Shown here: positions 1 to 64,000 of the stretch, one piece after another | Numbering within the stretch: position 1 is the stretch's first letter | Layout: each line of letters begins with the position of its first letter | NCBI GenBank assembly: GCA_032027045.1 | Contig: JAVSMU010000001.1 | Coordinates: 667,846-731,845, forward strand | DNA: 64,000 bases | Direction of reading: 5' to 3' | Source of the DNA: Truepera sp. | Lineage (GTDB): Bacteria; Deinococcota; Deinococci; Deinococcales; Trueperaceae | The notes under the pieces: model-generated | Told to the model about the DNA's origin: nothing | Databases searched by the model: none | The model's input: only the letters and a program-made list of their open reading frames with translations | Program-made: the position numbers and the translations under genes

Positions 1-1
1 C

Positions 2-1348
2 TGGCTAGGGACCTCCACCGACGGCTCCGACCCCGAGGCCTTCCTCAAAGAAGTCACCTGGGACATGATCGACAACATCGTCACGTGCCCCGACGGCCCC
101 GAGGGCCTCACGGCCACCGTCAACCTGGTCAACCAGACCCCGGCGCTCATCCCCATCCTCACCTACACCGCCTTCAGCATCATCGACTCGCAGTACGCCA
201 TCGCGGGCGGCGCCTGGGACGGCACGCAGGCCACCTGGGAGAGCTGGGTCGGCCGTGACCTGACCGCCGAGTTCCTCCACAAGCACACCAGCGGCACCGG
301 CGCTTACAAGCTGGTCGAGTGGAACGATGACAGCGTCATCGCCGACGCCTTCGAGGACTACTGGGGTGGCGCACCCGCCCTCGCGCACGTCGTGTACCGC
401 TACGTAGACGAGCAGTCGACGCGTATCCTCGCCATCCAGCAGGGCGACGCCGACCGCATCACGCTCAACGAGAACTCCGCCGTCACGCAAGTCGAAGGCG
501 CGCCCGGCGTGTCCGTCCTGCGCGATCCGAACTGGGTACCGGCCAGCGTGACGTCCGTCTTCTTCAACTTCGACATCAATACCGACGCCAACGAAGACGT
601 TGGTACCGGCCAGCTCGACGGCAAGGGCATCCCCAGCGACTTCTTCGCCGACTTGAACGTGCGCCGTGGCTTCGCCCAACTGTTCGACCAGCAGGGGTTC
701 GTCGACCAGGTCTACCAGGGTAATGGCGTCGTCATCACCATGGGCCTGCCCCCCAGCTTCCTCGGCTACAACCCGAACGTGGCCGTTCGCACCCTCGACC
801 TCGAGGCCGCGGCGCAGTTCTTCCGCGCAGCGTTCGATGGCGCCGTCTGGGACAAGGGCTTCGAGTTCACCGCGCTCTACAACTCCGGCAACACCATCCG
901 CCAGACTGCGTTGGAACTCATCAAGGACAACCTCGAGTTCATCAACCCGAAGTTCAAGATGAACGTTCGCGGTCTGCCGTGGGCCGACTACCTCTCCCGC
1001 ACCGCCGAGAAGAAGGCGCCCATGTTCGCACTCGGCTGGGCCGCTGACTACGCCGACCCGAGCAACTTCATCAACACCTTCTACGATAACGACGGCTTCT
1101 ACTCGGCCCGCACGAGCATCAACGTGCCCGAGATCCAGGCCATCATCGACCAGGCCGACAAGCTGGTGGACCCCGAGGCGCGCGGCTTCCTCTACCGCGG
1201 CATCGGGCCGCTGCATTACGACGAGGCCCCGCTCATCGCGGTGCCGATCCAGAACGCGTTCTTGGTCGTCCGTTCGAACCTCGACGGCGTGTACTACAAC
1301 ACCATGTACTCCGACAAGTTCCTCTGGAAGGCCCTTTCCAAGAACTGA
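2..1348 (+). CDS. ABC transporter substrate-binding protein, family 5 (5'-truncated)
   Basis: The reading frame is open from base 2, so the N-terminus and signal peptide lie outside the window; 448 residues remain. The fragment resembles the C-terminal two thirds of DppA/OppA-type periplasmic binding proteins: a lobe around 'GTGAYKLVEW', then '...FEDYWGG', 'VRRGFAQLFD' and a late 'GWAADYADPSNF' segment, the order seen in family-5 SBPs for peptides or nickel. It would capture a solute outside the membrane and deliver it to the two permeases that follow. A strong hairpin separates it from the permease genes, a common way to make more binding protein than permease. The substrate cannot be told from sequence, and no ATPase genes are in view next to it. 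Confidence 0.88.
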   Translation, partial: WLGTSTDGSDPEAFLKEVTWDMIDNIVTCPDGPEGLTATVNLVNQTPALIPILTYTAFSIIDSQYAIAGGAWDGTQATWESWVGRDLTAEFLHKHTSGTGAYKLVEWNDDSVIADAFEDYWGGAPALAHVVYRYVDEQSTRILAIQQGDADRITLNENSAVTQVEGAPGVSVLRDPNWVPASVTSVFFNFDINTDANEDVGTGQLDGKGIPSDFFADLNVRRGFAQLFDQQGFVDQVYQGNGVVITMGLPPSFLGYNPNVAVRTLDLEAAAQFFRAAFDGAVWDKGFEFTALYNSGNTIRQTALELIKDNLEFINPKFKMNVRGLPWADYLSRTAEKKAPMFALGWAADYADPSNFINTFYDNDGFYSARTSINVPEIQAIIDQADKLVDPEARGFLYRGIGPLHYDEAPLIAVPIQNAFLVVRSNLDGVYYNTMYSDKFLWKALSKN

Positions 1349-1359
1349 GTCGCCTGTTT

Positions 1360-1393
1360 CGGGGGCCGGAACCAGTCAAGGTTCCGGCCCCCG
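1360..1393 (+). terminator. Hairpin between binding-protein and permease genes
   Basis: A perfect 13-bp GC-rich inverted repeat (1360-1372 with 1381-1393) encloses an 8-nt loop, 12 nt after the stop codon. No T-run follows, so it may act as a partial terminator or as a 3' mRNA stabiliser for the binding-protein message. Confidence 0.6.
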
Positions 1394-1495
1394 AGGCCTT
1401 GACGCCTTTCGCTTTGGCCCGGATGTACTGCCCTAGGTTCGCGGTGCCGGCGGCCGATTCACGGCGATCTCGAAGCGCGAAGAGAGAACCCTATC

Positions 1496-2527
1496 TTGTT
1501 CGTATTCATCGTTAGACGCTTGCTGCTACTGCCGGTAGTGTTCGTCGGCGTCACGCTCGCCATCGTGCTGCTCATGCAACTCCTGACGCCCTACCAGCGG
1601 GCCGCGGCCTATGTGCAGTCGGAACAGCAGATAAAGAACATCGACTCCATCATCGTTCAGTACGGACTAAAGGACCCTTGGTACATGCAGTACGGGCGCT
1701 GGATCGGTCAAGTATTCAAAGGTAACCTGGGCTATTCCCGCACCGCTCGCGAGCCCGTGCTCACGACCTTGAAGAAGCGCTTCCCCGTCACCCTCGAGCT
1801 GGCGATCTTCGCCATCATCCCCGTGCTGGGCGTGGGCATAGTGATGGGCACTGCCGCTGCGCTCAACCGCGACAAACCTATCGACCAACTCACGCGTGTA
1901 ATGTCGATCGTGGGTTGGTCGTTGCCGACGTTCGTGCTGGGTATCTGGCTGCTGGTGATCTTCTACGGTTGGTTGGGGTGGTTCCAACCCGGCAGGGTGT
2001 CTACGGCCACGCAGGTGTCGTTGGCCGGCGTCAACTCCGGTTTCACCGTTTACACGCGCATGATGCTGCTCGACGCCATCCTGAACTGGCGGTGGGACGT
2101 CTTCTGGGACGCGCTCAGGCACATGGTCTTGCCCATCGTGACGCTGTCGGTGGTTCAGAGCGCCCAGATAATGCGCGTCATGCGCTCTTCCTTGCTCGAC
2201 GCCCTGGGGCGCGACTACGTGCGGACCGCGCGCGCGAAAGGGCTGCCCGAACGCGTCGTGACGCGCAAGCATGCCAGGCGCAACGCCCTCATACCGGTAA
2301 TCACGCTCTCGGGCTTCGTGCTCATAGGCCTCATCAACGGCGTGGTCATCACCGAAACCATCTTCAACTATCCCGGGCTTGGTCAGTGGGCCGCCGCGGC
2401 CGCAGTCAACCTCGATTACGCCTCCGTCCTCGGGTTTGCGGTCTTCACGGCGATGATGGTAGTTTTCGCCAACCTTCTCGTCGACATCCTCTACGGCATC
2501 GTCGACCCGCGCATCAGGTACGAGTGA
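1496..2527 (+). CDS. Peptide-type ABC transporter permease (DppB/OppB family)
   Basis: This 343-residue inner-membrane permease begins with a TTG codon; the N-terminal 'FIVRRLLLLPVV' is the usual opening of DppB/OppB proteins. There are about six membrane segments. The cytoplasmic coupling (EAA) region is visible around residues 235-270, with 'ALGRDYVRTARAKGLPERVV' followed by 'RNALIPVITLSGF'. A periplasmic stretch before the last segments is typical of this family. It forms the channel with the next gene, one base downstream. The TTG start is chosen because it begins exactly at the conserved N-terminus; no strong Shine-Dalgarno sequence is visible. Confidence 0.9.
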   Translation: MFVFIVRRLLLLPVVFVGVTLAIVLLMQLLTPYQRAAAYVQSEQQIKNIDSIIVQYGLKDPWYMQYGRWIGQVFKGNLGYSRTAREPVLTTLKKRFPVTLELAIFAIIPVLGVGIVMGTAAALNRDKPIDQLTRVMSIVGWSLPTFVLGIWLLVIFYGWLGWFQPGRVSTATQVSLAGVNSGFTVYTRMMLLDAILNWRWDVFWDALRHMVLPIVTLSVVQSAQIMRVMRSSLLDALGRDYVRTARAKGLPERVVTRKHARRNALIPVITLSGFVLIGLINGVVITETIFNYPGLGQWAAAAAVNLDYASVLGFAVFTAMMVVFANLLVDILYGIVDPRIRYE

Positions 2528-2528
2528 C

Positions 2529-3563
2529 GTGAGCGACAGAACCAACGCCGACATCGAGGCCGCCGAAGCGGCCGTACAGTCTGCGGAAGCCGGGAGGCGC
2601 GGCAAGTCCTGGAAGCGCTTCCGCCGTAACCCCCTCGCCATAGTGGGGCTGGTACTGCTCTCCATGTTCGTGCTCCTGGCCGTTTTCGCGCCCGTCCTCA
2701 CGGAGTTGCCGCGAAGCTGTTTGCGCGACCTCGAACTGACCGCCAGCACGCAGCACGATTACCGGAACCCCACGAAAGGGGCGTTCTGGAAAGCGATCTT
2801 CAACCCGCCCAAGTCCTGTTTCACCATCGCGCGCGTGGGCTACAGCACCCAGCCGGCCGACGCGGCCTCGACGGGGACCGTGCTCGGCACTACGAGTGGC
2901 GGCTACGACATCTTCTACGGGCTCGTGTGGGGCACCAGGACGGCGTTCAAGGTCGGCCTCATCGTCGTTGGCATCGCCTTCCTCGTGGGCATGATCGTCG
3001 GGGCCCTGTCGGGTTACCTCGGCGGACTCTTCGACAACATCGTCATGCGCTTCACCGACGTGGTCATCTCGCTGCCCAGCCTGGTGGTCGCGCTCGTGGT
3101 CGTCATGGTGCTCGGCAAGTCGATCGAGAACATCATGCTCGCCATCGCCGTGACCGCCTGGCCCTCCTACGCGCGGCTCATGCGCGGCGAGGTGCTGCGC
3201 GTGAAGGAGGAGGAGTACGTGGCTGCCGCTCGCGCGCTCGGCCGCCGCACGTTCGGTATCATCGGGCGCCACGTGCTGCCGAACGCCGTCGGGCCCATAG
3301 TCATCGTGGCCAGCCTCGACATCGGTTCGGTGGTGCTGACCGCCGCGGCGCTGTCGTTCCTGGGCCTGGGCGCCGAGATCGGTTACGCCGATTGGGGCCA
3401 GATGATCTCGTTCGCGCGCGACTGGATCTTGGGCCCGCCGGGCAAGCCCTTCTACTTCTGGTACGTCTCGTTCTGGCCCGGGATCATCATCTTGCTGTTC
3501 GTGCTCGCCTGGAACTTGCTAGGCGACGCCTTCCGCGACGTGCTCGACCCGCGCTCGCAGTGA
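2529..3563 (+). CDS. Peptide-type ABC transporter permease (DppC/OppC family) with enlarged periplasmic loop
   Basis: This 344-residue partner permease has a GTG start one base after the previous stop, so the two are translationally coupled. The N-terminal 'WKRFRRNPLAIVGLVLL' is the standard DppC/OppC opening, and the EAA loop 'EYVAAARALGRRTFGIIGRH' lies around residue 230. Between TM1 and the conserved 'LGT...' region there is an unusually long segment (about residues 58-120) holding two 'SC' cysteines, so the first periplasmic loop is larger than in most OppC proteins. The following gene is on the opposite strand, ending the operon. Confidence 0.9.
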   Translation: MSDRTNADIEAAEAAVQSAEAGRRGKSWKRFRRNPLAIVGLVLLSMFVLLAVFAPVLTELPRSCLRDLELTASTQHDYRNPTKGAFWKAIFNPPKSCFTIARVGYSTQPADAASTGTVLGTTSGGYDIFYGLVWGTRTAFKVGLIVVGIAFLVGMIVGALSGYLGGLFDNIVMRFTDVVISLPSLVVALVVVMVLGKSIENIMLAIAVTAWPSYARLMRGEVLRVKEEEYVAAARALGRRTFGIIGRHVLPNAVGPIVIVASLDIGSVVLTAAALSFLGLGAEIGYADWGQMISFARDWILGPPGKPFYFWYVSFWPGIIILLFVLAWNLLGDAFRDVLDPRSQ

Positions 3564-3582
3564 GCGCTCCGGCCTCAGGCGC

Positions 3583-4149
3583 CTAGGGTAGGCCGGAGGC
3601 GCCCAAGTGCGCTAAAGCCACTTGTGCCTCGGCCGTCCTGCCGTTCATGTCGAGCAGGAATGCCGTGAGGAGCCAGTACTCCTCCTGCGACTGCCTGCCG
3701 GGCTCGTAGCGAGGCATGGTCGCGCTCAGGTACGCCCACAGGGCGATGGCCGAGGCGGTGCTCGCAAGCGGCTGAGGCCGCTCAGGCGAAGCGTGGAGCG
3801 CAGGCGGTGTGCCCAGCGAGAACATGTCGTTGTCTACCAGCGGTTCCGATAACGGTTGGACGACACGGTTCGACGGCCGGTGGCAGCGGGTGCAGCGCCT
3901 CTCGCCCGGCGGGAAGGAAAGGCGCGCCTCCTCGATGCCGCCACCGGTCTTGCCGTGGCAAACGGCGCAGTTCTGGGCGTAAAGGCGACTGCCGTCCGCT
4001 ATGGCCTCGGCATAGTTCTCGGGCGGTACGGCGGCGGTGTCAGGGTGCACAGAATCGGTGGCGTAGACGGTCAGGACCACGCTGAAAAGCAGTAATGCGA
4101 TGGGAGCAGCTAGCAGCAGCCGACGGGGTTTGGCGGAGTATTGCCTCAG
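3583..4149 (-). CDS. Di-haem c-type cytochrome, probable CTG start
   Basis: This is a small exported electron carrier with two haem-binding CxxCH motifs, C61-A-V-C64-H65 and C86-T-R-C89-H90 (188-aa numbering). The first is in a 'SRLYAQNCAVCHGKTGG' context typical of cytochrome c. If translation began at the first standard codon in frame (GTG, 4080), the protein would lose its export signal. Upstream codons from 4149 encode a classical signal peptide, 'RRLLLAAPIALLLFSVV...YA', and no ATG, GTG or TTG exists between the preceding in-frame stop and 4080. The CTG at 4149-4147 overlaps the TGA of the upstream gene as CTGA, which suggests coupled initiation. The cytochrome identity is clear; the start is inferred. 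Its redox partner is unknown. Confidence 0.8.
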   Translation of the reverse strand: MRQYSAKPRRLLLAAPIALLLFSVVLTVYATDSVHPDTAAVPPENYAEAIADGSRLYAQNCAVCHGKTGGGIEEARLSFPPGERRCTRCHRPSNRVVQPLSEPLVDNDMFSLGTPPALHASPERPQPLASTASAIALWAYLSATMPRYEPGRQSQEEYWLLTAFLLDMNGRTAEAQVALAHLGASGLP

Positions 4150-4676
4150 GCGTCGTCTTCTGCGGGCTCGTCGCCCGGCTCCGACGCGGCTTCGGGAGCC
4201 TCTGATTCAGATGCGTCGGGCGCGGCGGCACTGGGCCGCTCCGCCTCGTCGTCGACGGCCGCGGCCGGCTCGGTCGAAGCCGGGGAGGCAGCGGGAGGAG
4301 TCGCCACGGGCGTAGCGGGAGCAGAAGTGCCGGCAGCGGCCGTTCCGGCCATTGCGGCGCCGGTCACGGGCGCCGGCGCCGGGGCCTTAGCCGGAGCGGC
4401 CGAAGTTGCGGATTGGGCGCTGCTCGCGGGCGCGGCACCGGCCTTGCCGGACTCACGGTCCTGTAGGGCCTTGACGATGAAGTAAACGAGGCCCGCGACG
4501 ATGGCGACGGGAACGACGAAGCGGAGCAGGAGCCAGAGGAGCCCGGCGATGGCCTTGAGCAGCAGGCCACCGAGTGACAAGATCCAACCGACCAGCCACA
4601 GCAGCCCGGTACCGATCAACAGCGCGACCAGGCCGAACACGACCAACTCCACGACTTCTTGTAGCGAGCGCCTCAT
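4146..4676 (-). CDS. Two-TM membrane protein with Ala/Pro/Glu-rich tail
   Basis: This 176-residue protein matches no family I recognise. The N-terminus is amphipathic ('MRRSLQEVVELV'), followed by two hydrophobic segments (about residues 12-33 and 38-66, the second possibly a hairpin). After 'FIVKALQDRESGK' a low-complexity Ala/Pro tail runs to an acidic end (residues 80-176). The start at 4676 is chosen because the longer frame upstream would run into the divergent methyltransferase gene, and because a TATACT box lies 6 nt before this ATG. Its stop overlaps the presumed CTG start of the cytochrome gene, so the two are probably one transcript. Confidence 0.65.
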   Translation of the reverse strand: MRRSLQEVVELVVFGLVALLIGTGLLWLVGWILSLGGLLLKAIAGLLWLLLRFVVPVAIVAGLVYFIVKALQDRESGKAGAAPASSAQSATSAAPAKAPAPAPVTGAAMAGTAAAGTSAPATPVATPPAASPASTEPAAAVDDEAERPSAAAPDASESEAPEAASEPGDEPAEDDA

Positions 4677-4682
4677 GGCGGC

Positions 4683-4688
4683 AGTATA
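4683..4688 (-). promoter_or_regulatory. -10 box, leaderless start of 4676 gene
   Basis: TATACT, then 6 nt, then ATG. It sits back to back with the TAAGCT box of the divergent gene. No clear -35 box is visible. Confidence 0.55.
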
Positions 4689-4718
4689 ACAGCCGGTCCT
4701 TTGCGAGGTTCGTGCAGG

Positions 4719-4724
4719 TAAGCT
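4719..4724 (+). promoter_or_regulatory. -10 box, leaderless start of 4732 gene
   Basis: TAAGCT, then 7 nt, then GTG. This spacing favours the GTG at 4732 over the in-frame ATG at 4780. Confidence 0.5.
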
Positions 4725-4731
4725 GCCACAC

Positions 4732-6045
4732 GTGGCCACGGCGCGCGCGAGACCCACGACGAACAGGCAAGCGACCAGCATGGTGGTGAGCGCGGAGCGG
4801 ATGGTGCACGGCGGGGCGGCCCTGTGCCGCACCGAGTCGGGGGCTGTGGCCCTCGTCAGGGCCGCGGTACCGGGCGAGACGGTGCGCGCCGACGTGCGCA
4901 CCGAGCGGGGGGTGCTGCTCGGCGAGGCCGTCGAGGTGCTGGTTGCGAGCCCCGACCGAGTGCCGGCCAGTGAGCACCCCGGCCTCGACTACTCGTTCAT
5001 GACGTACGAGCGGCAGTTGGCGGAGAAGCGCGCTGTAGTCGCCGACGCCCTCTCCCGCGCGCGGGCGCTGGCCGGAGACCGCGCCTCGCCGCGCCTCGCG
5101 CCCGAGGACGTGACGGGCGTGGTGCCGGCCCCGAACGAGTGGAGCTACCGGAGCAGCGTTCAGCCGGCCGCCTCGCCGGAGGGCCTCGGGTATCGCCTGC
5201 CCGCTACCAGGGAAGTGGTCGTCCTCGGCGAGGACCCGGTGGCCACGCCGGCCGTGCGGGCAGCATGGCAGCTTGCCCTGGGGTCGGGCGCCAACCGTGT
5301 GGCGGGCGCGCACGAGCTGGTGATCAGGGCCAACGACGCGGGCGAGGCGCTGGTGGCGATAGTCTCCAGCGCGGCGTCTCGCGCCCTACTCGACCTCGCT
5401 CACGCCTTGGTGAAGGGCGGCGTGACCGGCGTGATGTACGCGCCCTTCGACCCGCGCGGTCGCTTCCGTTCGGGCGCCGAGCGCCTGGCCGGCGCCCGAA
5501 CCATCCTCCAAGAGTACGGGAACGTTTCCCTGACGGTGAACGCCACGAGCTTCGCACAGCCCAACCCGGCCGCGGCCGGCAGGCTCTACCAGGAGCTGGC
5601 ACGCTGGGCCGGAAGCGGCGGACGCGCGGCCGAGCTTTACGCCGGCTCGGGCGCGATCGCGTTCCACCTGGCGCCCGGCTTCTCGCTGGTTACGGCGATC
5701 GAGATCGACAGGAGCGCCGTGGAGCGCGGCAAACGTGACGCCGAGCGTCTGGGTCTGGGCAACGTCGAGTTCGTGCGCCTCGACGCGCGGGAGGCGGTCA
5801 TCCCGGAAACCGCGGAACTAGTAGTGGTCGACCCACCGCGGGCCGGGCTCTCGAAAGGCGTCCGTTCCGCCGTGGCGGTCTCCGGTGCCAGCCGGCTGCT
5901 CTACGTCAGTTGCGACGCGGCCACCTGGGCCCGCGACGTGGTGGAGTTGGAGGGCCTCGGCTTCACCCTCACGCGCTTCGTGCCCTTCGACTTCTACCCG
6001 CAAACGCACCACGTCGAACTCCTCTCCGAGCTGACGCGCACCTGA
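4732..6045 (+). CDS. RNA m5U methyltransferase, TrmA/RlmD (RumA) family
   Basis: This 437-residue enzyme is predicted to transfer a methyl group from S-adenosylmethionine to C5 of a uridine in rRNA or tRNA. The N-terminus contains a TRAM-like RNA-binding stretch ('[16 protein letters not shown]'). Catalytic-domain signatures follow in order: '[11 protein letters not shown]', the SAM-binding '[13 protein letters not shown]', '[11 protein letters not shown]', the nucleophile loop 'LLYVSCD' with the catalytic Cys, and the terminal '[10 protein letters not shown]'. No iron-sulfur cysteine cluster is obvious. Either U747/U1939 of 23S rRNA or U54 of tRNA could be the target. The GTG start is supported by a -10 box 7 nt upstream; ATG 4780 is the alternative. 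Confidence 0.88.
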
Positions 6046-6058
6046 GGCCCCGGGAGGC

Positions 6059-6064
6059 TACACT
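6059..6064 (+). promoter_or_regulatory. -10 box, leaderless start of hisF
   Basis: TACACT, then 7 nt, then the hisF ATG at 6072. It lies in the short gap after the methyltransferase stop. Confidence 0.45.
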
Positions 6065-6071
6065 CGTCCAC

Positions 6072-6851
6072 ATGCTCGCCAAACGGATCATCCCCTGCCT
6101 CGACGTGCACGCCGGCCGCGTCACCCGCGGACGACAGTTCGGCCGCGCGGAGCTAGGTGAACTCGCCGACGTCGGCGACCCGGTCGCTCTCGCCATGCAC
6201 TACAACGACCAGGGCGCGGATGAACTCGTCATGTACGACATCACGGCAACCAGCGAGGGCCGGGGCGCCATCCTGGACGTGGCGGTAAAGGTGGCGGAGC
6301 GCTGCTTCATGCCGCTCACCATAGGCGGCGGGGTGCGCGACCTGGCGGGCGCGCGGGCGCTCACCCTCGCCGGCGCCGACAAGGTCTCCATCAACTCGGC
6401 TGCCGTGGCGCGGCCGGAACTCATCCGCGAGGCCTCGGACCACTTCGGGGCGCAGGCCGTCGTGCTGTCGATAGACGTAAAACAGCGTGGCGAGGGGGCC
6501 TGGGAGGTCTACGTTGCAGGTGGACGTCACGCGACGGGCCTCGACTTGCTGGCGTGGGCCGAACGTGGCCAGGAGCTGGGCGCGGGAGAGATCGTGCTCA
6601 ACAGCATAGACGGGGACGGCATGAAGTCGGGCTACGACCTGGGTGCCCTGAGGGCCCTGCGAGCGGCCGTGGACGTGCCGGTAGTGGCTTCCGGCGGCGC
6701 CGGCAGTGCCGAGGACATGCGGGACGCGCTGTTGACTGGGGTCGACGCCGCGTTGGCCGCGGGCATCTTCCACCGCGGCGAGGTGAGCGTGGCCCAGGTG
6801 AAGCGCGTGTGCGCAGCAGCAGGGCTGCCCATGCGCGAGGTGGCGGCGTGA
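6072..6851 (+). CDS. hisF: Imidazole glycerol phosphate synthase, cyclase subunit HisF
   Basis: This 259-residue TIM-barrel subunit makes imidazole glycerol phosphate and AICAR from PRFAR, with ammonia supplied by HisH, in histidine biosynthesis. The N-terminus '[12 protein letters not shown]' carries the catalytic Asp11. The phosphate-binding strands '[10 protein letters not shown]', 'DKVSINSAA' and '[11 protein letters not shown]' are intact, and the second catalytic Asp is in '[13 protein letters not shown]'. The chosen ATG begins at the invariant N-terminus. The gene overlaps hisIE by 4 bp (GTGA), so HisF and the next two steps of the pathway are made together. hisH is not in the window. 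Confidence 0.97.
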
Positions 6852-7477
6852 CCGAGATCGCGTTCGACGCCAACGGGCTGGTGCCCGTGGTGGCGCAGTC
6901 TTCGAAGGACCGGGCCGTTCTCATGCTCGCCTACGCTGATCGCGAGGCCGTGAGGCTCACCCTCGAGACGGGCGAGGCGCATTACTTCAGCCGCTCCCGG
7001 GCCGAGGTGTGGCGCAAGGGCGCCACGAGCGGTAACACGCAGAGCGTCCTCGAAGTGCGCTACGACTGCGACGCCGACGCGCTCCTATACCTCGTCGACG
7101 AGCGGGGACCGGCCTGTCACACGGGCGAGCGCAGCTGCTTCTACCGGGTCGTCGACGGCTCGCCCGCTTGGGCGGGCGGCGGGCAAGGCGCCGAGCTCGG
7201 TGCTGCGCTGGAGGCCCTACAACTCGTGATCCAGGAACGCCTCGAGACGCTCCCCGAGGGTTCCTACGTGCGAAGGCTTCACGAGCGCGGGCTCGGTTAC
7301 GTGGCGCAGAAGGTGGTCGAGGAGGCCGGCGAGACGGTGGTGGCGGCCCTGCAGGCGGATGACCACGACCTGGTGGCGGAGAGCGCCGACCTGCTGTTCC
7401 ACCTGTGCGTGCTCCTGACGGAGCGCGGCGTGAGCCTGGGCAGCGTCGCGGACAAGCTCGCCGAGCGGCGGCGGTGA
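6848..7477 (+). CDS. hisIE: Bifunctional phosphoribosyl-AMP cyclohydrolase / phosphoribosyl-ATP pyrophosphatase
   Basis: This 209-residue fusion catalyses steps 2 and 3 of histidine synthesis. The HisI half (about 1-110) contains '[15 protein letters not shown]', the metal-binding 'DCDADALL' and '[10 protein letters not shown]' motifs. The HisE half (about 118-209) contains '[10 protein letters not shown]', '[14 protein letters not shown]' and 'ESADLLFHL', the MazG-like acidic helix pattern. The GTG start overlaps the hisF stop. Much longer upstream starts are possible but would run through hisF. Confidence 0.95.
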
Positions 7478-7532
7478 GCTCGTAGCGGCCGGGCACCAGG
7501 CGGGGCTCCGGACGAAGTAACCTCTGAGTCTC

Positions 7533-8600
7533 ATGCTCAAGACCATCACCTCGGTCGTCCTCTTGGTAGCCGCCGCCTTGCTTGCCGGCTGCGCGCCCGC
7601 TGCCAGCGGAGACGAACTGGCCCGGGCCGGTGCGGCGCGCTCCAGCCTGAGCGGCCGGCAAGCAGCGGACCCCGACTACGCGCCGAGCAGCGCGCAGCCG
7701 ACGGCGCTGCATAAGCGGCCGGCCGACGCCCCCGACCTGGTGATAATCGCGTTCTCGGGCCACTGCGGCCTCGTCTGCGACACGCGCAGCACCTGGTCGT
7801 ACCTCGACCACGCTAGCGACGCCACCGGCGGCGTTGCGGTGGTGGACGGTATCAAGAGGGCATACGAACGGTTGGGCTTCGAGCACATCGAGGTCTTCGG
7901 CGTGTCGTCGTTCGTCACCAGCCACTACAGTTCCATCAGCAAGAAGGTCGAACCCGGTTACCTGCAGGCACAGGCGTACCTGGACGAGGTCAAGTCCGAA
8001 TGGATCGACGGCACGGAAGACCCGACGCGCGTCGTGCTGGTGGGCCACTCCCACGGCACCGTGTGGGCGTCGCTGCTCGCCACGAACAACCTTGACGTGA
8101 CGTTCGACTCGTTCGTGGCCCTCGACGGCATCTGCTGGATGTGGTGGAACAAGCACAAGCAGTACGTGAAGGAGGCGTTCGTGGACGGCCCCTGGACCAT
8201 CCCGTTCCCCCTCGATCAGGGCGACCCGTGCGGCACCCTGAGTATTCCGGGCCAGAAGGACAGGGCGAACATCAACGACGTGGTGCCCGCCAACGTCATC
8301 TACGGGCTGGAGGTTCGGACCGCGTTCAGGCTCTTCTCCTTGGACCCTAACGTTCTGGCCGATGACGACGTGAACGTCCGGATAAACGGGACTTACACGA
8401 ACCTCTGGGGCATCACGGCGCAGGAGTCGCACTCCGACCTGGGGCGCCACTACAACCGCTCGGTAAGCTGGGTCTCGACCATGCTCCAGGCCCTCGGCGT
8501 GCCCGACCACGACGCCAACCCGATGTCCAAGTTCGTGCTGCCACCCGCACCGGAGGGCTTCGAGTACCGCTCGGGCGACCTGACCCCGGCCGCCCCCTGA
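7533..8600 (+). CDS. Lipoprotein with GHSHG lipase-like motif, possible alpha/beta hydrolase
   Basis: This 355-residue protein has a lipoprotein signal peptide ending in 'LLAGC', with the lipidated Cys at residue 20, so it is probably anchored outside the inner membrane. The central sequence 'RVVLVGHSHGTVWASLLA' fits the GxSxG nucleophile elbow of alpha/beta hydrolases after a hydrophobic strand. A His in 'ESHSDLGRHY' near residue 305 could complete a triad. Family assignment beyond the fold guess is not possible. It stands alone: hisIE ends 55 bp upstream, and a 25-bp tandem repeat array begins just after its stop. Confidence 0.7.
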   Translation: MLKTITSVVLLVAAALLAGCAPAASGDELARAGAARSSLSGRQAADPDYAPSSAQPTALHKRPADAPDLVIIAFSGHCGLVCDTRSTWSYLDHASDATGGVAVVDGIKRAYERLGFEHIEVFGVSSFVTSHYSSISKKVEPGYLQAQAYLDEVKSEWIDGTEDPTRVVLVGHSHGTVWASLLATNNLDVTFDSFVALDGICWMWWNKHKQYVKEAFVDGPWTIPFPLDQGDPCGTLSIPGQKDRANINDVVPANVIYGLEVRTAFRLFSLDPNVLADDDVNVRINGTYTNLWGITAQESHSDLGRHYNRSVSWVSTMLQALGVPDHDANPMSKFVLPPAPEGFEYRSGDLTPAAP

Positions 8601-8601
8601 T

Positions 8602-8714
8602 CTCCGCGATCCGGCTTCCCCCTGCGTTCCCCGCACCGGTCGCCCCCTGAACTCCGCGAACCGGCTGCCCCTGCGTTTCCCGCACCGGCTGCCCCCTGCG
8701 CTCCGCGAACCGGC
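8602..8714. repeat. 25-bp tandem repeat, about 4.5 copies
   Basis: Units of 24-25 bp alternate between two related forms, beginning CTCCGCGA and TTCCCGCA and sharing ACCGGCTGCCCCCTGCG. The array begins one base after the lipoprotein stop and ends in the glpX upstream region; the last codons of the lipoprotein gene resemble the repeat end. There are no unique spacers, so it is not CRISPR. Confidence 0.75.
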
Positions 8715-8768
8715 CGTCGTTACACCGCCTGGGCGGTACAACGGGGCACCGAGAGGCGCGGATGGTTG

Positions 8769-8774
8769 CATAGT
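8769..8774 (+). promoter_or_regulatory. -10 box, leaderless start of glpX
   Basis: CATAGT, then 6 nt, then ATG 8781. This favours that ATG over the TTG 15 bases earlier, which lies inside the promoter. Confidence 0.45.
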
Positions 8775-8780
8775 AAGAAC

Positions 8781-9857
8781 ATGCCCAAGTCCAGTCCCGG
8801 TAACGCCGCCGCCAAGTCCGCCGCCAACACCCGTGGGAGCGAGGAGTCCAGGCCCAAGGAGCTGTCGGGCGTCCGGTCGGGCGGGCTCGAGGCGGTCCTC
8901 GTGTTCGATGCGGTCAGGGTGACGGAGCAGGCGGCCATCGCCGCCAGCCGCGTGGCCGGCAAGGGCGACCCCGACCTGGTGGACCAGGCCGGCGTAGACG
9001 CCATGCGCGAAGTGCTGAACGAGTTACCGATAGACGGGAAGATAGTCATCGGCGAGGGCGAGCGTGACGAGGCGCCCATGCTCTACATCGGTGAGAGGGT
9101 CGGCAGGGCCGGCGAGGGCGACTGGCCCGTCGACATCGCCGTGGACCCCGTCGAGGGTACGAACATCACGGCGCGCATGATCAACAACTCCGTAGCGGTG
9201 ATCGCGATGTCGGAGCGCGGCGGGTTGTTCCAGGCGCCGGACACCTACATGGAGAAGTTGATCGTCGGCCCACCGGCGAAGGGCAAGGTCGACCTGACCT
9301 GGCCGGTCGCGGCCAACCTGCGCGGGGTGGCGCTCTCCCTCGACCGGGCGGTCGACGACCTCACGGTAGTCATCCTCGACCGGCCGCGCCACGAGCAGTT
9401 GGTGCGCGAGGTCCGCGAAGCCGGAGCGCGAGTAAAACTGATCGGTGACGGCGACGTGATCGCGGCACTCGCGGCCGCGGTGCGCGGGACCGGCGTGCAC
9501 GCCGTGATGGGCACGGGCGGCGCGCCCGAGGGTGTGCTGGCGGCAGCGGCGCTGAAGTGCCTCGGGGGAGAGATCCACGGCCGGTTCAGGCCGCGCAACG
9601 ACGACGAGCGCCGCCGCCTCGAGGCCGCGGGGGCGAACGAGGAGCGCGTCTACCGCACCGAGGACCTGGCGCCAGGGCACGACATCGTGTTCAGCGCCAG
9701 CGGCATCACCGACGGGGACCTCCTGCGAGGAGTCAAGTTCTTCAAGAACGGCGCGCGCACCCACAGCATCACCATGGGTTACCGCTCCCGCCTGATCCGC
9801 TTCACCGACTCCGTCCACCTGCTGGGCGACGGCGCCAGGGTGACCGTCCAGGTCTGA
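8781..9857 (+). CDS. glpX: Class II fructose-1,6-bisphosphatase GlpX
   Basis: This 358-residue metal-dependent phosphatase converts fructose-1,6-bisphosphate to fructose-6-phosphate in gluconeogenesis. Typical GlpX motifs are present: '[19 protein letters not shown]', '[15 protein letters not shown]', '[19 protein letters not shown]' and '[15 protein letters not shown]'. About 35 low-complexity, charged residues (Ser/Lys/Asn/Ala-rich) precede the conserved core, an N-terminal extension not usual in the family. The gene ends 6 bp from the convergently transcribed rdgB. Confidence 0.95.
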
Positions 9858-9863
9858 GGTTCG

Positions 9864-10508
9864 TCAGTCCGTCTCGACCGAGCGCACCACGGTGTCGCTC
9901 AGCACCTCGTTGCCGCCGTCGCTGGCTGCCCATGCGGCGAAGGCCGCCAGCGCCCGCCCGCGGTGGCTCACCCGGCGCTTCTCCGCGGTCGAGGCCTCGG
10001 CGAAGCTCTTGCCCAGCTCGGGGCTGAAGAAGATGGGGTCGTAGCCGAAACCGTCCATCCCGCGAGGCCCCTGCAAGATGGTGCCCATGCTCTCGCCCTG
10101 AAAGGCCTGCACGGCGCCGGCGGGGGTGGCCAGGACGATGACGGCAATGAAGTGCGCGGTGCGCTGCTCGGCTGGGGTGTTCCGCAGCTTCCTCAGGAGG
10201 TGCGCCATCCGCTCGCCGTCCGTCAACCCCGGGCCGCCGAAGCGGGCCGTGTAGACGCCGGGCGCGCCGCCTAGGGCATCGACCTCGAGCCCGGAATCAT
10301 CGGCCAGTGCCGGCAGGCCGGAGGCCACGGCCACGTGCCCGGCCTTGATCAGCGCGTTCTCCTCGTAACTCGCGCCCGTCTCGGGCGGAAAGCTGGTGAC
10401 CCCCACGTCGGGCGCGGACACGAGTTCGAAGTCGGCGCCGGCCAGCGCGTCCTGGAACTCCCGCAACTTCCCTGGGTTGAGGGTCGCGACCACCAGCCTA
10501 TGCGTCAC
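9864..10508 (-). CDS. rdgB: dITP/XTP pyrophosphatase, HAM1 family
   Basis: This 214-residue housecleaning enzyme hydrolyses non-canonical purine nucleotides (dITP, XTP) to monophosphates so that they are not built into DNA. The signatures are 'LVVATLNPGKLREFQ', 'SYEENALIKA', 'ALADDSGLEVDALGGAPGVYTARF' and 'GFGYDPIFF'. The GTG start overlaps the rph stop by 4 bp (GTGA). It is the last gene of the murI-rph-rdgB operon, an arrangement also known in other bacteria. Confidence 0.96.
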   Translation of the reverse strand: MTHRLVVATLNPGKLREFQDALAGADFELVSAPDVGVTSFPPETGASYEENALIKAGHVAVASGLPALADDSGLEVDALGGAPGVYTARFGGPGLTDGERMAHLLRKLRNTPAEQRTAHFIAVIVLATPAGAVQAFQGESMGTILQGPRGMDGFGYDPIFFSPELGKSFAEASTAEKRRVSHRGRALAAFAAWAASDGGNEVLSDTVVRSVETD

Positions 10509-11227
10509 TTGAGCTGCCCTCGCACCTGGGCAAGCAGCGTCTCTACCGCGGCCACCCCGGCCCCGACGAGCCCCACGTAGCGTTCCGCCGACACGGGGGT
10601 ACCCTCGCTGCCGCCCTGCACCTCTAGGACGTCGCCAGTCCCACTGGCCACGACGTTCAGGTCGAGGACGGCGGCCGCGTCCTCGGCGTAATCGAGGTCC
10701 ACGCGGGCCTCGCCGTCGACCACGCCGACGCTCACGGCGGCAAGCTCGTGTTTAAGGGGCCACTCTGCAAGGTCGCCCTTGTACACGAGCCTGTCGGCCG
10801 CTTGGTGCAGCGCCGCGTAACCCGCCAGGATGGCCGCGCAGCGCGTGCCGCCGTCGGCCACCAGGACGTCGGCGTCGACGGTGATGGTCTTGCCGCGGAA
10901 CAGTTCGAGGTCCACCGTGCTGCGCAGCGCCCGCCCCATCAGGCGCTGGATCTCCTGCGTGCGGCCGGAGGCGTAGAGCCGCTCACGTGGCACGCGTTCG
11001 GTGGTGCTGCGCGGGAGGAGCGCGTATTCGGCGGTCAGCCAGCCCGACTTGTTGCCGCCGCCGCGCATGTGAGGAGGCAGTTTGGACTCGATGGTGACCG
11101 TCGCCAACACCACGGTCTTGCCCCACGTGACGAGGGAGGAACCCTCCGCGTGCGGGTTGAAGCCCAGCTCGACCTTGACGGGGCGCAACTCATCGGCGGC
11201 GCGCCCCTCTCGCCTCACGGCGGCCAT
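10505..11227 (-). CDS. rph: Ribonuclease PH
   Basis: This 240-residue phosphorolytic exonuclease trims the 3' ends of tRNA precursors. The RNase PH core is recognisable throughout: 'ELRPVKVELGFNPHAEGSSLV', 'SGWLTAEYALLPRST', 'GRTQEIQRLMGRALRS', 'ITVDADVLVADGGTRCAA', then 'EDAAAVLDLNVV'. It sits between murI (10 bp upstream) and rdgB (4-bp overlap). Confidence 0.97.
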   Translation of the reverse strand: MAAVRREGRAADELRPVKVELGFNPHAEGSSLVTWGKTVVLATVTIESKLPPHMRGGGNKSGWLTAEYALLPRSTTERVPRERLYASGRTQEIQRLMGRALRSTVDLELFRGKTITVDADVLVADGGTRCAAILAGYAALHQAADRLVYKGDLAEWPLKHELAAVSVGVVDGEARVDLDYAEDAAAVLDLNVVASGTGDVLEVQGGSEGTPVSAERYVGLVGAGVAAVETLLAQVRGQLK

Positions 11228-11237
11228 GTCGGCCCCC

Positions 11238-12083
11238 TCATCCGCCCGCTCGACTCGCCGCCGCCCGCAAGCCGGTGAGGCGCGTGACGTCGAGTTGCTC
11301 CGACGTTCCTACGGGAACACCGAACGCCTGCGCCCCGTGCAAGAACGTGCCCACGTCACCCGTGACCAGGTAGTGCACGCTGCCCGGCAGGGCTCCCGTT
11401 GCCCCGAGGCCGAACGTGGCCACGTCACGGGCCACCACGGCCGCCACCTCGTCCGCCGAGTCGATCAGGGGAAGAGCGGCGCCCACCACGCGCCGAAGCA
11501 CGTTCTTCAGGGCCGGATAATGGGTGCAGCCGAGGATGATGGCGTCCAGCTCCGGGCGGTCTCGCAGGTAGTGAGACGCCACGAGCTGCGCGATCTCCGA
11601 GCCCGGCCCGTCCGCCAGACCCTCCTCGACGATGGGAACGAACAGTGGACAGGCCCGCGACCAGGTGCTGGCGCCGGCCGCCTCGAGGCGGTCCTGGTAC
11701 ACGCGCGCCCCCACCGTGGCGACGGTGCCCAGCACGCCGACCCTGCCGCTCCCGGCAACGCGCAACGCCGCGCTCACCCCGGGTTCGACGACGCCCCAAA
11801 GGGGCACCGGCGACCGGTCCCCCAGGGCCGGTAAGGCGGCGGCCGACGCGGTGTTGCACGCCACCACCACGCCCTTGACACCGCGGCTCACGAGTTCGGC
11901 GACGACCCCTTCGGCGAAGCCCCTGACCATCTCTAGCGGCTTGGAGCCGTACGGCAGGCGGGCCGTGTCGCCCAGGTAGACGAAGGACTCGTTGGGTAGG
12001 GCTTGCCGCAAGGCGCGTAGCACCGTCAGGCCGCCGACGCCCGAGTCGAACACACCGATGGGGGCGGAGTTCTGGGCGGGCAC
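11238..12083 (-). CDS. murI: Glutamate racemase
   Basis: This 281-residue cofactor-independent racemase makes D-glutamate for peptidoglycan. Both catalytic cysteines are in their usual settings, 'VVVACNTASA' and 'AIILGCTHYP'; the substrate-binding 'IGVFDSGVGGLTV' and 'YLGDTARLPYGSK' motifs are present. The GTG start lies 6 nt after a TAAGCT box and directly before the conserved N-terminus, so a leaderless mRNA is likely. It is the first gene of the operon with rph and rdgB. Confidence 0.96.
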   Translation of the reverse strand: MPAQNSAPIGVFDSGVGGLTVLRALRQALPNESFVYLGDTARLPYGSKPLEMVRGFAEGVVAELVSRGVKGVVVACNTASAAALPALGDRSPVPLWGVVEPGVSAALRVAGSGRVGVLGTVATVGARVYQDRLEAAGASTWSRACPLFVPIVEEGLADGPGSEIAQLVASHYLRDRPELDAIILGCTHYPALKNVLRRVVGAALPLIDSADEVAAVVARDVATFGLGATGALPGSVHYLVTGDVGTFLHGAQAFGVPVGTSEQLDVTRLTGLRAAASRAGG

Positions 12084-12089
12084 GCGGCG

Positions 12090-12095
12090 AGCTTA
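12090..12095 (-). promoter_or_regulatory. -10 box, leaderless start of murI
   Basis: TAAGCT, then CGCCGC, then GTG. The same CGCCGC spacer precedes the GTG of the nucleotidyltransferase-like gene at 45123. Confidence 0.5.
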
Positions 12096-12157
12096 CCACC
12101 GGGCGCCACGGGCTGGAGCCGCGGCGGGCGCCGGGCTCGGGCAAGGCTGGGAACCGT

Positions 12158-12249
12158 TGGCGGAGAGGGAGAGATTCGAACTCTCGGTGCAAGTTGCCCC
12201 ACACACGCGCTTTCCAGGCGCGCTCCTTAAACCACTCGGACACCTCTCC
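12158..12249 (-). tRNA. tRNA-Ser (anticodon GGA)
   Basis: The complementary strand folds as a class II tRNA. The acceptor stem pairs GGAGAGG with CCTCTCC, followed by discriminator G and an encoded CCA (12160-12158). The anticodon loop is CTGGAAA, giving GGA, which reads UCC and UCU. The long variable arm is the serine type, and the T arm contains GTTCGAATC. The gene is 92 nt with CCA, and its own promoter lies about 50 bp upstream. Confidence 0.96.
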
Positions 12250-12297
12250 AAGGAAGCGAAGACGACCCGGCACTGGCGGGGCGTCAGGGCAACAAGG

Positions 12298-12326
12298 AGT
12301 CTATCAGGCGCTCACGGGGCGGTCAA
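12298..12326 (-). promoter_or_regulatory. Promoter of tRNA-Ser
   Basis: TTGACC (12326-12321), 17-nt spacer, TAGACT (12303-12298). Transcription would start near 12291, about 40 nt before the mature tRNA. Confidence 0.7.
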
Positions 12327-12418
12327 CGCGACCCCAACCCCGGTACGATCTACTTATGAGATGACTCGCGCGAGCAGGCAGGTGGTCGACGAGCGGGAAG
12401 GCTGTCAACGAGCGAGCG

Positions 12419-12510
12419 GGGTGGCCAAGGCGCGCGGGGGCTCCGAACGCCGCCGGTGATCAGTTCGATGCGGTTCTTCGGGTGGCCAAGGAGCGCGGGG
12501 GCTCCGAACG
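12419..12510. repeat. 31-bp direct repeat pair flanking a 30-bp spacer
   Basis: Copies at 12419-12449 and 12480-12510 (GGGTGGCCAAG..CGCGGGGGCTCCGAACG core) differ at one position. They lie between the tRNA-Ser promoter and the 12605 gene. The next bases also contain a shorter repeated word, GGGTACC(C/T)ACGA, at about 12515 and 12537. The rest of 12327-12604 shows no gene. A TAGACT box (12574-12579) could serve the 12605 gene. Confidence 0.65.
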
Positions 12511-12604
12511 GTCGGGTACCCACGACACGGCGGTTGGGTACCTACGAGACACCGCCTCGCGCCCCGGCTTGGATAGACTCGTAACCACCAACCTTGGAGG
12601 CGAG

Positions 12605-13258
12605 ATGCTGAAAGACAGGATCGTTCTACTCAACACTCCGGAGGCCGTCGAGGCCTTCATCGACCGCTACCCCACGAGCGTGATCTACAAGGCCGGCACG
12701 TGCCACAAGACCATGCAGGGCTTCGGGTTCGTACAGGAACGACTCGAGGACCGCGAGGACCTCATGTGCGGCGTCATCCGGGTGGTCGAGGCCAGGGCCG
12801 CCAGCAACCTCGTGGCCGAGCGCACGGGCATCGTGCACGAGTCGCCGCAGGTGATCCTCTTCGAGGATGGGCGCCCCGTGTTCGATGCCGACAACTGGGA
12901 CATCACGCCGGAGGCCATAGCCAGCGGCTTCGAGAAGGTGGCGGTGGGCCGGCCCGTGGCGCCCCCCAGTGCCGCGCAGGGCTCCGACCTGCGCCCCTAT
13001 TTCGAAGTGCTCGAGAGCTACCTCGCCGGAACTATCGACGATTCCCAGTTCGAGCACACATACACGCACATGTTCCGTGGCGATTCCACGTTGCGGCCGG
13101 GTGACGAGGTGGACGTGCTCAACTCGATCTTCGGCGACGTCGACCAGCACATGAACATGCATCTGATGATGCAGGGCAAGGCCGACAACTCCCAGCTCCG
13201 CCAGCGCGCGCAGGCCGCCTACGACAGGCTGAAGGAGATGGCGGGGGCCCGCGCCTGA
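12605..13258 (+). CDS. Bacilliredoxin (YtxJ)-like domain fused to a colicin-D-immunity-like domain
   Basis: This 217-residue protein has a strong GGAGG site just before its ATG. Residues 1-110 look like the thioredoxin-fold YtxJ/DUF2847 family linked to bacillithiol: 'SVIYKAGTCHKTMQGF' at the active-site position (single Cys, TCHK) and later 'HESPQVILFEDGRPVF'. Residues 125-217 resemble small helical immunity proteins of the Colicin_immun type: 'YFEVLESYLAGTIDDSQFEHTYTHMF', then 'LNSIFGDVDQHM'. The first match is fairly good; the second rests on pattern memory and needs a profile search. A redox role is inferred from the N-terminal domain only. Confidence 0.6.
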   Translation: MLKDRIVLLNTPEAVEAFIDRYPTSVIYKAGTCHKTMQGFGFVQERLEDREDLMCGVIRVVEARAASNLVAERTGIVHESPQVILFEDGRPVFDADNWDITPEAIASGFEKVAVGRPVAPPSAAQGSDLRPYFEVLESYLAGTIDDSQFEHTYTHMFRGDSTLRPGDEVDVLNSIFGDVDQHMNMHLMMQGKADNSQLRQRAQAAYDRLKEMAGARA

Positions 13259-13382
13259 TCGGGTGACGTGACGCCAGGCCGCTCGTAGGTCACGGAGCTC
13301 ACTGGAACTTAGGGGGCGCGGCAGGCCGATGGGGCCGCCGCGCCCTTTCTCGGCGCCGTCGAAGGAGCTGCCGTCCGGCGGC

Positions 13383-13997
13383 CTAGTCGCGCCGCCGCTC
13401 GGCGTCCAGGAAGCGGTCGAACGCGTCCCTCTCGACGCTACCCAAGCTGACCGTCGCTCGCCCCTGCTCCGCCGCCTGCCCGCTCCCGTTTTCGCGTTGC
13501 GGCTCGGCGTCTGTTGCCACTACGCGCGGTGAGCGTCCCTTGCGCTGGCCGCGGTCCGTCTCGCCGCGGTCCGCCTTCGCCGCCTTGGCCCGGCCCGGTT
13601 CGTCGGAGGCGGGCTCGTGGCCGCCGGGCGGCTTGAGCCACGGCAACTCGGCGGGGTCCCTGATGATGCGCCTCTGCTCGGGGCTTACCGCTGTGCCCTG
13701 TGCGTCCCGACCGCCGGCGCCGGAGCTGGCCACCACCCGCACCCGTGGCTGCGTGCTGGGCGCCTCGGGTACCTGGGGCCCGGGAGCGGCCGTTCGGGCA
13801 ACCCTCGTGGCGCCTGTCCGGACGTCCTTGACTGTCGCCGCCGGAACGCGGCGGCCCGCGTTGGCATGGGGCTCGGTGGTCGATTCCGCCAGCGCGCGCC
13901 TGCGCTTGGTGCTCATGCTGAGAGCCGCCCACGCCGTCAACGACAGGGCCAGCAAGATGAAGAACAGTAGTAGTACCAGAACGGCGAGCGCGGTCAC
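13383..13997 (-). CDS. Single-TM protein with charged, disordered tail
   Basis: This 204-residue protein of unknown function has one N-terminal membrane segment (about residues 3-25, 'LAVLVLLLFFILLALSLTAW'). The remainder is Arg/Ala/Pro/Glu-rich, probably disordered and cytoplasmic, ending in a short amphipathic stretch 'VERDAFDRFLDAERRRD'. The GTG start has a TATCCT box 6 nt upstream. It stands alone between the bacilliredoxin fusion and the dehydratase gene. The 124 bp before its 3' end (13259-13382) show no gene. Confidence 0.6.
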   Translation of the reverse strand: MTALAVLVLLLFFILLALSLTAWAALSMSTKRRRALAESTTEPHANAGRRVPAATVKDVRTGATRVARTAAPGPQVPEAPSTQPRVRVVASSGAGGRDAQGTAVSPEQRRIIRDPAELPWLKPPGGHEPASDEPGRAKAAKADRGETDRGQRKGRSPRVVATDAEPQRENGSGQAAEQGRATVSLGSVERDAFDRFLDAERRRD

Positions 13998-14003
13998 GAG
14001 AAG

Positions 14004-14009
14004 AGGATA
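14004..14009 (-). promoter_or_regulatory. -10 box, leaderless start of 13997 gene
   Basis: TATCCT, then 6 nt, then GTG. Confidence 0.45.
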
Positions 14010-14054
14010 GTCCGCCGCGGCGCCGCTAGCAAAGCGGCCGCACCGTGCCGGTGG

Positions 14055-15077
14055 TCACTCGACCTTGGCGGCGAGGTAGTCGCCCAGCTTGCCGGGGTCG
14101 ACGTTGCCTCCCGATGCGATGACCACGGTGGGGCCGGGGACGAGCGCGATGCCGTCGACGGCACCCTCGACGAGCAGCCGCCTCAGCGCTGCGAGCGAGA
14201 TGGCTCCCGTCGGCTCGACCACCAGGTGCGCCTTGGTCGCGTAGAAGCGCACCTCGTCGGCGATTGCGGTCTCGTCCACCGTGACCACGCCGGCGAGGTA
14301 GCGAGACAGCATCGTGAAGTTCAGTTCGCCTATGCGCTGCGTGCGCACGCCGTCCGCGATGGTGCGTGTGACCTTCTCCGCGCTCCAGCCGCGCAGTTCC
14401 CCCGCCTCCAACGACTCCTTGGCGTCGGCGGCAAGAGCCGGTTCCACCCCAATGACCTGCGCCCCGGGCGCCAACGACCTGATCGCCAGCGACACTCCCG
14501 ACGCCAGGCCACCGCCACCAATGGGCACGATTACGTTCTTCACTTCGGGCAGGTCGGCGACTATCTCGAGCCCCACCGTGCCCTGGCCCGCGACTATCCA
14601 GGGATGATCGTACGGCGGGACGATGGTGGAGCCATCTCTCTCCGCAATGGCGGCCGCCGTGGATTCGCGCGCTTCCTGCGTGTTCTCGCAACGAACCACG
14701 GTCGCACCGAGTTCGCGGGTGTTGCCCACCTTGACGGCCGGCGCGCCCTCGGGGATCACGATGGTGGCTTTCACACCGAAATGCTTGGCCGCGGCCGCCA
14801 CCCCCTGCGCGTGGTTGCCGCTCGACTGCGCAACGACCCCGCGGGCCCTGACCTCCTCGGGTAACGAGGCCAAGAAGTTCGTGGCCCCGCGGATCTTGAA
14901 CGACCCCACCGCCTGCAGGTTCTCCGGTTTGACGAAGACGGGGAAAGCGCTGCCCTCCAGGACGAGCGGCAGGAGTGGCGTGTGGCGCACTGCGTCCGCC
15001 AGCCGGACCCTGGCGGCCTCCAGGTCCTCGAGCTGCGGCTCGCCGAGAGACGGTGATTCCATGGGGACGTCGGTCAC
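14055..15077 (-). CDS. Threonine ammonia-lyase / serine-threonine dehydratase (PLP)
   Basis: This 340-residue fold-type II PLP enzyme probably deaminates threonine to 2-oxobutanoate. The PLP lysine is in 'VGSFKIRGATNF'. The substrate loop 'SSGNHAQGVA' and the phosphate-binding 'IPIGGGGLASG' type motif are present, and 'VIASGGNVDP' closes the protein. It is the short form with no ACT regulatory domain, so catabolic or serine/threonine racemase-like activity is also possible. The GTG start has a TAGATA box 6 nt upstream; an in-frame ATG at 15062 is the alternative. Confidence 0.88.
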   Translation of the reverse strand: MTDVPMESPSLGEPQLEDLEAARVRLADAVRHTPLLPLVLEGSAFPVFVKPENLQAVGSFKIRGATNFLASLPEEVRARGVVAQSSGNHAQGVAAAAKHFGVKATIVIPEGAPAVKVGNTRELGATVVRCENTQEARESTAAAIAERDGSTIVPPYDHPWIVAGQGTVGLEIVADLPEVKNVIVPIGGGGLASGVSLAIRSLAPGAQVIGVEPALAADAKESLEAGELRGWSAEKVTRTIADGVRTQRIGELNFTMLSRYLAGVVTVDETAIADEVRFYATKAHLVVEPTGAISLAALRRLLVEGAVDGIALVPGPTVVIASGGNVDPGKLGDYLAAKVE

Positions 15078-15083
15078 GTCCTC

Positions 15084-15089
15084 TATCTA
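15084..15089 (-). promoter_or_regulatory. -10 box, leaderless start of the dehydratase gene
   Basis: TAGATA, then 6 nt, then GTG 15077. The last base departs from TANNNT, so confidence is lower. Confidence 0.35.
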
Positions 15090-15110
15090 CCATGAGCGCC
15101 CCGCCCGAGG

Positions 15111-16097
15111 TCAGCGGCCGCGCACGGACATGAATGCGTCGACCTCGAGGGCATCGGGCAGGGCCGGGATGGCCCCTAGGCGCGTGGTCGCGATGGCGCC
15201 GCAGGCGTTCGCCCGGCGGAGCACGGGTTCGAGGGCGAGGGGATCCTTCAAGGCGGCCGGAGCTTCCAGCAGGCCCGTGAGCATGCCGGCCACGAACGCG
15301 TCACCGGCGCCCGTTGCATCGACCGCCGCCACCTCGAACCCGGGCACCGTCCCCGACACCTTCCCGGAAGCGCCCCTGAGGTAATAGGTGACGCCTGCGG
15401 ACCCGAGCGTCACGACCAGCAACTCGAGCGCGTCGTGCAAGAGCTTGGAAGCCGCCTTGCGCCCAGTGCCGCCCGTCAGGAACTCGAGCTCTTCCTCGCT
15501 CACCTTGACGATCTCAGCAGCGGCGATCGCGGCAAGTGCGGAGGCACGCGCCGCCTCCGCCGTCGGCCAGGCGGCCTGACGTAGGTTCACGTCCAACGAG
15601 CGCAGCACGCCGGCTGCGCCGGCCACGCTCACTGCGTGTAGCGTCGCTTCCCGAGCAGGCTCCACGGCGAGCGTGAGGGTGCCTATGTGAAGCAGCCTGG
15701 CGCTCGCGATGTAGCCCTCGTCGAGTTCCGAGGCCTCGAGGCGTTGATCGGCCGAGGGGTTGCGGTAGAAGAGGAACTCGCGCTCTCCGCCGGTCAGCAG
15801 GCTTACGAAGGCGAGGCCCGTAAGGTGTTCGGGGTCCTGAAGCGTGTGGCTGGTGTCGACGCCCGCACCCGCCAGGGTGGCGACCAGGTGGTCGCCGAAC
15901 GGATCGGCTCCGACCTTGCCGACGAAGCCCACGGAAGCCCCCAAGCGAGCGGCGCCGACGGCCACGTTCGCCGGCGCGCCGCCGGCCGCCCTCAAGAAGC
16001 GTTCGGCGTCCGAGAGTGGCACGCCGTGCCCCTCTGCGACGAGGTCGATGAGCGCCTCTCCCAAGCAGATCATGTCGACGTTCCTGCGCTCGGCCAT
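15111..16097 (-). CDS. PfkB-family sugar kinase (fructokinase-like)
   Basis: This 328-residue ribokinase-superfamily enzyme would phosphorylate a sugar using ATP. Both family signatures are clear: the N-terminal 'AAGGAPANVAVGAARLGASVGFVGKVGADPFGD' region (residues about 30-60) and the C-terminal catalytic 'AVDATGAGDAFVAGML', in which the Asp is the base. 'MICLGEALIDLV' at the start resembles fructokinases. The start at 16097 is chosen because the sequence before it is unlike the family and a TAGATT box lies 7 nt upstream. The true substrate may be fructose, KDG or another sugar. Confidence 0.88.
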   Translation of the reverse strand: MAERRNVDMICLGEALIDLVAEGHGVPLSDAERFLRAAGGAPANVAVGAARLGASVGFVGKVGADPFGDHLVATLAGAGVDTSHTLQDPEHLTGLAFVSLLTGGEREFLFYRNPSADQRLEASELDEGYIASARLLHIGTLTLAVEPAREATLHAVSVAGAAGVLRSLDVNLRQAAWPTAEAARASALAAIAAAEIVKVSEEELEFLTGGTGRKAASKLLHDALELLVVTLGSAGVTYYLRGASGKVSGTVPGFEVAAVDATGAGDAFVAGMLTGLLEAPAALKDPLALEPVLRRANACGAIATTRLGAIPALPDALEVDAFMSVRGR

Positions 16098-16104
16098 GCC
16101 CAAG

Positions 16105-16110
16105 AATCTA
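16105..16110 (-). promoter_or_regulatory. -10 box, leaderless start of PfkB kinase
   Basis: TAGATT, then 7 nt, then ATG 16097. The rest of the gap to sucA (16111-16344) shows no gene. Confidence 0.5.
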
Positions 16111-16344
16111 GCCCGTTCCGCCCGAGCGTGCACACGGCCTCGAAGGTGCACCCCGAGGCCAAATACCGGCCGCCCTCGTGATACAACTTGAGGCTGACGA
16201 CGGTGGCGCCCCCGGCGCGCCCACCGCAATCGAGGCCGTTCGCCCTTTCTCCTCGGAGCCTGCACGAGTCAGCCGCAGAGGAGCTCGGATCGTGGCGTGC
16301 GGCCGCTTGCGCCGGGAACGATTCAGGTCGTGAGGTCTAGCTTA

Positions 16345-19140
<2,796 letters not shown>

Positions 19141-19188
19141 CGCTAAGTAAGAACGGGGCGGCCGCGGTCGCCGGCAGAGGAGACGTGA

Positions 19189-20559
19189 ATGGCAACCGAC
19201 GTTAAAGTGCCCGCGGCTGGCGAGTCCATCAGCGAGGTCTACATCGGCTCGTGGCTGAAGAAGCCCGGAGACTACGTGGCCGCTGACGAGCCGGTGGTCG
19301 AGCTGGAGACCGACAAGGCGACCCTCGACCTGCCGGCCCCGGTGGCCGGCGTGCTCATCGAGACCCTGAAGAACGAGGGCGATGCCGCCGCCATCGGCGA
19401 GGTGATCGCCCGCATCGACGAGTCTGCGGGCGAGGAGGCGGACCCGCCGGCCGCAGCGTCCGAGCCGGCGCCCGAGCCGGCAGCCGCACCCGCGCCGGCC
19501 GGTGCGGCGCCCACGACGGCCGCCGCTGGCGCCACCGCCGCCAAGGCGGCTGCTCAGCCGACCGTGCCCCCGAAGCCGGTGTCCGGCCCGGCCCAGGCCC
19601 CGGCCCCAACGGCCCCGGCGCCACCAGCCGCCGCCCCTACCGCCGCCGCCCCTGCACCCGCGGCGCCGGCCGGCGTCAAGGCGACCAGCGTCATGCCGGC
19701 CGCCCAGCGCCTGCTCGACGAGAACGACCTGAGCGCCGACGAGGTGCCGGCCACGGGCCCCGGCGGGCGCCTCCTCAAGGAGGACGTCCAGGCACACCTG
19801 GCGCAGCGCGAGCGAGCGGCCGCCGAACCCGAGCAACTTCTGAGCGCGAGCAGCTATGAGCGCCAGGAAGAGATCAGGCCCATGAGCCTCCTGCGCCGCC
19901 GCGTCGCGGAGCGCCTCGTGGCCGCGCAGCAGAACGCCGCGTTGCTCACCACCTTCAACGAGATCGACATGACCGGCGTCATGAACCTGCGCAGCGAATA
20001 CAAGGAAGCGTTCGAGAAGCGCTACGACACGCGCCTCGGGTTCATGTCGTTCTTCGTCAAGGCGACCATCGACGCGCTGAGCCTCATACCGCAGCTCAAC
20101 GCCGAGATACGCGGCACCGACGTCGTCTACAAGAACTTCTACGACATCGGCGTGGCGGTGTCCACGCCGCGCGGCCTGATCGTCCCGGTGCTCCGCGACG
20201 CCGAGCGCATGTCGTTCGCGGAGGTGGAGATGGCGATAGCCGATTTCGGCAAGCGCGCCGCCACCAACAAGATCACGCCCGACGAGTTGCAGGGCGGCAC
20301 GTTCACCATCAGCAACGGCGGCGTGTTCGGGTCGCTGATGTCGACCCCGATCGTCAACCCGCCGCAGTCGGGCGTGCTGGGCATGCACGCCATCCAGCAG
20401 CGCCCCGTGGCGCGAGACGGGCAGGTCGTGATCAGGCCCATGATGTACGTCGCGCTCACTTACGACCACCGCATGGTGGACGGGCGCGAGTCCGTCACGT
20501 TCCTCAAGCGCATCAAGGACGTCATCGAGAACCCCGCGCGCATCCTGCTGGAGATCTGA
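19189..20559 (+). CDS. sucB: Dihydrolipoyllysine succinyltransferase (E2)
   Basis: This 456-residue core of the 2-oxoglutarate dehydrogenase complex has a lipoyl domain (1-80, lipoylated Lys43 in '[11 protein letters not shown]'). A flexible Ala/Pro linker follows (about 85-160, unusually long and repetitive in composition), then a peripheral subunit-binding domain ('[19 protein letters not shown]'). The catalytic domain ends in '[16 protein letters not shown]', with catalytic His427 and Asp431. GAGGAG lies just before the ATG. One base separates its stop from lpdA. Confidence 0.97.
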
Positions 20560-20560
20560 G

Positions 20561-21970
20561 ATGAGCGACCAGGCGCAGCACGACGTCGTCATCATCGGCG
20601 CCGGACCGGGTGGCTACGTGGCCGCCCTCCGCGGCGCGCAACTGGGCCTCGACGTGGCGGTTATCGAGCGTGACGCCGCCCTGGGCGGCACTTGCGTGCG
20701 GGTGGGTTGCATCCCGAGCAAGGTGCTCCTGGAGTCGACCCACCGCTACCGGGAGGCGCAGGAGAGCCTGAGCGAACACGGCGTGATCGTCGAGGGGGTG
20801 CGCCTGGATCTCGCCGCCATGCAGGCGCGGCGCGCCAAGGTCGTCAAGCAGAACACCGACGGCGTGGCGTACCTCTTCAAGAAGAACCGGATCACGCGCT
20901 ACCAGGGCGAGGGCCGGCTGGCCGGCGACCGCACGGTGAGCGTTACCGACGGTGACGGGAAGGTCACTGAGCTGGTTGCCGAGAACGTGGTCCTGGCCAC
21001 CGGCTCGATCAGTGCGAGCCTGCCTGGCGTCGAGGTGGACGGCGAGGTGGTCGTGAGCAGCACCGAGGCGCTCGAGTGGGGCAGCGTGCCAGAGCACCTG
21101 GCGGTGATCGGCGCCGGCTACATCGGCCTGGAGCTCGGCTCGGTCTGGTTGCGGTTGGGTTCCAAGGTGACGGTCATCGAGTACTTGGACCGCGTCCTGC
21201 CGGGCATGGACGCGGAGATCGCCCGCGAGGCCCTGAAGGTCTTCAAGCAGCAGGGCATGACGTTCGAACTGGGCGCCCGCGTGACCGGTGTAACCGTTAC
21301 CGGGAAAGGCAAGGGCCGCAAGGCGAGGGTGAGCATCGAGGGTCGCGAGGACGTCGAGGCCGACAAGGTGCTGGTGGCCGTCGGCCGCAAACCCTCCACC
21401 GCCGACCTCGGGCTCGAGGGGCTCGGCGTCGAGCTCGACGAGCGCGGCCGCGTGAAGGTCGACGGCGGCTTCCGCACGAACGTCCAGGGGGTCTACGCCA
21501 TCGGCGACCTCATCCAGGGCCCCATGCTCGCTCACAAGGCTGAGGAGGACGGCGTGGCCCTCATGGAACGACTGGCGGGGGGCGTGTCCGAGGTCGATTA
21601 CGGCCTCGTTCCCGGCGTGGCCTACACCGAGCCGGAGATAGCCAGCGTGGGCATGACCGAGGAGCAACTCGAGGAGACCGGCGTGGAGTACCGCAAGGGC
21701 ACCTTCCCGTTCACGGCCAACGGGCGCGCCAGGGCCCTCGGGTACACCCAGGGCCGAGTGAAGATCCTGGCCGACGCCACCACCGACCGCGTCCTCGGGG
21801 TTCACATAATCGGCCCAAGGGCCGGGGACCTCATCGCGGAGGCCGTGGCCGCCATGACCTTCGGCGCCAGCAGCGAGGACATCGCCCGCACCATCCACGC
21901 CCACCCGACACTCTCCGAGGCCGTCAAGGAAGCCGCCCTGGCGGTCGACGGCCGCGCCCTGCACATCTGA
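20561..21970 (+). CDS. lpdA: Dihydrolipoyl dehydrogenase (E3)
   Basis: This 469-residue FAD enzyme reoxidises the dihydrolipoyl groups of E2 with NAD+. FAD is bound by 'DVVIIGAGPGGYVAA', and the redox-active disulfide is in 'GGTCVRVGCIPSKVLLE'. NAD is bound at 'HLAVIGAGYIGLELGSVW', a second FAD contact is 'GVYAIGDLIQGPMLAHKA', and the catalytic His is in 'IHAHPTLSEAVKEAAL'. Its place after sucB makes it the E3 of that complex; it could also serve other oxo-acid complexes. Confidence 0.97.
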   Translation: MSDQAQHDVVIIGAGPGGYVAALRGAQLGLDVAVIERDAALGGTCVRVGCIPSKVLLESTHRYREAQESLSEHGVIVEGVRLDLAAMQARRAKVVKQNTDGVAYLFKKNRITRYQGEGRLAGDRTVSVTDGDGKVTELVAENVVLATGSISASLPGVEVDGEVVVSSTEALEWGSVPEHLAVIGAGYIGLELGSVWLRLGSKVTVIEYLDRVLPGMDAEIAREALKVFKQQGMTFELGARVTGVTVTGKGKGRKARVSIEGREDVEADKVLVAVGRKPSTADLGLEGLGVELDERGRVKVDGGFRTNVQGVYAIGDLIQGPMLAHKAEEDGVALMERLAGGVSEVDYGLVPGVAYTEPEIASVGMTEEQLEETGVEYRKGTFPFTANGRARALGYTQGRVKILADATTDRVLGVHIIGPRAGDLIAEAVAAMTFGASSEDIARTIHAHPTLSEAVKEAALAVDGRALHI

Positions 21971-21989
21971 GCCGGTGGCCGAGCGGAGT

Positions 21990-21995
21990 TACACT
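21990..21995 (+). promoter_or_regulatory. -10 box, leaderless start of mqnE
   Basis: TACACT, then 6 nt, then ATG 22002, which favours that ATG over the GTG at 21975. Confidence 0.5.
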
Positions 21996-22001
21996 CGCGG
22001 C

Positions 22002-23156
<1,155 letters not shown>

Positions 23157-23178
23157 ACGGGTGGCCGGAGCCGCGGGG

Positions 23179-23997
23179 GTGAGACCCGAGCGCCTCGGCA
23201 TCGTCTCCTACACGAACGTCGCCCCGCTGCACTGGAGCCTCGAGCCCTGGAACGAGTCAGGGTGCGAAGTCGAGTTCGTCTACGGCGTCCCGAGCGAGCT
23301 GAACGCGGCGCTGGCCGACGGCCGGATCGACCTGACGCTCATCTCGTCGATCGAGTTCATCAGGCGCCGCAAGGAGCTCCGCGCGCTCCCCGACTTCTCC
23401 ATCGCCACGCTGGGCAGCGTGCGCAGCGTGATGCTCTTCCACGAACTACCCTACGCGGAACTCGGCGGCGCGAGCATCGCCGTCTCCACCGACTCGGCCA
23501 CTAGCGTGGAGCTCCTGCGCGTCCTGCTCGAGGGCGCGGGCATGCGCGCCAGGCTGGTGCCCATGGCGCCCGACCTGGACGCCATGCTGGCCGTCTGCGA
23601 CGCCGCGCTGTTGATCGGCGACGCGGCGCTGCGGGAGGCCGTCCTGCGGCGGCCCGTGAACGGGTCCGTGCCGCTGGTCACCGACCTGGGCGAGGAGTGG
23701 TACCGCCTGACGCGCTTGCCTTTCACCTTCGCAGTGTGGGCGTCGCGCGCCGACCACCGCCCCTCCCAGCGGCTGGTCGCGGAGTTCCGCTCGGCGCGCG
23801 AACTGGGCCTGGGCAGGCTGGCGGAAGTGGCGGCCGAAGAGGCGCGCAAGCTCGGGCTCGAGCCCGGCGTCGTGCAGCGCTACCTGGCGAACTTCCGCTA
23901 CTACCTCGAGGCACCCGACCGCGATGGACTTGCCGCCTTCGCAGCGCTCAGCGCGCCGGGCACGAGCCCGGAGGAGCTGCGCTACTGGGACGTGTAG
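23179..23997 (+). CDS. mqnA: Chorismate dehydratase MqnA
   Basis: This 272-residue protein has a periplasmic-binding-protein fold and would convert chorismate to 3-enolpyruvoylbenzoate, the first step of futalosine menaquinone synthesis. The family pattern is seen in 'LGIVSYTNVAPLHWSLEP', 'GVPSELNAALADGRIDLTLISSIEFIRR' and 'ALLIGDAAL'. Several in-frame GTG codons exist; 23179 gives the typical short N-terminus and has GGAG 9 nt upstream, while 23161 is also possible. The preceding mqnE supplies the context. MqnD has a related fold, but the N-terminal pattern favours MqnA. Confidence 0.9.
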   Translation: MRPERLGIVSYTNVAPLHWSLEPWNESGCEVEFVYGVPSELNAALADGRIDLTLISSIEFIRRRKELRALPDFSIATLGSVRSVMLFHELPYAELGGASIAVSTDSATSVELLRVLLEGAGMRARLVPMAPDLDAMLAVCDAALLIGDAALREAVLRRPVNGSVPLVTDLGEEWYRLTRLPFTFAVWASRADHRPSQRLVAEFRSARELGLGRLAEVAAEEARKLGLEPGVVQRYLANFRYYLEAPDRDGLAAFAALSAPGTSPEELRYWDV

Positions 23998-24030
23998 CCG
24001 CCCGGCGCGCTGCATGCCCGGTTCGTGCGC

Positions 24031-25335
24031 CTACAGCACGTAGCGGCTCAGGTCCTCGTTCTCCACGATGTCGGCGAGCTTCCTCTCGACCAAGGCCCGA
24101 TCGATGACCACCTCGCCCAGCTCCGTACCGAAGGCGATGTCCTCCAGCACGTTCTCGATGACCGTGTGCAGGCGGCGCGCGCCGATGTCCTCGACGTCCC
24201 GGTTCACGCGCTCGGCGAACTCCGCCAGCGCCACGATCCCGCTCTCCTCGAAGCGCAGGTGGGTGCCGTCCACGGCGAGCAGCTCGGTGTACTGCTTGGT
24301 GAGGGCGAAGCGCGGTTGCGTGAGTATGCGCTGCAGGTCCAGCGCACTGAGTTCCTCGAGCTCCACCCGGATGGGGAAGCGGCCCTGCAGTTCGGGGATG
24401 AGGTCGCTGGGCTTCGCGACGGAGAAGGCGCCGGCGGCGATGAACAGCATGTGGTCGGTGTTCACCGGCCCGTAGCGCGTGTTCACCTGCGTGCCCTCGA
24501 CGATCGGCAGGAGGTCGCGTTGGACGCCCTCGCCCGAGATATCGGCCCCGCCGGCGCGTTCGCCGCCGGCTACCTTGTCGATCTCGTCGATGAACACGAT
24601 GCCGAGGTTCTCCGCCCGGTCGACGGCCTCGCTCGCCACCGAGTCGTGGTCTATGAGCTTGTCCGCCTCCTCGTTCTCCAAGATCCTCGCGGCCTCGCGC
24701 ACCGTGGTCTTGCGGCGGGTCTTGCGCTCTGGCATGAAGCGCTTGAACATCTCCTGCAGGTTGATGCCGGCCTCTTCCATCCCCGGCATGGGCATGGTGG
24801 CGGTTGGCTCGTCTTTCACCTCGATCTCGATGGTGCGGTCCGCCAGCTTGCCGTCCTTCAGCAGCACCCGCATGCGCTCGCGGCTGTCGCTCGACCCGCC
24901 GGGGATGAGGGCGTCCAGGAGGCGCTCCTCGGCGGCCTGCCTGGCGCGGCCCATGACCGCCTCCTTCTGCTCTCGTTCCACCATGGCGGCGGCGGCGTGG
25001 ACCAGGTCCCTCACTATCCCGTCGACGTCCCGCCCGACGTAGCCCACCTCCGTGTACTTCGTGGCCTCGACCTTGAGGAAGGGCGCGCCCGCCAGCTTGG
25101 CGAGCCGGCGGGCAATCTCGGTCTTGCCCACGCCCGTGGGGCCGATGAGCATGATGTTCTTGGGGGTGACCTCGGTCTGCACCTCGAGGGGCAGGCGCCG
25201 GCGGCGGTAATGGTTGCGCAGCGCCACCGCCACCATGCGCTTGGCCTTCTCCTGACCGATGATGTGGCGGTCGAGTTCGGCGACTATCTCGATGGGCGTG
25301 AGGTCGGCGTTCCGCTTGACCAGCTCCGTCGTCAT
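24031..25335 (-). CDS. hslU: ATP-dependent protease ATPase subunit HslU
   Basis: This 434-residue AAA+ unfoldase feeds substrates to HslV in the cytoplasm. Walker A is 'GPTGVGKTEIARRLAKLAG', the pore motif is 'EVGYVGRD', Walker B is 'VFIDEIDKVAGGERAGGADISGEGVQRDLL', and the C-terminal sensor-2 region includes 'GARRLHTVIENVLEDI'. The C-terminus '...ENEDLSRYVL' is the tail that docks into HslV. The ATG overlaps the hslV stop as ATGA. Confidence 0.97.
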   Translation of the reverse strand: MTTELVKRNADLTPIEIVAELDRHIIGQEKAKRMVAVALRNHYRRRRLPLEVQTEVTPKNIMLIGPTGVGKTEIARRLAKLAGAPFLKVEATKYTEVGYVGRDVDGIVRDLVHAAAAMVEREQKEAVMGRARQAAEERLLDALIPGGSSDSRERMRVLLKDGKLADRTIEIEVKDEPTATMPMPGMEEAGINLQEMFKRFMPERKTRRKTTVREAARILENEEADKLIDHDSVASEAVDRAENLGIVFIDEIDKVAGGERAGGADISGEGVQRDLLPIVEGTQVNTRYGPVNTDHMLFIAAGAFSVAKPSDLIPELQGRFPIRVELEELSALDLQRILTQPRFALTKQYTELLAVDGTHLRFEESGIVALAEFAERVNRDVEDIGARRLHTVIENVLEDIAFGTELGEVVIDRALVERKLADIVENEDLSRYVL

Positions 25336-25934
25336 CGCGGCTCCTCCGGATAGGGGAACGACACGGGGTCGGCGCCCTCGATCGGCTCCGCCTCGGTTTC
25401 GCCGACGGTGAGGACAGTCGCGTTGCCGCTCGTGTAGATGTCGATCTCGGCGGCGATGAGCAGGGCGGTCCGAGCGATGTCGGGGGCCGGGAGGTCGCTA
25501 TGGCGCAGGAGGGCGATGGCGGCAGCTTGAGCGTAGGGCCCGCCGGACCCCACTGCGGCCACCGGTTCGTCCGGGGCGATGACGTCGCCCACGCCCGAGA
25601 GGGTGAGGATCTGCTGGTCGTCGGCCACGATGAGGAGCGCTTCCAAGTTGCGCAAGGCGCGGTCCGTGCGCCACTCTTTGACCGTCTCGACCGCGGCCTT
25701 CACGAGGTTCCCCTTGCTTAGGTCCAGGTAACCCTCGAACTTCTCGAGCAGCGTGAAGGCGTCGCTGACCGCCCCGGCGAACCCGGCAACCACGGCGCCG
25801 TCCGCCAGCGGCCTGACCTTCACGGCGCCCCGCTTGACGATGGTCTCGCCCATGGTCACCTGGCCGTCTCCTGCGATCGCCGTGACGCCGTCTCGGCTGA
25901 CGGCGACGATGGTAGTTCCGTGCATTCGGTTCAC
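25332..25934 (-). CDS. hslV: ATP-dependent protease proteolytic subunit HslV
   Basis: This 200-residue threonine protease has a proteasome-beta-like fold. The catalytic Thr follows a short propeptide ('...[13 protein letters not shown]'), and 'GAVKVRPL', '[16 protein letters not shown]' and '[13 protein letters not shown]' match the family. Two starts are possible: GTG 25934 has a TACGCT box 6 nt upstream (leaderless pattern), while ATG 25925 gives the more usual N-terminus. In either case the propeptide would be removed. Confidence 0.95.
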
Positions 25935-25940
25935 CCGGTG

Positions 25941-25946
25941 AGCGTA
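25941..25946 (-). promoter_or_regulatory. -10 box, leaderless start of hslV
   Basis: TACGCT, then 6 nt, then GTG 25934. Confidence 0.45.
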
Positions 25947-26062
25947 GCACCTGCGTCGTCACCGTCCGGGAGCAACGGCCGACCTGGTGCCTCGGCCGGC
26001 GAACGCCGCCGCCCACCGCCACCGAGGGCCTGGCACACGGTCGCCAAGGAGCCCCCAAGCGA

Positions 26063-26068
26063 TAGCAT
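26063..26068 (+). promoter_or_regulatory. -10 box, leaderless start of tdk
   Basis: TAGCAT, then 7 nt, then ATG 26076. The earlier in-frame ATG at 26067 overlaps this box, so 26076 is preferred. Confidence 0.45.
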
Positions 26069-26075
26069 GGCGTCC

Positions 26076-26705
26076 ATGTCGTTGGGCCACACTTACTCCA
26101 GTGGTTGGGTCGAGGTGATCGCCGGGCCGATGTTCTCGGGCAAGAGCGAGGAGCTGATCCGCCGCGTGAAGCGCGCGATGATCGCCCGGCAGCGCGTGCA
26201 GGTCTTCAAGCACGCAATGGACGACCGTTACGCACGGCTGGCGGTGGCGTCTCATGACGGGCGCACACTGGAAGCCGAGCTGGTCTCGGGGTCGGCCGAG
26301 CTGCGCGCACGGCTGCTCGAGGGCACGCAGGTAGTTGCGATCGACGAGGCGCAGTTCCTCGACGCGGGCGTGGTGACCGTAGCGGAGCGCCTGGCCGATA
26401 GCGGCGTTCGCGTGATCGTGGCCGGCCTGGACCTCGACTTCCGCGGCGAGCCCTTCGGCCCGATGCCCGAACTGATCGCCCGCGCCGAGGTAGTGGAGAA
26501 GCTCACGGCCATCTGCCGCTGCGGCATGGCCGCCACCCGCACGCAGCGGCTCATCCTGGGCAAACCTGCCCACTTCGACGACCCGACCGTGCTGGTGGGC
26601 GCCTCGGAGAGCTACGAACCGCGGTGCCGGTCGTGCCACGTGGTCATGCGCAACGTGCGTGAAGTGCCGCTGTTCGAGGAACGGCCGCGCGAGGCAAGCG
26701 GTTGA
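26076..26705 (+). CDS. tdk: Thymidine kinase
   Basis: This 209-residue type II thymidine kinase salvages thymidine to dTMP. The P-loop is '[18 protein letters not shown]', the Walker B-like motif is '[11 protein letters not shown]', the catalytic region is '[18 protein letters not shown]', and the Zn-binding cysteines are in 'CRCGMAAT' and 'CRSCH'. The next gene, a SARP regulator, begins with TTG overlapping this stop (TTGA), so read-through into the regulator is likely. Confidence 0.95.
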
Positions 26706-29320
26706 GCGACGGCACGGACGACGCCGCCAAGGCGCCGCTCGAGGCGCGTTTATGGGGAGAACCCCGCTTCTTGCACCGTGGCGTGAAGGTCCGGCCCGCC
26801 TCGGCCAAGGCCCTGGCCCTGCTGGCGTACCTGGTGACGCAGGAGCGGCCCGTGGCGCGCGACGAGCTGGCGACACTCCTGTGGGGGCCCGGGAGGCTCG
26901 CCAACGTGCGGCAGGCCCTCTACCAGTTGCGCACCCTGCCGGGCGCCAGGGAGTGGCTGGTGGACGGCGGACCCAAGATAACCGTCCTCGCGGTCAGCGA
27001 CATCGAGGGGCTGGAGGTAGCGGCCGATGACGCGCCGCTCGAGACGGTCGGCGCCCTCGAGGGGGAGGAGTTCCTCGCCGGAGTGGGCGACGGCCTGCCC
27101 GACCCCTACCTCGACTGGTTGGAAGGGGAGCGTGCGCGGACCGCCGACCTGGTTCGCGGCGCGTTGTCGGTGTCCGCGGCGGCACTGGAAGGCGCAGGTG
27201 ACGTTCAGAGCGCCCTAGCACTCGTCAACAGGCTACGAGACCTCGACCCTTACGATGGGTCGGCCGAGAGGTCGGCCATGAGGCTCACCTACCTGGCCGG
27301 CGAGGCCGACAAGGCTCTGGCCGGTTACGCCCGGTTCGCGGCGCGCCTGAAGGGGGAACTCGGCAGCGAGCCGGATCCGCAGACCAAGGCGTTGGCGCGC
27401 AAGATCGAGCGCGGCGAAGCGCTGGCGCCGACGTTGACGCCGGCGGCGCTCAGCGACGCGGAGCGGCGGATCGTCCAAGCCTTGGCCCTGGCCCGCGGGG
27501 CCCTGAAGGTGGACGGCCTGGCCCGCGTGCTCGAGCGGCCGGCGTTCGACCTCGCCGCCGACCTTGCCAAGCTGGAGAGCCGCGGTTGCGTCGACGGCCA
27601 CTTGAGCGTGAGCCCCGGGTTGAGAGACGAGGTCCTGAAGGGCCTGCCGGCGGCGCTCGGGCGCCTGCTGCACGAGCGCATCGCTACCGTCATGCTGGCC
27701 GAGAACGCCGCGGACCAGGGTGCCCTGGCGCGTCATCTGCTGGCCGCGGGCGAGCACGTCGAGGCGGCGCGCAGGGGCCTGAAGGCCGCGCATGAGGCGC
27801 TGGAGCGGGGCCGACAGACCGACGCCGTCGACCTCCTCTACCTGACGCTCTGGGCGTCGGCGAACGAGCCCGGGTTGAGGCTTGAGGCGTGCCTCTCCCT
27901 GGAGGGCATCGCCGCCGGCCGCGCCGATTTCGGGTTGCAGGAGGCGCTGCTGGCGGAGGTGGAGCGACTGGCCTGGGAGTCCCAGAGCGACTCGGCGCTG
28001 GCCGAGGCCAACGTCAGGCGCGCACGACTGCTGCTGGCGCAACGCAACGTCGGAGCTGCCGTCGAATGCGCGCTCACGGCGCTAAGGGTCGCGTTGCGGA
28101 TCGGCGATACGGGCCTGGTGGCGCGTTCCAGGAACGTGGTCGGAGCCGCGCACTTCTTCGCGGGTGACTTGGACGGCGCCGCCCAGTCGTTCACCTACAA
28201 CCTGGAAGCGGTTGACGAGGTCGAGCGCTACCGCGCCCACAACAACCTGGGCAGCATCCACGCCTTACGCGGCGACCTGGACGCGTCGCACCGCCACTTC
28301 GACGAGGCGCTCACGCTTGCCCGCCGTAACGCCAACCACCTCGACGTGAGCGCGACCCTCAACAACCTCGCCGCCAGCGCCGAGCGCCTGGGCGACTACC
28401 CAAGGGCCGAGAAGCACTTGCGCGAGGGGCTCGCGCTGGCCAGGCACAAGGGAGGAGGGCGCCACGAGGCGGAGATGCTGGTCAACTTGGCGGTGGTCTA
28501 CGCCCGCCAGGGGCAGCTCGGGCCTGCCTGGAACACGACCGAGGAGGTCGGGCTGTTGGCGGCGGAACTCGGCGACGAGCGGCTGGCCATGCGCGTCGCC
28601 GAACAGCGTGCCGAGATCCTGACGCAGTGTGGTGACCTCGAGGCGGCCGTAGCCGGATTCGACTCCGCCCTGGCGGTGGCTGGGGAGCTGGGCGACGAGC
28701 GCAAGCTGCTCGCCCTCGGGGCTCAGCAGCTGCTCGTAAGGGCCAGGCTGGAGCCGACGCTGATGCCCGAGGCGGCCGCCGCGGCCACCGAACTCGAACG
28801 AGCGCGGCTTCACGGCATGGTCTCCTGGCTCAGGCTCGAACTCGCGCTGTTCGCCGCCGACCTCTCGTTCAGCGCGGACCAGCTCGCACTGGTAGGGGCC
28901 GCCGGCACCACCGGCGTTCACCAAGAACTCGTGGGGGAGATCGTGAGGCTGCGGTTGGGCCTGCTGCGTGGAGCCGACGCGGCGGTCCTCGCGGCCTCGG
29001 AGGAGGCACTTTGGCGTCTCGTGGGGGCCGGGCTGATACCACCCACGAAGGTGTGCGGCACCGAGGTCACCTCACGGCCCGAGCGTGTGACGATCGTCGA
29101 GCAGCCCCTCGCGCTGTTCCTGGCGCGAGCGCTCGAGGCAGTGCTCGAGGGCCGGGCGACCGGCGCCACGCCGGCACCGGTTGACGCGGCCGTCGCGGTC
29201 CAGCTGGAAGAGCAAGCCGCGGGCCTCCCGGCGAGACTCAGGCGCACGCTGCTCCAGGCACCCCTGAGGTGGCACTCCGGCCTCCTGTCCCTGCCGGCCG
29301 CCGAACGCCAGGAACCGTGA
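26702..29320 (+). CDS. SARP/BTAD-family transcriptional regulator with TPR domain
   Basis: This 872-residue putative activator is built in three parts. Residues 14-95 form an OmpR-like winged helix ('[27 protein letters not shown]', then '[12 protein letters not shown]'). Residues 105-240 form a bacterial transcriptional activation domain ('[23 protein letters not shown]' and '[23 protein letters not shown]'). After a second small helical domain come TPR-like repeats from about 330 to 700 ('[25 protein letters not shown]' and similar). No Walker A ATPase motif is seen, unlike larger SARP-STAND proteins. The TTG start overlaps the tdk stop. Three promoters downstream carry SARP-like direct repeats, so it is their likely regulator. 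The signal it senses is unknown. Confidence 0.85.
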
Positions 29321-29411
29321 CGATGACGTGTGGTTGCATGACTCGCCGTGCGCACCGCCGTGTAGTAGCCGCGGTTGCCGCAGCTTTGAGTTGGCCCCAT
29401 CCGCCGTACTT

Positions 29412-29444
29412 TTGACACCCCGTTGACACCCTTTCGACTACGCT
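29412..29444 (+). promoter_or_regulatory. SARP-type operator and promoter (site 1)
   Basis: TTGACAC (29412-29418), 4 nt, TTGACAC (29423-29429), 9 nt, TACGCT (29439-29444). Neither TTGACA is at the normal 17-nt distance from the -10 box (21 and 10 nt), as expected for activator-dependent SARP promoters. It lies 92 bp after the SARP gene and drives the 29532-38361 genes. The rest of 29321-29531 shows no gene. Confidence 0.65.
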
Positions 29445-29531
29445 CTTCTCGACCGTTAACGCGCCAGGTGCCAGCGCGAGCACGCTGGTTCCGGCTCTGC
29501 CACTCAAGCCGTGGCGCAACGAGGGAGTAGT

Positions 29532-29726
29532 GTGAAGGACAGCAGTCACAGGTTCTTGTTGAAGGTCTGGTGCGAGTCGGGAGAAAGGCCGGGATGGCAC
29601 GCGGTTCTTAGGGACGTCGTCGACGGGACGTTGCACGAGTTCACGGCTACGGAGGCGTTGGTCAAGTACCTGACCAGCCTCGACGGGATGGCCGGCACCG
29701 CACAGCTCGAGGAGGAAGTCGAATGA
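29532..29726 (+). CDS. 64-aa protein of unknown function
   Basis: This small soluble protein has two predicted beta strands ('HRFLLKVWCE' and 'GWHAVLRDVVDGTLHEFT') followed by a helix ('ATEALVKYLTSLDG'), a pattern I have seen in short uncharacterised proteins. It has no membrane segment or signal. The GTG at 29532 has GGGAG about 5 nt upstream; a GTG at 29511 is a weaker alternative. It is the first gene after SARP site 1 and overlaps the next gene as ATGA, so it is coupled to the envelope operon. Confidence 0.65.
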   Translation: MKDSSHRFLLKVWCESGERPGWHAVLRDVVDGTLHEFTATEALVKYLTSLDGMAGTAQLEEEVE

Positions 29727-30349
29727 AGAAGAAGTTCGCTCTCGGTTGCCTCATCGTGGCGATCGCAATCATCGTCGTGGGTGGCGGCGCCGCCTACTTC
29801 TACATCATCAGGCCCCTGACCAACACGGTCAAAGCCGCCACTGAACTCGGCCGCATCACCGAGATCGAAGGCCGAGTGAGCAACAAGCGGTCGTTCACGG
29901 CCCCCACGGACGGAGAACTGAAGGCGAGCGACGTGGAGCGCTACCTCAACGTCACGCGCGCGGTGTCGGCCGGCCTCAAGGGCAAGGCGGCGGAGTTGGA
30001 GAGCAAGTACTCGCAACTCGTAGATGACGACAGCAACCCGAGCGTCCGCCAGGTCATCAACGCCTACGGCGACATCATCCGCCTCGTGGTTCAGGCGAAG
30101 GAGTTGCAGGTCAAGGCGCTCAACGCCGAGGGCTTCTCGCTGGCCGAGTACTCCTGGGTGCGCCGTGAGGTGTATCAGGCCGCCGGCATCGGCTACCACG
30201 CACTCGACCTGACGGCCCTGTCCGAGGGCGAAGTAGACGAGACGCAGAACGCCGGCCTGCAGGAAGCCCCTCCCAAGAACGTGGAGCTGGTGGCGCCTTA
30301 CGTCGACGAACTCGACGAGTACATGCCGCTGGCCGTGTTCGGTCTGTGA
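29723..30349 (+). CDS. Membrane-anchored protein of unknown function
   Basis: This 208-residue protein has one N-terminal membrane segment (residues 5-30, 'FALGCLIVAIAIIVVGGGAAYFYII'), which may act as a signal anchor. The exported part begins with 'TELGRITEIEGRVSNKRSFTAPTDGELKASDVERYL', continues with helices, and ends in an acidic/hydrophobic tail. A Cys at residue 9 lies inside the hydrophobic stretch and does not form a good lipobox. The gene overlaps both neighbours by 4 bp (ATGA and GTGA), so it is probably a partner of the 806-aa and 1822-aa secreted proteins. Confidence 0.7.
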   Translation: MKKKFALGCLIVAIAIIVVGGGAAYFYIIRPLTNTVKAATELGRITEIEGRVSNKRSFTAPTDGELKASDVERYLNVTRAVSAGLKGKAAELESKYSQLVDDDSNPSVRQVINAYGDIIRLVVQAKELQVKALNAEGFSLAEYSWVRREVYQAAGIGYHALDLTALSEGEVDETQNAGLQEAPPKNVELVAPYVDELDEYMPLAVFGL

Positions 30350-32766
30350 AAGGCGCCCTCACGCCAGACCGCCCTGCGCGCGCCGCCCGGCCGCCCGGCC
30401 GCTTCAGGGGGCCTCTCGGCGTAGTCCTCGCGAGCTTCCTCGCCTTCGCCTGGGCGCCCAGCGCGCTGGCACAGGGCAGCGGAACGGACGCCGCCCTCGA
30501 AGAGTTGGCGCGTCAGCGGCGCCTGCTCGAGGTCGTGCGGGAAGGAGTCGACGGGTCTCGCTTCGATCTCGACGCCCTGCGGCTGGACGCCGCGTTCATG
30601 GACGCCACGGAGATCGGCGACGCCGTGGCAACGGGCTACGGCTTCGAACTCTACCGGGGCGTGCTGCGGGGGCCCGAGGGGACCCTCGTGTCGGGCGCCG
30701 GCAACGCCTTCGACCTGTCGTTGCTGTTGGCCACACTGCTGCAAGATGCCGGCTACGATTCGCGCATCGCCGTCGGCACGCTCGAGGCCGAGGACGCCGA
30801 GCGGCTGCTCGCTCGCGTCCTGGAGCCGGTGGAGGCGCCCGGCGCCACCGCCATCGGCGGTGACCGCCTAGCGGAACTGGCGCAGGCGGGCGGCGTGAGC
30901 GAGGCCGGACTCGTGGAGTACGGCCGCGCGCTGACCGCCGTCGACGTCACGTCCAGCGACCGCTATCAGGAGTCGGTCGCGGCGAGCGGCGCCCTCATCC
31001 AGGCGCTCGCCGGCGCCGGCTTCGATCTGCGGGGCGCTACTCATGCAGACCTGGTGGACGAGGCAGGGGAGTACGCCTGGGTCGAGTACCGGCTCGGCGC
31101 CACGGACGAGTGGGGCGCGTTACACCCCGCGTTCGGCGCTCAGCCGAGCCCGTCCGCGGTCGTGGCCGAGGAGTACCTCGAGGGCTCCGTCCCAGACCGC
31201 TTCCAGCACCGGCTTCGGATCGAGGTCGGGATCGAGAGGAAGCGGGGCGAGGTCTTCACCGAGGAGCCGCTCATGACCCCGTGGGAGCGACCCGTGGCGA
31301 ACATGCTCGGCGTGAACCTGTCGGTGGCCAACTCGCCGCTAGGGCAGGGTGCCGGCGCGAGCCTGCAGGAGATCGCCGGCAGCATCGGCGACACCATGTT
31401 CTTCGTTCCCCTGCTGAACGGGACCATGGCGCCGGGAGCGCGCGCCTTCGACACGATGGGCAACCTCTTGTCGCCTGAGGACGCCGCCAGCCCCATGGCG
31501 GGCGTGTTCCAGACGGGGGCGGGCAAGCTCAACCAGGCGACGGGGGCGTTGGGGGGCCTCGGGAACGACGGCCCGGCGGACGACGAGCCTTTCGCGCTCA
31601 CGGCACAGTTCGTGGACGTCGTCCACGTCGCGCCGGGAGGCGAAGAGAGCCGCCAGAGACGCTACATCTTCGACCGGCGCGCCGGCGACGCCCGCGCCTT
31701 GGGAGGTACGGCCCTGCTGGACGAGAGCGTGCTGCTGAACGGCATCCTGTCGAACATGGAGATCATGGTCACGGGAGGCTCGCTGCCGCTGGACTTCCTG
31801 GCGCTCGACACGACCGCACAGGGCATGCTCTACGTCGAAGCGATGGAGCGCCTCGTCCGGCAGCCCGACGCGTCGGCCCTGGAAACGGCCTTCGCGGACG
31901 TGAGGGGCCGCGATCAGTTGCTGCTGATGGCGCTCTTCGAGGCCTCGGCGTCGGGCGCGGGCGGTGTCGCCTACCGGGCAGAACCGACGGTGGTGTCGAT
32001 ACGGCAGGCGCTTACCGTCGGCGACTCGGTCGGGGTCGAGATAGGCGTAGACATCATGTTCAGCGGCCGCAGGTTCCTCGTGGACGGGCCGTCCGGCGTT
32101 ACGGAGGATCCGGACGCCGCGGTCCTGGCCGGCGCCTGGGACACCATGGTCGAGAGGCTCTACATGCAGAGGTTCGATCCTGCGGTCGCCAGCGCGTACT
32201 CGGTCTTCGGAGCCGGGGCGCCTCTCGAGGTGGTGAAGAGCGAGGACGAACTCGCGGCCTCCGGCGCGCCGACCGCAGCGCTTCCGGCCATGCAGCGGGA
32301 CCTGAGCGCCGGCAACGTCCTGGTCTACGCCGCTGCCCAACCGGGCGCGGACGAAGCCTTCGGTTACTGGCGGGTGGATCCACTGACGGGCGTGACGCTC
32401 GGAATGGGAACCGGCGGTCACGGCAGCGCGTTGACCGAGTTCCTCGTCGAGTTGTCGCCGAGCCTCGCGCTGGCGGCCGCGCTGGCCGTGCCGGGCGCCG
32501 CCCTGTGCGCCACCCAGAAGGGTGACGACCTCATACTTTGCATCTGTGACATGGTCACGGGGATCGCCATCTTCACGGGCATCGGCGTGGGCATCGCTGC
32601 CGCTTTCGGAGGCGCCACCGTCTTGGTGCAACAAGGAGTCGCCGTAGGCTCGTTCCTGGCCCTGGACCTAGGGGTGGGCGTTCCGTCGCTCTTCCTCGGT
32701 GGGCCTTGCACGTGGGTCGATAAGCTTATCGGCGACAGCGGGCCGCGTAGTTGCATCCTGGCCTGA
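30346..32766 (+). CDS. Secreted protein with degenerate transglutaminase-like core and hydrophobic C-terminus
   Basis: This 806-residue exported protein has a signal peptide ending near residue 42 ('APSALA|QG'). Residues 110-150 resemble the core of transglutaminase-like proteins ('GTLVSGAGNAFDLSLLLATLLQDAGYDSRI'), but Asn120 occupies the usual Cys position. The later 'YAWVEYRLGATDEWGALHPAFG' (about 242-265) matches the His/Asp region with Tyr in place of His, so enzymatic activity is unlikely. A long middle part has no recognised domain. From about residue 698 there are two or three hydrophobic segments and six Cys, suggesting membrane anchoring. The GTG start overlaps the preceding stop. 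The transglutaminase-like match is by eye. Confidence 0.6.
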   Translation: MKGALTPDRPARAARPPGRFRGPLGVVLASFLAFAWAPSALAQGSGTDAALEELARQRRLLEVVREGVDGSRFDLDALRLDAAFMDATEIGDAVATGYGFELYRGVLRGPEGTLVSGAGNAFDLSLLLATLLQDAGYDSRIAVGTLEAEDAERLLARVLEPVEAPGATAIGGDRLAELAQAGGVSEAGLVEYGRALTAVDVTSSDRYQESVAASGALIQALAGAGFDLRGATHADLVDEAGEYAWVEYRLGATDEWGALHPAFGAQPSPSAVVAEEYLEGSVPDRFQHRLRIEVGIERKRGEVFTEEPLMTPWERPVANMLGVNLSVANSPLGQGAGASLQEIAGSIGDTMFFVPLLNGTMAPGARAFDTMGNLLSPEDAASPMAGVFQTGAGKLNQATGALGGLGNDGPADDEPFALTAQFVDVVHVAPGGEESRQRRYIFDRRAGDARALGGTALLDESVLLNGILSNMEIMVTGGSLPLDFLALDTTAQGMLYVEAMERLVRQPDASALETAFADVRGRDQLLLMALFEASASGAGGVAYRAEPTVVSIRQALTVGDSVGVEIGVDIMFSGRRFLVDGPSGVTEDPDAAVLAGAWDTMVERLYMQRFDPAVASAYSVFGAGAPLEVVKSEDELAASGAPTAALPAMQRDLSAGNVLVYAAAQPGADEAFGYWRVDPLTGVTLGMGTGGHGSALTEFLVELSPSLALAAALAVPGAALCATQKGDDLILCICDMVTGIAIFTGIGVGIAAAFGGATVLVQQGVAVGSFLALDLGVGVPSLFLGGPCTWVDKLIGDSGPRSCILA

Positions 32767-32892
32767 TGAACGCGTGCCCCTACCCGCGCGACGTCGCCGG
32801 TCGTCCAGGGTCCGGGGACGCCGAACGGCTGCGCGTTCGAGTCTCACCCGTGCCGCGAGGAAGCGGCCGAACCTTCAGTTGAGGAGAACATA

Positions 32893-35800
32893 GTGGTCGC
32901 TACGAGTCTGGCCCCAAGAACGAAGTCGGCAAGGTTCGGGCTGGTTACCAGGCCGTGGCGCCGGGCGGCGTCGATGCTGCTGCTCTCCCTGGCGCTGGCT
33001 GCGGGCGCCGCTTACGCCCAGCAGTGCACCTACGAGCTCGAACCCAACGAGACGCCCGCCACCGCCACTCGTCTCACGGGCGCCGGACCGCAGATGCTCG
33101 GGCCCGCGAGGGGCAACTCGGTCGGTGGGTTGTGCCTTACCGGGGACGTCAGCGCCAGCGACCAGGACGCCTTCCGCTGGGACGTCTCCGAGGAGCAGGC
33201 AGCTCATCGCTGGGAGATCGAGCTGGTGGGCCCGGGCGGAAGCCTCACCAAGCTGGACCTGTTCCGCGTGACGTTCGCTGAGAACGGCTCGGACGTGACG
33301 GCGGTGGACAAGCTCCTCGACATCGGCACGCAGGGGGGCGCCGCGGCCGTCTCCGAGCAGTTCCTGGTCGAGCCCGGGGCCTACTTCCTGGGCCTATCCA
33401 ACAGCGGCAACGGCGGCGAGTACGTAGCCAACGTCCGACCCGTGAGCGTGCTGCGGTACGGCGACGCAGATGAGCGTTACGACGAGCTTTCCCGCTCCAG
33501 GAGCTACACCGGCGAGTTCGGCCTGTACGGCCCGGTGGACGGCGAGCTCGAGCAGAAGTTCAGCCTGGGCGAGGCCGAGGCCGGCCGCGTCTGGGGGCTC
33601 GAGCTGTGGGCCGCGTTGGGCACCGCGCCGAGCCTCCGGCTGGAGGGCCCCGGCGGCGTCATCGCCGAAGGGAAGGCCGGTGCGGACGGCCGCGTGCGGC
33701 TTCCTGGCCTCGGCCTGGGGGTCGGTGATTACGTGGCGCGGGTGGTCGGCGCCAGCGGCATGATCCGCCTGCGCCTGGAGTCGCAGGGCATCCGCGGCGA
33801 CGGCGTGGCCGTCGAACCGAACGACGATTGGCAGACCGCCACCGTGTTCCCGGTGGCGGGAGAGATGCGGGCGACGCTTCACGGGCGTGACTACTTCCGC
33901 ATCGACGTCCCCGAGGACGGCGCGGGGATCTACGATTTCGACTTCGACCCTGACTCGGAGCTGAGTTACACGTTCATGGACGCCGCGGGCACCAAGCTCA
34001 TGATGTCCGGGCGGGGCAGCGTGGGCGGCACTCGTCATGGGCTCTCGCTGGTCGAGGGAACGTACAGGTTATTAGTCGAGGGCACAGACGGCGTGCAGTA
34101 CCGGATGGCGCTGAGGCCGGCGGCGGCCATTGGAGACGAGCTCGAGCCCAACGACACCCCGGCGGGCGCCAGCCCCATCCCGGAGAACGGCAAGGTGCGC
34201 GGCCAGTTCGACGGTTACGAGGCCGACGTCTACCGCCTTGAGGTGACGGGCGAGGCGCAGCTCTACCGAGTGCAACTGGTCGGACCCACCGCCACCCGCC
34301 TCACGCAGCAGACGGCCAGGGGCCAGGAGCTGGCCAGGGCCTCGGGCACGAACCGACTACGCCTGGACGACCTCGTGCTATTGCCCGGGACTCACTACTT
34401 CGAGGTGCTGGGCGAAGGCGGCGAGTATGCCCTGAGGGTCCTGGCGCTCGGGCCCGCCCCAGTGGCCACGCAAGGAGCAGCAGCCGGTCCCGCGCCCGAC
34501 GAGCCGCTCTCCCCGGCAGCGCCCGGTACCCCCACCGAGCCCGCCGAGGAGGCCGCCGCCGCGCCGGAGGCGGCGCCGCTGGTGGCCGGCCCGCCGCCGC
34601 CACCCGGGATCTTGGAGCTCGAGCCGAACGACGACGCCAGCCGGGCGATGAGGCTCATCCCGGACCAGGTTCACGTCGGGCGCCTCACCGGCGGCAGCGA
34701 CGACTACTACCGCTTCTTCCTAGCGAGAGACCAGTACGTGCGCCTGGAACTTCAGCCACCCGAAGGCGGCCTACCCATCGGCATAAGGTTGGACGATGTC
34801 GGGTGGCTCTTGGTGCTTGACGGTGACGAGGGAGGCCCCGCCGTGTACGAGCGGAAGTTCCTGGCGGGGAACCATGGCCTGTTCCTGCGGAGCCCCGAGG
34901 TCGAATCGGACGGGTACTACCAACTACGATTGACATTCCCCAACAACCTGTTGCCGCCCGTCGACGCCGAGCCCAACGACGATATCCGCACCGCCTCCAC
35001 GCTTCCCGCGGAGCTCGAGTGGACGGGCCAGGCGGGTGAGTTCGGTGGGGACCCCGACTTCTACCGCCTACCGGTCTTCGATAAGGACACGGTGTTCCGG
35101 CTGACGCTCGAGGGGACCTCGCAACGGCCCGACGTCATGTTCACGAACGAGGGCGGCCGCCTACAACTCAGTGAGAGCAAGTCGGATAAAGAGGGAGGCG
35201 CTTGGAGCGGCACGATCCCGGCCGGCGAGAGCACCTGGTTGCGCCTCTACGTCAACTCCCGCTACGAGGCGCGTCTGAGCTTCGACGGAGTGCCTGACCC
35301 GGCGCAGCTGCTGGCGCCGCGCGCCTCCGGGGCCCTGAACGTCACGCTGGAGTCCTCGGCCGACGAGCTGGCCGCCTTCTGGCACGAGGGTCAGGCGTTC
35401 GTCGCGACCGCCACCGTCGAGAACCGCACCGATTCGCCGCAGGAGGTTCGCCTCGAGGCCGCGAGCAACAACCCGTTGGTGGGCCTCTCCTACGAAGCCG
35501 GGCTGACCCTGGCCGCGGGCGAGAGCCGCGCCGTGCCGGTGGAAGTCCTCGTTCCCCGCGACCTGCGTGACGACCTGCCCCTCAGGGTCGAGGTTTCCGC
35601 GGTCAGTGCCGAGGGTTCCGCGGCGGCAGACGTCGTGGCGGCAGCCAGGTGCGAGGCGCAACCCGTGGACCCGCGCGCCGCCTGGCCCCTGCCGGACTCA
35701 CTGCTGGGTAGGTTCGACGCGCTGCGGCCGGACTTCGGCGCCGCCCTCTTCGGCGCATCCGATTACGAGCGGCGCGACCGGCAGTTGATAGACGGGCGCG

Positions 35801-38361
35801 TCGGACCGAGCGGCGGCGGCTACCTGCACCTCTCCCACTCTCCCACCTACCGCCTCGCCGGGGACGGGCCCGTGACCCTGTTGGGGGCCACGCTCGACCC
35901 CCGCTCGGACGCCCGCGCCGGAGACTACTTGAAGGCCTTCCGGATCGAGACCTCGCTCGACGGCCGGCAGTTCACGCCCGCCTTCGACGGCGTCCTGGAA
36001 GCGTCGGCGGTCGAGCAGGCTTTCGTCTTCGACGCGCCGGTGACGGCCAGCTACGCGCGCCTCGTCTTCGTCAGCTCACAACGGAACTCGAGCAACGCCT
36101 ACCTGGGCGAATGGAAGCTCATCGCCGCCCCGGACGCAACCTTCGGAGAGGTCAACCTTGCGGCCCCTGAGGCGGGCGGTCACGTCGTGACCAGTGACCC
36201 GTATATCGGTAGCCACGGAGCCTCGCTGATCACCGGGGACGACGGCAGCGCCAGCGCCGTCGATCTCAGGAGCAAGGAGGCGTTCACGTTCGTCGTCGGC
36301 TTCCACGACGGTCGCGCCGCCCAGGTGACGCGCATCGAGTGGCAGGACAAATTGGACACGGGCTCGCGCAACGGGGCACCGTTCCTCGGTGCCACCGTCG
36401 AGGTGAGCCTCACGGGCGGGGCCGGGCCATGGGCGCCGCTGGCCGACTGGACGTTGCGCCGCGATGCAAACGGTGTCGCCACCCTGCAATTTGCCGAGCC
36501 CGTGTGGGCCCGCTACCTGAAGTTCACGGCGGCCAAGGTAGACGGGGACGACGGTGAGCCGGGCCGCTACTTCAGCCCGCCCGACGTCCTGCGGGTGTTC
36601 GAGCGGGCGCCGGACGACGAGTACCGTTCCGCCCTCGGCGAGTGGGGCGCCATGTCGCGGGACGCGATCTACGAGTACCTGAACCCGGTCACGGTCGGCC
36701 GCGAGCTTCCCGATGCGGGCAACGACACCCTTCAGTCGGCGACCCCGCTCAGGAGCGGCGAGCAGGTAAGCGGGGCCGTGGAAGTGGCCGTCGACGAGGA
36801 CTGGTACCGGCTCACCATCCCCGCCGGCCAGAACTTCCTGGAGCTCACCCTCGCAGGTGACCCGCAGATCTTCTACCTGTACGAGCTGGTGGATGCCAGC
36901 GGCAACCAGGTGGGCTTCGACGAGCGCTTCGAGGGCGACGACGTCGTGCTGTCGCTTTTCGCCGACCCCGGCGATTACTACCTCCACCTGTGGGAGCCCA
37001 AGCGGACGGTGGTGTTCAGCTGGGACACGAGCGGCTCCGTGAGCCCTTACCAGGCCATCACCTACAACTCGCTCGCGAGCTTCGCCGCCGGCGTGAACGG
37101 CGAACGCGAGGCCGTTCAGCTCCTCGCCTTCGACGACCCTGCCCCGAAGTGGCTGTTGCCCTTCTGGTCCAGCGATCCACAGCGCGTGCAGCGCTCGATC
37201 GTCGAGTTCGACCGCGAGGCCGACTCGAGCAACTCCGAGACGGCACTGCTCACGGCCACCAAGGCGCTGGAGGACCGAGAGGGCACCCGCGCCATCTTGC
37301 TCATGACGGACGCCGAGTCACCCAGCCAGGCCATCACCTCCGACCTGTGGGCGGCTTTCGAACGGGTACGACCCCGCATCTTCACCTTCGAGATCAGCTC
37401 GGGAGGCAGCGACTACGCTCAAGACCTCATGCAGGACTGGGCGGACGTCAACTCCGGCATCTACTCGTTGGCGGCCGGCATAGGCGACTTCGACGCAGGC
37501 TTCTCCCGCGCCTCGTGCGTCTTGCGTCGCCCCAAGCGCTACGTTCTGATGCTCAACACGCGAGCCGCCCCACTTCCCGGACCCGGGAGCCTCTCCGTGC
37601 AGGCGGCCCCGGGCGCTGCCAGGGCCGCCGTGGAGATCGTCTTCGACGCCTCTGGGTCGATGGGCAAGGAGCTGCCGAGTGGCGAACAGCGCATCACGGC
37701 CGCGAAGCGGGCGCTGACCCAACTCGTGAACGAGGTGCTCCCTGAGGAGACCCCGTTCGCCTTGCGCGCCTTCGGGCACATCAAGCCGTCGTCCTGCGAG
37801 ACGCGACTGGACCTGCCGCTGGCGCCGCTGGACCGCGCCAAGGCGGCTGCGGTGGTTCAGGCGATAGAGCCGAAACTCCTGTCGCAGACGCCTATCGCGG
37901 ATTCGCTGCTGGCCGTCAAGGATGACCTCGCGCAGGCCGGCGGCGCGAGGACGGTCATCCTGATAACCGACGGCGAGGAATCGTGCGGCGGCGATCCCGC
38001 CGCCGCCGTGCGGGAGCTGCGCGCCTCCGGGCCCGTGGACTTCGCCATCGTCTCCCTGGGGCTCGAGCCGGAAGCCCTGGCGGTGTTCCAGGCCCTAGCC
38101 GCCGACGTGGGAGCGACCTACGTCGACGTCGGCTCGTTCGAGGCGCTGAGCGAGGCCGTGGCCGAGGCGCTCAACCCGGCCTTCGAGGTGTTCGATGCCA
38201 AGTCGGGAGAGCTCGTAGCGCGGGGCCGGGTCGGGGCGGACCCGGTGTCACTCGAGATGGGGGTGTACGACGTGCGCGTGCTCGTCTCGCCCGTGCAGGA
38301 GTTCCGGGCCGTGAGGGTGCCGGGGGAGAGGGACGTGAGGCTCACGCTTCGTGAGCCTTGA
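32893..38361 (+). CDS. Giant secreted PPC / discoidin-like / tandem VWA protein
   Basis: This 1822-residue exported protein has GAGGAG 6 nt before its GTG. A signal peptide ends at about residue 42. Repeats with an (E/D)xEPN(D/E) opening, typical of PPC (pre-peptidase C-terminal) domains, begin near residues 48, 307, 417, 577 and 693; a divergent one lies near 1276. Two beta-rich segments at about 965-1080 and 1095-1235 ('LKAFRIETSLDGRQFTP', 'ARYLKFTAAKVDG') look like F5/8-type discoidin domains. Two von Willebrand A domains follow, each with a DxSxS metal site: 'SWDTSGSVS' (1377) and 'FDASGSMGKE' (1583). A short PEGA-like beta domain ends the protein. It is likely a surface or extracellular adhesion/ligand-binding protein; the partner is unknown. 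It follows the 806-aa gene by 126 bp, a gap with no other feature seen. Confidence 0.8.
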   Translation: MVATSLAPRTKSARFGLVTRPWRRAASMLLLSLALAAGAAYAQQCTYELEPNETPATATRLTGAGPQMLGPARGNSVGGLCLTGDVSASDQDAFRWDVSEEQAAHRWEIELVGPGGSLTKLDLFRVTFAENGSDVTAVDKLLDIGTQGGAAAVSEQFLVEPGAYFLGLSNSGNGGEYVANVRPVSVLRYGDADERYDELSRSRSYTGEFGLYGPVDGELEQKFSLGEAEAGRVWGLELWAALGTAPSLRLEGPGGVIAEGKAGADGRVRLPGLGLGVGDYVARVVGASGMIRLRLESQGIRGDGVAVEPNDDWQTATVFPVAGEMRATLHGRDYFRIDVPEDGAGIYDFDFDPDSELSYTFMDAAGTKLMMSGRGSVGGTRHGLSLVEGTYRLLVEGTDGVQYRMALRPAAAIGDELEPNDTPAGASPIPENGKVRGQFDGYEADVYRLEVTGEAQLYRVQLVGPTATRLTQQTARGQELARASGTNRLRLDDLVLLPGTHYFEVLGEGGEYALRVLALGPAPVATQGAAAGPAPDEPLSPAAPGTPTEPAEEAAAAPEAAPLVAGPPPPPGILELEPNDDASRAMRLIPDQVHVGRLTGGSDDYYRFFLARDQYVRLELQPPEGGLPIGIRLDDVGWLLVLDGDEGGPAVYERKFLAGNHGLFLRSPEVESDGYYQLRLTFPNNLLPPVDAEPNDDIRTASTLPAELEWTGQAGEFGGDPDFYRLPVFDKDTVFRLTLEGTSQRPDVMFTNEGGRLQLSESKSDKEGGAWSGTIPAGESTWLRLYVNSRYEARLSFDGVPDPAQLLAPRASGALNVTLESSADELAAFWHEGQAFVATATVENRTDSPQEVRLEAASNNPLVGLSYEAGLTLAAGESRAVPVEVLVPRDLRDDLPLRVEVSAVSAEGSAAADVVAAARCEAQPVDPRAAWPLPDSLLGRFDALRPDFGAALFGASDYERRDRQLIDGRVGPSGGGYLHLSHSPTYRLAGDGPVTLLGATLDPRSDARAGDYLKAFRIETSLDGRQFTPAFDGVLEASAVEQAFVFDAPVTASYARLVFVSSQRNSSNAYLGEWKLIAAPDATFGEVNLAAPEAGGHVVTSDPYIGSHGASLITGDDGSASAVDLRSKEAFTFVVGFHDGRAAQVTRIEWQDKLDTGSRNGAPFLGATVEVSLTGGAGPWAPLADWTLRRDANGVATLQFAEPVWARYLKFTAAKVDGDDGEPGRYFSPPDVLRVFERAPDDEYRSALGEWGAMSRDAIYEYLNPVTVGRELPDAGNDTLQSATPLRSGEQVSGAVEVAVDEDWYRLTIPAGQNFLELTLAGDPQIFYLYELVDASGNQVGFDERFEGDDVVLSLFADPGDYYLHLWEPKRTVVFSWDTSGSVSPYQAITYNSLASFAAGVNGEREAVQLLAFDDPAPKWLLPFWSSDPQRVQRSIVEFDREADSSNSETALLTATKALEDREGTRAILLMTDAESPSQAITSDLWAAFERVRPRIFTFEISSGGSDYAQDLMQDWADVNSGIYSLAAGIGDFDAGFSRASCVLRRPKRYVLMLNTRAAPLPGPGSLSVQAAPGAARAAVEIVFDASGSMGKELPSGEQRITAAKRALTQLVNEVLPEETPFALRAFGHIKPSSCETRLDLPLAPLDRAKAAAVVQAIEPKLLSQTPIADSLLAVKDDLAQAGGARTVILITDGEESCGGDPAAAVRELRASGPVDFAIVSLGLEPEALAVFQALAADVGATYVDVGSFEALSEAVAEALNPAFEVFDAKSGELVARGRVGADPVSLEMGVYDVRVLVSPVQEFRAVRVPGERDVRLTLREP

Positions 38362-38411
38362 CTTAGGCGCTGAGTCGAGAGGTTTTGGTGGCCGGGAGTG
38401 GGCCCGGCTAC

Positions 38412-38477
38412 CAGTCGGGGCCCGGCTCACCAACGGTAGGGGTCTGACTCCCCACCGGTCGGGACCCGACTCACCTA
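38412..38477. repeat. 22-bp tandem repeat, three units
   Basis: Units at 38412-38433, 38434-38455 and 38456-38477 share a (C)(G/A)GT(C/A)GGGG-type start and a (G/A)CTCxCC end, with a small dyad in each (for example GTCGGGACCCGAC). A partial fourth unit precedes them. They lie directly upstream of SARP site 2. The 22-bp period is twice 11 bp. Confidence 0.65.
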
Positions 38478-38487
38478 CGGCCGGACG

Positions 38488-38520
38488 TTGACGGCGCGTT
38501 GACGCCCCTTCGTGTAACTT
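38488..38520 (+). promoter_or_regulatory. SARP-type operator and promoter (site 2)
   Basis: TTGACGG (38488-38494), 4 nt, TTGACGC (38499-38505), 9 nt, TAACTT (38515-38520). The geometry is identical to site 1 at 29412, and the CCCTTTCG/CCCCTTCG spacer is also similar. It controls the membrane-protein gene at 38647. The rest of 38521-38646 shows no gene. Confidence 0.65.
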
Positions 38521-38646
38521 TGGCAGCAGAAGTCACTATTAGCGTGACTGCACCGCCCTAGGTCGCGGGGTTGCCGGTCCATTACCTTGGACGCGGCGCT
38601 TCTCGAACCGCAACGGTGCCGTGACGACCAGGAAGGGAAGGCGCGG

Positions 38647-39660
38647 ATGCCGAAGATCTACTTAGGTGAGGCCATTCGACTGGTCCTCAAGACCCTGCCG
38701 ATCGTTTGGGTGAGGCTTGCCAGCTACTTGGTGTTGGGCCTTGGGCTCGGTATCTATGCGGGGCTGTTCATCGGCATCGGTTTGCTCTTGGCGAAGCTCT
38801 GGGCGCCGCTCGGTGTCATCATCTTCATCGCTGCCGTCGGTGGCGCTTTCTGGATCGTCGACCTGGCCGGCAAGTACTGGTTCCACCTGTTGCGGGCGGC
38901 GCATACGGCGGTCATGACCGAGTTCATCACCACCGGTAACGGTCCGGTCACGGGCCAGCTCGAGTATGGACGCAAGCAGGTCATGAGCCGCTTCGCAGAC
39001 ACCTCCATCCTCTTCGGCGTCGGCCTGCTGGTTGGGGGCATCACGAAGTTCGTCGTTCGAACGTTCACCCGTATCGTGTCCATCCTGCCGGTGCCCGGAG
39101 TCGACTCGTTGGGCAAGTTCCTCGAGCGCGTTGCCATCCTCAGCACCACCTACGTCGACGAGGCGATCTTGTCGCGCGCTTACGCCAAGCGCGAACAGAA
39201 CGTGTGGGCGGTGGCCAAGGACGGCGTCGTGCTCTACGCCCAGGCGTGGAAGCCCATCTTGGCCAACGCCGTCGTCTTGGCGCTACTCAGCTACGCCGAG
39301 TTCGTCATCTTCCTCCTGATCCTCGGCTTACCGGCGCTGGCCATCGGCGCCGCTGCGCCCAACCTCGGGCCGGCCCTGGGCATCGGCGTCCTGATAGGCG
39401 CTTGGATGCTGAAGCTCGCGCTCTCGGACGCCATCTCGCTCGCCGCCACGCTCCTCGCCTACCATGGCGCCACCGCCACCATGGAACCGAACCCGGAGTG
39501 GGTGGCCAAGCTCGACGGGGCGAGCGACAAGTTCCGTGAACTCGGGCGCAAGGCCGCGGCCGCGGTGGGGTCGGTCGGTCGCGCCCCCGCGGAGGTCGAG
39601 GCGGAGGAGGACCAGAGGGACGCCGGCCCGGCGCTGGAGGGCGACGCGGCTACAGCCTGA
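38647..39660 (+). CDS. Polytopic membrane protein of unknown function
   Basis: This 337-residue inner-membrane protein has about six or seven membrane segments: near residues 15-50 (two), 55-75, 112-130, then 200-225, 230-250 and 255-280. A charged cytoplasmic tail of about 45 residues follows. The N-terminus 'MPKIYLGEAIRLVLKTLPIVWVRL' is amphipathic. I do not recognise the family. The ATG has GGGAAGG about 7 nt upstream. SARP site 2 in its promoter ties it to the secreted-protein operon upstream, so it may be a membrane platform or export component; this is an inference. Confidence 0.7.
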   Translation: MPKIYLGEAIRLVLKTLPIVWVRLASYLVLGLGLGIYAGLFIGIGLLLAKLWAPLGVIIFIAAVGGAFWIVDLAGKYWFHLLRAAHTAVMTEFITTGNGPVTGQLEYGRKQVMSRFADTSILFGVGLLVGGITKFVVRTFTRIVSILPVPGVDSLGKFLERVAILSTTYVDEAILSRAYAKREQNVWAVAKDGVVLYAQAWKPILANAVVLALLSYAEFVIFLLILGLPALAIGAAAPNLGPALGIGVLIGAWMLKLALSDAISLAATLLAYHGATATMEPNPEWVAKLDGASDKFRELGRKAAAAVGSVGRAPAEVEAEEDQRDAGPALEGDAATA

Positions 39661-39733
39661 GCCGTTGGTCAGCCTGACGGTAGCGGGCCTAATCGTCCCC
39701 CACCGGCCCGCCGGCTCCGGCCGGCCGCTCCGT

Positions 39734-39739
39734 TAGACT
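39734..39739 (+). promoter_or_regulatory. -10 box, leaderless start of M20 gene
   Basis: TAGACT, then 7 nt, then ATG 39747. Confidence 0.5.
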
Positions 39740-39746
39740 GACGGGC

Positions 39747-40922
39747 ATGAGAACGATCGTCGACCTCGCGAGCGAGCTTCAGCCCAAGACGGTAGCGACC
39801 CGCCGTGACCTTCACCGGCACCCGGAGACGGCCTTCGAGGAGCGCCGCACCATGGGGATCATTGCGGCGCGGCTTCGCGAACTCGGCCTGGAGCCGCGGG
39901 AGGCCGTCGGCGGCACCGGCGTGGTGGCCGTGTTCGATACGGGCAGACCGGGCGTCACCGTCATGGCGCGCGCCGACATGGACGCGCTGCCGGTGACCGA
40001 AGAGAACGACGTGGAGTACCGGTCCCGGGCACCTGGCAAGATGCACGCTTGCGGCCACGACGGGCATGTGGCGGTGCTACTCAGCGTGGTTGAGATCGTG
40101 CTGGCGCGCGCCGCACAGCTTGCCGGCCGCGTGGTGTTTGTGTTCCAACCCGCGGAGGAGATCGTGCGCGGCGCGCGGGCCATGCTCGAAGACGGGGCGC
40201 TCGACGGCCTCGACGTCGATCACGTGATCGGCCTTCACCTCTCGAGCAACCACGAGGTGGGAACCGTTGCCGTGCGCGAAGGGCCGGCCATGGCCGCCAC
40301 CGACTCGTTCCGCCTGGTCGTCAAGGGACGCGGTGGGCACGCCGCCTATCCGCACGCCTGCATCGACCCGATCGTCGCGGCCTCGCAGGTCGTGCTGTCG
40401 TTGCAGACGCTGGTGAGCCGCGAGACCGACCCGATCGACCAGTCGGTCATCAGCATCACGAGCTTCCATGGCGGCACGGCCTTCAACATCATCCCGGAGG
40501 AGGTGGAGTTGAAGGGCACGCTGCGCACGTTCGATGCAGGCACGCGCGCGAGGCTCCGCGCCCGCATCCTCGAGGTGGCCGAGGCGACCGCCAAGCTGCT
40601 CCGCTGCTCACTGGAGCAGGAGTGGTCCGAGGGCACGCCAGCCGTCGTGAACGACCCCACGTCCGTTGAGCGGTTCCGCAAGGTTGCCGCCCAGGTAGTG
40701 GGAGACGAGAACGTGACGCTACAAGCGCCCATCATGGGCGGCGACGACATGGCGCTGTGGCTTTCGCAGGCGCGCGGCTGCTACTTCTTCGTGGGTACGA
40801 GCTCTGGTCCCGACACGTCCTGGGCGCACCACCATCCGCGCTTCGACGTGGACGAGCGCGGGCTCGAGGTGGCGGTGGCGCTGCTGGCCTCGGGCGTGGC
40901 CGACCTGATGGGCGGCGACTAG
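39747..40922 (+). CDS. M20-family amidohydrolase / metallopeptidase
   Basis: This 391-residue cytoplasmic enzyme of the hippurate hydrolase / IAA-amino-acid hydrolase group cleaves N-acyl amino acids using a di-metal centre. Metal-binding motifs are 'RADMDALPVTEE', 'KMHACGHDGHVAVLL', 'FQPAEEIVRGARAML' and the C-terminal 'WAHHHPRFDVDE'. The lid-domain region 'GRGGHAAYPHACIDPI' is typical. The native substrate (N-acetyl-diaminopimelate, hippurate or another amide) cannot be told. It is probably not part of the SARP group because it has its own TANNNT box and no paired heptamers. Confidence 0.9.
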   Translation: MRTIVDLASELQPKTVATRRDLHRHPETAFEERRTMGIIAARLRELGLEPREAVGGTGVVAVFDTGRPGVTVMARADMDALPVTEENDVEYRSRAPGKMHACGHDGHVAVLLSVVEIVLARAAQLAGRVVFVFQPAEEIVRGARAMLEDGALDGLDVDHVIGLHLSSNHEVGTVAVREGPAMAATDSFRLVVKGRGGHAAYPHACIDPIVAASQVVLSLQTLVSRETDPIDQSVISITSFHGGTAFNIIPEEVELKGTLRTFDAGTRARLRARILEVAEATAKLLRCSLEQEWSEGTPAVVNDPTSVERFRKVAAQVVGDENVTLQAPIMGGDDMALWLSQARGCYFFVGTSSGPDTSWAHHHPRFDVDERGLEVAVALLASGVADLMGGD

Positions 40923-40954
40923 CCCGGAAGCGCGCTCCTCATAGCCACGAGTGA

Positions 40955-40980
40955 CGGGCCCCACCGTGAGATGGGGCCCG
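40955..40980. terminator. Bidirectional terminator hairpin between convergent genes
   Basis: A 9-bp perfect GC-rich stem (40955-40963 with 40972-40980) has an 8-nt loop. It lies between the 3' ends of the M20 gene and the CsgG-like gene, so it can end transcription from both sides. No T-run is evident on the + strand. Confidence 0.7.
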
Positions 40981-41004
40981 CTCCAGGCATGGTTACCCGG
41001 GCTC

Positions 41005-41643
41005 TTAGAACTTGGCGCGCAGCGCCGCCACCACCTGGTTGATGGCGGAGTTCGCCGCCTCGGCGAACAGGGGACCGACCGTCGGGTCGTTGTAGCTGAC
41101 GTTCCCAGCGACCGGGACGTTGCTCACGCTGATGTTCGGGCTCATGGCCTCGCCCGACCCCTTCTTCGACACGACGACCTCGCCGGTCACGATGTCGGTG
41201 GCGCGCACGTCGACCTCGATCTGGGCCTTCGTCTCGCCCAGGGTGACGCCGAACAGGCTGCCACCGGGCCGGGCAACGGTGGCGCGGGTGACGGTGCCTG
41301 TTACCACGTAACCTGCGCCGGCCGCCTTGGCCAGGGCGACGGGGTCGAGCGACTCCATGCCCTGCTTCTCGATGATGGTCTGCAGCTCGCTGCGCTCGAC
41401 GATCACGTAGCAGCCGGACTCCTTGAGCAGCGTGATGAGGCGCGCGGTGGCGGCCTCCTCGACGCCCACTACGCTCACGCCGCCACCCTGGCCGGACGTG
41501 TTCTGGAAGTCGACGACCGCCACGGTCGGTATCGGATCCGAGACGCAGGCGGCGGGTCCGGCGGTGACCTCGGTCGTGGGGGCGCAAGCACCGAGCAAGG
41601 CGGTGGCAACGGCGATCAGGGCGACTATGGGTCTACGCAACAT
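41005..41643 (-). CDS. CsgG/HfaB-like lipoprotein
   Basis: This 212-residue exported lipoprotein has a signal ending in 'ALLGAC' with the lipid-bearing Cys at residue 20. The body matches the CsgG-type pattern: 'PTVAVVDFQNTSGQ' at the start of the domain, 'VEEAATARLITLLKESGCYVIVERSELQTIIEKQGM', 'ALAKAAGAGYVVTGTVTRA' and a C-terminal 'NSAINQVVAAL' helix. Such proteins form or support outer-membrane secretion or assembly complexes. GAGGAG lies upstream of the ATG. Its promoter carries SARP site 3, so it could help assemble or export the secreted proteins encoded 3-12 kb upstream. Confidence 0.78.
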   Translation of the reverse strand: MLRRPIVALIAVATALLGACAPTTEVTAGPAACVSDPIPTVAVVDFQNTSGQGGGVSVVGVEEAATARLITLLKESGCYVIVERSELQTIIEKQGMESLDPVALAKAAGAGYVVTGTVTRATVARPGGSLFGVTLGETKAQIEVDVRATDIVTGEVVVSKKGSGEAMSPNISVSNVPVAGNVSYNDPTVGPLFAEAANSAINQVVAALRAKF

Positions 41644-41700
41644 TGTGGCTCCTCTTCCGCAACGAACGTCGCTGGACGATCGGGGTGATTTCCGTGACCA

Positions 41701-41732
41701 ACGCTACCAGAAAGGCGTCAAAGACCCATCAA
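41701..41732 (-). promoter_or_regulatory. SARP-type operator and promoter (site 3)
   Basis: Read on the minus strand: TTGATGG (41732-41726), 4 nt, TTGACGC (41721-41715), 8 nt, TAGCGT (41706-41701). This is the same heptamer-4-heptamer order as sites 1 and 2, with one base less before the -10 box. The CsgG-like gene starts about 58 nt downstream of the -10. Confidence 0.6.
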
Positions 41733-41800
41733 TGAGGGCGCCGCCGGCCGAGATGGCGCAGCGCTACGAGCGCCGCCCGGGGCGCGGCTCAGGGCGCCGC

Positions 41801-43138
41801 TCAGGGCGTGAGCCGCTGCGCGTCTCGCGGGAAGGCCCTCGCGAAGCGGATGTTGTGGATTCCGAGCAGCAGCGCCGTAAGCCTCTCGGCGCCTATGGCG
41901 AAGCCCCCGTGAGGTGGCATGCCGTGCTTGAACACCTCGAGGTAATCGGCGAAGGCCTGGGGGTCCATGTTGCGCTTGCGGAGTTCCTCCTCCAGCACCT
42001 CGGGCCGGTGGGCGCGCTGCCCGCCGGAGGTGATCTCGACGCCCCGGAAGATGAGGTCCAGCCCGCGGGTGAGGCCGTTCTCGAGGGGGTAGGTGTAGAA
42101 CGGCCTGGCCGCCTGCGGGTACTTGGTCACGAACACGAAGTCGGAGCCGTGTTCCTCCTTGGCCCAACGGCCCAGCAGGCGTTCCGCCTCTGGATCGAGG
42201 TCCTTGCCGCCGGAGACGTGCCCGTAACGGTCGGCCACCAGGTCGCGGGCCACGAGGAGTTCGATGCGCGGGAAGGCCACCTCGTAGTCCGGTAGTTCCG
42301 CGCCTAGGGTGGCGAGTTCCGGGCCGCAACGCTCGGCCACGCCCGCCAGCATCCTCTTGAGGAGGGCCTCCTCCAGCTCCATCACGTCGTTCTCGTCCTG
42401 TATGAAGCCCAGCTCGACGTCGAGCGACAGGTACTCGGAGAGGTGGCGATGCGTGTGGCTCTTCTCCGCGCGGTAAACGGGCGCCGTCTCGTAGACCCGT
42501 TCGAACACCGCCACCATGATCTGCTTGTAGAGCTGCGGCGACTGCGCCAGGTACGCGCGCCGGCCGTAATAGTCGACCTCGAAGAGGTTGGCGCCCCCCT
42601 CGGCGCCGGCCGAGACGAGCTTGGGAGTGAAGATCTCGGTGAAGTCCTGGCCGTCCAGGTAGGCGCGGAAGCCGCGTACCAGCTCGGCCTGCACCTTGAG
42701 GACCGCGCGGCTCTTGGGGCTGCGGACCGTGACGTGGCGGTACTGGAGCAGCGTTTCAGGGTTGGCGTGCCACTCCTCCTTGGAAAGCTCGACGGGGGGC
42801 GGCAGCGTCGCCGCGCTCAGGGTCTCGAGGGAGTCGGCCTGCACCTCGTAGCCGCCCGGGGCCTTCGCGTGGGCCACCACCTTGCCGGTCAGGCGCACGC
42901 AGCTCTCGTGGAGCGGCACGTCGATGCCCTCGAGCACGCACTGCACGACGCCACTGCGGTCGCGAAGCAGGAGAAAGCGGATCCCGCCCAGGTCGCGGCG
43001 CGTGAGGATCCAACCCTGGAGGCCAACCCGTTCGCCGTCGTGCGCCGCCAGGTCACGGACCAGCACCCGTGACACGGCGTTCCCGGGGGCCGCGCCCGAG
43101 AACGCTTCCGAACCTGCTTCCAACTCGTTGCTGGTCAT
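41801..43138 (-). CDS. aspS: Aspartyl-tRNA synthetase, archaeal/eukaryal type
   Basis: This 445-residue class II synthetase has an OB-fold anticodon domain (about 27-120, 'ERVGLQGWILTRRDLGGIRFLLLRDRSGVVQCVL'). The catalytic domain shows 'EIFTPKLVSAGAEGGANLFEV' (motif 1), 'YETAPVYRAEKSHTHRHLSEYLSLDVEL' (motif 2) and 'GGFAIGAERLTALLLG' (motif 3). The length and lack of a GAD insertion show the archaeal type (AspRS2), which in Deinococcus and Thermus is non-discriminating and supplies Asp-tRNA-Asn for amidation; that role here is inferred. AGGAGG lies 6 nt before the ATG. A leader ORF and strong hairpin lie upstream. Confidence 0.92.
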   Translation of the reverse strand: MTSNELEAGSEAFSGAAPGNAVSRVLVRDLAAHDGERVGLQGWILTRRDLGGIRFLLLRDRSGVVQCVLEGIDVPLHESCVRLTGKVVAHAKAPGGYEVQADSLETLSAATLPPPVELSKEEWHANPETLLQYRHVTVRSPKSRAVLKVQAELVRGFRAYLDGQDFTEIFTPKLVSAGAEGGANLFEVDYYGRRAYLAQSPQLYKQIMVAVFERVYETAPVYRAEKSHTHRHLSEYLSLDVELGFIQDENDVMELEEALLKRMLAGVAERCGPELATLGAELPDYEVAFPRIELLVARDLVADRYGHVSGGKDLDPEAERLLGRWAKEEHGSDFVFVTKYPQAARPFYTYPLENGLTRGLDLIFRGVEITSGGQRAHRPEVLEEELRKRNMDPQAFADYLEVFKHGMPPHGGFAIGAERLTALLLGIHNIRFARAFPRDAQRLTP

Positions 43139-43192
43139 CGCCTGCCTCCTGGCTGGGGCTCGAGTGCCGCCGCTTGTTGTGCGTCAAACGAG

Positions 43193-43224
43193 AGGACCCC
43201 CGAGGGCCGCGCCTCGGGGGTCCT
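43193..43224 (-). terminator. Hairpin in the aspS leader (possible attenuator)
   Basis: A perfect 13-bp stem (43193-43205 with 43212-43224) has a 6-nt loop. On the aspS mRNA it lies about 20 nt after the leader ORF stop and 54 nt before the aspS start. It is followed by CTCTCGTTTG, only a weak U-tract. It could be an attenuator or a simple terminator for upstream transcription. No T-box motif was found nearby. Confidence 0.55.
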
Positions 43225-43245
43225 TATGGGGTGCCCTGATCGCGC

Positions 43246-43308
43246 CTAGGCCCTGAGCCGCCTTGGATCCGGATTGGCCTGGGTGGCGAGGGCGTAGGCA
43301 CACGTCAT
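43246..43308 (-). CDS. Putative 20-aa leader peptide upstream of aspS
   Basis: A 20-codon ORF starts with ATG 43308 and ends with TAG. The promoter TTGACT-17-TAACGT ends 7 nt before the ATG, so the peptide would be translated from a leaderless mRNA. The peptide (MTCAYALATQANPDPRRLRA) contains one Asn (AAT) and one Asp (GAT) codon three apart; these are the less common synonyms in this GC-rich genome. Its stop is 22 nt before the strong hairpin. The arrangement resembles a translation-coupled attenuator that senses Asp/Asn-tRNA charging, but two codons would be a weak signal. Confidence 0.45.
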   Translation of the reverse strand: MTCAYALATQANPDPRRLRA

Positions 43309-43315
43309 GCGCGCT

Positions 43316-43344
43316 ACGTTAGCAGGAGGGTCGCCCGTAGTCAA
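43316..43344 (-). promoter_or_regulatory. Promoter of aspS leader
   Basis: TTGACT (43344-43339), 17 nt, TAACGT (43321-43316), 7 nt, ATG 43308. This is one of the best consensus promoters in the window. Confidence 0.7.
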
Positions 43345-43365
43345 CGCGGCGCGCGGGCCGAACCC

Positions 43366-43611
43366 TCAGACGCGCGAGCGAGCGTGCACACCCGTGCCGG
43401 ACGAGGTCTCGGCGCCGCCGAAGAGGCTCGGGAGCATGACGATCCCGGCGAGCCCGACGAGGGTGTAGATGATGGACGAGATGGCGTTCTTCTGACCGAA
43501 CGAGTCGCCGGTGACGGCGGCTACGAGGTCGAAGCCGAAGAGGCCGACGAGCAGCCAGTTGAGGGCGCCTATTATCACGAGCAGCAGCGAGATCAGCTTG
43601 ACGGTACGCAT
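43366..43611 (-). CDS. DUF378 family membrane protein
   Basis: This 81-residue inner-membrane protein has two hydrophobic segments (residues 5-30 and 46-62). The family pattern 'ISLLLVIIGALNWLLVGLFGFDLVAAVTG' and 'IIYTLVGLAGIVML' matches DUF378 (YuzA-like) proteins, whose function is unknown. GGAGG lies 7 nt before the ATG, and the promoter is TTGACA-17-TATAGT. It is divergent from a MerR-B12 regulator whose -35 box overlaps its own, so it is a likely target of that regulator. Confidence 0.85.
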   Translation of the reverse strand: MRTVKLISLLLVIIGALNWLLVGLFGFDLVAAVTGDSFGQKNAISSIIYTLVGLAGIVMLPSLFGGAETSSGTGVHARSRV

Positions 43612-43662
43612 GGTGTTTCCTCCTATGGGTAACCCCGGACCGTCTGTCCAAGGTTTGTCTAG

Positions 43663-43691
43663 ACTATACAGAGATGACTAGGGCTTGTCAA
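43663..43691 (-). promoter_or_regulatory. Promoter of DUF378 gene
   Basis: TTGACA (43691-43686), 17 nt, TATAGT (43668-43663). Near-consensus; the message would begin about 43656 with a 45-nt leader. Its -35 element overlaps the TTGTCA -35 of the divergent MerR-type gene. TGTC(C/T)A(A/G) words at 43645 and 43656 (11 bp apart) and TGTCAAGG at 43686 could be regulator sites. Confidence 0.7.
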
Positions 43692-43713
43692 GGGCGCGTC
43701 TAAGGCATAGGCT
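43685..43713 (+). promoter_or_regulatory. Promoter of MerR-B12 regulator gene
   Basis: TTGTCA (43685-43690), 17 nt, TAGGCT (43708-43713), 6 nt, ATG 43720. The -35 shares five bases with the opposing DUF378 -35, so RNA polymerase or the regulator can occupy only one promoter at a time. Confidence 0.6.
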
Positions 43714-43719
43714 CAGGAC

Positions 43720-44634
43720 ATGTTCACTATCAAGGAAGCAGCCGAGCGAGCGAAACTCAGCCCCGACCTGCTCAGGGCGTGGGAGCGGCGCTACGGCGTG
43801 GTGAGCCCAACGCGCTCCGCGAGCGGCTACCGCCTCTATAGCGCCACCGACATCGAGCGACTGGCGCGCATGCGGCGACTCGTCGCCGGCGGCTACAGGC
43901 CCCTGGAGGCGGCGCTCCACCTCGACTCACATGATCCAGGGCCGGCCTCCCGGGCAGTGGACGGCGGAGGCGGAGCGGCAACCGTGAAGACCCACGCCAC
44001 CGAGGCCACACCGGGGGCAGATAGAGCGCTCGTGGATGCGGCCGCAGCCTTGGACCCTGCAGCCCTTCGGGAGTTCTTCGACGGGCTGGGCGCGCTTGGG
44101 TCGTTCGAAGCCGCAGTGACCGCCCGGCTGTTTCCGGCCTTGCGCGCCCTGGGAGAGGCGTGGGCGGACGGCACCGTCTCGGTCGCGGGCGAGCACATGG
44201 CCGCCGCGGCGGCGTTGCGCTGGCTCGGCCTTCAGTACGAGGCCGCAGCGCGAGACTCGCCCCGGCCCCGGGTCCTCGTCGGGCTTCCGCCCGGGTCTCA
44301 CCACGAGCTCGGCGCCCTTGCCCACGCCGTTGCACTGAGGCGTCACGGGCTGGATGTTCTGTACCTGGGGAAGAACCTGCCGGTGGAGGACTGGATAACT
44401 GCGACGAGCAACACGGGCGCACGACTCGTGCTCGTCGGGGTGGCGCTCGAGGCCGACGTGATCCCCGCCTCGAGAGTGGCCGGCGCCTTAAGGGCGGCGG
44501 TGACCGCTACGAGCGTGTCGTTCGGGGGTGCCGCGGCCGGCGCAGAGAGACTACGCGCGTTCGGAGATGAGTTGCCGGCCGACTTCGCCCTGGCAGCCGC
44601 CAAGGTCGACGAGATCCTCGGCGGGGGACAGTAG
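43720..44634 (+). CDS. MerR-family regulator with cobalamin-binding domain (LitR/CarH-like)
   Basis: This 304-residue putative light-responsive repressor has a MerR winged helix (1-70, 'FTIKEAAERAKLSPDLLRAWERRYGVVSPTRSASGYRLYSATD'). A four-helix region follows, with the W-x9-EH cap motif (Trp148, Glu158-His159). The Rossmann-like B12-binding domain has 'PPGSHHELG'; His195 is a candidate lower axial cobalt ligand (xHxxG with Ser in place of the usual acidic residue). Related CarH proteins bind adenosylcobalamin, repress in the dark and release DNA in light. Here the divergent DUF378 gene and possibly its own gene are likely targets. No carotenoid or photolyase gene is next to it. Confidence 0.82.
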   Translation: MFTIKEAAERAKLSPDLLRAWERRYGVVSPTRSASGYRLYSATDIERLARMRRLVAGGYRPLEAALHLDSHDPGPASRAVDGGGGAATVKTHATEATPGADRALVDAAAALDPAALREFFDGLGALGSFEAAVTARLFPALRALGEAWADGTVSVAGEHMAAAAALRWLGLQYEAAARDSPRPRVLVGLPPGSHHELGALAHAVALRRHGLDVLYLGKNLPVEDWITATSNTGARLVLVGVALEADVIPASRVAGALRAAVTATSVSFGGAAAGAERLRAFGDELPADFALAAAKVDEILGGGQ

Positions 44635-44642
44635 TTCCCCCC

Positions 44643-44672
44643 GATCGAGCATGACCTGATCGAGCATGACGC
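44643..44672. repeat. 15-bp tandem duplication
   Basis: GATCGAGCATGAC is repeated at 44643 and 44658 (15-bp period) between the MerR-type gene and the convergent nucleotidyltransferase-like gene. It may be chance or slippage. Confidence 0.5.
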
Positions 44673-44697
44673 CGCCGCAAGCCATCCGTGGCGTTCC

Positions 44698-45123
44698 CTA
44701 CCCGCGGTGCTCGCGTGTGCGCATCAGGTGCTCTTGGATGCGCGCCAGGTGCTCCCGGTCCTTGGGCCGGTCCAGTTTCTCTTTCATGGCGATGACGTCC
44801 TCGAGTGGGACGCACGGCACGCCTAGCACCGATTCGGCGCGGTCCACCAGCGTATCGGCGTTTTCTCCCAGCCAACCATCATAGATCTCGACGTCTTCGC
44901 CGACGCTGACCCGTGAATCCTGGCGCCCTTCATCCAGCACGGCCTTCCCGGCCGCTACGAGGCTCAACGCCTGGTCCCAGGCGGCCCCGCGCGCGACGAT
45001 GTCCAGGTCACTGGCTTCTTCCAGGATGCCGCGCAAGACGAGCGACGCGCTCGAGTGCAGGGCGTAATCGCCGTTGGGGAGGGAGAGCTCCGCCAACCTG
45101 GGTAAGATCTCCGCCGCTTTCAC
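44698..45123 (-). CDS. Nucleotidyltransferase-fold protein (AbiEii/MNT-like)
   Basis: This 141-residue protein resembles small nucleotidyltransferases: 'NGDYALHSSASLVLRGILEEASDLDIVARG' matches the G-S/G-x-AL...L...(S/T)xDxD(I/L) pattern with Asp residues as metal ligands. Related proteins act in DNA-repair, antibiotic-modification or toxin-antitoxin systems, but no partner is seen here. The GTG start lies 6 nt after TATACT. Earlier starts are unsupported. It is divergent from catalase and convergent with the MerR-type gene. Confidence 0.6.
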   Translation of the reverse strand: MKAAEILPRLAELSLPNGDYALHSSASLVLRGILEEASDLDIVARGAAWDQALSLVAAGKAVLDEGRQDSRVSVGEDVEIYDGWLGENADTLVDRAESVLGVPCVPLEDVIAMKEKLDRPKDREHLARIQEHLMRTREHRG

Positions 45124-45129
45124 GCGGCG

Positions 45130-45135
45130 AGTATA
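45130..45135 (-). promoter_or_regulatory. -10 box, leaderless start of 45123 gene
   Basis: TATACT, then CGCCGC, then GTG. Confidence 0.5.
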
Positions 45136-45314
45136 AGGGGAGGGCGGGCATGGGGGCATCCGTAGCGTGGGCGCCGTCGCAAGAGTCCGGCGGGAGGCGG
45201 GGAACCTCGCCCATGCCGAGCGCTCCGAGCAGTCTGCGCAGTTGTTCGCGTATGAGCCCAGTAGCAGCCGTGGTTACTACGGAACGCCAAAGTTCAGTTC
45301 ATGGTCCAACCACT

Positions 45315-45338
45315 AATGCCTATTGCAATGCCTATCGC
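45315..45338. repeat. 12-bp tandem repeat upstream of catalase
   Basis: AATGCCTATTGC is followed directly by AATGCCTATCGC. The region 45160-45460 between the two divergent genes is less GC-rich than its surroundings; apart from this repeat I see no gene or consensus promoter. The repeat could be an operator. Confidence 0.5.
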
Positions 45339-45460
45339 TAGCCGCGGACATTTCTAAGTGCAACCAGTCGCCGGTGCAACTGCCGTGCGCCCTGCCTTCT
45401 GGGAGAATGGACGTCTGCAGAGCGAAGGTCGATGAACGTCAAGGGAGGCAATCGAGAGCC

Positions 45461-47212
45461 ATGGACGACAACAAGAAGCACAAGGCGTCGGTCAAAGGTC
45501 ACGACAGGCTACGTTCGAGCGGTGAAGCAAGCACCGACTCCACGTTGACCACGCGTCAAGGGCATCCGGTCACCAACAATCAAGCTCAACGCACGATTGG
45601 CAGCCGGGGACCGGCGACGTTGGAGAACTACCAGTTCCTCGAGAAGATCAGCCACTTCGACCGGGAGCGCGTGCCCGAACGCGTGGTGCACGCCCGCGGC
45701 TTCGTCGCTTACGGCGAGTTCGAGGCCACCGGCAAGATCGGTGACGAACCTGCGGCCAAGTACACCCGCGCCAAGCTGTTCCAGGAGCAGGGGAAGAAGA
45801 CGCCGCTGGCCGTCCGCTTCTCGACGGTCATCGGCGGCCGCGACTCGTCCGAGGTCGCGCGCGACCCCCGGGGCTTCGCCGTCAAGTTCTATACCGAGGA
45901 CGGGAACTGGGACCTCGTCGGGAACAACCTCGCGATCTTCTTCATCCGCGACGCCATCAAGTTCCCCGACGTCATCCACTCCCTCAAGCCCGATCCGGTG
46001 ACCTTCCGCCAGGAGCCGAACCGCATCTTCGACTTCATGAGCCAGTCGCCCGAGTCGATGCACATGCTGACGCACCTGTTCAGCCCGCGGGGCATCCCCG
46101 CCGGCTACCGTCACATGGAGGGCTTCGGGGTGAACACCTACAAGCTGGTGAACGCCCAGGGGCAGACCGTGCTGGTCAAGTACCACTGGCACCCGCGTCA
46201 GGGCGTCGTGAGCCTCACCCAGGCCGAGGCGGAGAAGGTCCAGGGCAAGGAACTCGGCTCGGCCTCGAAGGACCTGTACGAGGCGATCGAGCTGGGGCAC
46301 TACCCGCAGTGGGACTTCTTCGTCCAGATAATGGACGACCACGACCACCCGGAGCTCGACTGGGACCCCTTGGACGACACGAAGATCTGGCCGGAGGATC
46401 AGTTCCCGCTGCGCCACGTGGGGGTCATGACCCTCAACCGCAACGTCGAGGACTTCCATGACGAGAACGAACAGATCGCCATGGGTACGGGTGTGCTGGT
46501 CGACGGCCTCGACTTCTCCGACGACAAGATGCTGGTGGGCCGCACGTTCTCCTACTCGGACACGCAGCGCTACCGGGTGGGTAGCAACTACCTGCAGTTG
46601 CCCGTTAACCAGCCAAAGGGCGTTAACGGCCGGGTGCATACGCATCTGACGGGTGGACCCATGTCCTACGGCCGTGATCTGGCGCCGGGGCAGAATCCCC
46701 ACGTGAACTACGAACCGTCGATTCACGGGGGCCTGCACGAGGCGCAAGAGGCGGGGCCCGACGACCAACCCGAGGTGCGCGGCAAGGTGACGCGCGCCAT
46801 CATCGAGCGCCGCAACGACTACGTGCAGGCGCGCGGGCGCTACGACACCATGCTGCAGTGGGAGCGCGACGACCTGGTGCACAACATGATCGACAACCTC
46901 TCCCAGTGCGAGCGCGACGTGCAGGAGCGCATGTTGTGGCACTTCTTCCTGATCCACGACGACTACGGCAAGCGCGTGAGCCAGGGCCTGAACATGTCGG
47001 CCGCCGACGTGAAGCACCTCGAGTTGCTGCCCGGCCAGATCCTTACCGAGGAGGACGAACGCCGTCGTCAGAAGCTTGGCGAGAACGGTGACGTGATCGA
47101 TCCCAAGCGGTGGGGGAAGTGGACGAGCTCGGTGGAGAACCGCGCCGGCACCGCGGAGGAAGTGCTCGCGGGCAAGATCGCTTCCGCCGAGCGGGCAGAA
47201 GCAAGCCACTAG
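45461..47212 (+). CDS. katA: Monofunctional haem catalase
   Basis: This 583-residue peroxide-destroying enzyme has its catalytic His77 in '[10 protein letters not shown]' and the catalytic Asn in '[21 protein letters not shown]'. The proximal haem Tyr (near 365) is in '[23 protein letters not shown]'. The first 50 residues are a charged, low-complexity extension ('[20 protein letters not shown]'), longer than in small-subunit catalases, and about 80 residues follow the core. The start ATG has GGGAGG about 13 nt upstream; the long upstream extension of the frame is unlikely to be translated. An oxidative-stress gene near a B12 photoreceptor-like regulator is suggestive but unproven as a link. 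Confidence 0.92.
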
Positions 47213-47293
47213 GCGTGCTTGGTCGGCTCCTCGAGGGGGACGCCGGCACGAGGCAGTAATCGTGGCCCCCGGCGGGCACGCGGGCTCCTGAGG

Positions 47294-48292
47294 TCAGCGG
47301 TCGCCCAGGAACCGCTCCAGTGCCCGCATGGCGGCCAGCGCCTTCGGGAAGCCGACGAACATGGCCGCGTGGATGATCGTCTCTCGGATCTGACGCTCGC
47401 TCGCGCCTACGCGCAGTGCGCCCCGCAGGTGCGTGGGAAGGTCTTGCACGTCACCCTCCGCCAAGAGCAGCGCCAAGGCGATCAGTTCGCGCGCGGCCAG
47501 GTCCAGCCCGGACCGCGCGAACACGTCGCCGTAGGCAACACGCTCCACCAGGGCGCCGAGGTCCGGGTCCGCCGCGGCCAGCGCCGCGCTTATGCGCTCC
47601 GCCTGGGCGCCCCAGATGGCCTGCTTCGGCTCGTCGGGCGGGTGCTCCACCAGCAGGGCGACGACGCCCGCGTGAACCGCGAGCTCTACCGGCCCCCCGG
47701 TGGCGGCGTTCGACAAGCCGAGGCCGGTGCCCATCGGCAACGCGGCCTCGCGCAGCGGGTAGCGGACGCCGGACGTCGACACCACGCAGTCCTCCGCCAG
47801 GGCCAGGAGGCTGACGGTGGTGCCAGGGTGCAACTCGCGGGTGAGTGACCCTCCCGCCGCCACGACCCGTGCCTCGTGGTTGGCGGCGAACAGCGCCAAG
47901 CTCCGCCCCGAGGCCACCAGCCGCGCAGCGATGAGCAGGGCGCCGAAGCTCTGGTCGAGGCGATCGCCGAACGCCCCGGCCACGTTCGCGTGGTCCGCGC
48001 CGCGCTCCCAGGCCGCGCTCAGTGCGAGCTCGAGGTCGAGGTCGTCCTTCTCCGGCGGGTGCCTCTCGACGGGTACGTGCTCATAGCGCCTCAGGTCGCC
48101 CGCTTCCACGCTGTCGAAGTCGCCCACGATGAGGTCGGGCTCGACGCCGAGGACGCGGGCGTGAGCCAGCCCGCCGTCGGCGGCTATCACCAGGTCTCGC
48201 CCCTCGAGCAGCAGGGGCCAAAGCCCGGTCGCCGGCAGGGTGCCGCCGGCTAGCACGAGGGCCGTCTTATGCGGTAGTCGCTCGCCTTTCAT
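47294..48292 (-). CDS. Thiamine pyrophosphokinase fused to a carboxymuconolactone-decarboxylase (AhpD-like) domain
   Basis: This 332-residue fusion has an N-terminal half (1-215) that matches thiamine pyrophosphokinase: 'VIAADGGLAHARVLGVEPDLIVGDFDSV', 'PPEKDDLDLELAL', 'AFGDRLDQSFG' and 'GVRYPLREAALPMGTGLGLSNAATGG'. It would make TPP from thiamine and ATP. The C-terminal 100 residues ('VERVAYGDVFARSGLDLAARELIALALLLA', then 'HLRGALRVGASERQIRETIIHAAMFVGFPKAL') match the CMD/AhpD family but contain no CxxC, so peroxidase activity is unlikely. The reading frame is continuous. The ATG overlaps the thiQ stop (ATGA), placing the kinase in the thiamine transport operon. Confidence 0.85.
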   Translation of the reverse strand: MKGERLPHKTALVLAGGTLPATGLWPLLLEGRDLVIAADGGLAHARVLGVEPDLIVGDFDSVEAGDLRRYEHVPVERHPPEKDDLDLELALSAAWERGADHANVAGAFGDRLDQSFGALLIAARLVASGRSLALFAANHEARVVAAGGSLTRELHPGTTVSLLALAEDCVVSTSGVRYPLREAALPMGTGLGLSNAATGGPVELAVHAGVVALLVEHPPDEPKQAIWGAQAERISAALAAADPDLGALVERVAYGDVFARSGLDLAARELIALALLLAEGDVQDLPTHLRGALRVGASERQIRETIIHAAMFVGFPKALAAMRALERFLGDR

Positions 48293-49290
48293 GGTCTCCT
48301 CTCCAGGTCACGCCAGGCGTCCCCTGGCACCAGCAGTCCGAACGTCGAGCCGGGCGCCGGGTGAGACGGCAGTTCGCGGTCGAAGCCGCGCCACGTCAGC
48401 TGTACGTTCCAGGCCGGGGCGTCGAGGGTGAGTCGCCACGCGAGGCCGTCGCGCGCGGCCGCCAGGACGGTAACCGGCGTCGTGCCCTCGCCGGTTTCGA
48501 GGAGGCGCGTGAGGTCGGCGCGTAGGAGCACCGCGCGGGACGCGACCGGCAGTAGGGCGGCGCTTTCCCCCTCGAAGACGTTGTCGTGGCCCAGGAAGCG
48601 CGCCGCCCACGGATCTCCGGGTTGGTCCAGCAGTTCCTCACCCGCGCCCGTCTGAACGATGACGCCCTCGCGCATGAGCGCCACCCGGTCGGAAACCGTG
48701 AACGCCTCTCCCTGGTCGTGGGTCACGTAGATGGCCCCCGTCCTTAGGCCCTGCAGGATGCCGCGCAGTTCGAGCTTCAAGGACTCGCGCAAGTTGGCGT
48801 CGAGGTTCGAGAGGGGCTCGTCGAGCAGGAGCAGGCGGGGTGAGGGCGCCAGGGCCCTGGCGAGCGCAACTCGCTGCTGCTGCCCGCCGCTCAGCTGGTG
48901 AACCCTGCGTCGCCCCATGCCGGCCAGGCCCACCAGTTCGAGCAGGTCAGCCACCCTGGAGCTGCGCTCGGCCGGGGCGACCCGGGCCTCCACGAGCCCG
49001 AAGCCCACGTTGCCCGCGACGTCGAGGTGGGGGAACAGGGCATAGTCCTGGAAGACCATGCCGAAACCGCGCTTCGCGGGGGGCGTCTGCGTAAGGTCTT
49101 GGTCCTCGAGGCGCACGCTGCCCGCGTCGGGGACCTCCAGTCCGGCAACCAGCCTGAGGAGGGTGCTCTTGCCGCAACCGCTGGGTCCGAGCAGTGCGAG
49201 CGTCGTGCCCTCCTCCAACTCGAGGGAGACCCCGCCGACCGCCGTGACGGGCCCATAACGCTTTACGAGCCCGGTCAGGCGCAGGTTCAC
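48289..49290 (-). CDS. thiQ: Thiamine ABC transporter ATP-binding protein
   Basis: This 333-residue ABC ATPase shows Walker A 'LLGPSGCGKSTLLRLVAGLE', Q-loop 'GFGMVFQDYALFPHLD', signature 'VHQLSGGQQQRVALARALAPSP', Walker B 'LLLLDEPLSNLD' and His switch 'YVTHDQGEAFT'. The C-terminal ~110 residues form a regulatory domain. It belongs to the CysA/PotA/ThiQ group; the thiamine role is inferred from the fused two-domain permease and the thiamine kinase in the same operon. The GTG start lies 72 bp after thiP. Confidence 0.82.
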   Translation of the reverse strand: MNLRLTGLVKRYGPVTAVGGVSLELEEGTTLALLGPSGCGKSTLLRLVAGLEVPDAGSVRLEDQDLTQTPPAKRGFGMVFQDYALFPHLDVAGNVGFGLVEARVAPAERSSRVADLLELVGLAGMGRRRVHQLSGGQQQRVALARALAPSPRLLLLDEPLSNLDANLRESLKLELRGILQGLRTGAIYVTHDQGEAFTVSDRVALMREGVIVQTGAGEELLDQPGDPWAARFLGHDNVFEGESAALLPVASRAVLLRADLTRLLETGEGTTPVTVLAAARDGLAWRLTLDAPAWNVQLTWRGFDRELPSHPAPGSTFGLLVPGDAWRDLERRP

Positions 49291-49362
49291 GCTGGGGCCG
49301 TTGCAGTGCTGAGGGGGATTGTCGGCATGTTCAGCGGCATCATACCGGCGCCGGCCATGCGT

Positions 49363-50958
49363 TCAGAACTCGCTCGGGCCGCGCCGCTGCAGGAACAGCA
49401 TGACGGCGGCAGTCAGGAGCATCAGCACCACGCCCAGCGCCAGGGCCTCCCCGTAGTTGGCCTGGCCCGGCCGCCCCAGGCGGTCGAAGATGGCCACCGG
49501 GAGGGTGGCGTACTCGGGCCTGACGAGCAAGAGCGTGGCCCCGAACTCGCCCATGGACACGGCGAAGGCGAAGGCCGCCGCCGTGAGGAAGGCCGGCCTG
49601 AGGAGGGGCAACTCGACGCGCCACAGCGTTCTCAGCGGTCCGGCGCCCAGGCTGGCGGCCGCGCCCGCCAGCGCCGGTGGTTGCGATCGATAGGCCGGCA
49701 GCAGCGTGCGCGTCACGAACGGGAACGCGAGGAGGGCGTGTGCCAGGGGCACGCCCCACGCGGAGCCAACGAGCACGGGGTAGGTCAGCAGGTAGCCGAA
49801 CGCGAGCGTCACGGGGCTGGTCGCTAGCGGCAGGAGGCTCGCCTGGTCCAGCCAGCGCCAGCCGCCACGCGCCACCGCGTACGCGAACAAGAAGCCGACC
49901 AACAGCGCCAGGGCGGCGCTGCTGAACGCGAACGCCAGCGAGTTGCGCAGCGCGTGCCACAGGCCGGTGAACCCGATGGTGTCCGAAGGCGTGAGGAGGC
50001 TCGAGAAGTTCTTCAGTGAAGGCCAGCCGGCGCCGGGCGCCGCGAGCGACTGCGACGCGAGGGTCACCAACGGTGCGAGCACCAGGACGCTCGTCACCAG
50101 CAGGATGCCGCCCAGTAGCAGGTGGCCCGCGCCGGTCGGTCGCCGCGTGGCGTCCCCGGGGGCCACGCTCACCGAGAGCCGCTCCTGGAGCCTCGTGTAC
50201 AAGAACCCCACGCCGATCATGAGGACGAGCTGCACCAGGGCCAGGGCCGCGGCCGAGTCCAGCTCCAGCAGGCGCACGGTCAGGCGGTAGATCTCGACCT
50301 CCAGCGTGGCGAACCTGGCGGCCGGGGCGAGGATAAGCACCACCCCGAAGCTGGTGAAGCAGAAGAGGAACACGAGCAGCGCCGAGGCGAGGGTGGCGGG
50401 GAGCGCCAGGGGGATCGTCACGCGCCACAGCGCGCGCCACGGAGTGGCCCCTAGGGTGGTCGCCGCCTCCTCGAGCCGGGGCGCGACGCCCTCCAGGAAC
50501 CCGCCGACCACGCGCGCCACCACGGCGAAGTTGTAGAAGACATGCGCGATGAGCAAGATGACCAGGGTGTTGCGCAGGTCGACGCCGAGGACGCCGCGCG
50601 GGCCCACCAGCGTGAGGAACCCGATGCCGGCCACCACGGTGGGCATGACGAAGGGGACGGAGAACGCCGCGGTGAGGGCGCGCTTGCCACGGAAGCGGTA
50701 GCGCGCCAGCAGCAGCGCCGTGGGCAGGCCAAGCGCGACCGTGAGCAGGGTGGAAAGTAGGGCCTGTGCGAGCGTGAAGCCGATGCGACCGAGGTTGTAG
50801 GGATCGGTGAGGGCGGCGAGGAAGCCCGCGGCGAACACCTCGCCGTGGGCGGGTGTCAGGCTCCGCGCCAGGATGACAGCCAGCGGCACGAGCAAGAAGG
50901 CGGCGAGGAAGGCGGTTGCCAGGGCGCCGGCCAGGTGGGTGACGGGGCTGCGCCGCAT
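49363..50958 (-). CDS. thiP: Thiamine ABC transporter permease (two fused permease domains)
   Basis: This 531-residue membrane protein has about 12 segments and two EAA loops, 'RLEEAATTLGATPWRALWRV' and 'ALAGAAASLGAGPLRTLWRV', so one chain holds both permease halves as in ThiP and FbpB. ThiP is favoured by the adjacent kinase and the presence of thiB at 62 kb. The start ATG has a TACACT box 7 nt upstream. The operon order is thiP-thiQ-TPK; the binding protein gene is not adjacent. Confidence 0.8.
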   Translation of the reverse strand: MRRSPVTHLAGALATAFLAAFLLVPLAVILARSLTPAHGEVFAAGFLAALTDPYNLGRIGFTLAQALLSTLLTVALGLPTALLLARYRFRGKRALTAAFSVPFVMPTVVAGIGFLTLVGPRGVLGVDLRNTLVILLIAHVFYNFAVVARVVGGFLEGVAPRLEEAATTLGATPWRALWRVTIPLALPATLASALLVFLFCFTSFGVVLILAPAARFATLEVEIYRLTVRLLELDSAAALALVQLVLMIGVGFLYTRLQERLSVSVAPGDATRRPTGAGHLLLGGILLVTSVLVLAPLVTLASQSLAAPGAGWPSLKNFSSLLTPSDTIGFTGLWHALRNSLAFAFSSAALALLVGFLFAYAVARGGWRWLDQASLLPLATSPVTLAFGYLLTYPVLVGSAWGVPLAHALLAFPFVTRTLLPAYRSQPPALAGAAASLGAGPLRTLWRVELPLLRPAFLTAAAFAFAVSMGEFGATLLLVRPEYATLPVAIFDRLGRPGQANYGEALALGVVLMLLTAAVMLFLQRRGPSEF

Positions 50959-50965
50959 GGCCTCA

Positions 50966-50971
50966 AGTGTA
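50966..50971 (-). promoter_or_regulatory. -10 box, leaderless start of thiP
   Basis: TACACT, then 7 nt, then ATG. No TPP riboswitch is present here, in contrast to thiB. Confidence 0.45.
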
Positions 50972-51012
50972 GGCCACCGCCCCCGGCCGCCCCACGGCGC
51001 GCCCGCGAAGCC

Positions 51013-54000
51013 TCAACCGAGCAGCACCCGCAGCACCTCGTCACGCGCGGCAAGTACGACGATCCCCTCCCTGGCGCCGGTGAGCCGCAGGTAGGCGCGG
51101 ACCTGCTCCCGGTAATGTGCCAGGGTCTCCGGGGTGGGTGCCCGGTCGGACTTCCAGTCGAGCACCACTTCCGGTCGGCCTTGGGGGTCGACCGCGATGG
51201 CATCCGCGATCCCGCTCCAGATGACCTCGCCGCCCGTACCGTGGTCGTGTTCGGCGCCCGCCACCGCGACCTCGGCCAGTAGACTGCCGTGCAGCGCAGC
51301 CACCTCGGGCACGTGCCAGGCGCGCAGGGCCATGCCGGCCACCTCCGCCGGGTCCACGCCGAGGTCGTCCGGCGAGAGCTCCGCCAGCAGGCCGGCCGCC
51401 CGCACCGCGAGCGCGGCCTGTGCGGCCTCCACCACTGCGTTGATGACGTCCTCCATGAGCTTGTGAAGCAGGATGCCGCGGGCCGTTCCCACCGTCAGCG
51501 TCGAGGCAGTGGCGGGTGCCTCCTCGACCGAATCGAGGGCATCGAGGATCCAGGTGCCAAGCTCTGCGGTGAATAGGGGGACCGAGTCCTCGGCCTTGAC
51601 CCCCTCAGCGGCGCCATCACCCTCGTCGCTGCGGCTCGGCGCGCGCCTCTCGACGTGGCGTATGACGCCACGGACTACCGCCGTTTGCGCCGCGAACTCC
51701 TCAGGGGTTTGAGTCGTGTTCTTCGCGGCCAGGTCGGTCCACCGCCGGTCTTGAACATCGGGCGTGACCGGGTGCCAGGCGACTTCCTCCTGCCAAGGCA
51801 CGAGGTTGCACCAGGCGCCGTCGGCGGTCTCGAAGTCGAAGCGGGGGATCACCAGCAGGTCTCGCGCCCGCGTCGCTGACACGTACCAGAGGCGCACTCG
51901 CTCTCCTTGCAGCTCCGCGGCCTCCCGCTCCAGGCTCTCATCCAAGGCGCTGCACTGGTGCCCGAGCAACCTCATGGCGAGGCGCTTGTTCTGCCGGTCG
52001 TAGAGCGGGACTTCGGCCCCCTTGGGGCGCGACATCGAGCCGACGGGTATGACCACCCGCCACTCGAGGCCCTTGGCCGAGTGCAAGGTCATGAGCGTGA
52101 CCGCGTCCTCCTCCGCGTCCACACGGCCTTCGAGTTCCGCGCTGCCTTCGCTCCAGGCGGTCCAGACGTCGTCTGCGAACGCGGCGATGCCGCGCAGGTC
52201 GTACGCCTTGGCCGCCTCGAGGAAGCGCTCAAGGTTGGCGAGTGCCCGGTCGGCCCGGAAGCGGTGCCGATGGACGAGCACGGCCTTCGACCGCAGAGCG
52301 TCCACCGCCTCGGTGAGGAGGTCGAAGGGGGCGGCCGTGAAGCGTCGTGCACCGAGCGGTGCCAGCACTTCGAGGACCTCGGCCACTCGCGGCACCGGCA
52401 CCAGGGCGGGGTCGGTCGCAAGCGTGAGTTGCGGGTCGCCCGCGGACCGCGAGAGCGCGTACGCCACGTCGAGCAGCTCCTCGTCGGTGATGCCCACCAT
52501 CGGACCGTGGAGGAAGGCGCCCAGCGCCAGCGAGTTGGCGGGGTGCGCCAGAGCGCACGTGAGCGCGACCATGTCCTGCACTTCCTGGCGGCGGTAAAAC
52601 CCCTTGCCCGCCTGGCTCGCGACGTTCAGGCCAACCGCCTCGAGCTCGCGTTCGTAGTGCTCGAGGCCCACGAAGCTCGGTGCCAGCAGCGCGATCTCAC
52701 CTGGACTGACCGGTCCATCTAGCAGGCCGCTGCGTCCCTCGACGAGGCTAAGGCAGAACGCCGCCACGGCGGCTGCCTCCGCTTCCCGTTTGGCGCCCAT
52801 GAGGAGGCCCTGTTCTTCGTTCGGGTCCGTCGACTCCGTCTCCGCTTGGTCGCGGGTCGCGTCTTGCCTGACGACGTTGAGCCGCACCAGTGCGGCGCCG
52901 GGCCCCGGCCGGCGGCTCCCGTCCAGCGGCGCCAGGCCCGCTTGGCCGGGCGCGGACAGCGGTCCCTGGAAGCTTAAGTTCGCGTTCTCGAGCACGCCCG
53001 GGACCGAGCGGAAGTTGGTGGTCAGGCGGAGCGTGCTCGAGCCCGGGTCTCGGGCCAGGCCGTCTCGCAGGGCCAGGTAGGTGGCGGGGTCCGCGCCGCG
53101 GAACCTGTAGATCGACTGGTTGGGGTCGCCCACTACGAACCTCGCGCCCGGCCGTGAGGGCCACCGCCGCCAGTCACCTTCCGTCGGTACGCCCGTCAGC
53201 CGCCAGACGATTTCGGCTTGCAGGGGGTCGGTGTCCTGGAACTCGTCCACCAGCACGTAGCGGTAGAGCTCCGCCAGCTCGCCGCGCACGTGCTCGTGTT
53301 CGCGCAGCAGCCGAGCGGCCGTCGCTATGAGGTCGTCGAAGTCGATGACGGCGCGTTGCCGCTTGGCCTCCGCGTACGCCTCGAGCGCTCCCCGGAGCGA
53401 GCCGATCAAGAGGCCGACCAAGTGATCGACGGAGGTCGAGAGCAGGTGGGCGATGGCCGCGGCCGCGTCCTCGTATGCGGCAAGCAACGCCACGTAGCTC
53501 GCCTTCGCTTCCTCGGCGGAGCCGCCGGCAGACCTGATCGCCGCCACCCAGGCCGTTTTCGCCCTGAGCTTCCTGACGCTGTTCTTCTGTGTGAAAAGGG
53601 GGCCGGCGTCCGTTCGTAGCGCCGCCAACGCCGTGTCGGTCGTGCCCTCGGTCCACGCCAGCCCGGCTACGTAGGCCGCCAGGGCCTCGTTGAAGTCTTG
53701 GACGGCCTCCGTAGCGGCGGGCTCGCGGTCGACCAGGCGGCCGAAGCGCCGGGCCGTACGGTCGACCGCCTCGCGGGCGGCCTGTACGTTCGCCTCCGGG
53801 ACGACCAGGTCGGGGTGCTCGCGCATGATGCCGACGAGGGACTTGAGGCTCTCCAAGCTCGGAGACTCGGGGTGCGTCAGGAGGTCGATGAAGGGGTCCT
53901 CGGAGGCGGCGAGCGGGTCGGCACTCAGGCGCTGACGCAACCACGCGTCGAACACGTCGTCGAAGAGGAGGTCCGCCGCCGCGGCGTCCAGGACCGCCGC

Positions 54001-54447
54001 GCCAGGGTCCACGCGTGCCTCGACCGGATACGGCAGCGCGAGTTCACGAGCGAAGCCGTGGATGGTCGTGCTGGTGAGCTCGTCCAGTGCCTCGAACGCC
54101 GCGGCGAGGTTCCGCCTCTGCTCCTCGGTCGGTCCGGAAGCGTCGAACGCAGGAGCGAGGGGTGGGACCACCTCGCCCCTCGCCAAGGTCTCGAGGTACT
54201 CCCGCACCCGGCTCGCCATCTCGGCAGCGGCAAGCTCGGTGAACGTGATGGCCGCCACGTTGCGAGGCGCCACGCCGTCCGCCAACAACAGGGCCACTCG
54301 CCCAGCCAGGATGGCCGTCTTGCCCGTGCCCGCCCCTGCCTCCACCAACAAGCCTCGGTGCCGGTCCGTAAGCGCCATCTTGCGCGCCGCGGCGTCCGTC
54401 AACCGCGCCGCGGCGTCCATGGGCGGCCGGCCGCCGGTACCGTTCAC
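51013..54447 (-). CDS. addA: AddA-like helicase-nuclease (UvrD/RecB family)
   Basis: This 1144-residue ATP-dependent helicase-exonuclease for double-strand-break repair has all SF1 motifs: Walker A 'VEAGAGTGKTAIL' (residue 38), motif II 'VLVDEFQDTDPLQ' (~400), motif III 'GDPNQSIYRFRGAD', motif V 'VTLMTLHSAKGLEWRVVIP' and motif VI 'LWYVSATRARD'. The RecB-type nuclease motif 'VVLDWKSD' lies near residue 1094. The start GTG overlaps the addB stop (GTGA). The frame continues upstream to 55134, but that sequence is antisense-like within addB and is not used. Its pairing with an AddB-like gene supports the AddAB role. Confidence 0.9.
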   Translation of the reverse strand: MNGTGGRPPMDAAARLTDAAARKMALTDRHRGLLVEAGAGTGKTAILAGRVALLLADGVAPRNVAAITFTELAAAEMASRVREYLETLARGEVVPPLAPAFDASGPTEEQRRNLAAAFEALDELTSTTIHGFARELALPYPVEARVDPGAAVLDAAAADLLFDDVFDAWLRQRLSADPLAASEDPFIDLLTHPESPSLESLKSLVGIMREHPDLVVPEANVQAAREAVDRTARRFGRLVDREPAATEAVQDFNEALAAYVAGLAWTEGTTDTALAALRTDAGPLFTQKNSVRKLRAKTAWVAAIRSAGGSAEEAKASYVALLAAYEDAAAAIAHLLSTSVDHLVGLLIGSLRGALEAYAEAKRQRAVIDFDDLIATAARLLREHEHVRGELAELYRYVLVDEFQDTDPLQAEIVWRLTGVPTEGDWRRWPSRPGARFVVGDPNQSIYRFRGADPATYLALRDGLARDPGSSTLRLTTNFRSVPGVLENANLSFQGPLSAPGQAGLAPLDGSRRPGPGAALVRLNVVRQDATRDQAETESTDPNEEQGLLMGAKREAEAAAVAAFCLSLVEGRSGLLDGPVSPGEIALLAPSFVGLEHYERELEAVGLNVASQAGKGFYRRQEVQDMVALTCALAHPANSLALGAFLHGPMVGITDEELLDVAYALSRSAGDPQLTLATDPALVPVPRVAEVLEVLAPLGARRFTAAPFDLLTEAVDALRSKAVLVHRHRFRADRALANLERFLEAAKAYDLRGIAAFADDVWTAWSEGSAELEGRVDAEEDAVTLMTLHSAKGLEWRVVIPVGSMSRPKGAEVPLYDRQNKRLAMRLLGHQCSALDESLEREAAELQGERVRLWYVSATRARDLLVIPRFDFETADGAWCNLVPWQEEVAWHPVTPDVQDRRWTDLAAKNTTQTPEEFAAQTAVVRGVIRHVERRAPSRSDEGDGAAEGVKAEDSVPLFTAELGTWILDALDSVEEAPATASTLTVGTARGILLHKLMEDVINAVVEAAQAALAVRAAGLLAELSPDDLGVDPAEVAGMALRAWHVPEVAALHGSLLAEVAVAGAEHDHGTGGEVIWSGIADAIAVDPQGRPEVVLDWKSDRAPTPETLAHYREQVRAYLRLTGAREGIVVLAARDEVLRVLLG

Positions 54448-57074
54448 GTCGCACTTCCCAGTAGCTCGTCCAGCCTGCGGCGCAGGGGTTCGAGTCCGGC
54501 ACTCTTCTGGCTCAAGTAACGCGCCACCCCGTAAGCGGGGAACGCGAGGCGCGTGTCTTCGTACGGCGAAGCCAGGCCCGGCCCGGCAACCGCGTTGCCC
54601 TCCCGCAGGTTCGCCGCGGCCAGTTCTGCGGCCTCGGCCAGGTCGCTCAGGGCCGCGTCGGGGTCGGTGAGCGGCAGAGTGGTCCGGTGGCGCGGGTACG
54701 CGAGCAGCGCCTCCACCCGCCATTCGGGGCCGAGGAGCTGCCGCACCGCCGCGGTATAGATTGGGCGCTGCAGCTCGTCGCCGCCTGCCAGGCCATCGGC
54801 GTCCCTGAGTTGCCTGCCGGACTTGTAATCCACGACGCGCACTCGTAAGCCGACGCGGTCGAGGTCGAGCCTGTCGATGACGCCTCGCAGGCGCAGGTCG
54901 GTGCCCGGCAGCATCACCTCGGTACGCGTGCTCCAAGGCCCACTGCCGCCTCGGTCCGCTCCGTTCGTGTAGCCGAAGCGCAACTCGGCGTAACTCTCCT
55001 GGCCGAAGTCGAGCCCTTCCTCGAAGGTCAGGCCCCAGCGGGCCCAGTCCGCGACGGTCTCCAGCGTCGCCCGCCAGAGGGCAGCCGGTGGCACCGGCCG
55101 CTCCGCCTCCCAGGCCGCCCCCACCTCCTGGCACGCCCTGGTGACCGCCTCCTCCAGCGCCGGCTCATCCCCGAGGGCCAGGTGGCCGACCGCCGCCTCG
55201 AGCACCTCGTGCAGCAGGGAGCCGAGCGCGGCCGGGTCGAGCGCCATGACCTCACCACGGGGCTCGGGGCGCTGCCAGCCGAGCGCGTACCTGGCCACGA
55301 AACCGTAGGGGTGGAGGAGGAGACTCTTGAGCGAGGTCGCGGAGTGGTGACGGGCAAGCGCCGCCTCGATGGCCGGATGGCCCGGGCGCACCACGCCGTC
55401 GCTCGCCGTCAGCTCGGCCGTGTAGGCCGAACCATGAACACTGCGCGCTCGTTGGAAGCGCCGCTCCGCCTCCAGCTCGTCTGGGCGGCCCGCGAGCCTG
55501 TCGGGTTCGCTCAGGGCGTGATGCGCGCCCGCATTGGGTCGAGACGTGGCCCGTTCGGCGTCCAAGGTTGCGAGCAGGCGGCTCTTCGTCTGCTTGCGGC
55601 CGTCAGAGCCGCGGCGGGGCCAGGAGGCCACCAACTCCTCGCCGGTAGCGGCCACCAGAGCGCGGAAGTTATCGGCGTCCTGCCGGCCCACCCCGCGCTC
55701 CCTCAGCACGATGCCGGGCCTGAGGCGCTGCGGAAGGAGCGCGTCCTCATCAGGGGCGCGGCGCGGCCACGCCCGCGCGGTCAGGCCCAACAGGCGCGTG
55801 TACGGCCTGGGCCAGCCGACGAGCGTGCCGGCAGGTCCCCAGATCACTGACGTCGCCGGGTCGTTGCCGTCCTCGACCCGAAGGCGCGACAGCGACTGCT
55901 CGAGGACGTTGGCAGGACCCTGGTTCAGGGCCCGCCGCCACAGGGCCAGGGCGTCCCCGCGCAACCACCGCTCGCCCACCTTGCTCGCCGCCGGTAGGCC
56001 GAGCGAGACGTCCGCCACCAGGCGCTCCAGGATCTGCGCCTGCAGCGGCTCGCGCCGCGCCAAGGGTCCGAGCGCACCGCGCCAGTGCGCCAGGCTGGTG
56101 AGCCCGGCATCTTGGTGCACTTCGTCCGACCACGTTTCGGGCAGGACGGCAAGGGGGCCGGTGTTCACTTCCCGCGCCGCGGCCGCGATCCGCCTGACGT
56201 GCGGCTGAGACGGACCCCTGGCCAGCGCATCCGCGAGGGCGGCAAGTAACTGGCCGACGGGTGTCGCCAGGACCGGTGTGCCGTGAGCGGCGTGCACGGG
56301 CAAGCCGGCGCCCTTGGCGAGGCTGCGCACGCTCTCGTCGTATGGGCCCACTTCCGTGGTCCCGATGGCCACTTCCTCGGGGCGGCGCCCGCTGCTCAGG
56401 AGTTCGTGCACCCAGCGAAGGGCCTCGAGGGCCTCGTGCTCCGGGTTGGCGCAACTGGTCTGCGTCGTCCTCGGTGTGAGAGCCGGAGCCGCCAGCCAGG
56501 CGACCTGCGCCGGCAGCCAAGCCGGCGGGCGCGGCTGCAGTCCGCGCCACGTGACGGAGACCTGCTGCGCCAGGTCGGTCAGGAGGCCGCGGTACAGGGG
56601 CGGCAGGTCGTCTACGCGGTCGAGAGTCGTCGGACCCAGCAGCGTGGGGGCAAGGCCTACCCGGCGCCTCGCGCGGCTCACCAGTCGGTGGGGGAGGAGG
56701 GCGCCACCCTCCAACGCGTCCTCCACGTGCTGTTCGAGGGCGGCGAGCTCCGCCCAGCGGCCGCCCGCCGCGGCGCGCTCGCGCAAGTCCAGGTCGGCGT
56801 CCCACACTGCCCGCAGCGTCCGTGCTGCGGCCCGCGCGAAACCGGGCATGCCGGCGAGCTCCCGGAGCCCCGTCAGCCTCTCCACCGGCGGCACCTGCAG
56901 CGCTGCCAGGAGCTCGGAGGTACTGACGGGCCGAGCGAAGCCCCCTACCAGGCGGCCGGCGAGGCCGGCCATGGACAAGACCTGGTGGCCGAGGCTGCCC
57001 TGCTCGGCCAGCTCGTCTTGCACGCGGCGCCCGCCGAGGCGGCCGGGGACGACGTAAGTGGTGCGCCTTAGCAA
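54444..57074 (-). CDS. addB: AddB-like nuclease/helicase-like subunit
   Basis: This 876-residue protein pairs with addA. It is weakly conserved, as AddB proteins are, but has a PD-(D/E)XK nuclease signature 'VRVVDYKSGRQL' (~residue 745) after 'RLRGVIDRLDLD', and a 'SLLHEVLEAAVGHLAL' helix. An N-terminal helicase-like region lacks a clear Walker A. The C-terminal Cys cluster of iron-sulfur AddB proteins is not obvious. The start is uncertain. GTG 57149 lies inside a perfect palindrome; TTG 57074 is preferred because AGGGGGG lies about 12 nt upstream and a TATCCT box at 57105-57110 would start transcription near 57098. Together with AddA it would process DNA ends at recombination hot spots. Confidence 0.72.
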   Translation of the reverse strand: MLRRTTYVVPGRLGGRRVQDELAEQGSLGHQVLSMAGLAGRLVGGFARPVSTSELLAALQVPPVERLTGLRELAGMPGFARAAARTLRAVWDADLDLRERAAAGGRWAELAALEQHVEDALEGGALLPHRLVSRARRRVGLAPTLLGPTTLDRVDDLPPLYRGLLTDLAQQVSVTWRGLQPRPPAWLPAQVAWLAAPALTPRTTQTSCANPEHEALEALRWVHELLSSGRRPEEVAIGTTEVGPYDESVRSLAKGAGLPVHAAHGTPVLATPVGQLLAALADALARGPSQPHVRRIAAAAREVNTGPLAVLPETWSDEVHQDAGLTSLAHWRGALGPLARREPLQAQILERLVADVSLGLPAASKVGERWLRGDALALWRRALNQGPANVLEQSLSRLRVEDGNDPATSVIWGPAGTLVGWPRPYTRLLGLTARAWPRRAPDEDALLPQRLRPGIVLRERGVGRQDADNFRALVAATGEELVASWPRRGSDGRKQTKSRLLATLDAERATSRPNAGAHHALSEPDRLAGRPDELEAERRFQRARSVHGSAYTAELTASDGVVRPGHPAIEAALARHHSATSLKSLLLHPYGFVARYALGWQRPEPRGEVMALDPAALGSLLHEVLEAAVGHLALGDEPALEEAVTRACQEVGAAWEAERPVPPAALWRATLETVADWARWGLTFEEGLDFGQESYAELRFGYTNGADRGGSGPWSTRTEVMLPGTDLRLRGVIDRLDLDRVGLRVRVVDYKSGRQLRDADGLAGGDELQRPIYTAAVRQLLGPEWRVEALLAYPRHRTTLPLTDPDAALSDLAEAAELAAANLREGNAVAGPGLASPYEDTRLAFPAYGVARYLSQKSAGLEPLRRRLDELLGSAT

Positions 57075-57104
57075 GGCAGGCGGCCCCCCTTCGAAGCTGC
57101 GAGG

Positions 57105-57110
57105 AGGATA
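57105..57110 (-). promoter_or_regulatory. -10 box of addB-addA
   Basis: TATCCT, with AGGGGGG in the predicted 25-nt leader before TTG 57074. Confidence 0.4.
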
Positions 57111-57142
57111 ACGCGGGCGTGCGGCAGGGAATGACGGAGCTA

Positions 57143-57189
57143 CCCGCACGTCCTAGCCAGGCGAGCGGGGCCTGGCTAGGACGTGCGGG
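57143..57189. repeat. Perfect 20-bp inverted repeat between divergent genes
   Basis: Arms 57143-57162 and 57170-57189 are perfectly complementary, with a 7-nt loop (GAGCGGG). The element lies between the addBA promoter and the livK gene, with no U-run on either side. It could be an operator, a hairpin in a longer message, or a small palindromic element. The rest of 57190-57381 shows no gene. A CATAAT box near 57353 might serve livK. Confidence 0.8.
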
Positions 57190-57381
57190 GCCAGGCCGCC
57201 GGAGCCCGGCCGCCCGAGGCCCCGGGCAAGGACCAGCGAGCGACGGCGGCTGGGAACCCTGATGGACGCACTGGACGCCATACGCGGGCCATACCGCGTC
57301 GCGAGCTGTTCGTTAAGTGTCATCGTACCGGCCCGGTCAGGCGAACGGGAGACATAATGGCCGACGATTGGGAGGGATTAC

Positions 57382-58611
57382 ATGAAGCGCATCGTGATGC
57401 TGTTGTTGGCGCTCGTCTCCGGACTCGTGATGGCTCAGGGCACCATCTCCATCGGGCTGCTGCTGCCTTTCACCGGCCAGTACGACTGGGTGGGAGCCAA
57501 TGTTCAACCCGTCGCCCAGATGATCGCCGACGATGCCAACGCGAGTGGCGGCATCGGCGGAGCACAGATCCGCTTGCTGCAGGGAGACACCGAGGGCACC
57601 GTCGATGCCGGCTTCACGGCCGCCCAGAAGCTCATCAACGCCGACGGGGTGGTGGCGCTCATCGGGCCGACCTCGCTGTCCTTGGCCGGTTCCCAGCAGT
57701 TGATCGTCGATGCCAAGGTGCCGATGGTCTCGCCGACCGCCGGCACGACCGCGCTCGATTCCTTCAACACCCAGTACGTCTTCCGCACCGTTCCATCGGA
57801 CTCCTTGGGCGGCCGGGCGGTGGCCCGGGCGGCAACCGACGCCCAATTCCTGGGCCGCGATTCGGCGTTCAAGAAGGTGGTCCTGATGGTCGCGAACGCT
57901 CCGGCCATGGTTTCGTTCCAGGCGCCCATCGAGAAGTCCATGACCGACTTCGGCACGCCTCTGCTCGACAGCTTCCAGTTCACGCCCGATAAGCCCAGTT
58001 ACCGCACCGAGGTCCAACAGGCGCTGGCGCTCGACCCAGACCTGATCGTGCTGGTCGCCACACCCGAGGATTCCGCGCGCGTGATGCAAGCAGCCTTCCA
58101 AGCCGGCTACGAGGGTACCTGGTTCGTCACCCAAGACCAGACCACGAGCGATTACATCGCCCTCGCCACGCCACAACTGGTCGACGGGATCTATGGACTC
58201 GAAGAGGTCGCGGCGCCCGAGAGCGCCGGCCTGTACGACGCTTTCGCGGCCCAGCTGAAGGCCTTTGACGGGAAGGAGCCGCAGATCTTCGGCACGAACA
58301 CCTACGACGCCATGAACGTCGTCTTGTTGGCCATGGTGCGAGCGGCGCGCGACGGCGGCGAGATAACGCGCGCCAGCGTCGCTGCCAACATAAGGCCGGT
58401 CACCGACGCCGGTGAGGGCAAGGTAGTGGTACACGAATACATGGCAGGAAAGGCCGCGCTTCTTGCGGGCAAGGAGATCGACTACCAGGGCCTGGTCGGA
58501 CCGATAGACTTCGACGCGTTCGGCAACATCACCGCTCCGTTCGCGATCAAGCGGGTGGTTGACGGCGCCTGGCAGACCGTGGCGATCGTTCCGGCCGCCG
58601 CGCTGGAGTAG
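57382..58611 (+). CDS. livK: Branched-chain amino-acid-type ABC substrate-binding protein
   Basis: This 409-residue periplasmic type I binding protein has a signal peptide ('MKRIVMLLLALVSGLVMAQG'). Recognisable blocks are 'ISIGLLLPFTGQYDWVG', 'ADGVVALIGPTSLSLAGSQQLIVDAKVPMVSPTAGT' and 'PDLIVLVATPEDSARVMQAAFQAGYEG'. Branched-chain amino acids, other amino acids or amides are all possible ligands. GGGAGG lies 7 nt before the ATG. A strong hairpin separates it from the permease genes, consistent with higher expression of the binding protein. Confidence 0.88.
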   Translation: MKRIVMLLLALVSGLVMAQGTISIGLLLPFTGQYDWVGANVQPVAQMIADDANASGGIGGAQIRLLQGDTEGTVDAGFTAAQKLINADGVVALIGPTSLSLAGSQQLIVDAKVPMVSPTAGTTALDSFNTQYVFRTVPSDSLGGRAVARAATDAQFLGRDSAFKKVVLMVANAPAMVSFQAPIEKSMTDFGTPLLDSFQFTPDKPSYRTEVQQALALDPDLIVLVATPEDSARVMQAAFQAGYEGTWFVTQDQTTSDYIALATPQLVDGIYGLEEVAAPESAGLYDAFAAQLKAFDGKEPQIFGTNTYDAMNVVLLAMVRAARDGGEITRASVAANIRPVTDAGEGKVVVHEYMAGKAALLAGKEIDYQGLVGPIDFDAFGNITAPFAIKRVVDGAWQTVAIVPAAALE

Positions 58612-58625
58612 CCGAGGGGTAGAGG

Positions 58626-58667
58626 GCGTGGGGGCAGCGGTGGCGGCGAGCCACCGCACGCCCACGC
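58626..58667 (+). terminator. Hairpin between livK and livH
   Basis: A stem of 7 + 8 bp (58626-58632/58661-58667 and 58637-58644/58650-58657) with small internal loops follows the livK stop. It is probably a partial terminator or a stabilising 3' end for livK mRNA. Confidence 0.6.
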
Positions 58668-58683
58668 TTGACCCTCGTACACC

Positions 58684-59544
58684 GTGACCGCGTTCCTGCA
58701 GACGTTGATCTTCGGCCTCGGTACGGGCGCTGTCATCAGCGTCGGCGCCGTGGGCCTGTCGTTGTCTTACGGCGTCACCAGGTTCATCAATTTCTCGTAC
58801 GGGGAGCTGCTCACGCTCGGCGCCTACCTGGCCTTCGTGGCCGTGTCGCTGGGTTTGTCGTTACCCGTAGCCAGCCTGCTGGCCATGGTCGTGGTCGGAC
58901 TCATAGGAGTGGTGCTGGCCCGGCTGCTCTTCGACCCCATCTTGCACCGCGGCTTCCTGTCGCTCCTGGTGACGAGCGTGGGCCTCGCTTTCGTGCTGCA
59001 GAACGCCGTGCGCATGATATTCGGGTCCAGCCCGACGCGCTTCCCGCTACCACCCCTGCGGCCTTGGCGGATCGGCGCGCTCATAGTCCCGAAGGTCCCC
59101 GTTCTCGTCATCGTCATCGCCGCGCTGGCCATGGCGTGCGTCCACCTACTGCTTCGCTACACGCGCATGGGCAAGATGATGCGCGCCACCAGCGACGATG
59201 CGGCGCTCGCCAAGGCGTCCGGCATAGTCACCGGTCGGGTGTTGGCGACCACCTGGTTCTTGAGCGCCGCCATCGCCGCCTTGGGCGGCGTCCTGCTGGG
59301 CATGACCCAGATCGCGTTGCAACCGGTGATGGGTTGGGGCTTCTTGCTCGTCGTGTTCGCCGCCGTGCTGTTAGGGGGCATCGGCAACCCTTACGGGGCC
59401 ATGCTCGGAGCCCTCATCGTCGGGCTCGGCATCGAGTTCGGCGCCGCCTACCTGGCGCCGGACTACGGCCACGCCTTCGCCTTCTTGCTCCTCGTGCTCG
59501 TCCTGCTCCTGAGGCCCAAGGGACTACTGCGAGGGAGTTTCTGA
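58684..59544 (+). CDS. livH: Branched-chain amino-acid ABC permease LivH
   Basis: This 286-residue membrane protein has about eight segments. LivH-type patterns are 'GTGAVISVGAVGLSLSYGVTRFINFSYGELLTLGAY', 'MRATSDDAALAKASGIVTGRVLATTWFLSAAIAALGGVLLG' and 'LLGGIGNPYGAMLGALIVG'. The GTG start is chosen at the family N-terminus. Its stop overlaps the livM ATG by one base. Confidence 0.92.
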   Translation: MTAFLQTLIFGLGTGAVISVGAVGLSLSYGVTRFINFSYGELLTLGAYLAFVAVSLGLSLPVASLLAMVVVGLIGVVLARLLFDPILHRGFLSLLVTSVGLAFVLQNAVRMIFGSSPTRFPLPPLRPWRIGALIVPKVPVLVIVIAALAMACVHLLLRYTRMGKMMRATSDDAALAKASGIVTGRVLATTWFLSAAIAALGGVLLGMTQIALQPVMGWGFLLVVFAAVLLGGIGNPYGAMLGALIVGLGIEFGAAYLAPDYGHAFAFLLLVLVLLLRPKGLLRGSF

Positions 59545-60545
59545 TGGCATTGGCGACCTTCTTCGTCGGGCTGCTTACTCTGGCGTTGATCTACGGCGTT
59601 CTCACGCTCGGGTTGCATGTCCAGTTCGGCCTGGCGGGCATGCTCAACTTCGGGCATGTGGCGTTCTTCGCGGTCGGGGCCTTCACGAGCGCCTTGCTGT
59701 CGTTGCCACCCAAGGGCAGCGAGGCCTATTTGGCGGCCGGCGGGCAGTACCAGCTCGGTTACGGCTTGCCGGTGCCCCTGGCGTTCCTTGCGGCCGGTCT
59801 GGCCGGCGGCTTGGTGGCGCTGCTGATCGGCTCTACCAGCGTGCGGCTCGGATCGCATTACCTCGCGGTCGCCACATTCGCCATGGCCGAGATCCTACGC
59901 AGCGTGCTGACCAACGAGACCTGGCTCACCCGCGGCCAGTTCGGGATAAGCGGTGTGCCGCAGCCGCTACGGTCCAACCCCATCCCAGCAGAGCTCTATC
60001 CGTTCGCCTACCTGGCTGCGACGGTAGTAGTGGTGGCGCTGCTGTTGGCCGTGTCGGTGCGCTTGACCTCGTCCCCCTTCGGCCGCGCGCTGCGTGCCGT
60101 GAGAGAGGACGAGACTGCCGCGAGGGCTCTCGGGAAGCCGGCGCCCGGACTCAAGCTGCGCGCCTTCGCCCTCGGCGGTGTGCTGGCGGGCTTCGCGGGA
60201 AGCTTGTGGACGCATTCCCTGGGCATCGTTCACGTTGGCCAGTTCGTGCCGATCATCACGTTCCAGGTCTGGCTCGCGCTGCTGCTGGGCGGCCGCGGCA
60301 ACCCGATCGGCGCGGTGGTCGGCGCCCTGGTGTTGATGGCCATAACCGAGAGCACGCGGTTCCTCGGCAACATCCCGTTCCTGGAGCCGCTGACGCGGCG
60401 AAACCCCAGCTTCGTTCCGTCCCTGCGCTTCGTCGTCGTCGGCCTGCTGCTCATCCTAGTGGTGCGCTACTTCCCGCGTGGCCTGCTGCCTGAAAGGTTG
60501 CGCCGACCCCCAGCCGACGAGCCGGCCCCCGGTCGCCAGCCATGA
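59544..60545 (+). CDS. livM: Branched-chain amino-acid ABC permease LivM
   Basis: This 333-residue membrane partner of LivH shows 'LALIYGVLTLGLHVQFGLAGMLNFGHVAFFAVGAF', 'SPFGRALRAVREDETAARALGKP' and 'LLGGRGNPIGAVVGALVLM'. The ATG shares its A with the livH stop. Upstream extension of the frame lies within livH and is not used. The C-terminal 'PRGLLPERLRRPPADEP' is cytoplasmic. Confidence 0.92.
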   Translation: MALATFFVGLLTLALIYGVLTLGLHVQFGLAGMLNFGHVAFFAVGAFTSALLSLPPKGSEAYLAAGGQYQLGYGLPVPLAFLAAGLAGGLVALLIGSTSVRLGSHYLAVATFAMAEILRSVLTNETWLTRGQFGISGVPQPLRSNPIPAELYPFAYLAATVVVVALLLAVSVRLTSSPFGRALRAVREDETAARALGKPAPGLKLRAFALGGVLAGFAGSLWTHSLGIVHVGQFVPIITFQVWLALLLGGRGNPIGAVVGALVLMAITESTRFLGNIPFLEPLTRRNPSFVPSLRFVVVGLLLILVVRYFPRGLLPERLRRPPADEPAPGRQP

Positions 60546-61324
60546 CCTCGCCGCCAGATAACGACGTAGCCTTGCGCGTAGCGGACGTCAGCAAGGCGTT
60601 CGGGGGCCTTCAAGCCGTCAATCACGCCACGTTCGACGTGGCGCGCGGCAGCGTCACCGGACTGATCGGCCCCAACGGTGCCGGCAAGTCGACACTCTTC
60701 AACCTCATCACCGGCGTGATCCGGCCGGACGGTGGTCGGGTCGAACTAGACGGACTGGAGCTGGTCGGCAAGCCGGCCGACGTAATCGCCAGGGCCGGGT
60801 TGGGCCGCACCTTCCAGACGCCACGCATCTTCGCGGCGATGTCGGTGTGGGAGAACCTCATGGCCGGCGGCAACGCTCACCCGGGTGAAACTCTGATCGG
60901 TGGCCTGTTTCCCGGCAGAGGGTCGCGTGAGCGAGAGGCTCTGCTTCGCGGCCGGGCGCGCGAGTTGTTGCGCTTCCTCGGACTCGAGCACCTTGCGGGC
61001 GGCAGCGCTCAGGACCTCTCTGGCGGGCAACGCAAGTTGCTGACGCTGGGCCGAGCCTTGATGGCGGCGCCAGAAGTGCTGCTACTGGACGAACCCGCCG
61101 CCGGGGTGAACCAGACCCTCAGGCGCACGCTCATGGCCCGGATAGCCGACCTGCGCGCGCGGGGGGTGACGGTGCTGGTGGTGGAGCACGACATGGACCT
61201 CGTCATGGAGCTATGCGACCACGTGGTGGTCATGCATCAGGGCAGCGTACTGGCGCAGGGAGCACCGGGCAGCGTTCAGAGCGATCCAAGGGTGATCGAA
61301 GCCTACCTGGGAGGCGCCGTATGA
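60542..61324 (+). CDS. livG: Branched-chain amino-acid ABC ATPase LivG
   Basis: This 260-residue ATPase shows Walker A 'GLIGPNGAGKSTLFNLITGV', 'GLGRTFQTPRIFAAMSVWENLMAG' (LivG-specific Q-loop region), signature 'AQDLSGGQRKLLTLGRALM', Walker B 'VLLLDEPAAGVNQTL' and His in 'VLVVEHDMDLVMEL'. The ATG overlaps the livM stop (ATGA). Confidence 0.94.
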   Translation: MTSPPDNDVALRVADVSKAFGGLQAVNHATFDVARGSVTGLIGPNGAGKSTLFNLITGVIRPDGGRVELDGLELVGKPADVIARAGLGRTFQTPRIFAAMSVWENLMAGGNAHPGETLIGGLFPGRGSREREALLRGRARELLRFLGLEHLAGGSAQDLSGGQRKLLTLGRALMAAPEVLLLDEPAAGVNQTLRRTLMARIADLRARGVTVLVVEHDMDLVMELCDHVVVMHQGSVLAQGAPGSVQSDPRVIEAYLGGAV

Positions 61325-62058
61325 GCCGGCCTCCTGAGCCGCTCTTGCGTGTCGAGCAGCTGGACGCCGGGTACGGCCCGCTGCAGATCCTGTTCGGCGT
61401 CAGCCTCGAGGTCGGCGCCGATGAGCAAGTACTCGTGTTCGGGCCCAACGGCGCGGGGAAGAGCACCCTCATGAAGGCGCTGCTCGGGTTGGTGAGGCCG
61501 ACCGCGGGGCGGCTGCGCTTCAGGGAACGCGACATCGCGGGGCTCGCCACCGAAGCCATCGTGAGGCGCGGAGTCGGCTACGTGCCCCAGATCAACAACG
61601 TCTTCGGGTCGATGACCGTGTACGAGAACCTCGAGATGGGCGGCGCTACGCTCAGCCCGCGTGCGGCGGCGCGCCGGGTAAGGGCGCTGGAGGAGCGCTT
61701 CCCGCTCCTCGGTGAACGCCGACGCCAGCCCGCCAACACGCTCTCGGGCGGCCAGCGTCAGCTCCTCGCCATGGCGCGCGCCCTGATGCCCGAACCCGCC
61801 TTGCTGCTGCTCGACGAACCCACGGCCGGGTTGGCTCCGCTGCTGGTAACGAGCATCTTCGAGACCGCACGCACCATCAGCCGCAGCGGCACGGCGGTGC
61901 TCATGGTGGAGCAGAACGCCCGCCAGGCACTCGAGTTCGTCGACCGCGGCGTGGTGCTGGAGAACGGCACCGTCCGCGCTACCGGCACCGCACTCGACCT
62001 CCGCTCACGCGATGACATAGCGGCGCTCTACTTGGGCGTGGCGAAAGACCGGCACTGA
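61321..62058 (+). CDS. livF: Branched-chain amino-acid ABC ATPase LivF
   Basis: This 245-residue ATPase shows Walker A 'FGPNGAGKSTLMKALLGLV', 'RGVGYVPQINNVFGSMTVYENLEMGG' (LivF-type), signature 'ANTLSGGQRQLLAMARALM', Walker B 'ALLLLDEPTAGLAPL' and 'VLMVEQNARQALE'. The ATG overlaps the livG stop (ATGA). It is the last gene of the liv operon and is convergent with thiB. Confidence 0.94.
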   Translation: MSRPPEPLLRVEQLDAGYGPLQILFGVSLEVGADEQVLVFGPNGAGKSTLMKALLGLVRPTAGRLRFRERDIAGLATEAIVRRGVGYVPQINNVFGSMTVYENLEMGGATLSPRAAARRVRALEERFPLLGERRRQPANTLSGGQRQLLAMARALMPEPALLLLDEPTAGLAPLLVTSIFETARTISRSGTAVLMVEQNARQALEFVDRGVVLENGTVRATGTALDLRSRDDIAALYLGVAKDRH

Positions 62059-62078
62059 GCGACCGAGCCCGAGCTGCG

Positions 62079-63173
62079 TCAGCGAACGCTTGCCGGGTCA
62101 CGCCCCTGCAACACCACCGCCGTCCACTGCCGCAGCCAGCGCGCCTGGTTGGCCTGCACGGTGGCCGCGGGCAGCGGTTCGGCCACCACGTCCTCGCCTA
62201 CCTGGGCGTAGAGGTCGAACTCGCGCGGCAGCTCGGTACCCACGACCACCGGGTTCACGAACATGGCGGCGGGTATGGCCGCCTGGACCGCGGGGCTCAG
62301 CATGAAGTCCACGAACGCCTCGGCGGCGGCGCGATGCTTCGTGCCCCTCAGGATCCCGACCCCCTCGACCTGGCGGTAGGCGCAGCCGGGGCACTGCAGG
62401 TTGGCGGTGGGCGACTCGGTCAACGGTTCGTCCGCGAAGATGACCTCCGCCGCGGGGCTCGTCGCGTAGCTCACGACCAGTGGCCGGTCGCCGCCGTAGC
62501 GCGTGAAGAGGGTGTAGTAGGCGTCGGACCAGCCGTCCGCCACCTCGAGGTCGTTGGCCGCCAGCGCGGCCCAGAAGTCGAGCCAATCAGCGTACTTGGC
62601 GTCGGCGCCCATCACGCCCGCCTCGTCGTCGCCGAAGCGCACCACGGTGGCCAGCAAGAACGCCAGGCCCGGGCTGGAGGTCGCGGGGTTCTCGACGACG
62701 CTCACGCCGCGGTAGGCGGGCGCCGCCAGGTCAGCCAGTCCGGTCGGGAGTTCTAGGCCCTGCTTGGAGAACCACGCCACGTCCACGTTAGGCAGCACGT
62801 AGCCTACGTCGACGGGGGTTATGAGGCCCGTCGGGTCGAAGATGAAGTCGGCGCGGACGTCGGCGAGCCGGGGACTCAGGTAGGGCTCGAAGATGCCCTC
62901 GGACCGCACCCGCTCGAGGAGGCTCTCGTCGACTCCGAACAGCACGTCGGCAAGAGGTCGCGACTTGGTGAGCACCGCGCGGTTCACTACCTCGCCGGCG
63001 TCACCGGCCTTCAGGAACGAGACTTCGATGCCTGTGCTCTTCGTGAAGTCGGACACGAGTTCGGCGGGCAGGGCGAACGAGTCGTGGGTGAGCACCGTGA
63101 TGCGCTCGGCCGCGCAGGCGCCAAGCAGCGTTGCGAGGATGATCGACACCGTAGTCTTAACGAGTTTCCGCAT
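62079..63173 (-). CDS. thiB: Thiamine ABC transporter substrate-binding lipoprotein
   Basis: This 364-residue binding protein has a lipoprotein signal ending 'ATLLGAC' (Cys20). 'RITVLTHDSFALPAELVSDFTKSTGIEVSFLKAGDAGEVVNRAVLTK' and 'PLADVLFGVDESLL' match ThiB, and a TPP riboswitch lies in its leader. It would bind thiamine or TPP outside the membrane for the ThiPQ importer encoded at 48-51 kb. GGAAGGA lies 9 nt before the ATG; the riboswitch probably controls access to this site. The start at 63173 excludes a short upstream extension in the leader. Confidence 0.93.
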   Translation of the reverse strand: MRKLVKTTVSIILATLLGACAAERITVLTHDSFALPAELVSDFTKSTGIEVSFLKAGDAGEVVNRAVLTKSRPLADVLFGVDESLLERVRSEGIFEPYLSPRLADVRADFIFDPTGLITPVDVGYVLPNVDVAWFSKQGLELPTGLADLAAPAYRGVSVVENPATSSPGLAFLLATVVRFGDDEAGVMGADAKYADWLDFWAALAANDLEVADGWSDAYYTLFTRYGGDRPLVVSYATSPAAEVIFADEPLTESPTANLQCPGCAYRQVEGVGILRGTKHRAAAEAFVDFMLSPAVQAAIPAAMFVNPVVVGTELPREFDLYAQVGEDVVAEPLPAATVQANQARWLRQWTAVVLQGRDPASVR

Positions 63174-63224
63174 GGCGGCACGTCCTTCCATCACCACCGG
63201 ACGCGCGGCGCGTTTCGCGGCGCA

Positions 63225-63315
63225 GCGTCACTCTCCCTCCGCCCGCATGACCGGGGTCAGGTTCTAGGGTGTGATCTCAGCCCGGGACGCATGCCCCGGA
63301 CACCCCTGATGACGC
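63225..63315 (-). ncRNA. TPP riboswitch (THI element) controlling thiB
   Basis: Read on the minus strand, the conserved blocks appear in order: AGGGGTGTCC, GGGCTGAGATCACACCC, AGAACCTGA, CCGGTCATGCGGGCGGAGGGA. P1 is closed by GCGTCAT (63315-63309) and GTGACGC (63231-63225). CTGAGA and ACCTGA are the aptamer's TPP-recognition core. The short spacing to the thiB start with no strong terminator suggests translational control. Confidence 0.95.
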
Positions 63316-63319
63316 TTCG

Positions 63320-63348
63320 AAGGTACCGCCGGCCGGTGAGCGCGTCAA
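63320..63348 (-). promoter_or_regulatory. Promoter of thiB riboswitch
   Basis: TTGACG (63348-63343), 17 nt, TACCTT (63325-63320). Transcription would begin near 63314, exactly at the riboswitch 5' end. Confidence 0.7.
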
Positions 63349-63388
63349 GCGGCCAGGAGCGAGTGGCATGGTCCTGTCCTGCCGCGCC

Positions 63389-64000
63389 TCAGTCGCCCGG
63401 CTCCACCGCCCGGCTCGGGAGCCGCCACGCGGCGACCAGGGCCGTCACCAAGAAGAGCGCCGCAGTCACCAAGAAGATGGTCCGGTAGTTGGTGTCGCCG
63501 GGCAGGCTCGTAAGGGTGACGATCACACCGGCGACGATGGGCGCCACGGCCCGCGAGGCGGCCGCCACGGAGGTGTCGATGCCGTACACGGAGCCTGCCA
63601 CCCCCCTCGGGGTGAGGCGGGCGAGCATGGCGCTGATGGAGGGCAGGACGCCGCCGATGGCCAGGCCGATGAGAACGTTGACGGCGATCAGTTGGAAGAC
63701 GTCGGTGACGTACGCCATGGGCACGTAGAAGACCGCGCACGCGAACGCCGACACCACCAGGATCGGCTTGTAGCCGACCCTATCGGAGAGGCGCCCCAAG
63801 ACCACGCCGCTCAGCGTGGAAGACAAGGCGGCGAGGCCGATGGCCAGGCCCGTGTACATGCCGGCCAGCTCCTTGTCGACGGTGATCGTGGCTATGAACA
63901 GTGGCAGGAAGGGCACCAGCATGGTGCGCCCGAGCCAGGCGCTGAAACGGAGGAAGTAGGCGAGGGGCACGCCCGTCGTCTTGATCACCGCGCGCCACGC
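63389..64000 (-). CDS. MFS exporter, C-terminal part (5'-truncated by window edge)
   Basis: The frame is open to the right edge. The 203 residues present hold about six membrane segments. 'SGVVLGRLSDRVGYKPILVVSAFACAVFYVPM' is the MFS repeat motif (G-x-L-x-D-R-x-G) after TM8, and 'GVLPSISAMLARLTPRGVAGSVYGIDTSVAAASRAVAPIVAGVIV' is typical of drug-exporter MFS C-terminal halves. The substrate is unknown. The gap 63349-63388 to the thiB promoter shows nothing else. Confidence 0.85.
   Translation of the reverse strand, partial: AWRAVIKTTGVPLAYFLRFSAWLGRTMLVPFLPLFIATITVDKELAGMYTGLAIGLAALSSTLSGVVLGRLSDRVGYKPILVVSAFACAVFYVPMAYVTDVFQLIAVNVLIGLAIGGVLPSISAMLARLTPRGVAGSVYGIDTSVAAASRAVAPIVAGVIVTLTSLPGDTNYRTIFLVTAALFLVTALVAAWRLPSRAVEPGD

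Follow-up and report, generated by a model that had tools for sequence, protein, structure and literature searches.

The window, a 64-kb part of a single-contig genome of 2.92 Mb (~69% G+C), carries a block of five forward-strand genes that encode proteins of 64, 208, 806, 1822 and 337 amino acids, all found where the first-pass annotation had placed them. A small 64-amino-acid protein (29532-29726), present in all five congeners that have the system, is the first gene product after a predicted operator. It is followed by a 208-amino-acid protein with one N-terminal transmembrane anchor at residues 5-23 (29723-30349), a secreted 806-amino-acid protein that resembles transglutaminases and is a putative pseudoenzyme (30346-32766), a giant secreted protein of 1822 amino acids (32893-38361) and a polytopic membrane protein of 337 amino acids with about 5-6 predicted transmembrane segments (38647-39660). 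Pfam searches, transmembrane prediction and an alignment of the catalytic triad bear out the earlier descriptions of the four smaller proteins. The genes had been called overlapping or close: neighbours among the first three share 4 bp (29723-29726 for 64/208 and 30346-30349 for 208/806), and the last two are close without overlapping, with intergenic gaps of 126 bp (806-1822) and 285 bp (1822-337). The block is flanked by hslUV-tdk on one side and by an M20 peptidase gene, csgG and asnS on the other. The csgG gene, on the minus strand, had been omitted from the earlier description and lies outside the interval that it covered.

The giant protein, whose named relatives come from metagenome-assembled genomes (MAGs) of the Trueperaceae (Deinococcota), has a signal-peptide-like sequence (MLLLSLALAAGAAYA, from 32974) and has no predicted transmembrane segment past it. 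Its domains follow in the order PPC repeats, an Ig domain, two discoidin/CBM32 modules, a further PPC repeat, two VWA domains and a small beta domain. The first-pass annotation had proposed at least five PPC-type repeats, two discoidin-like modules, two VWA domains with intact DxSxS sites and a PEGA-like end; profile searches recovered the VWA, F5/8C and PPC types, and PEGA found no Pfam match at E values up to 1. Pfam recognizes VWA twice (E = 9.5e-15 and 1.6e-8) and F5/8C (E = 3.6e-9), and PPC scores 24.4 bits, just under the cut-off of 25.9. Among 11 homologues, F5/8C is matched by all 11 (best E = 1.7e-11) and PPC by 9 (E up to 0.1, best 5e-9).

Searched against Pfam one by one, the single N-terminal repeats, which carry EPND motifs, matched nothing, and we therefore compared them profile against profile. 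The block (33022-35313) consists of R1 (33022-33423), a weaker R1b (33421-33759), R2 (33799-34113), R3 (34129-34458), R4 (34609-34953) and R5 (34957-35313), all PPC-type; EPND or EPNE stands at the start of each of R1-R5. These five are mutually related (hhalign probability of 87-98%) and are linked to R6 (36745-37008), the sole repeat recognized by Pfam as PPC, at 94% for R3 and 86% for R2; the Ig region, used as a negative control against the repeats, gave 0.1-6%. A collagenase (5iku) has tandem collagen-binding domains, of a subclass of PPC (PMC4356367), with which R4-R5 align at E = 1.2e-11. In all, the giant protein has six or seven PPC-type repeats. The clostridial collagenase shares the order PPC then PPC with the giant protein, which has no enzyme domain.

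An Ig-like domain of FixG_C type (35311-35673; E = 1.8e-4, under the curated cut-off) leads into the two discoidin/CBM32-like modules (35671-36603), of which the first (35671-36162) is recognized as F5/8C by Pfam and the second (36160-36603) is backed by a weak Pfam match (E = 0.046), by hhalign against the first (83%) and by Foldseek matches to tandem discoidin/CBM32 proteins. The Ig-like domain and the first module together match the Ig and CBM32 part of the Micromonospora viridifaciens sialidase (E = 1.6e-7), which has the same module order and, in contrast to the giant protein, an enzyme domain. The first VWA domain (37000-37533) contains DTSGS (D1378) and TD (D1473), and the second (37615-38187) contains DASGS (D1585), T1666 and D1693, so that both DxSxS sites are indeed intact. 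The MIDAS residues D1378, S1380, S1382 and D1473 of the first domain and D1585, S1587, S1589, T1666 and D1693 of the second are invariant among the 11 homologues; the Thr of the first MIDAS shows no conservation among them. A small beta domain forms the C terminus (38161-38358), two homologues weakly matching CarboxypepD_reg at this end.

An AlphaFold model covering the last 1001 residues has a mean pLDDT of 74 and a pTM of 0.46. Its best Foldseek match is PTMP1 of mussel byssus (4cn9, E = 5.6e-17), which also has two VWA domains with MIDAS motifs but is an animal matrix protein of different overall architecture and about 16% identity; factor VIII comes next, along with further proteins that have tandem discoidin or CBM32 modules. 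These matches are multi-domain with low TM-scores, so they speak for the types of domain present and not for how these are arranged.

The 806-amino-acid protein belongs to a family with four paralogous members, at the profile level, in the genome of the window. Transglut_core (PF01841) is found in 13 of 19 aligned homologues (best E = 4e-6), and the protein of the window scores 16.2 bits against a cut-off of 23. With the triad register taken from the Transglut_core match, an alignment shows Ala or Ser in place of the catalytic Cys in 19 of 19 homologues, at a position inside the conserved motif GN-x-x-D. The protein of the window has Ala for Cys, Tyr for His and His for Asp; the last two replacements are common to its clade, and distant paralogues retain both His and Asp. 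The description as degenerate transglutaminase-like thus holds for the triad residues, and by its sequence the protein is probably a pseudoenzyme. Its C terminus is hydrophobic and has Cys residues, and a Foldseek search with its structure model returned no fold match under E = 0.001. At other places in the same genome, three more pseudo-transglutaminase genes are solitary (G000:C1, 485544-487853, 2140930-2142873 and 2912453-2914729), and a giant-protein neighbour is missing at all three.

The csgG gene (41005-41643, minus strand) encodes a predicted lipoprotein with the lipobox LLGAC and a Pfam CsgG (PF03783) match of 78.6 bits against a cut-off of 20.8, spanning positions 9-199 of the 210 in the model; two homologues score 55.0 and 61.3 bits. 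The lipobox is present in most homologues, that of G018 being without it. The protein is shorter than Escherichia coli CsgG and only weakly similar to the solved CsgG structure (E = 0.005).

Searches of 39 Trueperaceae genomes found the 1822 gene in 13, and the 806 family in exactly those 13 by both single-sequence and profile searches (Fisher P = 1.2e-10); strong csgG orthologues occur in 12 of the 13 and in none of the 26 genomes without 1822 (P = 3.3e-9), these P values ignoring shared ancestry and being inflated by it and by the incompleteness of MAGs. Within the four genera of mixed presence, the concordance of 1822 and 806 is perfect (P = 2.4e-4). The one exception for csgG, G030 (660 contigs), has 1822, lacks csgG and contains 806 only as broken pieces. 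Many of the family genomes are MAGs, yet in two genomes (G001 and G024) the locus is intact and the trio of 1822, 806 and csgG is absent; in the congener G001, the genes for the SARP-type regulator described below, 64, 208, 806, 1822 and csgG are all absent between intact tdk and asnS. The first-pass annotation had treated the five genes as one co-ordered set. As a single conserved unit the five are rejected, with 208 and 806 gone from the locus in the congeners G004 and G005, a different order in G003 and a 208/337 pair that also occurs alone; a conserved neighbourhood of all five was likewise not found. What stands is the co-occurrence of 1822 with the 806 family, even where they are unlinked (G004 and G005), extended to csgG.

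The 208- and 337-amino-acid proteins are a looser, associated, separable module. Neither has a credible match in Pfam, NCBIfam or PDB. The 208 gene is present in 14 of the 39 family genomes and the 337 gene in 15 of 111 genomes of the phylum, all Trueperaceae, at 60-84% identity; their association with 1822 is weak (P = 0.03 and P = 0.08, respectively), and both serve as an internal control. The two genes are adjacent without the trio in G006, G012, G014 and G024. Standalone pairs also lie in loci of 37% and 44% G+C (L156, 8730-10320; L157, 3529-5205), where the 337-amino-acid protein is still about 60% identical.

Among the 111 phylum genomes, the full architecture of the 1822-amino-acid protein was found only in Trueperaceae. 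Outside the family, a two-peptide pattern scan of 84,980 genomes, which could miss distant relatives, returned matches to the VWA region only. In the phylum search, VWA-only matches in other families, or in genomes without the trio, represent separate VWA proteins rather than the giant protein. Among the papers of the library searched, none was found to describe this gene combination.

SARP activators are familiar from antibiotic clusters. Here, a gene for an 872-amino-acid SARP-type regulator (26702-29320, plus strand; Pfam BTAD, 42.9 bits, and TPR) stands directly upstream of the system in all five congeners that have it. Between this gene and the first structural gene, the same five genomes have TTTGACRCCYCGTTGACACC, with a TANNNT box 8 bp after it; allowing up to three mismatches, this operon-head site is unique in each of them and missing from the G001 genome, which is without the system. 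In the window, it takes the form TTGACAC-N4-TTGACACC, with TACGCT 8 bp after the heptamer TGACACC (29412-29444, plus strand). Further predicted operators precede the 337 gene (TTGACGG-N4-TTGACGCC, 8 bp, TAACTT; 38488-38520, plus strand) and csgG (TTGATGG-N4-TTGACGCC, 7 bp, TAGCGT; 41699-41732, minus strand), as well as the relocated 806 genes of relatives, which in G004 and G009 are found on separate contigs. The predicted form is two TTGACRC heptamers with an 11-bp period and 7-8 bp to the -10 box. This fits the published geometry of SARP sites, with 11-bp repeats and the 3' repeat 8 bp from the -10 box (PMC10936776, PMC5930380), for sites that are here predictions from sequence.

The relaxed pattern TTGACRNNNNNTTGACRC has two matches in the 2.92-Mb genome, both at this locus (29412 and 38488). 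Across six genomes it has 16 matches: 12 before genes of the system, two orthologous ones inside coding sequence and two before other secreted or outer-membrane-type proteins; the reversed pattern has none in the same six. At the loci examined, high-scoring sites (at least 13/16) stand upstream of 18 of the 67 genes that belong to the system and of 4 among the 472 that do not (P = 2.7e-14); in this comparison, the five operon heads on which the motif was built are circular, and the csgG, 337 and relocated 806 sites are not. A scan of the region for sigma-70 promoters and terminators gave nothing above chance. The earlier proposal that the genes share regulation gains independent sequence support from the predicted common SARP-type operator, and the SARP gene product is a candidate activator of the locus whose binding to these sites we infer from their position.

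The domain types and the partner composition of the system are well supported, and we regard them as highly probable. The best explanation, which we hold tentatively, is a SARP-activated system for the surface display of a giant binding protein. The SARP-type regulator would switch on the genes of the locus through the operator-like sites, and the 1822-amino-acid protein would leave the cytoplasm by Sec, as its signal peptide suggests. It would act as a multi-domain binder, with EPND-type PPC repeats, CBM32-like modules that would bind glycan and a pair of metal-dependent VWA domains, and, having no membrane anchor of its own, would be brought to or kept at the surface by the CsgG-family protein, a putative outer-membrane lipoprotein. 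The 806-amino-acid pseudo-transglutaminase would be an obligatory accessory without enzyme activity, as a periplasmic chaperone or tether.

We infer the CsgG-dependent placement from the family membership of the lipoprotein, the binding-type domains of its candidate cargo and the analogy with HfaB, which is required for surface localization of HfaA and HfaD in the Caulobacter holdfast anchor (PMC6707917). The HfaA/HfaB/HfaD system likewise combines a CsgG-family protein with secreted surface proteins, whereas the CsgG-like protein here goes with a giant protein of PPC, CBM32 and VWA modules and with a pseudo-transglutaminase, beside a SARP-type regulator, and no gene like hfaA or hfaD is seen among those of the locus. 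Curli secretion also relies on a protein of the CsgG family, an outer-membrane lipoprotein, but a curlin-repeat protein, CsgE and CsgF are unseen among the locus genes and the cargo proposed here is giant and multi-domain. This export route is far less supported than the composition, and we would rate it somewhat below an even chance; doubt comes from the size of the cargo and from the weak similarity to the solved CsgG. Some CsgG-family proteins are not secretion pores, and the CsgG substrates known so far are small; a chain of ~1800 residues would be exceptional. That the locus represents an undescribed, Trueperaceae-confined mode of export, combining a CsgG-type pore, a cargo of ~1800 residues, a dead transglutaminase and a SARP, is possible and rather doubtful.

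The trio could instead work as an envelope scaffold, remaining periplasmic or sitting on the inward-facing side of the outer membrane and linking outer membrane, glycan and cell wall, with the CsgG-like protein as a structural lipoprotein rather than a pore. The short, weakly similar CsgG-like protein, the membrane pair 208/337 at the same locus and the lack of a recognized outer-membrane export signal in the giant protein would suit this arrangement, but tandem VWA, PPC and CBM32-like modules are usual in extracellular binding proteins and the CsgG match takes in most of the Pfam model; we consider it unlikely. Less probable again is nutritional capture, in which the giant and CsgG-like proteins would capture glycan or protein polymers outside the cell and pass their breakdown products to transporters. 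The CBM32 and collagen-binding-type PPC similarities are compatible with it, as are genes for sugar ABC transporters or an SBP_bac_8 protein, which in the genera g11 and g14 separate tdk from 337/208 (L092, L093, L152, L153 and L037). However, every protein of the trio is without a catalytic domain, the locus in the genus of the window has no transporter genes, and transporter genes also adjoin 337 in a genome without the trio (G015).

In the Lap system, the transglutaminase-like protease LapG releases or retains the giant adhesin LapA. A giant VWA protein beside a transglutaminase-fold protein superficially resembles that pair, but the catalytic Cys is replaced throughout the aligned homologues, His and Asp are gone in the 806 clade, the Peptidase_C93 profile is unmatched by the 806 homologues, and type I secretion and a LapD-like receptor are unseen at the locus, so a Lap-type protease function is rejected and control of this kind is strongly disfavoured and very improbable. 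That the genes are chance neighbours in a conserved hslUV-tdk-asnS region, as their variable order and the occurrence of 208/337 without the rest might suggest, is equally improbable given the exact co-occurrence of 1822 and 806 when unlinked, the co-occurrence of csgG and the operator-like sites common to unlinked copies.

If the surface-display reading is right, CsgG/HfaB-type export would extend to giant multi-domain proteins, a dead transglutaminase family would gain a partner role and a SARP regulator would govern a cell-surface system in the Deinococcota; the trio provides a clear gene set and the predicted operator a concrete target. Operator-like sites also stand at genes outside the system, for a lipoprotein (L095, 7772-8191), a secreted protein (L195, 151-738) and an outer-membrane-type protein (L194, 5742-6071), hinting at a wider regulon. 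In another genus, a 61-amino-acid protein encoded beside a SARP-type gene (L050, 18971-19156) looks by eye like the 64-amino-acid protein; small proteins of this kind may generally accompany SARPs.

Follow-up and report, generated by a model that had tools for sequence, protein, structure and literature searches.

The locus described here raises the question of whether a MerR-type regulator with a cobalamin-type sensory domain controls the divergent neighbouring gene, which encodes a protein of the DUF378 family, and whether light and cobalamin are the signals. The window, i.e. the whole 64-kb stretch of DNA analysed, belongs to a 2.92-Mb genome contained in a single contig and, judging by its relatives, of a Deinococcota lineage. 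The two genes are separated by a gap of 108 bp, and the features in and around it are collected in Table 1.

Table 1. Features of the regulator/DUF378 locus, in window positions.
Feature	Position	Strand	Basis
DUF378 gene, 81 aa, small membrane protein	43366..43611	-	PF04070
DUF378 ribosome-binding site, AGGAGGAAA	43616..43624	-	read by eye
Predicted operator site 2, exact tandem 11-bp repeats TAGACA-N5-TGGACA	43645..43661	-	pattern, shuffles, matrix
DUF378 promoter: TTGACA (43686-43691), 17-nt spacer, TATAGT (43663-43668)	43663..43691	-	promoter scan
Predicted operator site 1, TAGACG-N5-TTGACA-N5-TAGTCA	43675..43702	-	pattern, shuffles, matrix
Putative regulator promoter: TTGTCA (43685-43690), 17-nt spacer, TAGGCT (43708-43713)	43685..43713	+	by eye
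CarH/LitR-like MerR regulator gene, 304 aa	43720..44634	+	Pfam, Foldseek, structure model
Regulator domain order: MerR DNA-binding domain, disordered linker (residues about 72-93), four-helix and Rossmann cobalamin-type domain			

The regulator matches the Pfam families MerR_1 (56.4 bits for a cut-off of 21.6), MerR and B12-binding_2 above the cut-off, and B12-binding with 28.3 bits, just below the gathering score of 32.1. Its best NCBIfam match is the CarH equivalog NF052513, which scores 128.9 bits for a cut-off of 400. The structure predicted from a 28-row alignment (pLDDT 88.6) has Thermus CarH as its best Foldseek fold match, and comparison with the cobalamin-binding domain of CarH recovers the four-helix and Rossmann fold (rmsd 2.6, TMt up to 0.86). 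The RxWERRY DNA-binding motif is present as RAWERRY at residues 19-25. The DUF378 protein is assigned to PF04070 with 75.1 bits (gathering cut-off 25). Its model (pLDDT 68.7) predicts, with low confidence, a two-helix hairpin, and the best match of its sequence to solved structures has an E value of only 0.94. A strong G+C-rich inverted repeat is visible by eye in the gap between the DUF378 gene and asnS (43194-43224, where the scan lists a short stem) and is possibly a terminator. Shortly past the regulator, on the plus strand, lies a catalase-like gene recognised by eye (45323-47212), an oxidative-stress neighbour.

The DUF378 promoter agrees with the consensus at 11 of 12 positions and is the sole sigma-70-like site in 4 kb, where shuffled sequences give 0.2. 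The regulator promoter (TTGTCA-N17-TAGGCT-N6-ATG) is weaker and was missed by the promoter scan; with TAGGCT only 6 nt ahead of the ATG, the regulator message would be leaderless. An earlier sequence-only reading had described face-to-face promoters whose -35 boxes share five bases. The overlap is confirmed, with TTGACA on the minus strand and TTGTCA on the plus strand, and the face-to-face geometry is ruled out: because the genes are divergent and transcription runs outward, the promoters stand back to back.

The published CarH operator consists of tandem 11-bp repeats of the form nnnnTnnACAn, with the -35 box often within one unit (PMC9304148, partial text). The repeats at the promoter in the gap conform to this pattern. 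Site 2 is placed just past the -10 box, at the transcription start or leader of the DUF378 gene. Site 1 spans both -35 boxes and combines one exact unit (the TTGACA of the -35 box) with two one-mismatch units in the 11-bp register. The sequence-only reading had offered three TGTC words, at 43645, 43656 and 43686, as possible operators, and all three are indeed units of the CarH repeat. The first two form the exact tandem pair of site 2; the word at 43686, tried as a further tandem member, is 30 bp off and out of register and belongs to a separate run, as the exact unit of site 1. When the 108-bp gap was dinucleotide-shuffled 20,000 times, an exact pair appeared by chance on one strand or the other with P = 0.00135; for an exact pair joined by a second pair that has no more than one mismatch, P was 0.0001. 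Exact pairs number 10 in the 2.92-Mb genome, and matches to the reversed control pattern number 12; taken by itself the pattern shows no enrichment, so it is the location of the site 2 pair that counts.

Exact repeats elsewhere in the genome were also inspected. The window holds a second exact tandem pair, TTGACA-N5-TTGACA-N5-TCGACT (29412-29434, plus strand), in the gap ahead of the ORF at 29723, and no tie of this pair (29412-29428) to the regulator/DUF378 system was found. Among five further genomic exact-pair loci, three fall in long ORFs, one lies in a stretch lacking a clear ORF and one is located in a gap, without an apparent connection; the AAAC core is present in none of the five. The triple-repeat pattern has one match genome-wide, a run of TnnACA units beside dnaA at the replication origin (L034, about 1500-1530; G000:C1:2789931). 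It was rejected as an operator, its units being probably DnaA-box-like words.

The kinship of the regulator points outside its own phylum. No close orthologue from the genus or family was found among 60 relatives, where the best other matches, most of them canonical CarH, share 29-43% identity. Among named genomes, a scan returned one close relative, in Nocardioides phosphati; within the Nocardioides order, homologues at E <= 1e-25, with identities up to 47%, are encoded by 77 of the 293 genomes. In the tree, the regulator is nested within a clade of 31 actinobacterial rows (SH-aLRT 100), which suggests lateral acquisition from an actinobacterial lineage. Among plasmid records, the regulator found only matches below 60% identity, Thermus carH being the first. 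This actinobacterial clade, here termed S-x-H, was examined at 29 loci, at which ten divergent ORFs were scanned for domains. Seven encode a NUDIX domain together with a polyprenyl synthase, one a polyprenyl synthase, one a DNA photolyase, and one is unassigned. The NUDIX domain is presumably an isopentenyl-diphosphate isomerase, and the polyprenyl synthases would be of the carotenoid type. Thus 9/10 scanned neighbours are polyprenyl-synthase or photolyase genes, whereas the neighbour in the window is DUF378, which stands beside the regulator at none of the 29 loci; within this clade the DUF378 link therefore rests on one genome. The literature searched contained no experimental study of the clade, and the partial texts of PMC6739363 and PMC12705666 hold nothing on it.

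The 11-bp repeat accompanies the relatives of the regulator. An exact tandem TnnACA pair with this period occurs upstream of 21 of 31 regulators from the lineage of the window (a set of 30 loci that includes the second CarH of this genome, plus one further) and of 11/25 actinobacterial regulators, where it always lies on the divergent gene's strand. The other periods from 6 to 24 are found at 0-2 actinobacterial loci (n = 25) and 0-6 loci of relatives (n = 31), and the reversed control at 0 and 0; period 11 is therefore a real feature of the regulator family. At the clade-mate loci, exact tandem pairs are found in 18/29, 17 of them on the divergent strand, compared with 1 for the reversed control. 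A weight matrix was built from 29 sites on the divergent strand, drawn from 17 of the 29 clade-mate loci and none from the window. Site 2 (43642-43664) tops both strands of the 64-kb window with 27.1 bits, the next position scoring 11.8, and fifth and sixth place go to the two site 1 pairs. The training sites were picked by TnnACA pairs, which favours any exact pair, but the other exact pair of the window reaches only 11.8 bits. The operator consensus of the clade in which the regulator is nested thus matches that of the window.

The pairing of such a regulator with DUF378 recurs in another phylum. DUF378 is rare in the genomes scanned, with 4/111 in the phylum of the window and 28/396 in actinobacteria; the family extends from Bacillus to Methanosarcina, used as control rows. 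A MerR-B12 regulator is divergently adjacent at four of the 28 actinobacterial DUF378 loci (G083, G145, G131 and G399), and all four carry exact 11-bp pairs in the gap, compared with 1/24 of the others (Fisher P = 2.4e-4 for the 28 loci). The lone exception, G261, encodes a MerR-B12 regulator elsewhere in its genome (L066). With the group of the window counted, repeats are found at 5/5 loci with an adjacent regulator and 1/27 without (Fisher P = 3e-5). In all five linked loci, a TTGACA unit is placed 66-87 bp ahead of the start codon, with more units in the leader. The three DUF378 homologues in the family of the window (57-68% identity over 63-65 residues) have neither an adjacent regulator nor repeats. 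Inheritance together with conserved neighbours was ruled out: when ten window genes were checked near the DUF378 genes of these three relatives, only DUF378 itself was found, plus a generic ABC match in two.

The four linked actinobacterial regulators occupy a different branch from the regulator of the window, and the DUF378-neighbour label changes at least three times in one tree and twice in the other, counted by starred branches. The link between regulator and DUF378 has therefore probably arisen more than once, although clustering of the label hardly exceeds that of shuffles (49/500 as low in one tree, 500/500 in the other). By eye, an FGxxN-type or close loop is common to the DUF378 proteins with repeats; it is also seen in the unlinked protein of G009 and, in a looser form, in that of G001. 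In G145 the reading frame of DUF378 starts normally and is cut short at 55 aa (L069, 2444-2608). Another CarH-like regulator with repeats is divergent from a gene for a DUF4397 protein (L073, 519-1481), a possible further undescribed target.

The sensory domain retains much of the CarH/LitR core. Trp148, Glu158-His159 and His195, named in the sequence-only reading, are in place in the alignment, so that the Wx9EH motif is intact, and the GxxW, EH, GxxH and GxxxP signature proposed for light-responsive cobalamin domains (PMC11796333, partial text) is kept. The D/ExHxxG...SxT/V...GG motif is incomplete: His195, the motif Gly and GG remain, the acidic residue is Ser193 and the serine of SxT is Gly. 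The residue after the Trp, His132 in Thermus CarH, is Ala149. A His at this position is the upper ligand in the light state of many CarH, not all. It is found in 26/31 CarH of the relatives and in 2/26 actinobacterial homologues. In Thermus CarH it is required for the light-state change (PMC10442372, partial text). At the 29 clade loci the tested W, E, H and H positions are invariant, the acidic residue is replaced in 26 (by Ser or Ala in 23) and His132 is absent from all. With Ser193 and Ala149 at these two positions, neither of them mentioned in the sequence-only reading, the protein is, judging from its residues, a CarH-like variant, not a textbook CarH or certified member of that group. 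The losses are, by alignment, a trait of the clade, yet the clade still adjoins prenyl-synthase and photolyase genes. With modest confidence, this speaks for a cobalamin photosensor that still works, its chemistry in the light state being altered, and against a dead sensor.

The closest characterised counterpart is CarH of Thermus thermophilus (PDB 5c8d/5c8e), which shares the domain order, the fold, Wx9EH, the lower-ligand His, the RxWERRY recognition helix and an operator of 11-bp tandem repeats with one unit inside the -35 box. The two differ in overall sequence (29-34% identity in the structure matches), in the residues equivalent to His132 and Glu175 (Ala149 and Ser193 here), in the target, which is DUF378 instead of carotenoid genes, and in the placement of the repeats at two separate sites. 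The latter layout resembles that of the class II LitR regulators PmlR2/PplR1 of Pseudomonas, whose light promoter has one site at -35 and one between the transcription start and the start codon (PMC9758184, partial text). According to the same partial text, class II LitR keep only one of the two B12-binding domains and recognise TGTACA-N12-TGTACA, whereas the regulator of the window has both subdomains and repeats with 11-bp spacing; PmlR2 uses a LOV partner.

Control of DUF378 by the adjacent regulator, acting at the gap operator, is very probable: the operator matches, the pairing recurs in another phylum and the repeats are nearly absent where the regulator is missing, which upholds this part of the earlier proposal. 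What the regulator senses is more debatable. It might repress DUF378 at the same operator with no direct use of cobalamin or light, in the manner of CarA or class II LitR and with another ligand or partner. The replacements at Ser193, Ala149 and the SxT serine fit such a protein, and B12-independent members of the family exist (PMC9304148 and PMC9758184, partial texts). However, the four core residues and the whole GxxW/EH/GxxH/GxxxP signature are kept, and their invariance at the tested positions of the clade is hard to explain without a cobalamin; moreover, CarA is reported to lack the Trp (PMC9304148, partial text). This explanation is consequently held to be rather unlikely, and the regulator is considered likely to bind a cobalamin. 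Light as its signal is given slightly less credence. The dependence of DUF378 control on both is plausible, given the conserved signatures, the predicted CarH fold, the prenyl-synthase and photolyase neighbours of the clade and a cobalamin adenosyltransferase (PF01923) encoded in the genome.

The genome also encodes a second, canonical CarH (C1:2453093-2453881), with WH, EH and ExH, which could itself control the DUF378 operator and leave the adjacent regulator minor or redundant. Similar repeats accompany the CarH genes of the relatives, in some cases with an identical ACAAACCTTG core, so that operator specificities overlap. Against this, the operator fits the clade matrix of the adjacent regulator far above any other position of the window, DUF378 genes elsewhere bear repeats where a regulator adjoins, and the gap upstream of the second CarH gene contains short one-mismatch runs and no exact tandem pair; a leading role of the second CarH is thus improbable. 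Still less credible is a coincidence of repeats and pairing, with the regulator controlling only itself or distant genes. The genome-wide parity of exact pairs and reversed control would agree with it, but the shuffle P of 0.0001, the matrix scores of 27.1 and 11.8 bits and the four more divergent pairs with repeats make it very hard to sustain. The second CarH gene (L033, start codon 9894, minus strand) forms a divergent pair with a fasciclin-domain gene, and the interval between the two holds degenerate 11-bp repeats (L033 9013-10588; G000:C1 about 2453000-2454600). Two actinobacterial CarH-like regulators (L067 and L076) also face fasciclin genes, with repeats present, and fasciclin may therefore be another recurrent target.

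The explanation preferred overall, and judged somewhat better than even, is a CarH/LitR-like dark repressor of actinobacterial origin that is released by light and thereby induces DUF378. In the dark, the regulator loaded with adenosylcobalamin would assemble on the 11-bp repeats of sites 1 and 2, silence the DUF378 gene and reduce expression of its own. Light would then break the Co-C bond and loosen the regulator from the DNA. The DUF378 membrane protein induced in this way may join the response to light or photo-oxidation, as the recurrence of the pairing in distant bacteria suggests. The sequence-only reading knew of no description of DUF378 as such a target, and this seems to hold, in that no literature joining DUF378 and CarH was found in a search that covers subscription journals poorly. 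Likewise, none of the ten papers found to name DUF378 concerns light by its title, a weak negative given the same poor coverage of subscription papers.

More tentatively, DUF378 proteins with the FGxxN-like loop could act at the membrane in the response to light, having been recruited on at least two occasions, in two phyla, by two separate branches of B12 photoreceptors. In the branch of the window, light sensing would then do without the acidic partner of the His that binds cobalt and also without the His by which Thermus CarH locks its light state. If true, this branch represents a second way to couple B12 photolysis to the release of DNA. Common in actinobacteria, the regulator clade is missing residues considered important for the CarH light switch, and it therefore tests the generality of the Thermus mechanism. 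For DUF378, a family with no known function, the recurring pairing with a photoreceptor-type repressor provides a testable first function, in the light or photo-oxidative response at the membrane.
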